Below are positions 1-64,000 of a stretch of 64,000 bases of DNA, piece by piece (the first letter of the stretch is position 1; every line of letters starts with the position of its first letter). Origin of the DNA: Apostichopus japonicus (taxonomy: Eukaryota; Echinodermata; Holothuroidea; Aspidochirotida; Stichopodidae). A program made the position numbers and the translations under genes. Under the pieces are notes generated by a model. The model made no database searches. It was not told where the DNA came from and saw nothing but the letters and a program-made list of their open reading frames with translations. The stretch is taken from the NCBI RefSeq assembly GCF_037975245.1, contig NC_092568.1, positions 34,008,501 through 34,072,500 of the forward strand, in the 5' to 3' direction.

Positions 1-2939
1 ACCTCTTTCGAGTAAATGGCTCGAGAGAAGATCTCTCGTGAGAAGGGCTCTCTTGAGTTTAATGACTCCTGAGAATATCTCTCGTGAGCCATATTTGGGT
101 CTTACACTGAATTGTGACTAAAACAAGTTTCTTAGTTCATACTATCACTCAATTAAATTAGTAGATCTTTAACATTATCCAAACCAGATATGTAGCCAAA
201 ATATTCATTTTGCCCTAAATTATCAAGACTTACATTCTGATATCTTATCCGTTTGCTGGCTGCCTTCTCTCTTCGCCTGTGTGTTTAAATCATTACAGGC
301 ATGTATGCTAGTCTCACATGGAATTTTCAGTGCTAAAAGAATTCACCAGAAATATCGGGTGATGAAATCAGCCATCTAGTGATTGGATGCATAGCCGCCG
401 TCACAGGTGATGGGTCTATGCAAATTACAGAATTTTGTTTTGGCTAAATTTAACAACTGGAAACAAAATTACAAGCGAGGCGCGCATGAAAAAACTGACA
501 GGGTCAATTTTAGAAGCCATTAGACTTTGCACCTGCTTATTCTGGAAACAAGGAAATGAAAAAAAAACCCTCAATAACAAATACAATTTTTGTCACAATA
601 ATTTGAGTTAGTAGCCCACAGCCTATATCTATGTAGTGTACTGTGTCAAAGATTTATGAATACATGTGGAATATAGAATATGAAATTAAGGTTACATCAT
701 TCACAATAACATGACTTTTGAAGCCTGCTGACAAAGAGTCATGGGTGTGACTATGAGTGAAACAAGCTTTTGCCACGTTATATTTAGTACATATCTGCCT
801 ACATCCTTGACTGATGCCTTGAAAAAAAATGTGACTCAATAATTTGTGTCTTTGCGTAGTGATATAATTTATGTTCTTTTTATATTCTCGTCTTATCTTT
901 ACAGAAGTTAAGTGATATTTAATGAGCCACAGGACTGCGTTGAATAGAAAAGATTCTGAAGGATATCACTACTGTAATTAAGTGGAAAATTTTGTAATTC
1001 TATGCACCCTCAAGGGTGTTACAACTTTGGCAAGTCTAATGCTTGTGAACAAGGTTCCCTATTGTTCAACTATTAACTTTCAATTATTTTGAGAAAAGGT
1101 AGCATGGTATAGTCATATCTCCATCATGGCAAGATCTTTCTGCCAGAGGCTTTGAGATCTGGCCTCGTAATCCCCTTATTTTCTATCTTTTCAACATTTT
1201 TGAGTTGTTAATCTCTCATACACTGTAATATTATCTATACGCGATGATGACGAGATGATGTACTCTCAGAGGCGTGGGTGTCTCGGGTTGTCACTGCTTA
1301 GGTGTCAGACAATAGAGCAATGGTTTGATCTAAGATGGCGGCTGACTAGTAAGCCTATGGTATGCTGTGGTGAAGAGCCAACCAAATTAGCATTGCGAGT
1401 TGTCCATGATCGCACCATGAATATTACCTCTGCGAGTTTTATCACATGATTGGAACTTCTCATTTTTGGAAAGGGTTGAGCAAGTTGTTGGTTGTGATTG
1501 TAATGGTGTTTATCATTTTGTGTCTTGAATGATATAGATGAGTTCAGGTTTACTGAGTTCAGTAAGGCATTTCTCAGAGGTGTATTAAGAGTATTTTTTT
1601 TATACGTTACAATTATATTTTTTTATCATTTCACAACATACCTTAAATTGAAGTTTCATTATTATTTTACATAGATGCATATGAATATACTATAATAACC
1701 TATAAAGAAGTGTGTCTAGAGGCAAGCTTCAGCATGATCAATATTCGTATAACCTTTGACAAAACTCTCCTGCCTTCTATTGTATTATTTGGGAGAAACC
1801 AGGAGTGTTTTATATGCGATCCTGACGTAAAGGAACTCTTGCCAAACTATTTCTTTACACCAGTGTCCCATTTATTTTGCCTCTGTGTCTCCTAAATAAT
1901 GTTCAGAAGTCCCCATATATCCTGAGCATTAGGATTTCTAAAGACCAAATGATGAAAGTCGCATTTATAAGTGAAAAACGAGTCGAAGCGTTTTGGTAAA
2001 AGTCCATGGTGAAATTTTTACAGATCGAGAACATTTAAAATGTTTCGAGTCTTTAAACAGAGAGTGGTATGAGAAAAGTATGGTACATCGTTGATATTTC
2101 TGATAATCTTTGTCTGTAAGAGATTCAACTTAATTATTCTTTTGAGCAGTTACCCAAAGTAATAAACTATAATTAATTTAGGAAGAATTAAAGCATTATA
2201 AATCATTATGAGCTTACTTTTGGAGAGAAAGTTCTTTTGTTTTTGAAGATAAAACCATTAAAAAGGGCTACTGTTTTGTAAAAACGTGAAAATGCTCTAT
2301 TAATTTTAGTTTGTTATCAATGGAAATTCCGCCGGATTTGTTTATTAATATATAGGTCTGACAACTTGTTTGCGTTAAGCCAATGTAAAATGTTTGCAAA
2401 TTTTATCCTCTACACGTATCTTGGAAAATAATTGTATTATCATTACAAAATGAGGTTTTTTTTAAAGGTTGTACATGAAGAAAAGGTAAAGGTCCAAAAT
2501 GAAGTTAATTTGTAACATACTCACCATCTATGCCCATTTTTAAAATCATCTGTGGCCCTACTTAAAATACCTGACTTACATTAACTTTGTTTGTGAGTCT
2601 GTTTTGTATCACTGCATGAATCATGCCTGGCTGTCCACAAAAATTTAATTGACAATGGTTAGCATGACTGAATACAATATTTCTACTCTAACCTAAATCT
2701 TTAAAATATTGTTTTTTTTTAAACTTAAAATGAAATAAAGGTTTTTAAAGGTTTGAAAGAGTATTTTTGAAAAATAATGTGCTGGTTTTAAATGAAAGTT
2801 TAAGGTTGTGGAGATTTCACAAATTTTAGATATGTTGTCGATCATCGGATAAAAATCATGTGAATATAAAGTGTTTAGAAACGTTTCTGGAGTTGAATAG
2901 CAAGATGCTTTTAAAAGGTTAACATTGAAGCAACACCAA
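1..2939. other. Noncoding AT-rich stretch
   Basis: No supported gene. Only short open frames without family resemblance occur. The word TCTCTCGTGAG occurs at 32-42 and 78-88 with inverted relatives nearby, possibly the edge of a repeat cut by the window start. One TACTGTA 7-mer lies at 970. Confidence 0.6.
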
Positions 2940-3963
2940 TAATAATGTTACCACGATTCGCATTCAAGATTTCAATAAAGATAGTATCCGTTATACCCAT
3001 AAACATGCAATTAAAATCATCTCTGATACTCATATTTATATTTTTCTTGACATTAATACGATGAATCTTATTGGCGCAATGAATGGGGAGGTGATATCAT
3101 TTTTAGTCACGGGACTTCATCAAGTAGAGGGGTTTGTATTCTGGTGCGCCCTCGGTTAGAGGTTACCATTTTACACATTTCTGCATCTGCCAACGGCAGA
3201 AGTATTTTAAGCGAATTTAAAATATTCAACAGTAATCTCACTTTGGTTTGTATTTATGGTCCCAACTTCGATGATTTTGAATTTTTCAGTGATATGTGTT
3301 CTAAACTCCATAATTTTTCATATGATTCTTTTATTATTGGTGGGGATTTTAAATTTGTGTTTAATCTGGCTATCGGTAAATCAGGAGGGAATCCTAGGAC
3401 CAATTTTAATGCTCGTGATAAGTATTTAGATTTAATGGCTACATTTAATTTAATTAATATTTGTAGGGAGAGAAATCCCCACAGCAAAGAATTTACTTGG
3501 AGATCAAATAGTTTGTATGATATTTGTTGTAGGCTGGATTTTTTTTTTTAATCTCTCGTAGTTTGGTAACTTCTGGTACCAACTCCTCTATTCTCCCTAG
3601 CCTCCTTTCAGATCACTCCATTATTGATTTAGAAATTAGCATTAATTATGTTAAAAGAGGTCTGGGATACTGGAAATTGCTTGCTGATCATTACCGCATT
3701 CAGTAAATCGAGAACATTATTGCCTCTGCTCTAAATTCCATTCCCCATAGCAACCCAGCACTAAAATGGGAGTAAATTAATTATAAAATCCGTGTTGCTT
3801 CTATTAACTAAAGTAAGAAAAAAGCAAAGGAAAGAAAGCATGAACTTAATCTTCTTAGACACATCGCAGAGTTAGAGAAACAGTTTCATATGAATCAGTC
3901 TACGGAGGTACTTAATAATTTGAAGATTGCAAGGAATAATTTAGAACATATTTTTATTATAAA
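2940..3963 (+). pseudogene. L1-clade LINE ORF2 fragment (endonuclease domain)
   Basis: This is a broken piece of a non-LTR retrotransposon ORF2. Before 3144 the frame reads YWRNEWGGDIIFSHG, the usual L1 endonuclease motif. The open part 3144-3551 continues with LVCIYGPN, IIGGDFKFVFN and GGNPRTNFNARD. After a frame break at about 3551, LLSDHSIIDLEI and RGLGYWKLL mark the endonuclease end and linker, then a basic stretch (SKKKAKERKHE). Stop codons at about 3704 and 3774 and frameshifts show that it is dead. The sequence stops before any reverse transcriptase motif, so it is 3'-truncated or was cut by later events. It ends about 130 bp before a satellite array. L1 clade assignment is firm; subfamily is not known. 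Confidence 0.85.
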
Positions 3964-4094
3964 TTAATCTTGCGCGCCAAAGGTGTTGCTTTTGTTTTGT
4001 ATCACCACACTGGTACACACGTAGAGTAAACTTCAAGAAAGAAAATATTGATGAATCTACTGGATAATGATTGTGCATTAGTTATTTGTATTAG

Positions 4095-6167
4095 TCAAGC
4101 ACTCTTTGGACCGGGTAAGACGCATAATGGTACTCTTCAACAATGTCCATAGAATTCATATGACCCATTGGTTGGGTGGTCCGAGGCGTGCTGGTCTTGA
4201 TTAGGGCCTAAAGGGATTTTATCAGGTCCCGTTACATTAATTTAAGAAATGATAAAGTAGTGGTCATTTGAATTGGTCAAGCACTCTTTGGACCGGGTAA
4301 GACGCATAATGGTATTCTTCAACAATGTCCATAGAATTCATATGACCCATTGGTTGGGTGGTCCGAGGCGTGCTGGTCTTGATTAGGGCCTAAAGGGATT
4401 TTATCAGGTCCCGTTACATTAATTTAAGAAATGATAAAGTAGTGGTCATTTGAATTGGTCAAGAACTCTTTGGACCGGGCAAGATGCATTATGGTACACT
4501 TCTACATTGTCATTAGAATTCATATGACCCATTGGTTGGGTGGTCCAAGGCATGATGGTCTTGGTTAGGGACTAGAGAGTTTTAATCAGCTCCCGTTACA
4601 TTCACTTAAGAAATGATAAATGAGTGGTCATTTGAATTGGTCAAGAACTCTTTGGACCGGGCAAGGTGCATTATGGTACCCTTCTACATTGTCATTAGAA
4701 TTCATATGACCCATTGGTTGGGTGGTCCAAGGCATGATAGTCTTGGTTAGGGACTAAAGGGTTTTAATCAGCTCCCGTTACATTCATTTAAGAAATGATG
4801 AAGTAGTGGTCATTTTAATTGGTCAAGCACTCTTTAGACCGGGCAAGACGCATTATGGTACCCTTCCACAATATCCTTAGAGTTCATGTTAACCATCGGT
4901 TTGGTGATCCAATGCGTGCTGCATAGATTAGGGCCCACAGCTTTTTTCGTGACCCTGTTACACTCATTCAAGAAGTCATGATTTAGTGGTCATTTAAATT
5001 GGTCAAGCACTCTTTGGACCGGGTAAGACGCATTATGGTACTCTTCTACAATGTCCTTAGAGTTCATGTTACCCAATGGTTTGGCAATCCAAGGCGTGCT
5101 GCATGGATTAGGGCCCAAAGCTTTTTCGTGGTCCCGTTACACTCATTAAAGAAGTAATGAGTAATGGTCATTTTAATTGGTCAAGCACTCTTTATACCGG
5201 GCAAGACGCATTATGGTACCCTTCTACAATATCCTTAGAGTTCATGTTAACCATCGGTTTGGTGATCCAAGGCGTGCTGCATAGATTAGGGCCCAAAGCT
5301 TTTTTCGTGTTCCCGTTACACTCATTCAAGAAGTATTGATTTAGTGGTTATTTAAATTGGTCAAGCACTCTTTGGACCGGGTAAGACGCATTGTGGTACT
5401 CTTCTACAATGTCTCTAGAGTTCATATGATTCATTGGTTGGGTAATTCAAGGCGTGCTGCATGGATTAGGGCCCAAATGTTTTTCATTCGTTGTCCCGTC
5501 ACACTAATTTAATAAGTGATGATTTAGTTGTCATTTCATTGGTCAAGCACTCTTTGGACCGGGCAAGACGCATTATGGTACTCTTCTATAATGTCTTTAG
5601 AGTTCATATGACACATTTGTTAGGTGGTCCAAGCCGTGCTGGTTTTGATTAGGGCCTTAAGGTGTTTTTCAGGTCCTGTTACTTTCATTTAAGAAGTGAA
5701 TTATGTAGTGGTCATTTTAATTGGTCAAGCACTCATTGGACTGGGCAAGACGCATTATGGTACTGTTCTAAATTGTCATTAGAGTTCATATGACCCATTG
5801 GGTAGGTGGTCCAAGGCGTGCTGGATGTGCTTGGGGCCTAAAGGTTTTTTCAGTTCCCGTTACATTAATTTAAAAAATTGTTGATTTAGTGGTCACTTTA
5901 ATTGGTCAAGTACTCTTTGGACCGGGCAAGACGCATTATGGTATCCTTCTACAATGTCTTAAGAATTCATAAGACCCATTGGTTAGGTGGTCCAAGGCGT
6001 GCTAGTCTTGATTAGGGCCTAACGTGAATTTTTTTCAGGTCCCGTTTCCGTTACATTAATTTAAGAACCGATGATGTAGTGGTCATTTAGTTGATCAAGA
6101 ACTCTTTGGACCGGGCAAGACGCACCATGGTACCCATTTACATTGTCATTAGAGTTTAAATGACCCA
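4095..6167. repeat. 182-bp satellite array, about 11.4 monomers
   Basis: The phrase TCAAGCACTCTTTGGACC recurs at 4095, 4277, 4459, 4641, 4823, 5003, 5181, 5361, 5543, 5725, 5906 and 6095, giving spacings of 178-189, mostly 182. Units 1 and 2 are almost identical, and units 3 and 4 are a second close pair. Units 5 and 7 share one variant (ATATCCTTAGAG, GCATAGATTAGG), while 6 and 8 share another, so part of the array has a two-monomer higher-order period. The last unit is truncated at about 6167. The 60-codon open frame at 5157-5339 is chance inside the repeat. Confidence 0.95.
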
Positions 6168-6954
6168 GATAAACCTCTTTTCCACGACCAAATGTTGAAC
6201 ATCTTGTAAGAATGCATTCGTCTTGCCAGTGTTCCGTCGATACCTTTGTCGAATAAGTAGCTGAATAGGTAGCAGTTACTTATTCGCGAACGAGGAATAA
6301 GTATCTAACTTCACACCGGTACAAAATACAGGGCAAGTAATAATTGGCTGACCAATATTTGGGGGTGTAAGGCTATTTAGTTAGCTGCCATATTTTGGCA
6401 GTAATCTCAAATCCCTCCAGATCAAAGCACGTTCAGGTCGACTTGTGTATATTTGAGTTGCAGCCAACAGTGGCCGCGAAATAGGAAGAGGTCATCAAGT
6501 GAACGGGCATAGATAGGGGAAGGGTAGTGGCGGGGCGGGTATAGGGTGCTTTGGATTTCCCAAGACAAATTTCAATTTTGTAGATACTGCGGTGGCACAG
6601 ATGAAACATCGATGATATCGAGTGTCTCCAAATTTGTACTGTCTTCTTGAAACTTCGATATAATTCTGCAAGTCTCGACTTCTCCCCACCCCCCCCCCGG
6701 CAGTATTTCGACTTTCTATCGCAAAATAAATCCACTGTGATAATTATCTTTCGATAAAAAGAATCCAAATTTTTAGGGACATGCCAAATCTTTGAAGCTT
6801 TTCGAGAACTCAACTTTTTACAACATTTTCGACTTTTGCTGCACTATCTATCCTTTTCTTATTGTTGATATGTTGGTACAGCGCCGAGTTGATAGTAGAA
6901 TCAACTATATTTTTTTTGCATCACGGCGCCTTATAAATGTCATTACTTTATTAT
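6168..6954. other. Noncoding spacer
   Basis: Nothing recognisable except a C-run at about 6689-6698. The overlapping minus-strand open frames at 6433-6813 show no family features and are read as chance. Confidence 0.5.
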
Positions 6955-7678
6955 CAGGGATGTAAGTCTTCCGTATTTTTACGGAAATCCGTTTTTTTTT
7001 TCAGGGATGTAAGTCTTCCGTATTTTTACGGAAATCCGTTTTTTTTTTTAATTCCAATAAAGTTCCACAAAATTGTTCGAATATCAAAGACACAACGCGG
7101 CAAAAATGCCTGGCCCGTTGCAGCAAGCTAACTTCAACTTTCACTCATCGATCAATCAAAATACCATTCCTGTTTCGCATCATCGCATTGCACTGTACAA
7201 CATTGTGCCATGTGAATATCGTTGCGTACGTGCGAACTTCAAATCGCCATAGCTCATTTCTGTCGTTGAAAAACCTTGCCTAATTGACGTTGATTAGACT
7301 GCTAATTAATATCTTCGTAACTGCTGGTGCTCGACATAACTTTCGGAATTAGCGCTTGTGATATTTGTGAGCGGCGGAAATCTACGGGATACGCATATGA
7401 AAATCGATATTTGTGATCGCATTCGAATGTGAGACTGTTTTTTATTCCGTAGTTCGCTGCGACGTATTCGTAACTTTGAGCTAGCCTAACATAACGATAG
7501 TGTGTAAGTAGTAAGAACTAGGGGTAAGATGTGTTAGCGCTAATACTTCTGAGCTAGCCTAACATAACGATAGTGTGTAAGTAGTCAGAGCTAGGAGTAG
7601 GATGTGTTAGGGCGGCATTCACCCGGGGTCTCCGAATAGTTTTCCGGTTTTTTTTTTTTGGCTGCACTTACATCCCTG
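6955..7678. mobile_element. Non-autonomous hAT-like element (724 bp)
   Basis: It is bounded by a perfect 13-bp terminal inverted repeat, CAGGGATGTAAGT at 6955 and its complement ending at 7678. CAGGG fits the hAT consensus YARNG. The left end is duplicated in tandem: the 47-bp start, with its own hairpin TTCCGTA/TACGGAA, repeats at 7002. An internal 73-bp block beginning GAGCTAGCCTAACATAACG is duplicated at 7478 and 7551. There is no transposase frame. Flanks are T/A-rich (TTATTAT / TATTATT) and a clean 8-bp target duplication cannot be read. Confidence 0.7.
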
Positions 7679-8241
7679 TATTATTATTTCTCGAAATATG
7701 GACTCATTACCCCTGCATGCATTTGATCTGTATATATATAGGAATTTCAAAGTTGTATTCCAACAATTGGAGAACACATTTTCTTTGGCTTTCATTGAAA
7801 TTGCGAGACCGATTCTAACGAAATTTTCACATAAGCTTGAACATTTAGTGTTTCATCAAACGTTTGACCTTTTTCGTCGACATTTCAACTTTTCGTCAAA
7901 ATTAGGAAATAAAAATAAAAATTTCGACGGGTTATCATTTATGTAACTATGAAATGAAAAAAAAAGTATCGTTTGATTGCCTGGCACTCATTTCGCTATC
8001 ACCGTGATGTCTGCAGCTGAATGATTTTAGCAATGCCGTGGAGTGAATTCTATATAGTTGAAAAAAATGAGTAGCGAAAGTATTATACTGCCCCTGTAGA
8101 CTCTTCCCTGGATGGAGCGCTACCCCTGCCCCCTCCCTTATCATCCGTCTGCGCCTATGGCCATGCCCTAATACCCATTTTCGTCAATGACATTTATTCC
8201 TTGCAATCAATTGCAAGTGTCTAAGCAATTTTAGTTTACAA
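7679..8241. other. Noncoding stretch
   Basis: Two overlapping short open frames (7698-7946 and 7947-8144) lack any recognisable family. Nothing else is seen. Confidence 0.4.
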
Positions 8242-8548
8242 CCCAGCCAGCATGCCCAGCTGGGGCCCAATTGGGTTTCACTCGGTTGAATTGGGCCAGG
8301 GCCAGCCCACTCAGTGCCCATTCGGGCACAATACAGTTTGGCCCTTCTGGTTAACATACTTCAAAACATTATTGAGATGTTCAACACATATTTTTTTTTT
8401 TGCTTTGGAAAGCTTAGGTTCTTCCTTAGGCCACCAATCCTTGACAACAGTTAATTCATTAACGTAGTGGCCCAATTGGGACAGACTGGGTTTTTGATCA
8501 GTTTGGCCCTCATGTATGGCCCGCTTCGGGCCCATTCGGGAGCAAGAC
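8242..8548 (+). repeat. GGGCCC-rich terminal repeat, left copy
   Basis: The stretch begins CCCAGCCAGCATGCCCAGC and is full of GGGCCC / CCAATTGGG half-palindromes. Its first 44 bp match the reverse complement of 13484-13527 at 43 of 44 positions. It resumes after an AT-rich interruption (about 8346-8465) and is then split by a MITE at 8557. It may be one end of a large DNA element or an independent repeat copy. Confidence 0.7.
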
Positions 8549-8556
8549 GGTTTCAC

Positions 8557-8816
8557 CAGGGGCTTTCTGTAACTGCGTCGAGTGGGGGGGGGGGGGGTGT
8601 ACGGACCCAAATTTACCGACCAAAATTGATTGTTAGCAATCTCGCTCGAAAAAATGAGGTTAGTCTGCGAAAAATATGTTAAATTGGTAAGATTGTTAGC
8701 CGAAAAAACTGACAAGAAAAGAAAAAGAAAAGAAAGAAGGTCATCAGTATATTTGATTTTACCGAGGAACTCACGAACACCCCCACCCCCCCCCCCCCCC
8801 GTACGGTACGCCCCTG
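8557..8816. mobile_element. 260-bp hAT-type MITE with perfect 8-bp target duplication
   Basis: The element begins CAGGGGC (8557) and ends GCCCCTG (8816). It is flanked on both sides by GGTTTCAC (8549-8556 and 8817-8824), an exact 8-bp duplication. Long G and C runs lie inside both ends and could pair in a foldback. It interrupts the GGGCCC-rich repeat, so it is younger than that repeat. Confidence 0.85.
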
Positions 8817-8824
8817 GGTTTCAC

Positions 8825-9815
8825 TCTTTCGGCTGTTCTACTTCAATGTATATATCTCATTTCCACACTGCACTATCGTTATGACAAAGCCAACTGGCAA
8901 CACTGATTCCCGAATTAGGCGCGTTTTTTTGCCGCCAATACGTATCGCGCTCCATATGCCCTCACGTGATCATTCTACGGCAATAAAGCTAAAGAAATGA
9001 CTGAGAACGCTTTCCGAAATCCGATATGATTCAACGAAATCCATCAAAATAATTCAATTCACAATTGATAATTCAATCATTCACTAGAAAGGAGTTGGTA
9101 CTCGGTGAGTATTTTGGAACAATTTTTTTTCTGTGAGGGTGTGACTCATTTGGGTGAATTTGTAGCAAGTTTTATTTACTTGCACCCTCATCTCCGGAAG
9201 TGTAAACTTTCTGTGACGGGTTTCCTCGTTTGGAAAATACTCTAAGGGACTCACCAGAGGAATATCTTTACCTCGGGAACTTCAACCCTTAATATCTATA
9301 TTTGTTCGGACATTGACGGCTCGTGTAGTTTACTGCTCCGCGAGCTCTTGGCCTAACGATCACCTCCTGTCCGCGTCGCAGGTGATTATTGTTTATCAGC
9401 GTAGCCTAGCGTGGTTGCTGTTCATAGGATGGTAAGCCTAGGCACCCTATAGTCTACTACTACTTCGCGCCACCTTCTGGAAGTTCCAACCACGGCTTGG
9501 CGTAAAGATTCTCACGCCACCGATCTAAGCTTGGACTGAGCGACGGTGCACTGTGTGTATTTTCGTGTATTGGAGGACCGACCACTTTTCATTTAATTTT
9601 ACTAGACGGACTGATCCAAATTATTAGATCAGAGGTTTGTTTTACAATACCCTTAATCTAGTATAAGTTATAGCATTATCAGGCAACTAGCCTAGACCTA
9701 ATGGCATGTCATTTCGTGTATTACTCGCGACAGCCTATCCTTACGGTCTACATAGACTTAGACTTTTACAGTTGCAGAGCAATCGCGGTTGGTGTATTAT
9801 TATAAACTTTTCATA
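8825..9815. other. Noncoding, locally GC-richer stretch
   Basis: No open frame with family character. It lies directly upstream of the SGNH-like frame and could hold its 5' region. No promoter element can be argued from sequence alone. Confidence 0.35.
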
Positions 9816-10395
9816 GATAAGTCTCCTTGTTCGTTTTCAAATACACCTGTCTCGTAGTGGATCACCACGCATTAATTTTCTCTTTGTAACCGATTCAACG
9901 GCATATTCTTTCGATCACTATCGTAGGCCTGAAGGACCTGTACGTAGCATAGACTTTGTAATTAGAAGAGGAGCCACTGTTGCAGACTTGCTTCTGTATA
10001 CCATAGATAAGCTACGTCACTATCCTACCAACGACTGGGTCATTCTTCGCTGTGCTGCAGGCATTTAACAACCTTACGGAATTCGCCAGCAATTCTTCAG
10101 GTCACAGAGTTCTCCGTCGATCTCCAGTTACTGCTCCTCGGCTAATCTCACGTCTCCAACATTTTAAGGACGCTGTTCAACGAGAGCACCCACCCATTAT
10201 TGTTGCCTTTATTACTATTCCTACAGCCTCCTTTGTTAAGTTCCGGGAAAGTAGGCAGCTGTTTTCGCCAATACTCACTACTGAACAACTCAAGGCCTGT
10301 CAACACGATCTCGACAATCAATTGGACGCAGTCAACCTATTCATCCGTTGTTTCAATCATCAACCGCAAGACAATTTCAACATTCGTAAATATGT
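9816..10395 (+). pseudogene. SGNH/GDSL-hydrolase-like domain (frameshifted)
   Basis: A frame opening after a stop at about 9815 reads PRINFLFVTDSTAYSFDHY, then FVIRRGATVADLLL, HYPTNDWVILRCAAGI, and hits a stop at about 10069. In the next frame the protein continues NNLTEFASNSSG, HPPIIVAFITIPTASFVKF and TTEQLKACQHDLDNQLDAVN, to about 10395, where a GTAAAT donor-like site follows. The order resembles SGNH hydrolases: block I with D-S (T in place of the usual G), a GINxL-like block, and a beta strand ending in I-P. The terminal D-x-x-H block is not seen. One inserted T in the GINNL region explains the frame break. SGNH domains are carried by Ngaro/DIRS and some CR1 retroelements, which is a possible source. 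Fold assignment is tentative. Confidence 0.4.
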
Positions 10396-11370
10396 ATTTT
10401 TCATGTTCAAACTTTTTTTACATTTTTGTAGATTAAAGGGGGCATTTATTCAAACTGTAGTTCACCTATCTGATACTTAGAGCATTGAAAATCATATCGG
10501 TAGCCCTATTTCCATATTCATAGCATGTTCAGTTACCAAGATATGACTGTTTGCAGTTTGTTATTTAATAGGAGTAGAATGGCCACACCATATTTTTCAT
10601 GTCAATACCTGGCTATTACTAAAAGTATTATATTTCCCTTTGAAATATATATAATATGTTTCCACACATTCCTTACATGTGAAATAAATAATTTTGTGTA
10701 AACATCATCTAAATCCCAAGTGCTGACATAACATGTTAACATTTTAGAACGGATAGGGTTATAACTTCCATGTTTATATGACTATGAATAACAATTTAAA
10801 ACATAGGAATTGCTACAAACTTGGAACTGATGTCATCAAATATTAGTGTTGCCGTTCTATTTGATTTCTTAGGAATTTTCCAAATGCTCATATTCTGTCG
10901 CACTCAATTTTTCCAACTGTCGCACTCTAATTTTCACATATTCTTGTAATTTGTGAGTTTCCTAAAATTTTCGGTCAAAATTGACCTTTAATCAGTCATA
11001 TTTACCACGTTTTCCTTGTCATATTGAGAAATTGTATCTCGCGATCCTTATACTCCACCATAACAAAACTTTGTATGATTTTGAATATTCTAAAAGAAAT
11101 GCCTAGAACTACTGTACAACGTTCAGCTTCAATTTGGTTAATTTACGTATTAATTTTGCTATTAGGTGGGTTGACCCTGTTCACTAGCTTACATTGACAC
11201 TATGGTATGTACAATTGAAACACTCAATGCTAATCTATGGAAGCTTAAAAGTGCCATCAACATAAGAAAAACTTTGCCCCATAAATTGACATTTTTCAGT
11301 CTATTGTTTAGATAGCAAAATAAAATCTTATCAAATATCAGAAAATGTTGGATTGCTCAGTTTGTTTAAC
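10396..11370. other. Noncoding stretch
   Basis: AT-rich and without open frames of note. One TACTGTA lies at 11110. Possible intron of the SGNH-like gene; no acceptor is confidently placed. Confidence 0.4.
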
Positions 11371-11630
11371 TGAGCAATTGAAAAATTTTCTGAAAAACGT
11401 TTAATTGAAAACTAATCATATCTCGTCAATTGGACATTTTTCTGCAAAATGTTTAATTGACAACTTATCATATCTCGTCAATTGGAAATGTTGCTGCGAA
11501 ATGTTCAATTGTTCACTTCATTCCATCTGAGCAATTGAAATATTTTCTGCACAATGTTTAATTAACAACTTATGGTATCTCATCAACTCAACATAAACAT
11601 TTTTCTGCAAAATGTTTAATTGTTCATTTC
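11371..11630. repeat. 52-bp degenerate tandem repeat
   Basis: About five units recur at 50-53 bp spacing (key points 11371, 11421, 11473, 11526, 11578). The shared words are TCTCGTCAATTG, TTTTCTGCAAAATG and TTTAATTG. GCTCAG...CTGAGC arms border the first unit. The words CTCGTCAATT and TTTCTGCAAA also appear in the 105-bp repeats at 25.3 and 43.5 kb, suggesting a distant relation. Confidence 0.7.
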
Positions 11631-11891
11631 ATTCCAAATTCTCAGCTGGAATGAAGTGAACAATTGAAATGATTTCATGTGAGTGATAAATAGCCCCCCC
11701 CCCCCCACAGGAAAATAATATTAAGCGTGTTAGTAAAAAGCACTGTATTTTTTGGTAATTCACTATGTCGTCGCATATAATTTGTTGAAAAAAAAAGTTT
11801 TCCCTTTCGTTACATTAACATAGCTTTTGTAGTCAGTAGTCTATGTAGCCTTCAAGCAGATAACTATACTCAGTTGCTTACTGTGTAGTGA

Positions 11892-12078
11892 GGGCCAGTG
11901 GTACAGATGTATCGAAAAATAATTCCGCATAATTCCACATGGTAATGTTGATGAGTAGTACGGGGGGGGGGGGGTACAAGGCAGCAGTTGGAATTTTCTG
12001 GCTCCAAAATCCATCCAGTTGGAATTTCAGCCACTACACCCCCCCCCCCCCCATCATCAGGCCTTAGCTACGTCCCTG
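11892..12078. mobile_element. Small poly-G/poly-C foldback element (about 187 bp)
   Basis: A G-run near 11963 and a C-run near 12040 form foldback arms around a core that carries two TTGGAATTT words. The right end is GTCCCTG. The flanks TGTAGTGA (11884-11891) and TGTAGAGA (12079-12086) match at 7 of 8 bases, fitting a decayed hAT-type duplication. The left terminus is poorly conserved, so the exact start is uncertain. Confidence 0.5.
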
Positions 12079-12086
12079 TGTAGAGA

Positions 12087-12782
12087 TGGGATGGATAGCT
12101 ACTGGCATGATTTTTAAAGCTTGATAACATACATAAATCACATTTTGAGTACACTTGCCCTTTAATGTGAATTTTTATGCTTAGTACTAAACCATTCCAT
12201 TCTTTTTCATAGTGTCGTATCTACATTAAACGATTATACACCTTAATTCTTGCTCATCAATGTTCTTTATTCTAGAGTACATCCATCCATTTATATTTTT
12301 GTGTTTTCCAGATTTACTGTAGCAATATTTTTTATTACCTATGTCATTATCTTGTCATAAAACATAGAAGATGTTTATTCTCACCTTGCCAGAAAAAGTC
12401 AAAGTTCCGCTTTCGGTCACGATTTTAAATGAGTTCATGTTTTTATGATTCTATTTGATCTAGAGGATACATACTGTTGGCCCTGAGCAACATTAGCATT
12501 GCATTTGCAATGCAAAAGTATGTGCAATATATAGCATCTTGCCCTCATCGTTAACATTTGCAGGGTTTGCCTGGACATTCTATTCTTTCTCCAAATGCCA
12601 AAATGCTCCCTCCAATTAGGATGCATATAGTTTCAGTTCTGAGAGTTTCATATTTTTTCTTTAAATTAAAATGTAATTATGGAGTTTATGAATTATTGTT
12701 TAGTTTTCATTGTTGTCTTCTTAATATATTTCAATGAATGTACACATGAATACATTTGTTTTTATTTGGATTTGTTTCTGAG
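12087..12782. other. Noncoding stretch
   Basis: AT-rich, no supported gene; TACTGTA at 12315. Confidence 0.4.
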
Positions 12783-13054
12783 GCAATTAATCTCTGCTGT
12801 ACCACGACAGTACATGAACGGTTCAAGTGTTATTGATTCAACAACCTACTATAATATGTGGGACACAAGTGCAACCAAGCTATATCCAGCTCTTCTCTCG
12901 TCCTTTGGATGATAGGGGCGACTACACTTTCACGCTGAGACAAACTTATGACTTTTACAAACACTTCCTGCATGCTCCCAGGGCTGTTATTTTACGTCCT
13001 CATCCCATGGTCGTGATTGAAACTTGGCCTTCAGCCACTTTCCCTGAATGCTGA
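12783..13054 (+). CDS. Possible exon(s), unrecognised
   Basis: After an AG at 12781-12782 the frame reads QLISAVPRQYMNGSSVID and WDTSATKLYPALLSS, stopping at about 12912. The overlapping +1 frame continues RPLDDRGDYTFTLR and YDFYKHFLHAPRAVILRPHP to a stop at 13052-13054. The residue mix looks protein-like in both parts, as if one frameshift separates them. It sits inside the 8.2-13.5 kb region bracketed by inverted GGGCCC ends and could be a later exon of the SGNH-like gene. No family was recognised. Confidence 0.25.
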
Positions 13055-13109
13055 GAGGTGGTTAACCTGTAGATAACTGAACTATTTTAAGGGACACAGT
13101 GAAACAGCT

Positions 13110-13527
13110 GGGCTTAAAATTTGGACCACACAGTTGGCCCAGTTGGGCCCAGTGTGGGTTTCACTTGGGTCAAGCCCAATCAACTGGGCCCGAAATGGGT
13201 CCCATTTGGGCCCCATGCAGTTAGCCTGATTGGGCACAGTATAGGTTCTGTGTGGGCCAAAACGATTGGGGCCCAGAATGGGTCCCAGGTGGGCCCCATA
13301 CAGCTGGCCCGGTTGGTCCCCGTATGGGATTGGTTTGGGCCCCAATCAGTCTTGCCCAACTGGGACCAGTTTGGGCCACTCGTGGGCCCCAATCTGTTTG
13401 GCCCAATTGGGTCCTGTGTGGAACGGAATGACAAATCTGAATGGGCCCCAATTGGGAAGCCCAATTGGGGCCCACTTGGCAGCCCGAGTGAAACCCAATT
13501 GGGCCCCAACTGGGCATGCTGGCTGGG
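13110..13527 (-). repeat. GGGCCC-rich terminal repeat, right (inverted) copy
   Basis: Around 20 degenerate copies of GGGCCC, CCAATTGGG and GGGTCC half-palindromes occur, ending CATGCTGGCTGGG at 13527. The outer 44 bp are the reverse complement of 8242-8285 (one mismatch). All six-frame open frames here (Gly-Pro-Asn-Trp-rich) are translations of the repeat, not proteins. Confidence 0.75.
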
Positions 13528-14779
13528 AAAGGCCTATATCAGGTATGGTGGGGTCCACTGAACTGAAGCCAGACTTCTCCCAGTATAGAGCTTATTTCGC
13601 AACAGTCCAATCTTTAACGATACGCTCAAATGATACAAATTCTTTTCAATTGCTGATTCGGCACTGAAAGGCTGCAACCAGCTAGCATATACTCTCATCT
13701 GTTTGGCTGGCTAATTGATTCACTATATGTGCATAAACCTCTGATTGAAAATACACTTTTTCACGGTTACAGGGTGAAGTATCGATCAACCTGGAGCTAT
13801 CTCAAACAGAACTTTATCCTTCTCAGACTTGCTTTATGGGCAATTGCTACGGCGTACAGTTCTATGAATGAATGATATATCTCATTTCAGCAATGTACAG
13901 TGTTATTGCTATATACACATATAATTTGATAGTAAACTTGTTTAAAAAAACGTCCGTGAAACGAATCTTTCCTTGCGCATGGCTGTATTCTATGTGTGTG
14001 CGCCGTTTATCTGCATGTGCATATCATATCATATATTTAGGTATATATGTGGATGAGGCTAAGTTTAGTTTAGAGAAGAAAGCTCGAAAGTTTTTTAAAA
14101 GTTTCCTAATTAAATAAGTAAACTGAAACCATCAATACCCAATATACTTGTCCTTTAAGTGTAGGTCAGTAAGCAAAACTCTGGACGTAATATGTGGTGT
14201 ACCTGAAGGTTTTTCTCAAATAAACTGACTGATGATATGTAACATATTTTGGTCTGTCCAGAGAGCTTAAATAATATTATAGATTAGATGAAGCATTTTC
14301 AAGACGATTTATAAACTGAGAACAGTCGTACTGAGTTTCCCTATTCAAAAGCAAGGCTTCAAAACGGGTCATTTACCTACACGGTATTATACAGCGGAAG
14401 GACCATTCGGTCATCAAAATGTCCACACACCCGCTAGCTCTTCCTGCCCGCTTGTGATGGCAAATTTTACAGGTCGTAATTTCTTCGCAAAGCAAACTTT
14501 TCGTCCCCATATTACGACCTACACTAAGAGCCACTGCCGAGCACAAAATATGACTGAAACACAGTATTTTCCCTTATTTGTGGGTAGAAAACGTTTATTA
14601 TTCACCTATATGGTCACCCAAGTTTCAGTTATTTCAGTCGTCCCCATTCCGTTCCCAAAAATGTTCGTGGGGAGGAGGAGGTGTGGGGGGGGGGGGGGAG
14701 GGGGAGGGTTTGTTGCCTTCCTTGGCTATGCCAAAGTTTCTTCTCGCAGAGAGTTGTGGATTAGTGGAATAGCCTGTCT
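13528..14779. other. Noncoding stretch
   Basis: No supported gene. There is a purine/G tract at about 14669-14707. The open frames at 13872-14117 and 14454-14807 show no family features, and the latter reads through the G tract. Confidence 0.4.
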
Positions 14780-15175
14780 GATTCGGTTGTTATGTCTGAA
14801 ATTGTAAATTATGTAACGCCAAAAGGACAACAGGTGGCGGTACTACTCTAAACAGGACAGAGCCGGGGGTGCTATACTACCCTAAACAGGGGACGTGCTA
14901 CTACTCTTATTAGGAGGTGCTATACTACTCTAAACAGGAGGTGCTACTACTCTAAACAGGAGGTGCTACTACTCCTCAGTGACGATGCTGCTGTAAAAAG
15001 GTGGTGCTACTAGTATTACTCTAAGTAGGCGGCGAAGCTACTGTAAATTAGTGGCGCTACTACCCTAAACGGAAGGTGCTACTACTCCAAATTTGAGACG
15101 TTACTACCCTGTGTCCAAGGCATGTTTCCAAAACAATATGCATATAGGGGTCATCATGAAGGTCAATCTCAACGC
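14780..15175 (+). repeat. Dispersed repeat with GGTGCTACTACTCTAAACAG minisatellite, copy 1
   Basis: The copy enters with ACGCCAAAAGGAC, then about ten degenerate 22-30 bp units built on GGTGCTACTACTCTAAACAG, then CCAAGGCATGTTTCC and ATGCATATAGGGGTCA. The same order occurs in reverse complement at 44200-44520, including the non-repeat shoulders, so this is a dispersed element with an internal minisatellite rather than two unrelated arrays. Confidence 0.8.
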
Positions 15176-16214
15176 CGCCTGTGGTTATTGCGTAATCGAA
15201 CCACATTCTTTGAAGACAACACCGACCAATAGCAAGTCATCTATTATGTGTTTCGAGGGGAACAGTCTTATTACAAGAGTCTTTAGCTTTAGACACGCTC
15301 GCTTCGTAAACCTTTCTCGTGCCATACACACGTTTGCAATAACTTTATTTTATCGTTACATTTAGCAACGGAAAAAGGAAAGATGGACGAAATTGTAGAC
15401 TCCGTTGGCATTGCGAATGCAACGGAAGTAAAAAACAACTTCAGGAGGGAACAGATCGGCTTTATTTTCATAATCTATGTGTTTCATTGCAGAGAATGTA
15501 AATTAATTAGCTAGGCCTCACATATACAAATGATAACTTTGAATAGCTTTTTACTATAACAGAAGTGCGGCACTTAAGTTATGCTTAGGTGTAAAGTTTG
15601 TTACAGTAATCAGTCTTTTTATAAACCAGTAATGAAAGCTAATATATGCCCGTCATAAAGTTGGAGGTAACAGTTGTAAATTTTCATCTTCATAAATGAT
15701 GGTCAAAAATTCTTAATGCTGATAGTTAAAGTAGAGTAGCCCAGTATTACAATTAACTGGCGATGAAAACTTGGAAATCCCATTTTCTAACTGCTTTAAA
15801 GAACCGGTATTATGTAAATAGCATGCTGTAGACCACTGTTAACTGTTTCAACGATGACGTCATGATATCTTACTTGCTTTGCTCAATTATTGATAGTTGA
15901 TCATACTTTGTGTCTCAACTAATCCATTGTCGAAAGTATGAAGGAAGAAATGGATACCATTAGAATGTGTTCCTTTTCAAACTCAGCTTCGCTTTCATTA
16001 TTTTTTGTCCACTTTGCAGTGATTGCAATAGTGCTAACATGAATGTTCATGTTATTCTTTGCATTTTCCTAATTGCCTATCAATAATGTGTACTTTAAAT
16101 TTCCTGTTAACAAAATTAGGTATGTAGGCTACCTCTCAATGCTATAGTATGTATATAATGTGTGTATGTGAACTGAACTTCTAATATACAAAGGCATTGT
16201 AGAAAATAATTAAT
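15176..16214. other. Noncoding stretch
   Basis: No gene supported; TACAGTA at 15602. The short open frames at 15093-15471 overlap on both strands and look like chance. Confidence 0.4.
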
Positions 16215-17512
16215 TTAAATCAAATCAAATCTTTATTATTTCATTATATTATTATTTATATTATTATAATATAATATCATATAACATAATTATAATATCA
16301 TTACATTATTATTTATCTTATCTTCATATCTTATCTCCTCATTTATTCACGATTATTAAACATGTATGCGGTACATCGGATATATTTATAGTTCTGATAA
16401 CAACATAGGTATATCATCTGAATGATACAAAAGAATTATTAACATAATGTGAAAATTGATTCTGAATTGAGTATTTCTTTTTCTCCACTTATACCGAAAT
16501 ACATGTCCAGAAAATCATAGATGATAAAACAGAGGTTATGTCAAGAGTCGCAAAGTTCATTGATTGAATGAGAAAAACAAGTCCTTAATGCCATATATTT
16601 TCTACGAGCAGAGCTAGTAGAGTTTCGCTTCGAGGCAATGTGCTTCTCAACGTTAAGAATGAATTTCATTTTATAGAAGAAATTGTAGCAGTCAGGCTTA
16701 ACATTGTTTTGATTACAATTGAAGATGAAGTATTTGATGTTCAGGATAAACAAATTCAATGGGTCGTAACCTGTTACCAGTTTACCGAAGAAAAGATCAT
16801 TTTTTGAGAAGATAAACTGTCTACCCAAAAATTTCTGTTCGCAATCTAAAAGGAAATCAGACGTCACATGACAGGACCAGAATAAATGTTCAATAGTTTC
16901 CTCTTCAATATTGCAAAATGTACAGAGTGGAGAAGCCGCTATTTTTATTGAATTTAAAAGCCGATTGGTTCCTAAGATGCGGTGTAAGAATCTGAATTGG
17001 AAATATTGTATTTTTGCTCCAGAAAGCGTACGGGAAGGCACCTAAAATATCACTAACCAATCGTTTTGAGAGAAGTCAAAGGTAACGCTCCATTTAGAGC
17101 AGGCTTTTGGCTGGAGTGTAATACAGTCTATAAGGCGAGGATAGACTACTTGTGACAATTTAGAAATGCTAGACATAAGATTGACAAGGTGATCTTGCTG
17201 TTCCTCGACGCCGTTTTCTAAACTGACAGAATCTTTCCAACTTCTAGGAATTGCAGATATGATCCCATGAAAACAAGTAAAAAGATACCTTAATATTTTA
17301 AGTTAGGTTAGAAAAGCATTGAAAGCATCTGGCAAAAATATATCCTTAACAAACAGTAAACCGGCAACGTGAAGTTTTTTGTCACAAACAATGTTATTAT
17401 CAATTCTAATAAAATGATTATTCCAAAGGATTTGATCACCAAAGTGATCCGAAGGATTCCTAAAGGTAACATTACTCCAAGCCATGCAAATTTGCTTAAT
17501 GAAAATATTTTT
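16215..17512 (-). pseudogene. L1-clade LINE, ORF2 3' part and 3' tail
   Basis: Read on the minus strand, 17590-17303 encodes KNIFIKQICMAWSNVTF and ILWNNHFIRIDNN. The frame 17041-16541 encodes the C-terminal domain: KIQYFQFRFLHRILGTNRLL, then the Cys/His motif CTFCNIEEETIEHLFWSC. These are typical of the end of L1 ORF2. A stop at about 16543 precedes a 3' UTR, and the AT-rich tract at about 16215-16340 gives AATAAAGATTTGATTTG on the minus strand, consistent with the 3' tail. The element continues upstream at 18453-20522 beyond a CR1/L2 insertion. Several frameshifts make it non-functional. Confidence 0.9.
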
Positions 17513-18452
17513 AGTTGATGTTGCTCCGGAAGCACGGAATCTCGGTGCGTTGATGGACCGACACATGTCGCTCCAATCGCATGTGAACAAAGTGTGTCGC
17601 TCTGCAAGTCTAGGGATATCAAAGATTGGTCGTATAAGGAAATATTTAGTTCGGCCGACTGCTGAACGACTTGTACACGCCTTCGCAACATCTCATCTCG
17701 ATGCCAATAACAGTCTTCTCTATAGCCTACCAAATTCTGCCATTGTCAAGCTACAACGCGTGCAGAATAGTGCAACTCGAGTTGTCCTGGGTGTAAGTGG
17801 TAGGGATGTAAACATAAATGCCTTGCGAAAGAACGAGATCCACTGTGGCTTCCAGTGAAGGACCGCATTGTGTATAAATTTCTATTGCTTACTTACAAGT
17901 CACTCAACGGTCTCTTCTCCTGCTTACATCAGAGATCTTCTCGCTGCTTACACCACGGGACGCTCGCTCCGTTCAGCATCGCAAGCACTCCTCGTGGTCC
18001 CAAAAACCGTCTCAACCAACTATGGAGATCGCGCTTTCTCGGTCGCTGCACCGAAGCTTTGAAACGACCTACCACACGACATAAGGCTGCCAAATCTCTC
18101 GCCATATTTAAGAAAAGTTTAAAAACACATCTTTTTAGTTCCTCTACGTGATTTTGTCACTTTTATATACTCGAGGTTTTATCTAGACTGTTACTTTGGC
18201 ATAACTTTTTTTTAATGTGCATATCCTTTGTTTTATAGTTTTGTTTTATAGGTTTTGGTCTGTTTTATAGCCTTCTCGTGTTTTAAGATTTTTGTGTTCG
18301 TATTTTTCATACTGTTTATTTTTCGTTTTTTTTTTATTCCTTTTGAGTTCTCTGTCTTTTTGTTTCCATTTTTTAGGTTTTGTAAAGCGTCTAGAGGCCT
18401 TTTGGTATTTGGCGCTATATTAAGAACTTATTTATTATTATTATTTTTGATA
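17513..18452 (+). mobile_element. 5'-truncated CR1/L2-type LINE inserted in the L1
   Basis: Plus-strand frames encode the C-terminal end of a CR1/L2-superfamily reverse transcriptase: NLGALMDRHMSLQSHVNKVC, KIGRIRKYLVRPTAERLVHA, KLQRVQNSATRVVLG, then after a frameshift at about 17857 VKDRIVYKFLLLTYKSLNG, YGDRAFSVAAPKL and KSLAIFKKSLKTHLF. The 3' end is GGCGCTATATTAAGAAC followed by (TTA)n, a usual L2/CR1 tail. L1 sequence resumes on both sides with codons joining as SCI-KNIF, and TATTTTT at both edges looks like a short target duplication. The minus-strand frames here are shadows. Confidence 0.9.
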
Positions 18453-20522
18453 CAGGAAATACCCTCGACATGAAAATTACATTTGAAAAGCAACTCTTTA
18501 CCGAACGGCGAAAGAGAGGAATGAAAAAAGAGCGTCCAATACCTAGTGTTGGCATTATTACAATAACGCTTGACCCATGAACTTTTAAGAGCTTCCACAA
18601 AGCTGTGAACATGTAATATTTTTAAACCTCCCTTTTCAATTGGGTTATACATAGTAAGTCTCTTAACTTTGTCAGGATTCCCGTTCCTAATGAAGTCAAA
18701 AATAATGCTTTGGATTTTATTAATAAAGTTTTTGTGGGGTCTAGGCAGAACCTGAAAAAGGAAGACGAGTTAGCTGATTGCAAAAGACTTCACTATTGTG
18801 TTTCTGCCAATAGGTGTGAGATCACGCCCATTCCAAACTCTAAGCTGGTGTTTCAGCCTAGATAGCTTCTGCTCATAAGAGATCGTTACTATTGTGAGTG
18901 AAGTTGATAAAAAGATACCTAATAGGAGAGTTAGTAATCAAAATATTGAATTCACTGACATGAGCTGGGTTATTTGAAATGAAAGAACCCAGGGGAAGAA
19001 ACTGGGATTTGCTGAGATTAATTTTGAGACCTGATGCTAGTCGAAAATTCTCTAAAGTATTCAGCACCTTAACAGTGCTGTTGCGGGTACCGTCTAAAAA
19101 TAAAGTGGTGTCGTCGGCATACTGCAGTACTTTAATCTCCCGCCCAAATATGTTTATCCCCTTGACCGTGTTGTCACAAATAATTTTCTAGCTAAAATAT
19201 CTGCACATAGAATAAAGAGGTACGGGCTAAGGGGACAACCTTGCCTTACTCCTCTCTGAATAGGGAAGAAACCTGTCGAATGACCATTCTTTAGAACACA
19301 GGAAGAACTACCTGTGTAGAGTGTTTTGATCCAACGACGAAAACTGTTCCCGAAGTTGAAATAAATAAGAGTGTGGTCAATAAAATCCTAATCGATACAA
19401 TCAAAATCTTTTCAAATTCAATAAAGAACAAAAGACCCGGAATGTTATTTGTGGTAGTGTGATCGATTAGGTCAAGCACAAAACGAATGTTTTCCCCAAT
19501 AAACTTATTTTTGATAAAACCACTTTGGTTATCCCCAACACTTTTTGTCGACGACCCGTTTTAACCGGTTAGCTAATGCTTTTGCTCCTATCTTGTAGTC
19601 AGTGTTAAGTAGACTAATATGCCTATAGTTAGCTATAACATTATGGTCTTTATCCAGTTTAGGAATTAGATTAATGACCCCTCTATTTTGCTCACAGGAT
19701 AATGAATGATGATCAAAACCAAAATTCACGAAATCGACAGCAGGCTGACCAAGAAGAGACCAAAAATGTCTATAAAACTCAGCAGAGAGACCATCACTAC
19801 CAGGAGATTTACCGTTGGCCATTGAGCTTAAGGCTCTATGACATTCATCTAAAGTAATGGGCCCGTCGCAAGAACTGGGGTCCGATTCCTCAGAGTGAAA
19901 GTCAGGCATATCTCTAATAAAATATGAAGGATAACATTGTGAACGAGAGTATAAAGTACTATAAAAAAAAACCTTTTCACGAAGCAGTTCTCTACTGTTG
20001 GTGGTGACATTGTCCCTGTTCATATTTAAGCTAAAAATGCTGTTAATTGCCTTGTTGCGCCTTTCTAAATTCAGAAAATATTTAGTGTTTTTTTTTTCAC
20101 CAGCCTCAACCCAACAAGCTCTCGACCGAACAATAATGTCATGAAGCTTGTCATGATAAAAACCTTTTAACTTATTACGGGCATTATCTAAACTTTGACG
20201 AATGGCATCAGAGTGGTTTTCATACAACTCTCTTTCCAGGTTGGAGATACTGCGTTAAATTTCGATTTCGCTTTTACGTGTACTTTTAGCTATTTGTTTG
20301 GCATTGAATAGTTTTGGAGCGAATGACATATTTGAGGTTCTCCCACTCTGCGGAAGGGTTTAGAGAACGTGTGTTGCGAGTAACAGTAGCAACTAGATTT
20401 TGGATTAGGTCGTTATACGCAGAATCAGCTAAAAGAGAGTTGTTAAACTTCCGATACACTGGACCTCTCTTATCTTCATGAATTTGTATCGATAAAACCA
20501 CCATAGAGTAGTCATATTAAAG
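18453..20522 (-). pseudogene. L1-clade LINE, ORF2 reverse transcriptase region
   Basis: On the minus strand, from 20504 downwards: MVVLSIQIHEDKRGP (end of endonuclease and linker), then 20227-19529 with the N-terminal RT region (ACWVEAGEKKNTKYFLNLER, MANGKSPGSDGLSAEFYRHF, GVINLIPKLDKDHNVIANYR). RT core follows in shifted frames: GVRQGCPLSPYLF near 19235 and an intact YADD at 19110-19121. Then SGLKINLSKSQFLPLGS (19067-18873) and PIEKGGLKILHVHSFVEALK (18652-18428). Catalytic YADD is preserved, but frameshifts and stops are frequent. The 5' end at about 20520 falls in the endonuclease tail, and the rest of that domain lies at 24179-24750. Confidence 0.92.
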
Positions 20523-21797
20523 AGGAGGCTGAAATTCAATATTGACGATTTTACCAACAAGACTACTAGGCCGTCTTCCATGGCTTGCTTTTCGCTTCCT
20601 TTGCTCACTTTTTAGGGGAATGGAGTTACTGCAGCTTAAAATGCGGAGAATAATCACGAGATTCATAATTTGCTATGCCAACAACACGATTGTTGCACAT
20701 TACTCTGAAAACGCAGTAAAACTGTAGTATTTTAATTGATTATGGGACATGCCTGATTTTGGGCAACTGACCAATCATAGGGCTGCTTCTCGTGACCTCT
20801 TGACCCGGCCCAAACTTATTTTGTTTACATCTACTGTAGCTAGCCTAGGTCACGCACTGTCTGCATATATAGAGCCTGTAGCCCATCCATTGTTCCAATC
20901 TATCGGAGATGGCAGTCCAAATGATCAGAAAACGTTTTGACAAAGGTAAAAATAGAATAACTGTAGAAGCCAAAAAATCGTAAAATATATGTGTTCACTT
21001 GTATGATATTGTAGGCAAATGAGGTCGAAATTTCTGTTGATTAAGTACGTAGGCTTACGCTGCAAAGTTGTAACGCTTAACGCCGGTTGGGATTGCGATA
21101 TTGCATTAGCCTACATTATATATCTGCCTGACCAAAGTCTTCGTTGACGTTAGACTTAGCAAACAATATATATATGCCTATGCTTGGCCTAGTTTATGAT
21201 GTCCTTATAATACGGACGATTGAACGTTGGTACATCCAATGTTGTTTATTCCTAAATTTCTAATCGAGGAATTGCTGCAATGAGCAGGGTTGACTTTCGT
21301 ATCACTTTGTATTGGCGTAGGCCTACGCCTAACGTTAGTTGTTGCTTCTTTTTAGTTTTAACATAATACATAATCAGAACCTTCCTTGGCATGGGCAGGC
21401 CTACTTAACTGATGGTGACGTTAGAACGTAGATGGTATACATGCTCAGACTAACCCTAGTGATTAGCCTTCTGGCATAGACTTATCCTTTTGCCAAATTT
21501 GCTTGATTTATAATTGTAATTACTGTAACTGTACATTATATGCAATAAGGCTAGGCTCTGCACAATTCAATAAGAGACAAAGACGTTTTGATAAAACAAC
21601 CAAGGTTTGTGCAAAGTACCATAAAACCAGGATCTGTTCAAGTGCATTGCACTTGGCCTAGCCTCTATCCTATGGACCAGGAAAGCAGCCACTGTGCTTC
21701 ACTACTCCAGGGTCTCCATATCGACTAGCTATGGTTATGAATGCGTGAACTAGTAAAGTTCCAGCTTTATGTTTTATTTTGCTATTTTCTCTAACAG
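20523..21797. other. Noncoding; possible 5' region of the CXC-type pseudogene
   Basis: No clear gene. At 20909 an ATG in purine context opens MAVQMIRKRFDK, followed by AAAGGTAAAA, a possible first exon with donor, but its phase does not join the next recognisable exon. TACTGTA at 20832 and 21531. Confidence 0.3.
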
Positions 21798-22894
21798 TTT
21801 GATGATGACTTCTTACAAATGTGCAGTCCATTGTGCTGGGAAGATTGAGTCATTAACAAGGTTCACACCAATCAGTTGGTCTAAAGTTATTTCCTGCGCT
21901 GAGGAATGGTGCAAATTATCTGGCCCACAGTATGATGTTGCTCACGAAGTTCTATCCACCTGCAAAGAACAGCATGACAGCTTTGGGGACATCTTCTACC
22001 ATCGTGATTGCTATGCGGCTTTTACCAACAAAACAGATATTATCAGAGCAAAGAAATGACAGATTTGAGACACACAAAGGAGCGGACACAAGAATGTTGC
22101 TTCACTGTGAATATGCTGCGAAAATGACTTCCAATATCGTCATCAGATGTTTTGGTCATGGCTGTATATTTCTATGATAAGATAGACGCACACCTATACT
22201 TTGAAACAGGATGCGGTAACGGAAAGAGAATTATTGACATTGAGGTGATCTGCAAGGCTTTAGGGACGAGTGTCTCCATGGCCCGCATTGGACCACACAT
22301 CTTCTCTGGGTGTGATTCGGTCAGTGCATTTAGAGGTATCAGAAAGGTAAAGTCATTAAAACTTGCCATTGAAAGTGAGGAGCACTGCACCACTCTACAG
22401 CAACTTGGTGATTGCTTTGATGTGAGCGAATGCTTGGTTGATGCTCTATAGACATTTGTGTGTCACATGTATGGGAAACCCAATTTGGATAAAGTTAACG
22501 AAGCTCGATTTGCTATATTTTGTTCAAGTTCCCGCCTGAAACAAAAATGTCCCCTCCTTGTGAAGCATTTGTAAAGGACTGTAAGAGAGCCAACTACCAG
22601 TCAGCTATTCATAAGAGGAGCCTCGACAACACGCCTGACATTCCATCTGCTGTGGGTCATGGCTGGCTAAAACAAGAAGGAATACTTGTTATTAACTGGA
22701 GGGACAAGAAGCCAGCCCCTCATAGTGTACTAGAGTTGATACGTTGTTCATGCAAGAAACTCACATACAGTGATGGTCAATGTAGCTGTTTCAAACAAAA
22801 TCTTCTATGTACAGATATGTGCCAATGTAGAAATTGTACCAATGAGTTGATTTCACTTTGTCCAGAGCAAATTGAGAGTGATGATGACTCTTGA
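21798..22894 (+). pseudogene. PIN-like / tesmin-TSO1-type CXC domain protein, broken
   Basis: After a good acceptor (CTCTAACAG, 21797) the frame reads TSYKCAVHCAGKIES, then SWSKVISCAEEWCKLSGPQ and YHRDCYAAFTNKTDIIRA, a Cys/His N-terminal module. It then jumps directly to KGADTRMLLHCEYAAK and, one frame over, to IGPHIFSGCDSVSAFRG, blocks of a PIN/FEN-like region. After an in-frame TAG at about 22449 (TFVCHMYGKPNLDKVNEARF follows) and another frameshift comes PPCEAFVKDCKRANYQSAIH and a C-terminal CXC motif, CSCKKLTYSDGQCSCF and CTDMCQCRNC. This domain order is shared by a large animal family often found in many copies per genome and probably spread with transposons. Loss of the middle section, one stop and two shifts mark it as dead. 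Confidence 0.7.
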
Positions 22895-24178
22895 TTCCTA
22901 ACAAAGAAGGGTAAATATATACCAATGAGATGGGTCTAGTCAGGGGCTATACTTGAGGAAAAGGCATAAAGAAATCCCATGAATTATTTATGTCAATTTT
23001 AAAGATTCGAACAAACGCATTTTATTGTAAAATCGGGTAGTTTTGATTTTATTGATAACTGTTGCTTACCATACAGTATCAATTATTTTCATTACTAACT
23101 ATGTAGGCCTTTAGCAAATCTCACTCACTAGCCATGATATTTATTTACAGAGTCATCATCATAATTTGTTTAAAAAAAAGTATCAGCTATTTGCAAGTAC
23201 CCTATGTTGTTGAATTTTTGGCTTTTAAATGTGAAACTAAGTGGGGATATACCTTAATTGGTGAACAAACAGTAATGCACATTGATGAAAACTATTCATT
23301 CTAAATGAAAAACCAACTTCCCACTTCATTTGACTTAAAGCTTTACATGCAGTTGATGTGTTTCAGCTGGAGAACATATGCTCTATAATATGTATCGATC
23401 ATCAATTCCTGACCACCAGAAATCTTATTGTACCACAGAAACCAAAGTAAAGTTGTAATGAAACTGGTCTCAATCAAGAAAAACAAAATCATACCAAGTT
23501 TCGAGGTCATAGCTCATGTAGAAATAGAAATATCACAGGTAACATTCCTTCCGGTCAATCCTCAAAAACAACAACATGTTTGGTTACCTTGGCAACAGCA
23601 ATACTTTCTGAAGTCATCATAATAGCATTGAATATTCTATGATACCATATTCCACATGTGTATGTAACTTTCAGTCATAAATTATTACATACAACCACTG
23701 TATTGTTTCTTAAACAGGTCTGTGGAGTTTCTTTAAAAAGTCCAATCAACGAGTAAAGGGCGCCCTCTATATGGTTTTCTGTTAATTGTTCCCCCGGTCA
23801 GCATCAGACAAATTTTAAATTCGGTGGGCTTTTTGTTCTCTAGAAGACCCTTCATAAGGATTGTTTTATATTACCCTACTCTTTCACTCTGGCTATTAAA
23901 AAAAACTTCAAATTCATCATAGCCATATATGGGCAAATAGCCGCCATTTTGGTTCTTGGCACAGCCGTGTGCACATTTGGTCGCTGCAAACAAACAGAAA
24001 ACCAAACCTTATATCAAATTGTACTCATTTTCACTCAAATCAAGTATTCCCTAAAAATATGAGCAAAATCCAAAAACTAAGCACTTTTTTGGCACATGGA
24101 AGACGGCCTATACGAGATATAAGGAAAAATCTAATCTGCAATGAATATCGGCAATGTTAGAATGCCAGCTGAAATCTT
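22895..24178. other. Noncoding stretch
   Basis: No supported gene. TACAGTA at 23072. A word of the type CCGCCATTTTGG occurs at about 23941. Otherwise nothing recognised. Confidence 0.4.
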
Positions 24179-24750
24179 TTAAGAGAAGGTTTCTCTCTCT
24201 CTCCAGATATCGACCAGGCTGTGAATATCCATGAGAGCTAGGCATTCATCTCGGGCTTTAAAGTTTGTTCTAGGGTCACCACCGAGCTTATCAATGGCAA
24301 GAGTAAATACAAAGTCGAAATCCCCACCCCAAATGATAGTATTAGTATTGAACGAATTTAAGTTACGAGAAACGTCATTGTAGAAAGCAGGATTATCTTG
24401 GTTAGGGCCATAGGTACAGACAATGGTAAAAGCTCGATGATTGTAGTTTAAGTCAACAATAATGAGTGTACCATGCTGGTCAGTATGCACTTTAACAATG
24501 TCAACAGAAAGATTGTAGTTAAAAAGAATAGCGACCCCCTTTCTTAAAGCAGTATACCATGAGAAAAAATGATTTTCCCTCCCTACTTATTAGTCCAGAA
24601 GCGCTCCACCTCAGGGATACTGTGTGATTCCTGGACAAGAATTATATTAAAATGATGGCGATGAAAATATGTAAATTTTTGCCTACGGTTTTTACTCTGC
24701 CTTAAGCCCCTGACATTACAGGAGCAAATCTTAAGATCAGCAATGGCCAT
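24179..24750 (-). pseudogene. L1-clade LINE ORF2 N-terminus (endonuclease)
   Basis: Minus strand from about 24748: MAIADLKICSCNVRGLRQSK, HFNIILVQESHS, then after a stop the GGKIIFSHG motif, a frameshift, and the open part 24490-24179 with IVCTYGPNQDNPAFYND, IIWGGDFDFVF and GGDPRTNFKARDECLALMD. This is the first about 190 residues of an L1 ORF2 with its probable start codon. It lies in the same orientation as, and supplies the part missing from, the L1 at 16215-20522. About 40 residues are missing between the two pieces. Confidence 0.85.
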
Positions 24751-25189
24751 GAAATATCAATATGAGTCGAAATGTGAAATACATTCTCTGCATGTAGTTG
24801 TACTTGTACGAAAAACAGAATTGAGATAGAAATAAAATCCACAAATACACAAACACATAAAAACACAAAGAAAGTCCAAGATAACTGTGAAAAAAGGAGC
24901 AACGTGTCTGGGATCCACTTGGGTAAACAAAACTCCCGTCGGTGGCTTCTTGTGGGGATGCATTCCAATGTTTACGAAACCTTCACTTCATCGAGTTGGC
25001 TGATTGCAAAAGACGTCTCCTCTTAGTCGTTGTTACACTTATGTCCAATTTTTATTTGTTCATTTGTAAAATCCATCTCTACGTATTCGCGTATCTTCTC
25101 GTCCACGTTGAACTACTATCTTTGTTATTACAATATGGATTCTTTTTTCGGGTTAACTGTTTGAATTTTCCCACACGTTAATATCGAAA
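24751..25189. other. Noncoding; probable L1 5' sequence
   Basis: Directly upstream of the L1 ORF2 start on the minus strand. The hydrophobic open frames here are T-rich chance frames. About 25 bp at 24990-25018 resemble 18766-18793 inside the L1. Confidence 0.35.
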
Positions 25190-25500
25190 CTAACGTTTCA
25201 CATGTGCGGAAGCGTAGAAGGGAAATTGCATTTACGAGTAACCGACTTGACAAACTGCAATTATCTGCAAATTTACGAGTTGACGAGATGGTAACGTGAC
25301 AAAATTCAGAAAAATAACGTTTTGACGAGATAATGGATCTCGTCAATGCATCAATTTTCTGCAAATTGACGAGTTGCACACTTACTACCATCTCAACAAA
25401 AAGACAAAATTCAGAAAATTGACGTTTTGACGAGATAACGGATCTCGTCAATGATAATATAGCAGAGTTGAACAAAATGTCGGTCACCGGTTGTTTAGAA
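25190..25500 (-). repeat. 105-bp repeat family, inverted short copy
   Basis: The ends match the 43.5-44.15 kb array in reverse complement: GGAAGCGTAGAAGGGAAATT at 25209 is the complement of the 44.13 kb end. Two hairpins TTGACGAGAT-N5-ATCTCGTCAA at 25322 and 25427 are 105 bp apart. The minus-strand open frame 25128-25487 is the same 35-residue phase seen in the large array and is not taken as a gene. Confidence 0.8.
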
Positions 25501-26578
25501 ATCTTAGTTATTTATGGAAAACATGGCCGGAAGGCATCTCTATCTAAAGGGGGGGGGGAGTACGATATACAATATTATGCGAAAAGTGAGGGAGGTAAGT
25601 ACGGAATACGTAACATACTATAAGTACAGCCTTATTTCGTTAATCGTGTAGTAGTCATCGTAGAAGTTCTGTGTTCATCAGTTGAAGATGGAAGCAGGCT
25701 ACAGTACAGGCCTAGGCTAGGCCTAGCTCGAGAAGTCCTTGAATTGTAGAAGTAAAGTATGCCACGACCCAGATAATCTACATTGAAACTAGTACTACTA
25801 GTAGTAGCTGTATCCATGATATTTAACCTATAGTAGTAGTAGTAGTGGTGGTTTGATGCCTAGTAATAGTACTAGTAGTAGTAATAGTAATAGTAGTAGT
25901 AGTAGTAGTACATATTAAGTTAGTCTATCATGTAATCGGTCGTGAATTCAAGATGTTCCTCATTATTATATATTATTGTTTCTATTAGGACTATAATTTT
26001 TAATATCCCTTGAAGGTAAATTGTGCTTCGTCAAATTGTGATGAGCCTACAGGCTACAGTAGCTGCCTGTGTGCATTTATTATATATACTAGGCTAAGCC
26101 TAAATGGAGTGGAGGCCTATGATAATAGTAAAACTCTTGAAACTAAGACCTCAGGGTAAGTGGAAGATTTTGCAATTTGAACCACATTCAGTCGAAGAAC
26201 CCTATTGTGGTCAAAGATCATTAGGGTCATATAGGTCACATTGTGGATATAAAGCTGTGAGAGATCATATGATACGTATGCAGGTGTATCACACTGAATA
26301 CAAAAAGGATATACTGTAGGTCTAAGTGTTCATTGGTCAGCAACTTTCATTGTGAAATTATTGTTTGTCACATCTCAATAATTCTTGCTGTATTACTTGC
26401 TAAGCATCTCCCGCCTAAAGCGTACAGAATTTCAAAAATTATGTAAGGTTCATCTTGTTACATTGTCAAAACCACAATGCAATATTTGATTCTGGTCTAT
26501 TTTAAATTAATTTTAGCTTTCTTTGTATGCATTGTATTAAAAAAAAATTGTTGTCTTTTTACTTCTACATTATTACAG
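25501..26578. other. Noncoding upstream region of the RING gene, with (TAG)n
   Basis: It holds a (TAG/TAGTAA)n microsatellite at about 25790-25911, TACAGTA/TACTGTA at 25700, 26055 and 26312, and GCCTAGGC-type words. An open frame at 26104 ends at a strong-looking CAGGGTAAGT donor, but its phase does not fit the next exon, so a first exon could not be fixed. Confidence 0.4.
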
Positions 26579-26699
26579 CTTTATAGTGATATAGAACCAC
26601 AAGAGCGAATCTTTCTGAAATATTTTGATAGTGACTGGGAGCAGTGGGTGGATATCACTTCAACATTAGCTCTAGAGAGGAAGTTGAAAGTTGAAGTAG
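26579..26699 (+). CDS. Gene 1 exon A: beta-grasp-like segment
   Basis: Acceptor TACATTATTACAG, donor GTAG|GTGAGT, phase 0 to 1. It encodes LYSDIEPQERIFLKYFDSDW and EQWVDITSTLALERKLKVEV. The alternation of hydrophobics with a D-W-x-x-W-V core resembles PB1/ubiquitin-like N-termini; this is only pattern similarity. Confidence 0.65.
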
Positions 26700-29600
26700 G
26701 TGAGTACACACTTATATTAATTTGATGAAATCAAGAGAACCAGTTCTTCTCAAAATAAATCAATAAATCTAAATAATATTGCTGTAAACAAGTTTCCAAT
26801 TAACTACTGCATCTGGTACAGTACAGACAAAGGATCATGATGTAAATATGTTATGTTGCAGCAATATATCAGTATGAGATATGACCTGAAAATGTGCCAT
26901 CCGCATTAAGACATGTCACATATTGAACCTATAAGCAGCTATATTCAGTGTTTTTGTCACCATACTTCACCTGTAGATACAGATGATCAATCCTTACCTT
27001 GGGCTATGATCACAAGATACAATAACAGTATCATTCGAGTCACAATTTGCTCAAGTCATACCTTCAAACTAATTTATATGCTAACGAGGTAAGCTCACTG
27101 TATGCAATTCTAGCAATCTATGATCGAGGTATATCATTATATGAAACCAAAACTGTTAGTAGCTACTGCTAAAAGCCATACATTTAAAGTATTGATTTTG
27201 CCTTTGAATTTTATTTTCTAACATATATTACTAAACTAATTAAATGAACTATTAGTACTGAACCGGACTTTATGTTTAATGTAATATCTTGTAATGTAGA
27301 TCTTAGGCAATACATACAGTAGATACAATTTTCAATTTCTTTATTGTCTATATTTTTCACAGTACAAGAGGATGACCAGCCCGGAACTTCAGACAAGGAC
27401 TCTCCAGGTTAAGTTTCCATTTTTCTTCATCAATTCAAGGACAAAATATGTAACTTCTTTACTTGTGATGTTTGAAAAGCTGTTTCCAAATTAACTAGAC
27501 AGGCATCTTTGTGTGTTTTCCTCTTAGGAACCACTTCAGGTCCTACTCTTAATAAAGATTCCCTAGCAAGGTTATATGTATGTGTGTGTATTCCAATGGA
27601 AACAAATTATTATGTTGCAGTACTTCAATGTGTAAATTTAGAAGGATCGAGTGGCCCTTTACTACAAATTCTGTTCTCCATATAAGATCATGCATGCGTG
27701 GTGACATCATGATTGGCACAGCATAACCATGCACAAATTTGAAATCATTCGCCTTACATACTGCACTGTATAAGTTTTTTCCTTACTTCGCCTTTAAAAA
27801 GAATGCCATATCTGCTGTTCATTGTTGAATTGCATTTAACAACCGATAGAAGCGAAGAAGTCCATGGCATATAGAGTACACAAACAACCTCTGATGACGA
27901 ATCGAGCTGCAACACATACTGTACAGTAGCTGTAATTATTGCCTGCTACAAAGAGAACTGACTAATGGAATTTCAAGATTTGAGACCTGGTTTCATTTAT
28001 ATTTTTCTTGGTAAGGAGACCATGTTAAAACATAATGCGAGGGCATAACATGGTCTTCAAACCATAAACTTGTGTTTTTATTAATCTTTCTGTATAGTTT
28101 CCATCCACTTGGCATCTTGAGATAAATCTGATATGATGGTCATAACCATCATATTATATGCATATCTTGGTATAATTCTTTTAATTTCATTGTATACTTA
28201 ATATTCTTACTTCTTCTAGGATCAGGTGCAAAACAAAAGCTGGCTGAGGTCATGGAAAATTTGAAGGGTGCACTAAAAAAACCCAGACAATCTGTGAGTT
28301 GTACTTGATGATTGAGTCAATCTTTTTAATCTTGCTTAAAGTTTTGGCCATAGAACAAACAATGGAAAGTAAACCTGTATGTTGTAGTCCGTCTGCCATA
28401 ATTGAGATGGCTTACATGCTTAGTATTTATGCATCCCTTAATTGTTTATGGTTCAGTCCCTGTTAGTACCTTTAGACATGGCTAGATAACCACTTGCTAA
28501 TTCCTCTGAAGTGCTTTGTCATTTGAAATGCCTCTTTTGCTAATGATCTATAGCTAAAGACCAAAATATCGGAATGAGTTTCAGTTTCAGGCAGATCGTC
28601 TATTTTAGTTATTATGAAAGTTCCATTGCTTAAAATTGCAGGAGAGTAAGGTTGGATTGTCAACAATGTTGTTTCTTGAAACTTTACAGCAGAAGCTTCT
28701 TCTGGACTATTATCATGACTTATTAAAGCAACATTGACATAAGAAAGAGGAGTATTGTTACTACAATTATCTGTTTGAACATGTGGTTAAAAGTGTTGAC
28801 AGGGCAAAAATGAGGCTATTTATATAAGCGGGCTACATTCTAAGGCTCTCTTGAATTAATCCCTGTAGCTAACACATTTAATCTTCCTAGAGTAATATAA
28901 AAAGATAAATATAACCTGCCAAGATGACATTCAAGAAAACTGCATTTGAAAAGTTCTTTTCACTTCGATCAGTCATATAACAAAGGATGAAATTCCCCTT
29001 TTGTGTCATTCAACTTCCATGTACCTTTATGTGCGCAAGTATTTACATTTGATTGAATCCTTGCAATTTTGTTTCTTTTAGGGGCAGGACCAAGAAAGGA
29101 AGAAAAAAACAACTATCAAAGTTCAACTTGGCTGGCATAACTTCAAGTCCTAAACCAAAGCATATTCACAAGTTAAGTTGAACAGAGGCGGCGGAGTTAT
29201 TATGCTGTGGGTGCCAAGAATAACAACTTACCAGGCATTACAAGAAATTGCAATTGACAAATTGTTTCCTGCTGGCAAAAGCGGCCACCTTGGCTACAGA
29301 GATTCATATGATTTTTATCTAGGCAACAGCCGCTGCGAATCTTATGATGTCCCCTCATTCTCTGTGAAGGGCATTTTCAAAGAAGGAGGTAGCAGAGCGA
29401 GGATTTATCTTTTATTCAAGGCTAAAGGTGAGACTCATCGCAAATGGGTTCAATTGGATCAAACTATAACATCTTCCATAACAGGAACAGTCTTTCATAA
29501 TTCACTCACAGCTAATTTCAGTTCATTTACAAAATGAATAACAATGGCCTTCATGTTTCCTTCACTGCCCACAGGCTGCAGAATTTCATTTCTTATGTTT

Positions 29601-32015
29601 ATACTTTCATACACTATATCAGATCCTCCTAAAAGGAGTTACTTGGGTTATATTCTCTTTTGTCTTTACAATTGTATTTCAAGTTCTTAAAATACAGGCT
29701 CTTTGCTTCTTATTCACTATTACTTATGTGTTCAGACTGTTAGTGTGTAACTTTTGATATACATATGTACAATTTTCATTTAGAATGAGGACAAGGTATG
29801 ATTGTCAGTGATGTCGTAGAGTGGATAAGGGGTATTTGTTGACAGTTAGGCTATATTGCTGTCTTTTAAAATTGGGAATTAGTTACATGTAAGCTTGATC
29901 AAGCCATAAAAATAATACAATTGTTGTCAGCGTAAATCCATGACATTCCTTCAGTTTGCTTCTAAGTCACCTTTGCCGGGTACAAAATGTAACAATTTCA
30001 AATATTAATATCTCAGCAATGGCATGTAGTAATTTGATACAAAGTTTACCAGCATGCTTTAGCATCTCGGCCCTCTTTTACATGTCAAAGATACATTTAA
30101 CTCTGGAGCTATTTATTAAGAGTATATATTTATTATACTAAAGTACAATAATTTGACGTGCACAGGGCTCCAGAGTAGTTGAAATCCCTTTACCTTTAAA
30201 ACAAAGCAAGTGCTGCACATGTTATCATTTTTTCTTTTTTTTCGTTTTGAATGGCTATAAATTAGTTATTTTTAATTTGATGTAAAGATCAACCTAGATG
30301 TTTTTTATGTATGTAAGGTGTATGTATAGGTTAATGTGTGTTTTTTAATGCTAAGCAAACTACGACAATATCTCACAAAGAGTAACTTCGGTAGGCCTCA
30401 TACTGTGGATGACTCATATTGGGTGGATGAACAAGATTCTTTATAATTGATGTAAAATGTTATTTTTGGTCACTGTAAGACTTAAACTGAAAACCTTGTA
30501 ATACATTATCTCCAGACAGCAAACATGAATATTTTTCATATGTCATGTGTAGATGGGTCTTATTGAGAAGATGAACCCTGTAGGTTTTTGTGTAGGTCAA
30601 AGGTCACCTCAAGTTAAATTATGAACACTTTGTGAAGAAGATATCTTAAGATAGGAAACAAGGATAATTTCGATATGTGGTACGTAGCTGTGTCATATTA
30701 AATATATGAACTGTTGTGTTTTTGGTGGAGGTCAAAGTCATGTTGGGAGAGGAAAATCTGAACACATTGTTAAAACAATATCTCCAGATAGAAAGCATTG
30801 ATACTATTTATATCTCATGGTTTGATGGATGTCACCTGAGATCTCTCTGAAAACTGAAAACCACGTGATTGTGATATTTAGCTAGGAAGCATGGACACAA
30901 TTAACTCATTCAGTACTTATTACAGATGTGTGGATGCATTATGTTGAACATAAAGCCTATTGTTTTGGTTTAGCGGAGGTCTGTACTGACACAGTACAAT
31001 ATGACCTGTTTTCATCTTTCCATAGCGTCCTTGTACATATATATAGGAGCCATTTCTGGTAAACAGTCAAAGTCTTTCCATAAGAAGTCATAGAAAACTC
31101 ATTGAAATACAGTTCTAGTTTTTGGTAGAAGTAACTGGTTGTAACTATACCTTTTCTTTTGTTGTCTTTGTCTTATAAAGACCATGAGAGCAGTGAACGA
31201 GTCTGAGACATCCAGTGATGAATAACCAGATTTGATAAACTTATTTGCAGAGACTGCAGGATCATCTTCAAGCTCTATGGGTATGCAGCATGTATCAGAA
31301 ACTGTAAAACACTCTTCAACATTGCCACAACATTTGTTATCTACAATCAGAGAAACCAGTCTGTCTCATTACCAGACAACATTGACTTCAGTCTGCAACT
31401 CCAATCACCTGGAACACCAAGTGTAAGTTACTTTAATCATTTATCGTTTGACAGGATATCAATAGTTGACTCCAGTTTTCTTGACATTGACTCACTTTGT
31501 GTACAGGATAAATGTGGTAACTGTATACCACCTATGTCAGGAATTTAGTCCAAGTTAGAAGTGAACAGTTATAACTCTGCATATCAACAATTGAATCCAT
31601 TTTGTTTAAATACACATGATAACTCAATTTCATGGAATGCATCTTTCAGAAGAGGTGTGTTGACAACACGCTTATTCAGGATTGGCTGATCAAGGTCAAT
31701 TTAAAGTTAATGTAATCACCTGAAATTGTAGATATAATTTATAATAATGTATTGAGGTTATTTGTCATACATTGATTGACAAAGAAAAAAATATATTATG
31801 TCGTATGAATTGTCTATTTGCAGGTGACATTCAAACCATCTTCAATACCGAAATGCAACCAGTGTGGAATATGTGCAGACAGAGAAAGGGATGCTTTCTT
31901 CATATCATGTGGGCACTCTTTGTGTACACCTTGTGCTTTATTCTTACAGGATGACAATGATGGATGTCCATATTGTAAATGTTCAGTTGACAAAGTAGGA
32001 AAGCTCTTTGATTAG
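26579..32015 (+). CDS. Multi-exon RING-finger gene (gene 1), possibly a young pseudogene
   Basis: Exons with good splice sites and mostly compatible phases are 26579-26699, 27363-27407, 28220-28293, 29082-29427, 31251-31422 and 31824-32015. A small one near 27528 and one near 31181 are doubtful. The protein order is an N-terminal beta-grasp-like segment, a short acidic Ser/Pro linker, a basic segment, a conserved GGG module, a linker, and a C-terminal C3HC4 RING. Such a layout would fit an E3 ubiquitin ligase; this role is inferred only from the RING. Two problems weaken it as a live gene: an in-frame TAA at 29151 in the GGG-module exon, and no open join across 31181-31251. Its last exon is duplicated at 37222. 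A related second gene begins at 50.7 kb. Confidence 0.55.
27363..27407 (+). CDS. Gene 1 exon B: acidic linker
   Basis: Acceptor TTTTTCACAG, donor CCAG|GTTAAG, 45 bp, phase 1 to 1. It encodes VQEDDQPGTSDKDSP. Joins in phase to exon A. A further candidate at 27528-27570 (GTTSGPTLNKDSLA) would break the phase unless a donor after 12 bp is used. Confidence 0.55.
28220..28293 (+). CDS. Gene 1 exon D: basic helix-like segment
   Basis: Acceptor TTACTTCTTCTAG, donor TCT|GTGAGT, phase 1 to 0. It encodes GSGAKQKLAEVMENLKGALK and KPRQS. The matching exon of gene 2 (59660-59730) has the same phases and is likewise basic. Confidence 0.6.
29082..29427 (+). CDS. Gene 1 exon E: conserved GGG module, with an in-frame stop
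   Basis: Acceptor TTTCTTTTAG, donor AAAG|GTGAGA, phase 0 to 1. It reads GQDQERKKKTTIKVQLGWHN FKS, then TAA at 29151, then in the same frame TKAYSQVKLNRGGGV, TTYQALQEIAIDKLFPAGKS, DSYDFYLGNSRC and RARIYLLFKAK. The KVQLGW, VxxxxGGG, LFPxGKS and FYLG pattern recalls a module seen in many animal proteins of unknown function. The frame is intact on both sides of the single stop, so a recent nonsense change, a sequencing error or readthrough are all possible. Confidence 0.6.
29428..31250. other. Intron-like stretch with degenerate 130-bp repeats
   Basis: About 30490-30800 holds two to three degenerate units: AATATCTCCAGA-type words at 30508, 30639 and 30768 and GAGGTCAAAG-type words about 130 bp apart. 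This resembles a tandem pattern common in marine invertebrate introns. At 31181 an acceptor (TTATAAAG) opens a short frame that stops within 50 bp in every phase, so an exon there is doubtful. Confidence 0.45.
31251..31422 (+). CDS. Gene 1 exon G: linker before the RING
   Basis: Acceptor TTATTTGCAG, donor AGT|GTAAGT. Two frames are open throughout. The one that joins the RING exon in phase ends SVSLPDNIDFSLQLQSPGTP. The other is Ser-rich (TAGSSSSSMGMQHVSET) and looks more linker-like at its start. A single indel within the exon would reconcile them. Confidence 0.45.
31824..32015 (+). CDS. Gene 1 last exon: C3HC4 RING finger
   Basis: Acceptor CTATTTGCAG, phase 0. It encodes VTFKPSSIPKCNQCGICADR, then SCGHSLCTPC and GCPYCKC, ending KVGKLFD and TAG. 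All eight zinc ligands are present (CxxC, CxH, CxxC, CxxC), in the compact arrangement of Neuralized-like C-terminal RINGs. The residue before the third Cys is Ser, where the duplicate at 37222 has the common Pro. A candidate AATAAA lies far downstream at 35068. Confidence 0.8.
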   Translation: MTFKPSSIPKCNQCGICADRERDAFFISCGHSLCTPCALFLQDDNDGCPYCKCSVDKVGKLFD

Positions 32016-32256
32016 ATCAAACCTGAATTCGGAAGGTTCAATGACAAGTTGGGTATCACTTTTTTTGCCATTACAAGCTATACTTTACTGAACATCACCC
32101 TTTAAAGTAGAAACCAAATGTTTTCCATGTAGCTAGAAAGATAACCTTTAGGATTGCATGAAGACATTGACGTCATGATGATATTGTGATCACTGTTTAT
32201 TAACTTTTGTGCTTGTTTTTGTTTCTTGAGCTATGTTAAAAAGCTTCTGCATTCAG

Positions 32257-33583
32257 CAGGGGCGGGATTTGAGTTGTGAAAGTGGGGGGGGGGGGGGCAA
32301 ACCTGCCAGCAAGACTATCTAAGCGGAGCGCCACCATCGGTTGGCGCGGAGCGTACAAGACATTTTTTGGCTTTACAAACCCTCCAGATGGCCGGAAACG
32401 GCACTTCCGGAGTGCTCTAAGCTGCATGTACCCATCCTTGAAATATGGATCTCATGTCTGCAATTTGTATCTAGATAGTTAATTATCGTTTTAAATTTTG
32501 AAGAGGATTGATAGTAGAACATATGGTCAGATGGTGATGTACAACTTTTGTTATACGTCACTATCTAAGCGGAGCGCCTTCATCGGTTGGCAAGGAGCGT
32601 CGAAATTTTCGATGAAAGGTACCCTTAGATCGGTAAAATTAACACCCATATAGGCTTTAAATTGCATCTAAACAATTAATGAACGTGTTTAAATTTGGGG
32701 AGGACGGATAGAAGAACTTATATGGTGATGTACAACTGAAGCTTATACGTCACTATTTAGGCGGTGCACCACCATCAGTTGGCGCGGCGCGTCGAAATTT
32801 AAGCAAAAAGGAAATCCTAGATCAGCAAAAATGACACCTCTGGTAACAATAAATCGCATCTAGACAGTTCTTTCCCCCTAAAATTATTAGTATATTGTGC
32901 ATTTGGACCGATCAAGAATATGTTCAGCACCCACTTCGAAATTCTCCCAGCGGTCCCCACTTCTTGGAGCACTTGGCAAATATTGGGGCTGAACATACCT
33001 TTCCCCCCCCCCATGGGGGATAAGCCCCTCAAGTCCACCGGTTCCGTCGCCACTGAAGTCGAGGAGGGGTGATTTCGAGCAGTAAAGAAATTACATCGGC
33101 ATTGCCATTGCATATTGTTGAATGACACGGGGGGGGGGGGGGTGTCATGTGTCAGTTTATGAATTTAATTATTGATATACCCAATGTGCAAATCTGGCTT
33201 TCGTAAATCGTTTCTCTGGATTTAGTTATTCAACGCATTCAGTAGAGCAGCAACGTTGAAAAGCTAGCACTGTAGCACATGCCGCAGATTCATCACATGC
33301 AGAATTGAATCGCTATAGTGTGTTAGCTCCAGGATTCGTAACCTGTGCTGCGAACCATGTGCTAGCTCCAGTTATTCTGCATGCTACATGTTACGATCTT
33401 AAATACAAATTCGACTTATAGATTCGAAACAAACAGGCCTATTTGATAGAGCTGTTGTGGGGGAATAATTTCGATTAGGGTTGTGCACATTTGTCTGCAA
33501 AAACGACAAAAAAGTGAACTAAGATTTGGGAAAAAAGTGGGGGGGCAAATGCCCCCTCTTGCCCCCCCGTAATTCCGCCCATG
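32257..33583. mobile_element. Non-autonomous hAT-type element (1,327 bp) with 8-bp target duplication
   Basis: It is flanked by GCATTCAG at 32249-32256 and 33584-33591. The duplicate segment at about 37650 has one GCATTCAG and no insert, which is an empty site in the same window. The ends are CAGGGGCGGGATT and the complement of CATGGGCGGAATT. Inside, three diverged units begin ACTATCTAAGCGGAGCGCC (32313, 32560, 32752). The same unit occurs once in the element at 45091. G and C runs at about 32284 and 33130 and a second terminus-like sequence (complement of CAGTGGCGACGGAACC, about 33040) suggest nested insertion. Confidence 0.92.
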
Positions 33584-35522
33584 GCATTCAGTGTATATAT
33601 GTTCTGTTCATGTTTAATAATATGTTAAATATAACACAAACAAGGATGACACACGCTTGCAAAAAAAATAAATAAATAAAAAAACTACAATAAGAGAGGA
33701 AGTAAGGAGACAAATAATTTAATGTATTCACTTATGTCTGATAGATTTGACTTTAGAAAATGTGTGGTGGTATTGTGTTAAACGTACCTTTGAAAATGAT
33801 ATATCAAGTGAAATCAAGCACATTCGTCAGTCAAGTGTTCCATATGACTTTTCAAGTACCCTAGGGACAATATGAAAAGTTTACACAAGATATATGATAT
33901 GATACATTACTGTATAACCCCCCCCCCCCATGCGGCTTCACCAACGTGGGGACCTGCCTAGTGCTTCTACTATACATTAACAGGTGGATACACTTTGGAA
34001 TGGGAGATAATCCCTCATTTTAATTACAGACTGGACTGAATCTGTGTTGAAATGCTGATGTTTTGATGTTATCTGGTGTTGTTCTGTTGATGGTTAAAAA
34101 TGAACCAACAAAAGGAAAAACATACCCTTCCCCTAGATAAGCCATTGTGTTAGAATGAGGAAGAATTTGTCGGAAACTCTTTCATGTTATGAGATGTTTA
34201 CCAACTGTAGATTCGGCATGCTGCCCTATGTAAAGGAAGGGTGATTTTATGGGTTGTGGAATATTCTCTCCAGACATATTTTTGTTACTTTTGTAACTAA
34301 AGATGATATATATCATTTGAAAATTAAAAGATTGTATTATTTAATTGATCACAGTTTTCCTAGTACCCTTTGAATGAGATTAAATATGTTAAACTGGATA
34401 TATGATGATTTAACACAATATTCACTTTGATGTTACCCAATTTTGAAAGTTGTTGAACTTCATTATGAAACTTTACATTTGTTAATACTTTGCCTGCCTC
34501 GTATAACCCTCTTTGCCAGTTGCATTAGTTGTTGGACTTCACTTTTAACCTCATATCAGATAGTATGATAATACTATATTTACTTTCAGTCTGGTTTTAA
34601 GCACTTTATCAGTTGTTTGTTGAACTTTGCTTTGCTGTGAACTTTGTCTTGAACTTTGTCTTTAAATTTTACCTGGATGAAGAATATTTAAAGATACTTC
34701 ACTAGTTGTAAAAACTGACAGTAAATATTTATAAGATTATACAATGATCCTTTGTATAAATTTAAATTTCTGTTATGAGAAATAATGTTATTTATGAAGC
34801 ATTATGATATGAAATTAGCAACTACCGGTACTATCAAGGAACTATAACACAAATCTGATTCGAAATAGATTTTGAAATTTTACAAGCTTTCAGTTTTATT
34901 GTCTTTTCTAATAGTCTGAAGCCATAAGTGGGGATTCAACTGTTTAGAGTGGCACACAGGGAGCTGTCTGTACCGAACTAATATTTATTTAGTCAGCACA
35001 GGCAAAAGTGTGAGATACTTGTAAACCATGATATCCTATCGATCATTCTGTATATCTTGTACTTGGAAATAAAATATGTAAAGTCAGCAAATATCAATAT
35101 GTGAATTTATCCAGTTAAAAATGTGTGAAAATAACTTGCATTTGCTAGCAATGCATAATATTAAATGCATCTATGTCGATTAAGCCAATGTCCGCAATAT
35201 TCCAATATTTGACTACTAAATTATTCAGAATGTATTAATAACTCAAGGCATATCTGTGCATTCTGGTATAAGTTTATCACGTCCCTGGCATGAATCCTTC
35301 TCTGACAACATAATTCATTACACCAAATAAGTGTTTGCTGTTGTAAGCAAAATTGGCCAGGCTTACCAAGACTTTTAATTAAAGTACCAAAATATAACAA
35401 CCACATGTAAGCAATCATTGGTTTAAAATTAACTGACCATTTTTTAATATTCGAGAAACAAGCCACAATTTTTCTAAAACAATGTTAGTAATCCTTATAC
35501 TAAGCCAAACCTAGAAAACGCA

Positions 35523-36981
35523 GGTACTTGCTACAAAAACACTGCAGAAGAATGGATATCACTATTATAGATGATGCTGACTATCGACACAATTTCTGTC
35601 CTTTTAATAAACATATTTCCACAAATAAGGCAACCAACTGTTTAGCTTACCCAGGGATCTTAGTGGTTCGCCCCTATAATTATATTTATGATAAATGTAC
35701 TATAAAAATGGAAGGCTTATAGCTATGTTTGACAGAAAAGTTAGCATATCTACTAGACCGTGATGCAGGTAATGCGTGAAGGTGCACCTACTATAAACGT
35801 GACCTGGTCACCCCCCCCCCCTCCCTTGGCGTAATGTACGGTCTATATAAAAGCTGACACGGCTTTGAAATTCACTCATATTGACTGATCGCTGTTATTT
35901 TTACGTGGTATTTTGCCTATTGTCTTCATGTTACCCACTTGTGCAACATCTTCATTTTGTGTGACGTCAACATGTCACTCGGCCATGTTCGTGAACAAAA
36001 TAGGTTCTAATGCAGTCGCAATGTATCATTTACACAGGTACACGGGAGGGGGAGGGGGCAGATTCAGATTGGTACTCTCAGGGACTACAGACCGACTCGA
36101 CTATATATCTATCAACTAATTTTGACAAGTTTTTGAAGAAAAGTTTCCTCGCTATCCCACTGCTTTATAGTATAGAAAAGAACACGTCATCAACACCAGA
36201 GTGAAAGTCAGACGGAAAGGAACCATCCAAGTTTTAATGGATTGGCCAGACCCGAGGGCAAACTAAAAAAACACCTTACCTGATGTTTTCTACAATTCCT
36301 GACTAACTGAACTCGGAAGAATATAAGAGTTGTAACAAATTATGATCCAGTGAATTGTGGTTTATAAATGTGCACAAGTGGGGAGGGAGCGGGCACATTT
36401 GATATTGTGTCTCCTCGCGACAAAGTGGAAGGATATGCCCCCCACCCCCACCTCAGGATTAAAACCCAAGCGTCTTGGGGAATCTTCTCACCGCCAATTA
36501 CGCTACTGAACAAATCAAAACTTGCATATTATATGGAAATGATTATAGGTGCTGAGTGAGTTAATTTTACGCTATTTATATTTTTCAAACATGATTGAGC
36601 AAATAAATAAACTCTTTAACGTGTGTTATTTGATATATAACATTGTGCTTCGCATTGTACCACTGAAGTTCTGATATGTGGAGCGCGGTTCACGGTTATA
36701 GTTCGGTAAATATGAACAAAAACATATTATCAGTAAAATCTTAAAACAATCATCTAGTAAACGTTTAAGGGCAACTCATATCGCACATTTTAGTTTATAC
36801 TAGCATGAAACTTTTGAAAAACATGTAACTTATAACAACAACCTGAAAATGATAAATCTTGCCGGTATATATATACTATATATAAACAATAAAAGGTTTC
36901 ACGGCTTGTCTGAAAATTATAATTGACAAAATGTGTTGCTGAAATACATATGAAAAGTACATGATACTGCTTTGATACTTC
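35523..36981. other. Noncoding spacer between the duplicated segments
   Basis: No supported gene; short open frames only. C-runs at about 35810 and G-rich words at 36040 are present. Confidence 0.4.
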
Positions 36982-37189
<208 letters not shown>

Positions 37190-37190
<1 letters not shown>

Positions 37191-39492
37191 ATATTTTGTC
37201 ATATGAATTGTCTATTTGCAGGTGAAATTCAAACCATCTTCAATACCGAAATGCAACCAATGTGGAATATGTGCAGACAGAGAAAGGGATGCTTTCTTCA
37301 TACCATGTGGGCACTCTTTGTGTACACCTTGTGTTTTATTCTTACAGGATGGCAATGATGGATGTCCATATTGTATATGTTCAGTTGACAAAGTAGGAAA
37401 GCTCTTTGATTAGATCAAACCTCTATTCGGAAGGTTCAATGACAAATTGGGTGTCACTTTCCTTGCCATTACAAGCTATACTTTACTGAACATCACCCTT
37501 TAAAGTCGAAAACAAATGTTTTCCATGTAGCTAGAAAGATAACCTTTAGGATTGCATGAAGACATTAACGTTATGATGATATTGTGATCACTGTTTCTTA
37601 ACTTTTGTGCTTGTTTTTGTTTCTTGAGCTATGTTAAAAAGCTTATGCATTCAGTGTATATATGTTCTGTTCGTGTCTTATAATTTGTTAAATACAACAC
37701 AAACAAGGATGACACACGCTTGCAAAAAAAACAAACTACAATAAGAGAGAAAGAAAGGAGACAAATAACTTAACGTATTCACTTATGTCTGATAGGTTTG
37801 CCTTTAGAACATGTGTGGAGGTATTGTGTTAAATTCATTGTCCCTTTGAAAATGATATATCAAGTGAAATCAAGCACATTCGTCAGTCAAGTATTCCATA
37901 TGACTTTTCAAGTACCCTAGGGACAATATGAAAAGTTTACACAAGATATATGTAATGATACTTTACTGTATAACCCCCCCCCCTCCTATGCGGCTTCACC
38001 AACGTGGGGACCTGGCTAGTGCTTATACTATCCATTAACAGGTGGATACACTTTGGAATGGTGCTGTTCTGTTGATGGTTAAAAATGAACCAACAAAAGG
38101 AGAAACATACTCTTCCCCTAGATAAGCCATTGTGTTAGAATGAGGAAGAATTTGTCGAAACTCTTTCATGTTATGATATGTTTCCCAGCTGTAGATTCGG
38201 CATGCTGCCCTATGTAAAGGAAGGGTGATTTTATGGGTTGTGGGAATATTCTCTCCAGACATATTTTTGTTACTTTTGTAACTAAAGATGATATATATCA
38301 TTTGAAAATTAAGAGATTGTATTATTTATTTGATCACAGTTTTCCTAGTACCCTTTGAATGAGATTAAAGATGTTAAACTGGATATATGATGATTTAACA
38401 CAATATTCACTTTGATGTTACCCAATTTTGAAAGTTGATGAACTTCATGATGAAACTTTACATTTGTTAATACTTTGCCTGCTCTCGTATAACCCTCTTT
38501 GCCAGTTGCATTAGATGTTGGACTTCACTTTAAACCTCATATCAGATAGTATGATAATATTATATTTACTTTCAGTCCGGGTTTTATCAGTTTATCAGTT
38601 GTTGAACTTTGCTTTGCTGTGAACTTTGTCTTTAAATTTTACCTGGATGAAGAATATTTAAAGATACTTTACTAGTTGTAAAAACTGACAGTAAATGTTT
38701 ATAAGATTATACAATGATCCTTTGTATAAATTTAAATTTCTGTTATGAGAAATCATGCTATTTATGGAGCGTTATGATATGAAATTAGCAACTACCGGTA
38801 CTATCAAGGAACTATAACACAAATCTGATTCGAAATAGATTTTGAAATTGTACAAGCTTTCAGTTTTGTTGTCTTTTCTAATAGTCTGAAGCCATAAGTG
38901 TGGATTCAATTGTTAAGAGTGGCACACAGGGAGCTGTCTGTACGGAACTAATATTTATTTAGTCAGCACAGGCAAAAGTGTGAGATACTTGTAAACCATG
39001 ATATCCTATCGATCATACTGTAAATCTCGTACTTGGAAATAAAATATGTAAAGTCAGCAAATATCAATATGTGAATTTTTTCAAGTTAAAGATATGTGCA
39101 AATAATATGCATTTGCTAGCAATGCATAATATTAAATGCATCTATGTCGATTAAGCCAATGTCCGCAATATTCCAATATTTGACTACTAAATTATTCAGA
39201 ATGTATTAATAACTCAAGGCATAACTGTGTATTCTGGTATAAGTTTATCACGTCCCTGGCATGAATCCTTCTCTAACAACATAATTCGCTACACCAAATA
39301 AGTGTTTGCTGTTGTAAGCAAAATTGGCTAGGCTTACCAAGACTTTTAATTAAAGTACCAAAATATAACAACCACATGTAAGCCATCATTGGTTTAAAAT
39401 TGCCTGACCAGTTTTTAATATTCGAGAAACAAGCCATAATTTTTCTAAAACAATGTTAGTTATCCTTATACTTAGCCAAACCTAGGAAACGC
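37190..39492 (+). repeat. Segmental duplication, copy 2
   Basis: This is the counterpart of 31793-35522 without the hAT insertion. Similarity starts at ATATGAATTGTCTATTTGCAG and ends at about CCAAACCTAGGAAACGCA. Apart from the RING exon the segment is noncoding (3' UTR-like). AATAAA is kept at 39038. Confidence 0.9.
37222..37413 (+). CDS. Duplicated RING exon (C3HC4)
   Basis: The acceptor CTATTTGCAG is preserved and the frame is fully open: VKFKPSSIPKCNQCGICADR, PCGHSLCTPC, GCPYCIC, KVGKLFD, TAG. There are five replacements against copy 1 and all zinc ligands are kept; P at the position before the third Cys is the usual residue. It could serve as an alternative last exon of gene 1 or be a fragment without a promoter. 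No other exon of the gene is duplicated with it. Confidence 0.65.
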   Translation: MKFKPSSIPKCNQCGICADRERDAFFIPCGHSLCTPCVLFLQDGNDGCPYCICSVDKVGKLFD

Positions 39493-39496
39493 ATGG

Positions 39497-39740
39497 CATG
39501 TTGCTTGAGTAACCCACTTCCAAGATGGCAGCCAAAATACAAGATGGCCGCCAGAAAAAAAAGAAATGTCATATACCTGGCTTAAAGTCGGAGATGAACA
39601 AATTAGGGGTCAATCCAGGTATTTCTTGGGACACTGAAACAGATGATGGTCATGCCATGTTGCTTGGGTGCCCCTTCTTTCAAGATGGCGGTCATTATCC
39701 AAGATGGCCGCCTGAAAAAAAAAGGAAATTTCATATATAT
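39497..39740 (+). repeat. 159-bp tandem pair rich in CAAGATGGCGGCC words
   Basis: CATGTTGCTTG recurs at 39497 and 39656. Each unit has two CAAGATGGC-type sites about 20 bp apart, then AAAAAGAAAT and TCATATA. AAGATGGCGGC is the YY1 consensus. Otherwise noncoding. Confidence 0.65.
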
Positions 39741-40140
39741 TCATTCCTCAGACCCCCTGTGCCCTTTACTGATCGGGACCATCAAACCCTCCGTCCTCAA
39801 ACGTGTAAATGAAACCGGGCTAGCCCCCTTACTATATGTTATGGCTGGTATTCTAATTGTGTCACTTTGGTTCAGGAAGCCACTTAGGACTTATTGGGGA
39901 ACTTTGAGATGTGATCGACCGTGGATAGACACTGTCGCAAAGCCCGTTTTAATATGGGAGTTACGAGTGTCATGATAGACTGATTACATTGAGTCAAGTA
40001 TATAATATGGTAACTTGAGGGAAAAACCGACCAGATGTGAATACCAGACTCATTGGGAGATTTTGTACGATTGTGCACCCTTCATAAACACAACGTCAAT
40101 TCTGCGAGCAACACACGCTAAGTCAGGTCACTAGTCATCT
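39741..40140. other. Noncoding stretch
   Basis: No supported gene; may be 5' sequence of the LINE that follows. Confidence 0.35.
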
Positions 40141-42340
40141 GAGGTATTTAGGTCGCTCTTTTCGAACCTGTACTCCAGGGCTGCTGATAGCGAGGATCTC
40201 CAGGAAGACTTTTTGTCTGGTCTAGAAACCACCCGGAGTAAAAACGATAGCTTGGGTTTGAATCTCTCCGTTTGTAAGCTCTGGACAGCGGTAGCAGCGA
40301 TGAAGAAGGGAAAGTCCCCCGGTCCCGATGGCCTCCCTGCGTTTTATAGGACCTTCTGGGAGGTTCTCGGTGGGGACTTGAGAGACGTGTTCGCTACCTC
40401 TTTCCATTTGAATTACATGAACCAAACACAGCGGGTTGGAAATATTGTTCTCCTCCCAAAGTCAGGAGATCTTTTGGACCCTAATAGGCGTCCAATAACG
40501 CTGTTAAATGTGGACTACAAAATCCTGGCAAAGCATTAGGAAATCGCTTAGCCGATGTGATGCCGGATATTGTAGGTCCTCTCCGGACTTTTGCTGTGCG
40601 AGGCAAGTGTATTCAACATAACCTCTGGTTGATGAGAGACTTGATCGAGTTTGTTAAAGGTCGCGATTTGCCATGTGCACTGGTCTCCTTGGCACAGGAG
40701 AAGGCCTTTGACATGGTAGATCACGACTTTCTGTTCAGAACCTTAGAGTCCTTCGGATTGAACCCAGTGTTTATTCGTTGGGTCTCGTTACTATATATAT
40801 ATATAAGGACGTCACGAGCATGGTCACTGTTAACGGATTAACTTCTGGTCCCTTCCCGGTTCGAAGGGGAGTCCGTCAGGGTTGTCCCCTCTCCCCGTTG
40901 TTGTATGTTCTCTTCAGCGAAATGCTCAGTAACTAGCTGAGCAGATGCTTGGGTTTTCGACCCTTCAATGTACCGGGTGAGGCTAGAGTTACAAGCGTGC
41001 AATATGCCGAGGCAGTCATTTGTTTTGTGTCGAACTTCGCCTCCTTCAAGCCTTTATCGAAGGTTTTGGGCACCTTCCAAGAGGCTACTGGTGCCAGACT
41101 TAACAAGTCCAAGACCAAAGGGCTGCGTTTAGGTGGTTGGCGCGGCCAATCCTTCCCGTTCGATGCTACTTGGTCAGTTGTCATTATCAGGGTAAATGGC
41201 ATCTGGCTAGGTTATGGTGCCCCGGAGGCCACAACTTGGGCCGAGAAGGCTGATCAGGTGGAGGCAAGGCTCGACACATTCCGTCGGAGGTGGCTCTCCC
41301 TCCCTGGGAAGGCTACAGTTTGTAATCGTTTTATTGCTCCTCTCCTTTGGTATCCTGCCTGGTACGGTGATCGCTGCACCGGATCATGCCTTGGTGCGAT
41401 TGGAGAGGATCATTTTATATTTCATTTGGGGAAAGCGCAAACCAAACCTTGTCAAAATGATCGTTCTGTAAAAGACCCCCTTGAGCGGTGGGCTTGGTTT
41501 TGGTCCACCTACCATTTAAACTGCGCTTTCTCATTTTGAAAAGTGTTTTCGTTGCGTTTGAGAATCCCTCGTTTCCTTTTGCCCTTTTTGTTAGGTTCTG
41601 GTGTGGGTTTCTTTTTCGCCACCACTGGCCCGGATCCTTTTCCAATAACCGGCCAAAGGCGACACGCCCTTCGGGGTGTATACTCAGATTGGTGACTCAC
41701 TTCGTGGAATCAAAGAGATGTTCTGCTGAACGTGGCCCTCTCTGTGTTATGTTCAATGCCCGTGCATGTGTGCCCGTCGGGTTGCCAAACCGCCATCTCT
41801 CCAGATGTGTGGCGGTATGTGTGTTGTCGGTCACTAGATAGCCGTCTCCGGGACTTGGCGTGGATGATTGCACATGGGTCCTCATCACTAACAAGTTTTG
41901 CCAAGTCAGGTGGCGATAAGGTGATGAGATTTGTCCCCGTGTGGGCTGTAAACCATCGTGACTATGCAACACCTTTTGTTGGAGTGTCCCGTTGTCCGGT
42001 TGGTGTGGGAATGATGGTTTCACGCCTTCGTTATTGTTGTTATTCTTTGCACGCAGTCGACCATTAGTAGTGATCTTTTTTGTATGGTGTGTTGCCCCCT
42101 GTGTACCCAACCTGGGTTAGGGATCTGCTGTTGTTGTTTGCCGCTATCATCAGGAGACACATCTGGAACAGCAGATGCCGCCTAGTTTTCGATGGGGACG
42201 TCTGGATGGCCGCGGTGTGACATTAGTGACATTAGGTTGAGCATGGAGGCGGACCATGCACGGCTTCCCGACACTGCCTTTCGTAGACGCTGGCGCAAGC
42301 CTGTCGTCTACTATCGGGACGGCGTTCCCCGGATGAAATT
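40141..42340 (+). pseudogene. Tx1/L1-group LINE relic, 5'-truncated
   Basis: From 40141 the frame reads SLFSNLYSRAA and WTAVAAMKKGKSPGPDGLP, then YRTFWEVLGGDLRDVF and RRPITLLNVDYKILAKH. After a stop: GKCIQHNLWLMRDLIEFV and ALVSLAQEKAFDMVDHDFLF, then VRQGCPLSPLLYVLFSEML in a shifted frame. The catalytic box reads YAEA instead of YADD (about 41004), with GTFQEATGARLNKSKTKGL after it. Downstream RRWLSLPGKATVCNRFIAPL and, near 42150-42330, RRHIWNSRCRLVFDGDVW and VVYYRDGVPRMKFG belong to the C-terminal part. Loss of catalytic Asp residues and frame breaks make it inactive. GC content is higher than in the surroundings. Confidence 0.85.
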
Positions 42341-42599
42341 TGGAGTGAGTTAGTTGTTAGGTGTGGGGGGTTTGTGTGGTCGTTACATATTTAAATGGGT
42401 TGGTGGGGGGTTATTTTGTTTGTGGTTTGGATTTGGCTTTTAGGGGGTGGTTTGTGGTGACTTATTGTTTTGGTTCTGTTGGCCTTTGGGTCCGTGTCAG
42501 ACAAGTATATTACTGTAATAGTTTCGTTAAAGACGTATACAATCGAAGGGCTTCAGCGGGACTGTCCGGCATTTGGTACTGATCCACGTTACCTACCAA

Positions 42600-43260
42600 C
42601 TCTTCTATAATATTTACAAAACCTACGTGGCAACCATAGCGAGGGAAATCTGTACAGTATTCTCTCTCTCTATCTCTAACAACTCATCCTCAGGAAAATC
42701 GAGAGACATTTTACAGTCTGCCACCCTGTACGCCTCCGGGATACATTCAATCTGTTTTTCCGTACGGACATTCTCTGTGCCTCTGTGCCTTATTCGAAGT
42801 TGATTCCACTGAACTGCTATGCTGTCGAGCTCCTTTTGAATTAATGGTATGAAGCAAAATCGCAAGCATTCTCCTTGAATAGGATCACTGTTGTCGAACA
42901 ATCCCGTCTCTGTGGAAACATCTTAGTGCAACGTGTATCCGACGAACTAAAACGTTCTCAGTACCACGACCAGAACGAATGAATTTTGGAACACCATTAA
43001 TGTCACGAATAAAGTCCAAGTAGCACTTTGCGATAAATTTTGGATAAGTGTTGCTATATCCAGCTTTAAGCCATAATACTTTTCTCCATGCACCAGGCCA
43101 AGTGTCTTGTTCCACTGAGAAATGCTGAAAACATAATTTAACGCTATAGCACAAAGTGTATTGCTTTTGTGGCAGCCTTAATAGTAGAGCATATGCTTCC
43201 CAACTTATACCTATATACCTTCGGCTGTACATGCCAACGAACAGAAACTAACAATACTTT
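42600..43260 (-). pseudogene. Integrase-like (DDE) protein, broken
   Basis: Minus strand. The frame 43232-42885 includes WRKVLWLKAGYSNTYPKFIA and YLDFIRDINGVPKFIRSGRG followed by TENVLV. The frame 42901-42623 has PIQGECLRFCFIPLIQKELD, VQWNQLRIRH and LDFPEDELLEIE. These are the first and last parts of an animal integrase-core family whose normal motif is R-x-D-x-GTEN. Here the Asp is Gly (SGRGTEN), and the central WWSFLR-type part is missing, so two segments abut. Transposon-derived or domesticated copies of this family are widespread in fish, cnidarians and echinoderms. No terminal repeats were found around it. Confidence 0.7.
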
Positions 43261-43480
43261 CCTAAATTTGGAATCTATACCCAGTCTGAAAAACTGAAAC
43301 TAACAATAAATAGCTGTAGGCCAATAGCAAACAACACGGGCACTAACAACGTGTTTTAAAGTTACAATTCGAAAGACTTACCAAATTTATGGATGGCATT
43401 TTGTCAAGTGTATCATCAAGTGTCACGCTAGCATCCTTCCAGTAGAGGACTGTGCAACTGGTAAATTTCAGAAATTTGAT

Positions 43481-44140
43481 GCATTGACGAGATCCACTAT
43501 CTCGTCAACACGTCAATTTTCTGAATTTTGTCATTTGGCGAGATGGTAGTAAGTGTGCAAATCGTAAATTTGCATGAAAATAGATGCATTGACGAGATCC
43601 ATTATCTCGTCAAAGCGAAAATTTTCTGAATTTTGTCATTTTGTCGAGATGGTAGTAACTGTGCAAATGGTCAATTTGCAGAAAATTGATGCATTGAAGA
43701 GATCCGTTATCTCGTCAAAGCGTCAATTTTCTGAATTTTGTCATTTTGTCGAGATAGTAGTAACTGTGCAACTCGTCAATTTGCAGAAAATTGATGCATT
43801 GACGTGATCCGTTATCTCATCAAAGCGTCAATTTTCTGAATTTTGTCACTTTGTCGAGATGGTAGTAAGTATGCAAATCTTGAATTTGCAGAAAATTAAT
43901 GCATTGACGAGATCCGTTATCTCGTCAAAGCGTCAATTTTCTGAATTTTGTCATTTTGTCGAGATGGTAGTAACTGTGCAACTCGTCAATTTGCAGAAAA
44001 TTGATGCATTGACGAGATCCGTTATCTCGTCAAAACGTCAATTTTCTGAATTCTGTCACGTCACCATCTCGTCAACTCGTCAATTTGCAGATAAATGTCG
44101 TTTTGTCAAGTTGGTAACTCGTCAATGCAATGTCCCTTCT
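43481..44140 (+). repeat. 105-bp tandem repeat, six units, open in one frame
   Basis: GCATTGACGAGATCC-type starts lie at 43481, 43586, 43691, 43796, 43901 and 44006, exactly 105 bp apart. Each unit contains the hairpin TTGACGAGAT-N5-ATCTCGTCAA (for example 43904-43928). Because 105 is 35 codons, an open frame persists (IDALTRSVISSKRQFSEFCH per unit), broken once at about 43807. Ends match 25190-25500 in reverse. No start context or flanking exon argues for translation. Confidence 0.9.
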
Positions 44141-44199
44141 ACGCTTCCGTACATATGGTAATAACCGTTGATACTCTCAATCTGTACAGACATGACTAT

Positions 44200-44520
44200 G
44201 TATTTTTAGGAAAACTGAAGAGTGACCTTCGTTGACCCCTTGTGCATATTATTTTTGAAACACGCCTTGGAAACACGCCTTGGTTACAGGGTAGTAGCAC
44301 CTTCCGTTTAGGGTAGTATCATCGTCGCCTGTAAAGTAGCAGCATCGCCTATATAGAGTAGTAGCGCCGACTTCTTACATTAGCCTCGTCACTTAGGAGT
44401 AGTAGCACCTCCTGTTAAGAGTAGTGGTAGCACATCCTGTTAAGAGTAGTAGCACCTTCTGTTTAGGGTAGTAGCACCACCTGTGGTCCTTTTGGCGTTC
44501 CATAGTAAATGCCTTAATTT
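44200..44520 (-). repeat. Dispersed repeat with CTACTACTCTTAACAGG minisatellite, copy 2
   Basis: This is the reverse complement of the 14780-15175 element with the same order of shoulders: ACGCCAAAAGGACC at the right edge, minisatellite units, then CCAAGGCGTGTTTCC (duplicated) and GCACAAGGGGTCA at the left. Confidence 0.8.
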
Positions 44521-45083
44521 CAGAATGCGCTTGACAGGGTTATTTCCTGCAGTGCACTGTGGGAGACTGCTTTCTTTTGAGTATTTAAGGTTTGAGTTGT
44601 TGGTTTTTCGGAGTGTTTTCATGAGGACAATTTCCTCCCTGACCTTTTTTCTCACTAAACAGAATTAAGCCAATAATTCACTTGTCTATAAGGTAAATAG
44701 TGAGCAGACGACTTTGGTAATGGTTTGGTAAGGTCGACGGAATTTCCATGCTGGCGCGAGAGATGGTAATTTACTCAGAGACCTCCCATCCAGAGATCGC
44801 TGCTCAAATGCAAACAGAAATCGCCGTTTAACGTGATACACAGATCGTCTACTCAGAGACCGCTACGCAAACACATCCAACCTCTCAGGAACTCTCCATT
44901 CAGCAATGGTCTTGACGGTCTCCGTCGCGACGGAGAAATGGTCGTGATTCAGAAATCGTCCACTTAAAGATGGTTGTCTCAGAGATTGTTCATTTGAGTG
45001 ACAGCCAAATTTGCATACTCATATCGTGGGCGAGGCGTGAACTTTTCAACCACAGAGTCGAGTTGCGTCGACCGCTCGCACTG
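44521..45083. other. Noncoding with short ACTCAGAGAC / GAGATCG words
   Basis: Around 44770-44990 there are several degenerate ACTCAGAGACC and AGAGATCGCTGCTC words. The complement occurs at about 47727-47785, so these two stretches form inverted shoulders around the 45.1-47.6 kb element. A minus-strand open frame at 44440-44655 has no recognised family. Confidence 0.45.
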
Positions 45084-45090
45084 GACACTC

Positions 45091-47603
45091 AGGGGCGTAT
45101 CCAGGATTTCTAACGGGGGGGGGGGGGGGCGCGAATTACTATCTAAGCGGAGCGCCACCATCGGTTGGCGCATAGCGTACAAGAAAATTTCGGGGTTTTA
45201 TAACCCCCAGATCATCGAAATGGCACTTCTCGGGCTTAAAATGACCAACCAAATGTACACTTTTGCCTGAGAACCAAGAATTTTCCATTAGTTTTTTCCA
45301 CCCATAACCTTTATGAAGATTGTCATCAGTCACATATCATGTTCGACCTTATCGCATCTCCTGTGGAACATTGCTTTTGTAAGTAATTCTACGTTGCGGT
45401 CCACAATACCCGTGCGCACCATTTTTCAAGGTTTTAGGCCTATTATTTGTTCAGAATTTTAAAAATTCACAATTCTCGTAAATAGATTCACTTCAAAATA
45501 TGTTGCACAAAATTTCATCTATGGACACCAATATAGAAAAACCTCCTTCAGGTAGCATTCGCCCATTAAATGCCCCATTGACAAACACACTAAATCACAA
45601 ATGTAATGTGGTCTTTAAGTCTAGATAGAAGTTTTCACCAGCTAAACGCTACCCATCACCGGATAGCTGACAAATTGGCCTTTCATGGCACCATCAATTT
45701 TCCGTATTATGACCATGTAGATTTTTTTGCTATCCGAGCCGGAAGTTTTCGTCACTTGTAAACAAATCTCTTCACTCGGTGGTAAAAAAAAAAAATCCTA
45801 CGCTGCTCCCGGGAGGCCTAAAGGGGTCTAAAATTGCCTCAACTGACCCAATTTTCTCACCATATGTATATCCATTCATGCTCTTCAACATGAAAGCCAC
45901 AAAAAAACTATATCATGATTGATAACAGGTCACAAAAATGTTCTCCTGCTGCTTTTTTGGCACTTTTCATGAAGGAGAACAATCGAGTGGATGGATATAG
46001 ACTCTACTGTATGGAGTATAATGCAGACTACTGTACAAATACAGTTATCAAACCTAAGCATAGGAGCCCATAGGAGTTGGCCCCACATTGTTTTCATTTC
46101 GAAAGACAGTTTCAATTCCATTACACACTGAAGGCTTCGATTCTCTATCTGCCTTCAGTTAAGGGAAGATCTTGGGATTTTCATCCCTAGATATCGCTAG
46201 ATATTGCTATATAGATGTCCATACAGTACAGTGCCCTTTGGATTTTTCGGGGCCTGATCTTGGGAAATTGCAAAAAGTCGAGAGTGGTCTCACTCCATGT
46301 AGGTCAGTGCACGACCTCTAGACGTCACTAATACACTTCCCAATCACTTGTTATCGATGAAGTGGTGTGTTGCCGGATTTTGTCAAGAGGTCTTGGTACT
46401 ACGGGCGAAGGTCATTAATTAAGTTTCGTAACTCATCGCGAAGCGATGAGAGGGGTGGGGCGTAGGGTTATGGGCGCGCGTTTTCATGCAGATGGGAACA
46501 ATCTCAAGAAGTGGTGGGTGCGTCCTCCTTTTTTTCTTTTTCTTCTTTATCTTTTCCCTTCCTTCCTCTCCTTCCTCCTCTTTTCCCTCCTCTTTTTCTT
46601 ACCCGGGGGGGGGGGAGCGGCCCCAACGCCCCCCTGGATACCCGCCTGCATGTGAATCAGTACAACGAATGATTGAAAACAATACATAGGTTATTGGAAG
46701 CTGATATCTAGCATTTTCTGGGGTTTTATTCTGGCAAATCTAGCCAGGCCAGGTCATGACGTCATTCCGCGCCAAATTTGATATCTGTTTTTACATTATC
46801 ACGTACTGCATGTCGGATAGACGTGACTTCCTACTACGTACTACTACGAACTGCACTAGTGAGATTGTTTTACTACAATATAACTGGAGTTGGTGATTTT
46901 AAACGTCAAACAAAATAAAAGCGACTGTGAGTGTTGTCAGTACATTTTACCGCTTGAAGGCACTATGTTAATTAACGTTAAATTGACTCAGTGATAAAAA
47001 ATAATGGCTGCTTAGACCTAGCCTATACATAACATAGTATTGCATACGCAAACAATTAGGCTTACTAATACGTACTAGCGAGCATATTGCCACACAGTAC
47101 TAGTAGTAGTACTAGCTACCACCTGTAGCTGTATAGCCTGGCTTAGGCTACGTAAACTTAAAAAGAATATTGTGTAGCATACAATTAGTTTACTTTTCGT
47201 GTGAGGTTGAATAGTGGTTTGTATACCAGGGAGGAAGCACCCCTCCTTTTTTCTCATGTCACTGACATGCATTGAGCTGTAGCCTATAACAGTTTTGTAG
47301 GTAAGCAGCTAGTGGTATTACATACTACTATTACTAATCAAAGTGGTAGGCCTACTGTACAGTTAAAGACGAAAAGAGATGTCAGTAACATTATAAACGA
47401 TCTTTCAATTTCACTGTGAGTGTCTACTTCCCTCAAGCAACCCCCCATACTCACTGTTTTACCGTTCATTTGATAGTATATATGATCCTTCCTCCTCTTT
47501 TCCTCCTCTTTGTTTTCCTTTTTTTCTTCTCTTTTTTCTCTCCTCTTTTTCTTACCAGGGGGGCGTGCGCCCCCAATCCCCCCCCCCCCTTGGATACGCG
47601 CCT
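45091..47603. mobile_element. Composite DNA element, AGGGGCGTATCCAGG ends (2.5 kb)
   Basis: The left end AGGGGCGTATCCAGG (45091) and the complement of AGGCGCGTATCCAAGG (ending 47603) are followed inward by G/C runs. GACACTC flanks both sides exactly (45084-45090 and 47604-47610). Just inside the left end is the ACTATCTAAGCGGAGCGCC unit shared with the 32257 element. A pyrimidine tract ending TCTTTTTCTTACC precedes the right end at about 47555, and a second similar right end sits at about 46600-46650, implying nesting or an internal duplication. No transposase frame. TACTGTA at 46015 and 46029, TACAGTA at 46222. Confidence 0.6.
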
Positions 47604-47610
47604 GACACTC

Positions 47611-50017
47611 GTACTAGTTCATAGAAATTTCAAATTGCAAATTAAAAGATACATGAAAACGATGATATACAGCTCGAGGAATGTGTGAAACCGGCTTCAG
47701 CAACAAAAGACTTATAAATGGGACGGCTTCTGCATTTGAGCAGCGATCTCCTAGTGGACGGTCTCTGAGTAGACGGCGCCTCACGTTGACCCTTTAGTGT
47801 TCCCATACACAGCTACAGTAGTTTGGGCAGTACTCCCTCTATTTTTATATACTGCCCCTTGGCACCAAATCATATCAGCTGACCAGGAAATATATAAACG
47901 CGGGAAAACTGGACGATTTTAACTGTACAGCACTTACTTCCGTCAGAGGGCCAATAACAACAATCACAAGCATTTTGTTATTTTTCGGTCAGTTTTTAGT
48001 TGATTATTTGTATCCCAATTAAAAATTTTGAAAGCTTGTTTGCACCTATACTTATCGAATAGATAAATTCAATAATCATGATAGAAAGCAAATGGTCTTA
48101 TGTAGGCTAACAGTAACAACACTAACAGTAGCACGGTGTAACACTTTATGAATATGAGGAAACAAAAGGCTACACTTAGACCGAGTGTAGGTTGCAATTT
48201 AGGGTCTTAGGCCGGCTACAGTAGCTTAACCCTAAAGCGCTGTTAAGTTGGGATTCGCCAATAATAAAGTTGGCTCAAATTGAATACATCAACACGATGA
48301 ATTTATGTTTGTAACCTAGTTTAAAAAAAAATCACCACTTAGCCTAGATTTTTGTTACAACTATAGTAGTCTAGCCTTGTACAATAGTACCACTACTAGT
48401 ATTGTGGTAGGCCAAACAGGTTAAACGTGAAATTGTTCATAGTACTACAGTACAGGTATAAGGGCCTTTTTACAAATTTTATGGATATTCCAGGGATGGG
48501 TCTTAACATACAGGCATATTTCTGGGGGACGCATTTCATTTGGGGATGGCACATAAAACACAGGGACAGCCGCGAAATCAGGGACGTCTAGTCCTCTTAG
48601 TCTTACTAAGCCAATTCTATGTAAATTCTTTGGTATAGTTTAGGCTACTGACACATGATACTACAATTGCTTAGAATTAGGTGGGTCTAGATAGCTTTGA
48701 CACAGTGGTAGATACGTGACTATTGTCCCTAGGCCTAGCCTGTATACAGTAGGCTCATCAAATTTGCAACGCGACTATATAGCGGCAATTTTCCCTAGCA
48801 TATGCCGCTTGTAGACATAATCTACACGTAAATATGTGGTCACAGTGCCTAGATAGCTTCAACATGGTACTGTGGATACGTGACATTTGCCTCTAGCAGT
48901 ATGGTAAATGCTAAATATTGGCTGTGAATAGGGTTACCCTAGCTAAGTTAGTGTTTGTATGAAAACACATGATACATATTTACTAATTATCCAAAAAGTC
49001 ACATCTAAATCGTCACTTAAAGACACAATCTATACTAAATAATGCTGTTTAGGCTTGACAACTAATTAAATTGTCACGTGACATCAGCAGTTACCCCCAG
49101 CACTCAGCTTTCAGACATCATCAACATATAATGTACATGGTCACAGTGCCTAGTTAGCTTCCAGTATATAAGTGACAACTGTCTCTAACTGATCCGTATT
49201 AGCAATTTATTGGTCATGAAAACTGTTAACTTAGTTTGTGTATTGACAACACAAGAACAAGATCCATACTAATTATCCACAAAATCAGTGTCTGTAAGTT
49301 TATAGACACAATCTACACTTAACATTGCTCCCTCGCAAATTTCAAGTACTGTATGATCAATGTCACAGAAAGCTTCTTAGGGTGGGCCTAGTGCAGGTTT
49401 TGATGTAACTGTTACAGCAGGCCATGGGGATGCAATTTCAAGAACATTTTCATACAGTAGCTTTATTTCTAGTAGAGCCTAGGCCCCGAAAGCTTCTTCC
49501 AAGATCCAATGTAATGGTGACATTGCAGGCTATAATACAGTATTTACAGTACTGTATGCAATTTGTTGTCACAGATAGTGATTGTTGTCAAGTTGTGGCA
49601 GATTAGAAATGGCACTAACAGGTAGGACTTAGTGGAAGTCATATGATTTCACAGATTCAATGCACATGCAAAAACAAGCAAAATGTTGAAAAATCATGTC
49701 CATTCCAATGCTTGTAAATTCGTTTTTGGCCATCTACAGTAGGCCTACAGTGCAGATAGTGTTCTGGATTTGCTCATCAAGAGTTGGTAACCCTTATTCC
49801 AAAGAATATGGGGTTGTGCTGATAAAGTGAAACACAGTAGGGTTTACTGGGAAAAGAATGCTTGGATTCAATGCTAGTTTTTGGAAATACTTCTGTGGTT
49901 GGCTGAAAACTGAATTTTTTATTTACTATATGACTTTGTATGACGTAATAATTTTATAGGGAGGAATACATAATTAATAATTCAACCAAGCAAAGAAAAG
50001 AAGGATATCAAGCCATG
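47611..50017. other. Noncoding; upstream of gene 2, with degenerate repeats
   Basis: Degenerate units share AGATAGCTT, GATACGTGAC and GACACAATCTACAC (about 48675-49330). TACAGTA/TACTGTA is dense: 47814, 48217, 48446, 48745, 49347, 49453, 49536, 49545, 49550 and 49735. No gene supported; the open frame at 49424-49606 looks like chance. Confidence 0.45.
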
Positions 50018-50025
50018 ATCTAGAT

Positions 50026-50428
50026 AAGGGTTGTCCAACCTACGGCCCGCGGGCCACAGTCCGTCCCGCCGCAGGGTTGCGTCCGGCCCATCAGAGATGC
50101 TCTACGGTGCGAAATTTTAGTGAGCAGATTTATTGATAACAATTTGAAGCTATATACTGTAATCAATCATTCGAACCTTCTGGGTCCAAAAAACTGCATA
50201 CAGGTCAGTTTGTGTGACACTCTCTCGGAGGAGGGGGGGGGGCGGCTGAACTTTATTCATCTGTTTTATCAGGAAGGAAAATAAGTCAGTGCGCTCCACG
50301 CGCAGTGCTCACATTTTGTTGCCTTGGGCTTCGGGCAAAAATCGAAAAATCGAGCGTAGGGTTCATGCGGCCCCCTCCATCATAATCATTCCATGTGGCC
50401 CTCCTCTGCAAAAGGTTGGACAACCCTG
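50026..50428. mobile_element. hAT MITE (403 bp) with decayed 8-bp duplication
   Basis: Ends AAGGGTTGTCCAACC and the complement of CAGGGTTGTCCAACC; flanks ATCTAGAT (50018-50025) and ATCTACAT (50429-50436), 7 of 8 equal. The subterminal GGCCCGCGGGCC palindrome is characteristic of a widespread hAT MITE type. No coding capacity. Confidence 0.9.
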
Positions 50429-50719
50429 ATCTACATGTAGATATTTCAAAATTTTACTGTAGTACCATGGCAAATCACACAAAAATGCCCACAATCTTAA
50501 ATGTTGCTGAAAGATAAAATTGAGCAATTTGAGTTTAAATTTATCATCAATTGAGCAGATAAGTTCTCAGTTTGTGTGCTGGAAAAACTAATATGATCTA
50601 ATGCAAAAGTTTAAGCCCTACATGTCTTCAAAATTTCACCTGACTACCTTAGTATGTAATATTTTATGTATAACAAGTTGTCTCAGAGAATTGTTCAACT
50701 ATTTGTTGCTGTTTGACAG

Positions 50720-50791
50720 GAAATGGATAACAAGAAAACAGAAGCAGGTGAATGCACAGAAGAAAATGGGAACTCTTTTGATGAGAGACAA
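50720..50791 (+). CDS. Gene 2 first coding exon candidate
   Basis: Acceptor CTGTTTGACAG, donor CAA|GTAAGT. An ATG at 50723 opens MDNKKTEAGECTEENGNSFD ERQ, acidic and polar. The longer open frame across it (50601-50795) is in a different phase and ends right after the donor, so it is rejected. Confidence 0.55.
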
Positions 50792-53700
50792 GTAAGTCTT
50801 TAATTGAAAATGTTTATAAGCAAACATTATATCTGAAAACTTCCCACTTTAATAACTTTGATAACAAAATTTGTTTACATTTACATATTAACATTTTGAA
50901 AGTAGGGTAGCAGGGCTTGACATACAGTGCAGTACCAGTACAGCACTACAGTACCAGTGGTCCAGGTAGGTACAGTACTGTACCAATAATGTTCAGAAAG
51001 AGTCATCCGACATAGTTCGGTCCAGGTACTGTATCAAAATTTGTTGTGTCTCCTAGCATCCACTTGTGCTAAAGTTGTCATCTGCGATTCTGCGATCTGA
51101 TGGCCTACTGTACACTAGATTTGACAACAAGGTTCAGTCACATTAGTTGGTAAGTTTGCTTGGTTTCTTGAGTAGACTGTGTTCTGACTTCTCCTCCACA
51201 TTTGTTGATGTGGTCATGTTTCCAGCGTAGAAAGGCCTTGTTTGCCAGGGATGGGTTGCACTTAGCTAATACTGGGGCCTCGTTGTTTGGTACAGTAGGA
51301 TCTTGAATTACTCTGTGGAACAGCTATGTTTAAACTTAATTGGGCGGGGCGATGAGGGCAGGCATAAACTTTGATAAGGATAATGTGTCGGGTGGAGGTG
51401 CTTATGGGCCTTTTGATCACAAGGAAAGTGGTAGTAATAGTTCTAACATTATCAGGAGGCGATGCTAAGGTACAGAGTTTCAGGGATAAGCTGAAGATTG
51501 TTCTTATCAATGCTAGAAGTATTTTAAAAATTTTGCTGAATTTGCTGTTCTTCGTCAAGATCTGAATCCTGATGTGCTTGGTATCACAGAATCTTGGTTA
51601 AGGGATGACATTCATAGCGCTCACTGCTCAGGTTTCTTACCCAGGGTATGTTGTGTATCGTCAGGACAGGAGGGATACTCATAATGCAATTGGTGGGTGA
51701 GTTTTACTGTATGTTAGGGATGATACAGTATTGTAAGTGTTGAGAAGTCTCAGTTACAAGGTTCTTTTGTCAATTCTGTCTGGTGCGAGGTATCCACAGA
51801 CAACTTCAAGAGATCCAGTGATGTTACTGTATAACTATTGGTGTTGTTTGCTCCTAACAGTGGTGAAGATAACGATGGCTTGCTGTTTGATTCAATTAGA
51901 AAGGCTGCTAAAAGTGATGTTGTTATAATGGGTGACATTAATTTTCCTGACATTAATTGGATAGATGGTTCCAGTGGTAGGAACGGTAGTACCTTTCTAG
52001 ATGTTGTGCAAGATTGCTTTTAACATCAGCATGTTACTTCCCCTACGTAATGTTGTTGATTTGACAGGTCTAGGAAAACTAGCGATCATGATATACTGTA
52101 CTAGCTTCTGATGTTGTTTACAAGGTCGTAAATTATTCTGTTAGGTCTAGATTTCCAGAAGACTTTGATAAAGTTCCCTATTAGCATCTTTTACATAGGC
52201 TGAAGAGTGTGGGTGTCAATGGGAATTTACTGGCTTGGATGAAGAATTGACTTGGTAATATTTAGGAAACAGAGGGTGGTAATTAAAGGCTGTGCTTCTT
52301 TTTGGCAGGACATTACTACTGTAGTGAGTTCCAGAAGGGTCTGGTTTGGGTCTCTTGTTGTTTGTTGCCTATATATGACATTGACGGGATATTTTGTGTA
52401 GAGCCAAGAAGTTTGCTGATGACAGCAAACTGTATTCTGAGGTCTCTTCTAAAACAATTCTGAGAAATTTCAAATGGATAATGGATTTGGGTAAGGTTTT
52501 TTCCTGGTCTCAGGGATGGCAAATGCTTTTTAATATTGGTAATTGCAGGGTGATGCATATTGGTAGTAGTAACCAAAAGTATACTGTACCTACACTCTTA
52601 GGTTGGTGAGGAGTTGCAGGAGGTCTTTGTTGAAAGAGAGCTAGGTACAGTATCTACATTGACTTACCTCTGCAACTTCTAAACATTGTCTTGAAGCTGC
52701 TAAAAGAGGTAATAGGGTTTTAGATATGATCAAGAGGAAGGTCAGTGTCAGAAAGATGACATAGTTGTTACTGTAGGCTTTATAAGCAGTTGGGTAGGCC
52801 TCATCTGAAGTATGCTGTGCACTGCAGGCCCGCTTGTAACCCATATTTTGCTAAGGATAAGAAAGTGCTTGAAAAGGTCCAGAGGAGGGCTAATACTGTA
52901 GGATGATTAGTTCCTTAAAGAGTGTTCCTTATTACATGCAGTTACAGCTGCTGAATCTCACCACACTGGAGCTTAGGAGGTTACATGGTGACATGATTCA
53001 GGTTTTCAAGATTGTGTATGGTTTTGACAATTTATCCTTCACTGACTTTTTCATGTTTGCTAATAGTAGGTGTACCACAGGTCATTGTCTTAAACTCCAG
53101 AAGTTACAAAGTAGGACTTATTATATTCGGCTTACCTTTCATTCTAATAGGGCTGTGAATGAGTGGAACAGTTTACCAGAGAAAGTTGTACTTGCAAGTA
53201 GTGTCAATGAGTTTAAGAATGCTTTGCACAGCACTTTAAGCATTGTAATCAGATCTGATTTCTTTTGTGTCTTCTTTTCTTTTCTCTCCTATATGGTCAT
53301 TCATGGGGATTGAGTGTCCCTCCTGATCCTTTTTTTCTACTACTGTAAGCTAAACCAAACTAAGCCTAAAAAATGGCACAGCAAAAATGCCATTTGGTCG
53401 GTTCCAATGGTGAAGGGCATCATGGCAATAAGAAGGGTATGACGGCAAAAATGAGTCCGAGGAAGTGCACTGAATAGGATTTTTTGTCTACGCAGCACTA
53501 TGTCATTTTGGGAGCAGTAAAAATATCTTATTGGACCATTTTATTTTGGAGACAGCAAAAATACAAGTCTCAGACAAGACATGATTGTTCTTTTTCCAGA
53601 ACGAAAGTTTGTTTACAGTTTTATGAAAAAAAAATCATGGCAGTGAATGACAACATTTCTCAAAACTCCATAAAGTTTTGTATATATTGCGATTGATGGT

Positions 53701-56700
53701 ATGTAGAAAATGCCTCATAAAAGGAGGTTTTTGGCCACCTTCAGTGTACTATATTGCTATTCTGACATGAAACATTGTTTTCTTCATGTCTTTGTGTTAA
53801 AGAACTTCATACTGTCCTATTGTTGTTAATGTGTGACACTGAAGCCTGGGCGGCTATCACTATATTCGACTGTTTCAGGGTAACAACAAACTTTTTAAAT
53901 TAAGAAATTACTATTTAATACAAGTTTATGAATGCTTTTAAACACATACAGTAACATACTGTGTTTAACCCATTCCCTGTGATAAATGGAGTAAGTTTGC
54001 ATATGGAGGGAATGCTCCGTGAACAACCTCCATAAAAAGTCAATGGGAGTTTACTGTAATTTCCCTCGCATACAGACAACTCCAACAAAATCTCCCCAAG
54101 ATTGTTGGGTAACACTCTATACTTAGTGTAACGTAGTGTACATAGACATGTACAGCACTGAAAGATAGCTAGAGCACTGACATTTAATGTAGTACTAGTA
54201 TCTCATAATATGCAGATAGCTGTCATTGCATTTTCTTTTTTTGTCAAGGAGTCATCAAACAGTGATATGACGATTATTTGTGTGTCCGGAAGGGACAACA
54301 ATGTTTACAGTCACTGCACCTTCATATATCCTCAAGGATGTGAGTATTATACTACTGTAGATTTACTTTTGTTCTAAACTTTATGTAACCTATTAATTTG
54401 TTGAACATGCAAGCTCTGGGCGGCCATGTGGGCAAAAATTACAACGATGAAACAAGTAAACAAGAAAGAAAATTGAAAAAGAAGAAATATGCAAAATGAA
54501 ACAAACATATTTGATATCAATGTAAAACTTGTGAAAGGCTGCACTTAAAAAGAGAAATAAAAATAAAAATACAATCATGTAGCGAAACATATCAAACACA
54601 TGCAACCGAAGGATAAACATTGAGCACCAGGAAGAAAAAATTGATCCACTTGTCAGAACAAAAAGATCAAATCACCACCATAAAAAAATAGATGTATTGA
54701 AATCAAAAGTTCATTCGCACGAAATCAAAACGAACGCTCACACGCAAAACGAAGAAGTGCTCAGAACAAAAAGAACAAGCGTCACCATAAAAACGAAGAT
54801 GTAACATAATCAAAAGAACATTGGCACAAAATCAAAATGAACGTTCAAGTGAAACGAACGAACGCCTATTAACTAAAAAGGACAGATGCTGCTGTTTTGT
54901 TTACTTTGACTGTGTTATATTACATTAAAATGTAGTTACGACATCTTGTATGCACGACATTGCTGTCTTATGTAAGTTCAGGCCTAGTTAGGCACTTGAT
55001 ACCTAGATGTGAACATATATACAGTATTGTTCACATATATACAGTACATACAAATGACATAACATTGTCTCTATTAAAGCCTATATGTGCTTAAAATACT
55101 GTACACTGTATGCATGTATGTATGTGATGCAAATTTATTTCCAGCACTTGCACAATAGCTCAAACAGTGCAGGTTGTTTGAACATAAGAGTAACTGCAAA
55201 ACTCCAACTCTTGGGTCTACTATGGAGAGACAGGAGCTGTGTTGAGTCAAAAGGGATACGAGAATATACAAATACATTGCCATTGAAAGACTCAGTTGGG
55301 ACAAGATCATCCAAGTGCACTATGAATTTGATTGTGATTTCCCGGGTACTCTGTGCAAAATGCAAACCTTGGTTCGATTTCATACTTACTAGAACACTGT
55401 GCTGGCCTTCCAAGGCCATTGGCAGACCTTGAAATATCTCTTTAGTAAACTTTCGAAAACTATTTACCATCTAAAATTTATCAGAACCCAGTTCTAAGCG
55501 TAAAATTCTTGCAATGGCAATGTCTTTTTAACTATATGTCCGATTTAGTTCATACCTGATACGGTGATGTCAGTTGATGATAGGCACATGGTCATATAAT
55601 CAAGAATTCATTCTCAGTATTATTCATGAATGGGCGTGGCTAGATTGTTATCACAGTGAAATGTAAACATGATATCTCGAAACCAATCAGTTGAATCAAG
55701 GTCATACTGGGTAGGTTACAGTAGGTACAGTAGATGCCTCGTGATGTGTAATGGTGGTTCCCATCTCATGAATATCAATGAGTGGGCCATGCCTGACAAA
55801 ATTCTTAAAATTTCAATTTATCTTCAACAGTACTGTATGTATGATGTAGTTTATGGTATTGTGATGTAATAACATGTTAAGAATATATGCTTTTTACAAC
55901 AACAAGTTTGACCTCATTAATATTCATGAGTTTTTAATGTAATCATTATGCTAGATTGGACCAACCTGTCAAATGTCATGGTATACATAAAATGACAAGA
56001 CACCTGTGATTAATAAGCCCTGGAAGAGCAGGTCTTCCTCATATTATGTGATAATGTAGCAAAACTATTAAATCAATGAAATGTATTTCCCGGTTTCAGA
56101 TGACCCAACCATTATTTTGGTGGCCAATCACATGTCCTGGGTGCAAGTCTGGCAATGGGAGGGATGTTGAACGAAATGGAGGTGCACCTAGCTTCTAAAC
56201 ACAGATTTTGGTGGGAGAGATTCTAGTAGAAAGATTCTGCTAATCTGGTATAGAGGGAAAATGTGGTATGAACCAGTGAGAGCCTTGTACATAATTGTAA
56301 ATAGTAGTGTTAGCTGTTTGTCAGTTTACACCTCCTACTTCTGGACAAGCAGAATCATTGAAGGCTGGTACTGTTGGTGCATTTGAGGGAAAAGGAAAGT
56401 TACAAATATTTGAGGGAATTGGATCCCAAAATTTGGTATCTAAAGTTTTTTAGTAGGTATACTGTACATTGACTTAACTTTTGTAATGAGATGTACAGTA
56501 AGTAGTGTCTGCAAAGTAATGACAAAATCTCTTGACCTTACCTTTATCGTATTTCCTCTAATTACCATTAGACAGAGAGCTAACACCTTCTCCTTCTTTG
56601 GGACTAGCAGGATCATCGAAAGCAGGTAATGTTGGTAAGTTTGAGGACAGAGTAACGGTAAGAGGTATTGCAGGTGAATACTGTAGCTTGAAAACCAGAA

Positions 56701-59700
56701 TTTTAGCTATGAAGTTGTAGCTAGGGCAGTTTTATTTTGGTGGGCACGCAATTAAAGTTCTGTTAAACGTTGTTACGTAGCAGACATGCCTTAGTAGGGC
56801 AGCTAGTGCCAACAGAAGTTCCTGTGTTTTACAGTTTTTTAGGGTTAAGGAACCCAGAATTTCAAACCTTTTTGCAATTTGATAAAATATGCAACTACAG
56901 CAAGCATCTTATCAAAGGTACATAATAAGTTCTGCTCAGGACAGTGTAGCACGCAATCAAGGAGTAGTCTACATTGAGAGACCATTTGCAAGAAAGCAAT
57001 TATCCAAACAAGAAATATGTATGGCATATGGGGCTCAAATTTAAAGATTGCCGGAGGCGACCAAAAATCATGTCGGACAACTAAAGCCCTGCTTAGGTTG
57101 TCCGACGGACGACTAGCTAGCTTATTTGCCGTAAGTGTTCGACACTTTGAGCAAAACTTGGAAAAAACCCTATTCTTTGAAATAAAAATCCATATTAGAA
57201 ACAACGGAAGAAATAAATCACATTTTGCTACTATCCATAATGTGGGGTAAATATAGTGTTTGCACGGGGTATCCAGGTACCTGCCCGACCAATACTTCCC
57301 GGTTCCTAATTTATTATCTAAATCCTATACAAAGTGTTATTTTTTTGGCAAACCGATGGTTAGGCAAGATTTTCCCATTCACTTAGTTTGGTGTTAGGCT
57401 ACCATGTGGTCGAAGATAATAGCAATAACGAAAGTGTACTATGGATGTTTTATAACTGCGTCACAATTTCAGCGATATAAACGGATGAATAGGCTAGATT
57501 ACCCCATTGACTTAGTGTGGTGTTATGCAACCATGTGGTCGAAGATAATAGCAATAATGAAAGTATTCCATGGATATCTTATAACTGCGTCACAATTTCA
57601 GCGATATAAACAGATGGTTCGGCTAGATTTCCCCATTGACTTAGTGTTAGGCTGCCATGTGGAAAACATTGAAAGAATTCTCACAATTATTTATTCATTT
57701 GTTTATTTCATATTTAAGAAAGATGAAAAAGAATTTTACGAGATGTTACTAATGGATTATAGACTGGATAACTAAAAAATAATAATCGCAAGTTGCATTT
57801 TTACTAAACGTTTATTGCAAATGCCATCAAATTGCGTGAATCGCGCAATCTCGCGGCTACTGCTAACCCAGGGCCTGCATAATAGATAGTAGTAGTAAAT
57901 ACTGTTTAAAGCTAAATTGGATATTTGTATGGTCTGATCCAATAGAAGCGGCGAGCAAACATAAGCAGCAGCGGCAGTGCGATGTTAGTAGTGATGTTAA
58001 TTATATGAAGTTATTATCAAGTTAATGAAAGAAACAAAAGCAAATAGAAATTATTGAGGACGGTTTTATACCTTATCTTACACCTACGTATTTGAACATG
58101 AAAACGTGTCAGTGGAGAATATAATTCATTTATTATAGCATCCAATATGCATTTTCTTGAAAATCGCGATACACAAAGGTAGATATAATTGTTCCGGGTA
58201 CCCGAATACCCGACTGGTAACGGCTCTTGGGTACCCGGTTCCCGATTTTTGGACCTGTGTAAACACTAGGTAAATCCTTCACTTTAGCTGTATGTGCATA
58301 CTGTACATATGCCCTTATGTGTGCTTCGTAACACTACAGAGTACAGAACCTGGCGGCCGCGACCAGGATTGCTTTCTACCTCACAGCCGCACGCACGTAA
58401 GACTTGCGAGTTGGAGTACAACGTGTATGCAGAACTATACTGTGCATGTGGGCATACCTTATGCTCGTTTATGTTGCTGCATATATGTGCTGTATACCCT
58501 GGGTTTACCCTCTGTCTCTGGAAATGATTACAGAAATCATTTTTCACTACCAGAGAATTCCCTCAACCCAACAAAATTAATCATGAACAGTGTCATACAC
58601 CACATAAAATGTCTATAACCCTACACTACAAGTTCTGTCCAAGATCTGTCAATCTCCATAAGACTAGTCACTAAGAGTAAGGTCGGTAGACTAGGCCTGG
58701 GTAGCCTAACATTACGGTGCTCGATACATTTGAGTATTATTTATGTACTACTCTTGTGGAAGGCGCGCCATTTTAAAAATCCAAGTGCTTTCATTTCGAC
58801 AAACAAAAGATCCTTCGGACAACCAAATGTGAAGGCAAGGTTGTCCCGAGGACAACCTTAAAATGAGCCCTGGGGCCGGCCTGGGTATGTGGCCATTGTA
58901 GTAGAATGGTCTGCTACAGTGCTACAGATACAACATTTATTATATACCAAACATACCTGGAGGTCGGGATTTGACTTATAGATGTATTTATTAACAGATT
59001 CTGGAAAGTGGTATAAACCAGACACTTATCAACAATTGCACATCCATTGTGACAAGTGTTTAGAATTCACAAGTACTGTACTTCTGGTAATGATAATGTG
59101 ATCTTTTGAAGTAAAAAAAAAAATTGTTTTTGTCCGAATATTTGATGTATGTCCTTGGAAAGTTCTTAATTCTTGTGGTTTTGAATTATTTGGAAGGTTA
59201 TGTTTTTGACTTGTAATCAATTTTTTTTTCATGACTGTCAGTACAAATCTTCAATTTAAAAAATTTAGGTTATGTAGTGAGCTATAGCTGTAAGCCTATT
59301 GTACCTACAGGAAGCTTACTTGCCAAATTTGTTAACTGGTAAGGTATCCTTACCAGTTAACAAATTTTGCAAGTAAGCTTCTAAATTAGGATGGAGGGTT
59401 GGTGAATTAGATGGTGTACACCATCTAATTCACCAACTTCCTATCCTAATTTAGCCATGACCTACAAGCATTAATCTGCTTTTGTTTAACAGATACAGTT
59501 AAAGGAGTATTTGTTACCGTGTTGCTCTTCAAAATTATTCATTTAATTTTAGTTAACTTATTTTGAGCTTGTAACTTAATGGGAATTTGCTATCGAAAGT
59601 GAAAACAAATGTAATGATCTGTTGATCTATTGACAAAACATGTTTCATTGTAATTACAGTTAAGGAACCTAAAAGAAGAGCACCTATACAAAAAGAAGAT

Positions 59701-59730
59701 GAAGCGCCTCCAAGGAAAAAGAAGAGAGCA
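50720..59730 (+). CDS. Second multi-exon gene (gene 2), continuing past the last exon seen
   Basis: Exons supported by splice sites are 50720-50791 (phase to 0), 54249-54339 (0 to 1), 56572-56634 (1 to 1) and 59660-59730 (1 to 0), with a doubtful one at 56100. The last two mirror exons B and D of gene 1 in phase, length class and character (Ser/Pro linker, then basic segment), so gene 2 is probably a relative of the RING gene. A GGG-module exon and a RING exon would be expected next but are not found before 64000. The intervening sequence is filled with transposons. No protein function can be assigned. Confidence 0.45.
51475..53330 (+). pseudogene. CR1-clade LINE relic riddled with 5-bp insertions
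   Basis: It lies in the first intron of gene 2, same strand. Endonuclease words: RDKLKIVLINARSI, DVLGITESWLRDDIHSA and VVIMGDINFPDINW (51929-51970). After an internal loss of the RT fingers come DFDKVP, KKFADDSKLYSEVS (catalytic FADD-type box at about 52415) and FSWSQGWQMLFN. The C-terminal part, 52903-53313, has LKSVPYYMQLQLLNLTTLEL, LHGDMIQVFKIVYGFDNL and NEWNSLPEKVV. Frame breaks coincide with TACTGTA/TACAGTA at 51724, 51825, 52094, 52317, 52582, 52646, 52769 and 52894; deleting five bases at each rejoins the local frame. CTG-TAT at 51715 is native coding (VLLYVR). Confidence 0.88.
53331..54248. other. Noncoding (gene 2 intron)
   Basis: No gene; TACTGTA/TACAGTA at 53341, 53947 and 54052. 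Confidence 0.4.
54249..54339 (+). CDS. Gene 2 exon 2 candidate
   Basis: Acceptor TTTTTTTGTCAAG, donor GAT|GTGAGT, phase 0 to 1, joining exon 1 in frame. It encodes ESSNSDMTIICVSGRDNNVY and SHCTFIYPQG. The beta-strand-like alternation suggests a folded N-terminal domain; no family recognised. Confidence 0.55.
54340..55134. other. Noncoding (gene 2 intron)
   Basis: AT-rich. It contains degenerate GAAC/CAAAA-rich units (54600-54870: GTGCTCAGAACAAAAAGA, CACCATAAAAA) that look like an old short tandem repeat. Footprint-like 7-mers at 54353, 55020, 55040 and 55097. Confidence 0.4.
55135..55470 (-). CDS. Small minus-strand open frame, unrecognised
   Basis: 111 codons from ATG to stop: MVNSFRKFTKEIFQGLPMAL, then STREITIKFIVHLDDLVP and FNGNVFVYSRIPFDS. 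Residue use is protein-like. The plus strand is open too over 55085-55432 and follows a TTATTTCCAG acceptor-like site, so which strand codes, if either, is undecided. It sits in an intron of gene 2. Confidence 0.25.
   Translation of the reverse strand: MVNSFRKFTKEIFQGLPMALEGQHSVLVSMKSNQGLHFAQSTREITIKFIVHLDDLVPTESFNGNVFVYSRIPFDSTQLLSLHSRPKSWSFAVTLMFKQPALFELLCKCWK
55471..56571. other. Gene 2 intron with doubtful exons
   Basis: At 56100, after CGGTTTCAG, a frame joining exon 2 reads DPTIILVANHMSWVQVW and stops at about 56162, before any donor. At 56325-56375 (TPPTSGQAESLKAGTVG) is a near copy of the exon at 56572, but its donor is GTGCAT rather than GTAAGT, so it is probably a dead exon duplicate. 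Footprint-like 7-mers at 55717, 55726, 55831, 56460 and 56494. Confidence 0.4.
56572..56634 (+). CDS. Gene 2 Ser/Pro linker exon
   Basis: Acceptor TTACCATTAG, donor GTTG|GTAAGT, 63 bp, phase 1 to 1. It encodes RELTPSPSLGLAGSSKAGNV. Same phase class as gene 1 exon B. Confidence 0.5.
56635..57253. other. Noncoding (gene 2 intron)
   Basis: No gene. The two antisense open frames at 56845-57250 have no family features. TACTGTA at 56679. Confidence 0.4.
57254..58268 (+). mobile_element. hAT-type non-autonomous element, copy A (1,015 bp)
   Basis: Ends TAGTGTTTGCACGG and the complement of TAGTGTTTACACAGG; flanks GGTAAATA (57246-57253) and GGTAAATC (58269-58276), 7 of 8 equal. Subterminal GGTACCCGG-rich stretches face each other. 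Inside are two and a half tandem units of about 127 bp starting CCATGTGGTCGAAGATAATA (57402, 57531, 57655). The open frame 57404-57775 is read from these units. An inverted relative lies at 62684-63867. Confidence 0.9.
58277..59310. other. Noncoding (gene 2 intron)
   Basis: Overlapping short open frames at 58284-58618 on both strands without family features. TACTGTA at 58299 and 59074. No gene supported. Confidence 0.4.
59311..59453. repeat. Two adjacent large hairpins
   Basis: 59311-59381 folds as GAAGCTTACTTG... with the complement ...CAAGTAAGCTTC, arms of about 33 bp around GGTA; 59382-59453 folds as TAAATTAGGAT... with ...ATCCTAATTTA, arms of about 34 bp around GGTGTACACC. Few mismatches, no spacer between the two. 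Confidence 0.9.
59660..59730 (+). CDS. Gene 2 basic exon (NLS-like)
   Basis: Acceptor TTGTAATTACAG, donor GCA|GTGAGT, phase 1 to 0. It encodes VKEPKRRAPIQKEDEAPPRK KKRA. The PPRKKKR cluster looks like a nuclear localisation signal. Phases equal those of gene 1 exon D. Confidence 0.6.
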
Positions 59731-60157
59731 GTGAGTATTTTGTAGTACTTTTGTGAGATCTAAGAAATTTCAGTATCCCTAATTTATAATTAGTCTTTAC
59801 ACCTTTAGTTCCTTATATAATGAATCATAGTTGTTTTCAAATGCTTCTGGCTGCCGACTATTACTTGATAATGATCCAAGTAAAATACTTTCAAAGGCAC
59901 TTCAAACTGAAGTTCATATCATCACTTGATCACACCTTACAGTATAATCATAAAATTAGCATAATAACAAAGTGCTTGAAGTACGGTATGTGCAAGATAA
60001 CCAAGAGTACATGATCATTTCAAGATTAAGAAAAACCCAAAATAAATTGGTGATGTAGTCCATGCATGACATACAGAAACCGTATTGCACAATGCACCCA
60101 TCCAAATAAAGCTACTGTACAGTTATGTTAATATGGGCAATTCCACAGTAACATTGG
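59731..60157. other. Noncoding (gene 2 intron)
   Basis: No gene. TACAGTA at 59938, TACTGTA at 60113. Confidence 0.4.
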
Positions 60158-62614
60158 AGGGCAGGTCCAAGCTACAGTATTGTATCCCTAGAAGCCAAAT
60201 TTCAAACTTTACTGAAGCACCCTAAATGTGGTGTCATGTTAAAGCTGAATTATTGAAATTTCAGATTTTCATAATTTTTTTCAATTGGTTTGCCTATTCG
60301 AACAATTACAGCCGGCTAATTTGCATAAATTCAAATTGCAGTGTGACGTATGGGACATTTGGAAACCTATTTCCCTGCCAGCAATATGAACTTATTGAAT
60401 ATCAGTTATGTGAGACATGATACACCCTTCCTTCCAATAAGTTTGGCATATTATGTTTGGGGGTTCATCAATTAAATATGCTAATTAGCTAGTGTCCAAA
60501 TACTGATGTCCCGTACGTCACAATTTTGGTCACTTTTTTCAAGTTTTGATATGGACGAACAATTTTTTTTGGGTGATATTCTGTAAAGTTCTATTTAAGA
60601 ACATTGTTCAACAAAATCCATCCCAAAAAAAGTGAAATAATATTCACAGCAAATCTAATTATCAAAATTAACGGGACAAAATGTGACGTACGGGACATAG
60701 TGTGGGGGAAACCCTGTATTTATACATAATGAACATGCATGGGCTCCAATGGGGACCTCTACTGGAAACCTTCCAATGCTTACAAATTTATTTGGTTGAA
60801 AGATGGTAGTTGTAACTTATAATCCCTGCATGCCTTGCCTGAAGAGCACATCATGGCTTCAAATAAACTATTGACCAATGACTACCAACAGCCCAGGTGT
60901 TATTAAATAAACTATCTGGAAGTCAATTGTGTGTGTGTGTGGGATACAGAATCATTTACAATGCTATTCATTGAATAGCAGAATAGTATTCAACATTGAC
61001 ATTGAATGAGGACGACTTAAAGTGTTGAGTTTGCATTTCAACATTTCGTAGGCCTATTGTGAAGTGTGACTATCATGACTGTGCAACTATGTTATTGTGT
61101 CCTGAACTTAGATAGTAGACATTGAGATTTTTAGTTACAAGTGTAGAGTTTCGCTCGTCCAATTTTTGCAGAGGACAATCACTCATGAGTTTGTTCAATA
61201 ATCAGTATAAGGTCTATAGAGTTTTCTTTGTTGTACTAGTTTCATAGTTGGACATTACGTGGACGTTACTGTGGACATTTTGATATGTTTTGAATGGGAT
61301 GGATCATATTTCAACTTAAGGGTCAATAGTGGGGAGTATGATACAGTGTTGTACAGTATATACCGAAACAGTTTTTGCATCAAAACTTTGCATCTTGAAT
61401 CATTTGTGGTCTATTAAACAAAGCTAGAATTGATGTTATGAGTATTTGGTCTGGTAACCAGTATTAGGTCTATAGAGTTTTCTTTGTTGAACTAGTTTCA
61501 TAGAGGGACATCAGTGGACGTTACTGTGGACATTTTGGTATGTTTTGATTGGGATGGATCATATTTCAACTTGAGGGTCAATAGTGGGGAGTATGATACA
61601 GTGTTGTACAGTATATACCAAAACAGTTTTGCATCAAAACTTTGCATCTTGAATCATTTGTGGTCTATTAAGCAAAGCTACAGTAGAATTGATGTTATGA
61701 GTATTTGGTCTGGTAACCAGTATTAGGTCTATAGAGTTTTCTTTGTTGTACTAGTTTCATACACAGACATTATGTGGACGTTACTGTGGACATTTTGGTA
61801 TGCTTTGATTGGGATGGATCATATTTCAACTTGAGGGTCAATAGTGGGGAGTATGATACAGTGTTGTACAGTATATACCAAATCAGTTTTGAACCAACAT
61901 TTGCATCTTGGATCATTTGTGGTCTAGCAAAGCTAAAATTGATGTTATGAGTATTTGATGAATGTGTAGAGTAGATTTATACTTTACGCATTCCATGTTT
62001 TATGTAGTGGAATGATCTCACAAGTACAGTCACTGCTCTTTTCGATCCCCGAAAGAAGGAAATATGGCATGAAATTACCAATGACATTGTTCTGGCATAT
62101 CCAAATTAATGTTTTTATGTAGAAATCAGCTTGTTATGGTATATTCAGGAATGAAAATATGAGTTTTCATAGGCAATTTTTATTTGGACAAATTGTCGCG
62201 TACGTCACATGTCCCGTACGTCACAGGACAATTTTCATTTGTGTAATCACTGAACTGGAATGGCTTCATATTTTTTTCTAATATGTTACAGCTTATCCCT
62301 TGGAAGGTTAGGCTATTCACTAGTTATAACAGCTTGATCACTGCCCTCCTAATTTCAGAGGGATTTCAGCTTTGCTCTTTAGTAAAAAAAACACAAAATC
62401 CTCTGGTCCCGTACGTCACACTGTACATTAATTAAGATGGGACCTAATTAAAGCAAGTGTAGTAAATCTTCATGAGTTTGTTATAAAGTAGCAGCAATAA
62501 CAAATATGAAAACCTGAAAAAGTGTCTGGAAAATAGATTTTTTATAACTTTTAGACACATTTAAGTCTCTGAAATGTCCCGTACGTCACAGTGCAAATAG
62601 CTTGGACCTGCCCT
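60158..62614. mobile_element. Putative DNA element with CCGTACGTCAC subterminal repeats (2.46 kb)
   Basis: A perfect 17-bp inverted repeat, AGGGCAGGTCCAAGCTA at 60158 and its complement ending 62614, encloses seven copies of TGTCCCGTACGTCACA (reverse at 60342 and 60682; forward at 60507, 62194, 62210, 62405 and 62575), three near the left end and four near the right. The middle holds a three-unit tandem repeat. No transposase frame and no clear target duplication. Confidence 0.65.
61210..61960 (+). repeat. Three tandem units of about 257 bp
   Basis: AGGTCTATAGAGTTTTCTTT starts at 61210, 61466 and 61725. Units are highly similar. Unit 2 alone carries CAGTA inserted after AAAGCTA (61679-61685), compared with AAAGCTAGAATTG in unit 1 and AAAGCTAAAATTG in unit 3. 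An open frame in unit 2 (61514-61726) is partly open in all units but has no support as a gene. Confidence 0.92.
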
Positions 62615-62683
62615 GGAACCCTTTGGAACCCAAGTGCAAATAGTTGCAACAATGTAATGATTCATAGCAGAGAACTTTCAAAT

Positions 62684-63867
62684 TAGTGTTTACACAGGTC
62701 CAAAAATCGGGAACCGGGTACCCGAGAGCCGTTACCCGTCGGGTATCAGGGTACCCGGAAAAAATTGTTTACCCTCGTGTATCACGATTTTCAAGAAATT
62801 ACATATTGGATGCTATAATAAATGAATTATATTCTCTACTGACAATTTTTTCATGTTCAAAAACGTAGGTGTAAGATAAGGTATAAAACCTTCTTCAATA
62901 ATTTCTATTTTTTTGCTTTTTTCTCTTTCATTAACTTGTTAATTACTTAATATACTGTAATTAACATTACTACTAACATCGCACTGCCGCCGCTGCTTAT
63001 GCTTGCTCTCCACGTTTATTGGATCAGACCATATAAATATCCCTTTAGCTCAGTTGTTACTACTTCTATCTATTATGCAGGCCCAGGGTTTGCATTAGCC
63101 GCGATTCGCGCAATTTGATCGCATTTGGAATAAACGATTAGTAAAAGGCCACTTGCGATTATTTATTTTAGTTATCCCGTCTATAATCCATAAACATGTC
63201 GTAAAATTTCTTGTCAGCCTTTCCTTCTATGAAATAAACGAATGAATAAATAATAATTTCTTCCACATGGTAGCCTAACACCACACTAAGTCAATGAGAA
63301 ATCTAGCTAGGCCTAACTATCTGTTTATTTGCTGAACTTGTGACACAGTTATAAGATATCCATGGAACACATTCATTATTGCTGTTACGTTCGACCACAT
63401 GGTTGCCTAACACCACACTAAGTCAATGGGGTAATCTAGCCTACAGTAGAGCCATTTGTTTATTAGCTGAAATTGTGACGCAGTTATACGATATCCATGG
63501 AATACTTTCGTTATTGCTGTTATCTTCAACCACATGGTAGCCTAACACCACACTAAGTCAATGGGAAATCTGCCTAACCATCGGTTTGCAATTTTTTTTT
63601 TGTAATCACACTTTGCATAGGATTCGGGTAATAAATTAGGAACCGGGTAGTATCACGTCGGGCGGGTACTTTCGTTATTGCTGTTATCTTCAACCACATG
63701 GTAGCCTAACACCACACTAAGTCAATGGGAAATCTGCCTAACCGTAGGTTTGCAAAAAAAAAAAAAATTAAATCACACTTTGCGTAGGATTCGGGTAATA
63801 ATTTAGGAACCGGGTAGTACCGCGTCGGGCGGGTACCCGGGTACCCGGATAACCCGTACAAACACTA
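62684..63867 (-). mobile_element. hAT-type non-autonomous element, copy B (1,184 bp, inverted)
   Basis: Ends TAGTGTTTACACAGG and the complement of TAGTGTTTGTACGGG; flanks TTTCAAAT (62676-62683) and TTTCAACA (63868-63875), 6 of 8 equal. Same internal units as copy A in reverse (ACCACACTAAGTCAATGGG). The outermost block (CACATGGTAGCCTAAC to the GGTACC-rich end) is partly duplicated at about 63530-63660 and 63700-63840. It carries TACTGTA (62953) and TACAGTA (63442) at places where copy A lacks them. Confidence 0.9.
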
Positions 63868-63875
63868 TTTCAACA

Positions 63876-64000
63876 GCTCAGCTCTTAATATTACAACATT
63901 CATTTTGAAAATAATATTCACAACAAATTTACATTCTTAATACCAGCAATGTAAAAACTTCCAAAATTTTCATTTAATTCAACTCCAAGTTGACTCGATA
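63876..64000. other. Noncoding end of window
   Basis: Nothing recognised. Confidence 0.4.

Follow-up and report, generated by a model that had tools for sequence, protein, structure and literature searches.

A field of TACAGTA/TACTGTA in the genome of Apostichopus japonicus, probably composed mainly of excision footprints of CAG-ended Tc1/mariner elements

Introduction

The stretch of Apostichopus japonicus DNA analysed here (64,000 nucleotides, referred to as the window) contains a dense field of a single 7-mer, TACAGTA or its reverse complement TACTGTA (together TACWGTA), and the question that this locus raises is which process could have written the same seven bases so many times. An earlier note, made from the sequence alone, read the 7-mers as excision footprints of cut-and-paste elements. 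In the Sleeping Beauty mechanism, the transposase cuts three bases inside the element, and joining of the overhangs leaves TA-CAG-TA or TA-CTG-TA. Applied to this genome, a Tc1/mariner element whose ends start with CAG would enter a TA and duplicate it; on excision, a cut three bases inside the element would leave CAG overhangs on both flanks, and end joining would pair these overhangs around a central mismatch, so that TA-CAG-TA or TA-CTG-TA, a 5-bp insertion, would remain. Most of the 7-mers are very probably footprints of this kind, left by one or more CAG-ended Tc1/mariner elements.

Abundance of the 7-mer in the window and in the genome

The 7-mer has 75 matches in the window, counting both strands, against a mean of 10.19 (sd 3.22, largest 18) in 100 dinucleotide shuffles. 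A total of 44 of the 75 lie at 46000..56700 (sites are given here without strand), where 2.5 are expected from an order-1 model, 4.7 from order-2 and 7.4 from order-3, the last value being inflated by the TACWGTA motif itself; chance alone would account for two or three of the 44. Between 15609 and 20831 there is none. The earlier note had counted by hand about 75 copies against about a dozen expected, 44 against about two in the region and none at 15.61-20.83 kb, and all three observations were reproduced. Five other words made of a core of C, A and G between two TAs occur only 4-10 times each in the window (versus 75) and 1-3 times each in the region (versus 44).

This excess is genome-wide and extends beyond the window. 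In 19 ten-kb stretches sampled from the genome (190 kb), the 7-mer occurs 129 times, where dinucleotide frequencies predict 32.4, and single stretches hold between 0 and 23 copies; in this sample the count that the earlier note had proposed as a check came out above background. The reversed word occurs 55 times in the same stretches. The region, with 44 copies in 10.7 kb (about 4 per kb), exceeds all 19 samples. A tandem-repeat origin of the cluster was rejected, as no tandem array listed contains it. Some satellites outside the region do carry the 7-mer, and counts of spaced pairs are inflated by satellites.

Two overlapping pairs, TACAGTACTGTA, found at 49545..49556 and at 50971..50982, look as if one scar had been placed in the TA of another, and their number is that expected (2.1) if scars strike TAs randomly. 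Sleeping Beauty prefers AT-rich palindromes around its target TA, ATATATAT, whereas here CTAG is favoured 3.44-fold and ATAT only 0.52-fold (counted over 196 distinct flank pairs, among them those of chance copies).

Empty sites in relatives of a LINE

A decayed non-LTR retrotransposon (LINE) at 51350..53342 on the forward strand, recognized by its reading frames and by a second copy (L035) elsewhere in the genome, serves as a template, since its other genome copies (43 places among the matches listed) show the ancestral state. It carries nine TACWGTA copies, a count that excludes those at 51291 and 53341, at its edges. L035 has a plain TA at eight of these nine sites. The ninth, the TACTGTA at 51705..51711, lies in frame in the LINE and is ancestral rather than a scar, because it is shared with L035.

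For three of the eight scars L035 is the sole copy compared: TACAGTA at 51724..51730, TACTGTA at 51825..51831 and TACTGTA at 52094..52100 (where the gap was split by the aligner and read by eye) are all empty in that copy, and each coincides with a frame shift. The other five were compared with L035 and 20 further LINE copies, of which 19-21 cover each site. The TACTGTA at 52317..52323, which has a separate 1-bp deletion alongside, is absent from all 19 covering copies, and those at 52582..52588 and 52894..52900 are absent from all 21, L062 having a separate 7-bp insertion near the latter. The TACTGTA at 52769..52775 also has no filled counterpart among 21 copies, 20 of them being empty and the remaining one (L047) showing TATA in place of TA. 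Only the TACAGTA at 52646..52652 has filled relatives: 18 of 21 copies are empty, L055 carries a 3-bp insertion and two (L053 and L058) contain TACWGTA. At this TA the window has the core CAG, L053 has TACTGTA and L058 has TACAGTA, with a TACTGTA at the next TA, and a further CTG-core copy of the same LINE TA is found on contig C11. One LINE TA has been hit independently in different copies, with either core. Across the 22 LINE copies there are 45 insertions, seven of them of 5 bp, and six of these seven make TACWGTA.

The reading frame of the LINE switches by +2 (modulo 3) at seven of the eight scars, as an insertion of five bases demands, and that at 52317 fits once the adjoining 1-bp deletion is counted (both read by eye, the former from a three-frame table). 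When the frames were modelled simply, by a Viterbi path using general amino-acid frequencies, a shift with the sign expected appeared at just three of the eight scars, those near 51724, 52894 and (under three of the four penalties) 52769; the other shifts of the model fell elsewhere, and it was the empty copies that decided the question. Searches with the L1 and LINE proteins against viral contigs, and with the LINE against genome contigs, gave nothing useful; a long form of the footprint pattern has seven matches in viral contigs.

The tested LINE sites are exact 5-bp insertions at TA, in the canonical form of a Sleeping Beauty footprint. The opposite polarity, by which TACWGTA would have been reduced to TA by deletion, could be imagined through slippage between the two TA repeats, and two-copy comparisons (such as that at 62953, below) would fit either polarity; but the five many-copy sites are nearly all empty, filled copies differ in their core and the filled state disrupts the reading frame of the LINE, so that the probability of this explanation is close to nil. 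The same sites bear on the proposal that selection maintains the 7-mer in the region, either as a conserved motif or as a binding site with a function. Its one-mismatch variants are not in excess there (41 versus 38.9 expected), as purifying selection would also give, and the copies cluster in a possible gene body with low CpG. However, youth of the scars accounts equally well for the scarcity of decayed copies, the flanks are not conserved beyond a weak preference adjoining the TA, the excess is found throughout the genome and, in a dead LINE, eight of the copies are insertions of 5 bp that nearly all relatives examined lack. This proposal is contradicted because the sites are empty in the LINE relatives, and we consider it extremely improbable.

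Other sites, empty or shared

Outside the LINE, a set of three tandem units of 260 bp includes one with TACAGTA (61679..61685) and two with TA, and an inverted duplication (82%) has TACTGTA in one arm (62953..62959) and TA in the other (57277-58268); in both cases the paralogues lie within the window. Satellite units on contig C1 differ from each other by the same exact 5 bp. Other copies are shared among relatives within the window (61352/61607/61867 and 33908/37964), the site at 46029 is filled in the relative too, in a single alignment, and the 63442 motif, whose relatives differ in several ways, does not represent a clean insertion. Non-satellite 7-mers from the random sample that have a paralogue (L013, L020, L027, L029, L030 and L033) were either shared or separated by substitutions or other gaps, none of them being empty. 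Several 7-mers outside the region are thus shared with, or substituted relative to, their relatives, and not every copy can be counted as a demonstrated scar. Within the region, the comparison with empty copies covers nine of the 44 sites (the LINE motifs), leaving the other 35.

The excision-scar reading is supported wherever it is well testable. As put forward in the earlier note, it stands for eight of the nine LINE motifs and for 61679 and 62953, empty in their paralogues, and fails for 51705. The contrary case considered there, that the 7-mers are ancestral sequence, holds for this one motif and not for the other eight, at five of which 19-21 copies agree.

A 13.6-kb element with ends beginning CAG

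Pfam searches of 12 selected ORFs from the window found no transposase, as the earlier note had seen by reading, and the 45 genome matches to PF13358 all fall on contigs other than C8, that of the window. The idea that the window harbours a MITE with TACAGT termini was rejected, because a search for inverted-repeat pairs of up to 3.5 kb found none there; over about 280 kb of sequence from this genome, a search for inverted-repeat elements of up to 4 kb that end in TACAGT was also negative. The window does not contain TACAGCTGTA, the product of full fill-in, and Rfam gave no matches at gathering scores. A family beginning TACAGCTGCGG (L012, L022 and L033) was rejected as a scar source, since similarity crosses the TA in L012 and L022 and there is no element end at that point.

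The transposon with termini beginning CAGT that the earlier note had predicted is present elsewhere in the genome, as a 13.6-kb element at two sites, with 99.9% identity between the copies. It measures 13,637 bp including both TAs, and its ends consist of a 31-bp inverted repeat beginning CAG (33 identical bases including the TA) with looser subterminal repeats, whereas Sleeping Beauty measures about 1.6 kb and has long IR/DR ends. Both copies show the TA duplication: homology ends at TA on both sides and the flanks differ. The element encodes an intact predicted Tc1/mariner transposase of 363 codons, which matches PF13358 (48.9 bits, cut-off 28.6), has a DDE/D domain of the IS630/Tc1 kind with a D..34..E spacing (counted by eye) and scores 27.7 bits, below the 31.5 cut-off, against PF01498, the Tc3-type helix-turn-helix. 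Among solved structures its only match at E 0.01 is the catalytic domain of SB100X (E 1.3e-21). The TA duplications, inverted repeats and predicted DDE/D transposase place this element, as judged from its sequence, in Tc1/mariner, and two nearly identical copies at different TAs show recent movement only. Its right end has 328 candidate places in the genome, of which 40 were scored, and all 40 run to the terminal TA, which puts the copies of this end at 40 or more; one candidate lies 36 kb from the window.

The ends of this element begin with CAG, as the core of the footprint would require, and the 13.6-kb family, perhaps together with other CAG-ended families, may well have made the scars. 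Insertion of CAGTA at TA without any transposon, through a repair bias or a very short motif that spreads by itself, would be compatible with the presence of both cores, with insertions that far exceed the known CAG-ended elements in number and with the failure to find an element end in the window; yet the genome has a young multi-copy element that lies between TA duplications, encodes a transposase resembling that of Sleeping Beauty and has exactly the ends needed, which predict the core CAG/CTG. An origin without a transposon is very unlikely. A more serious alternative is that the scars are Tc1/mariner footprints made mainly by another CAG-ended family or families. The genome contains no fewer than four additional PF13358 transposase lineages, which are divergent and have open frames, and scars outnumber candidate right ends by about 1000:1 (extrapolated), a high ratio of scars to elements. 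On the other hand, ends were seen for the 13.6-kb family alone, and they fit; this family is young, and about 44 kb separates one of its copies from the cluster, though that contig has no PF13358 match; we regard a main contribution by other families as a distinct but lesser possibility.

Comparison with known systems

Tc1 of Caenorhabditis elegans inserts at TA and leaves an excision footprint with a 2-base core, whereas the core here is CAG/CTG. Stowaway MITEs also target TA. Those of the Triticeae provide natural insertions and excision footprints that have been used in phylogeny (PMC1925063); as far as the available description goes, they differ from the present case, which is a genome-wide excess of one footprint word. 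Sleeping Beauty is described in the accessible passages as targeting TA and leaving TAC(A/T)GTA after excision (PMC3432063, PMC4378557); it shares target and footprint with the scars reported here, as well as the catalytic domain matched by the element transposase, although the present scars are natural, inherited and dense. ZB, a zebrafish Tc1/mariner element, leaves footprints of zero to three bp, like Sleeping Beauty and Frog Prince, according to the passages available (PMC7913693), and the change from TA to TATA in L047 would fit a zero-base footprint. ZB and Frog Prince were assayed in cultured cells, and a natural genome-wide scar field is not among these passages.

Significance

The cluster at 46-57 kb may reflect local hopping of the element or a locally favoured target. 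Footprints described in the literature, in the passages available, come from assays and engineered animals, whereas here they are found in a natural genome and can be counted without a transposon in place. Their density makes it testable how frequently cut-and-paste movement occurs, relative to multiplication, in a natural germ line, and the analysis also yields both ends of a Tc1/mariner element that is young and unusually large. For genes, excision scars are a source of frame-shifting 5-bp mutations. Excision could even be a major class of heritable mutation in this species, a proposition for which we see about equal grounds for belief and doubt: a low-copy, very large Tc1/mariner element would hop far more often than it multiplies, leaving hundreds of thousands of 5-bp scars, up to one per about 20 base substitutions in hot regions, as a readable record of its traffic.

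Excess of the TACWGTA word

An earlier note had counted by hand about 75 copies of TACAGTA or TACTGTA (TACWGTA) in the window, 44 of them in the scar field at 46.0-56.7 kb and none between 15.61 and 20.83 kb; counting reproduces both figures and bears out the gap. The shuffle check that it proposed, run on the window, gave 75 copies against a mean of 10.2, never exceeding 18 in 100 dinucleotide shuffles, and five words of the same letters with a permuted core order occur 4-10 times each. For the scar field the dinucleotide model predicts 2.5 copies, and a third-order model, which itself contains the motif, 7.4. Two pairs of scars (5-bp insertions at TA, read as Tc1/mariner excision footprints) overlap in this region, against 2.1 predicted for random hits on TAs.

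The excess over background extends to the whole genome (671.6 Mb in 35 contigs, with the window at C8:34008501-34072500). Nineteen 10-kb stretches sampled at round positions contain 129 copies (0-23 per stretch), against 32.4 expected and 55 copies of the reversed word in the same 190 kb; without two satellite stretches, 116 are found in 170 kb. These counts give an excess of about 0.4-0.5 per kb, which extrapolates, as a rough figure from 190 kb, to 260,000-340,000 genome-wide. For a spaced pair of the word the count is 633, partly in tandem arrays, compared with 117 for the reversed pattern. In the mouse, the two words are reported at more than 300,000 places in the whole genome (PMC4378557). 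One sample, L015, has a TA-rich segment (1240-1830) with many closely spaced TACWGTA, as if a TA microsatellite had been repeatedly hit.

Other words are also frequent in the window. TAGGCTA/TAGCCTA occurs 25 times against 5.9 expected, partly within repeats; AGGCCTA and TAGGCCTA are likewise in excess, and these words may represent another footprint class. C runs (CCCCCCCC) number 96, far over expectation, and the samples show such an excess too (CCCCCCC 296 times in 190 kb).

Empty sites in LINE copies and other paralogues

Within the scar field, 51.35-53.34 kb is a decayed LINE whose conserved reading frame is detectable in pieces. Read by eye, the frame is interrupted at 51724, 51825, 52094, 52317, 52582, 52646, 52769 and 52894, each time with a shift of the sense expected from five extra bases (at 52317 only in combination with an adjacent 1-bp deletion), while it continues through the 7-mer at 51705. 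A second LINE copy, L035, met by chance in one genome sample, aligns with 79% and 85% identity in two matched parts and has a plain TA at all eight breaks (at 52094 the aligner split the gap, and the empty state was read by eye), so that these eight 7-mers are, as had been proposed, 5-bp insertions at TA and not ancestral sequence. The proposal fails at 51705, where TTACTGTAT is common to both copies, in agreement with the frame prediction.

A wider search (2053 first-look candidates, 40 of them scored) listed 43 LINE places, one being the window itself; 20 of the other 42, mostly higher-scoring, were compared, making 21 comparison copies with L035. The site is unfilled in all 19 copies covering 52317 and in 21/21 at both 52582 and 52894, and empty in 20 of 21 at 52769 (L047 has TATA) and 18 of 21 at 52646. 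Three copies are exceptions at 52646: L053 is filled with TACTGTA at the same TA, L058 bears TACAGTA there together with TACTGTA on the adjacent TA, and L055 shows three inserted bases; an exact pattern search for the filled site with relative-like flanks found two places, on C10 (L053) and C11, both with CTG. Since the window has TACAGTA and other copies have CTG or CAG, the same TA was hit at least twice independently. Among 45 insertions across the 22 copies, six of the seven 5-bp ones create TACWGTA, which is involved in nine rows in all, including one 10-bp double scar. Five rows, in L047 and L061, show TA or TATA inserted at TA, with a related 3-bp insertion in L055; these are perhaps zero-base footprints or scars of a second family.

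Elsewhere, TACAGTA at 61679 is present in one of three 260-bp tandem units and TA in the other two, 62953 is filled in only one arm of an inverted duplication, and satellite units on C1 (L010, L011) differ by exactly the 5 bp at TA. Counting against the scar reading, the 7-mers at 61352/61607/61867 and at 33908/37964 are common to copies, and those at 15039 and 39016 differ from relatives by substitutions; 63442 is not a clean 5-bp insertion. A wider comparison covered 109 motif sites, mostly in satellites (L010, L011, L019); the non-satellite sites listed in samples L013, L020, L027, L029, L030 and L033, and window position 46029, gave no empty state, being shared or differing by substitution or other gaps.

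A candidate source element

The DDE_3 transposase profile PF13358 matches the genome at 45 places; several of these hold open frames 327-384 codons long, and none lies on C8, consistent with the earlier report of no Tc1/mariner transposase in the window. The suggested search for a transposase element with CAGT-beginning termini succeeded: two of the matches, on C1 and C17, sit in 13.6-kb stretches that share 99.9% identity, and this similarity ends sharply on either side. At each end a TA is followed by CAGTACTGATTTCGCTTAACTCCCGTTGAAA, in mutually inverted orientation. The flanking sequence is different at C1 and C17, and the unit measures 13,637 bp including both TA. Its 363-codon frame scores above cut-off for DDE_3 and below it for a Tc3-type helix-turn-helix, and the sole match of the product among solved structures is the Sleeping Beauty SB100X catalytic domain. 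The right end gave 328 first-look candidates; the 40 scored are 95-100% identical and all reach the terminal TA. One right end lies at C8:34108820, 36 kb past the window; its distance to the scar field is about 44 kb, and it is homologous throughout the 960 bases compared (90%). A search of about 280 kb of the species' own sequence found no TACAGT-ended inverted repeats of up to 4 kb, and short elements of this kind are therefore not abundant there.

The C17 copy (26968187-26981823) contains a dozen internal TACWGTA, and the element carries a low-complexity frame of 445 codons on the opposite strand. Sixteen PF13358 matches at C9:37375603-37464739, mostly about 5.7 kb apart and with a 384-codon frame, represent a second transposase type in tandem arrangement.

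Age, origin and clustering of the scars

One-mismatch variants are not in excess in the scar field (41 against 38.9 expected), so its scars are probably young; some excess is seen outside it, with 182 variants in 1-46 kb (138 expected) and 36 in 56.7-64 kb (28.6 expected). Divergence from the column majority is 10% for the window LINE and 0.5-7.1% for the other copies. Over the shared part, the window copy has 5 scars per about 115 substitutions and the 21 others, pooled, 5 per about 780. This makes the region several times hotter, with the caveat that the numbers are small and that the choice of copies favoured younger ones.

The CpG ratio is low (0.36-0.42) across 48000-56000, and candidate exons were noted by eye (near 50717-50795 and 56101): a transcribed, methylated gene body may contain the scar field. 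A hAT-like miniature element, also by eye, with inverted ends GGTTGTCCAACC...GGTTGGACAACC, occupies 50024-50420.

Excision footprints and the superfamily of the element are of known kinds. None of the titles and abstract openings listed from a paper library with few subscription papers describes a natural genome-wide scar field. Sleeping Beauty excision is known to leave TAC(A/T)GTA (PMC3432063, PMC4378557). On excision, a CAG-beginning element leaves TA-CAG-TA, or TA-CTG-TA after central-mismatch repair. Over 196 distinct flank pairs of the word, CTAG is favoured 3.4-fold, ATAC and CTAC are preferred as well, and ATAT, GTAA and TTAA are disfavoured, a preference unlike that of Sleeping Beauty. 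The insertions, their targeting of TA, their repeated independent origin and a fitting element in the genome are demonstrated. We infer a link between the 13.6-kb element and the window scars, and a germ-line rate of scar formation; other CAG-ended families may share in making them. The clustering would come either from local hopping of copies in the vicinity or from a target preferred in this region.
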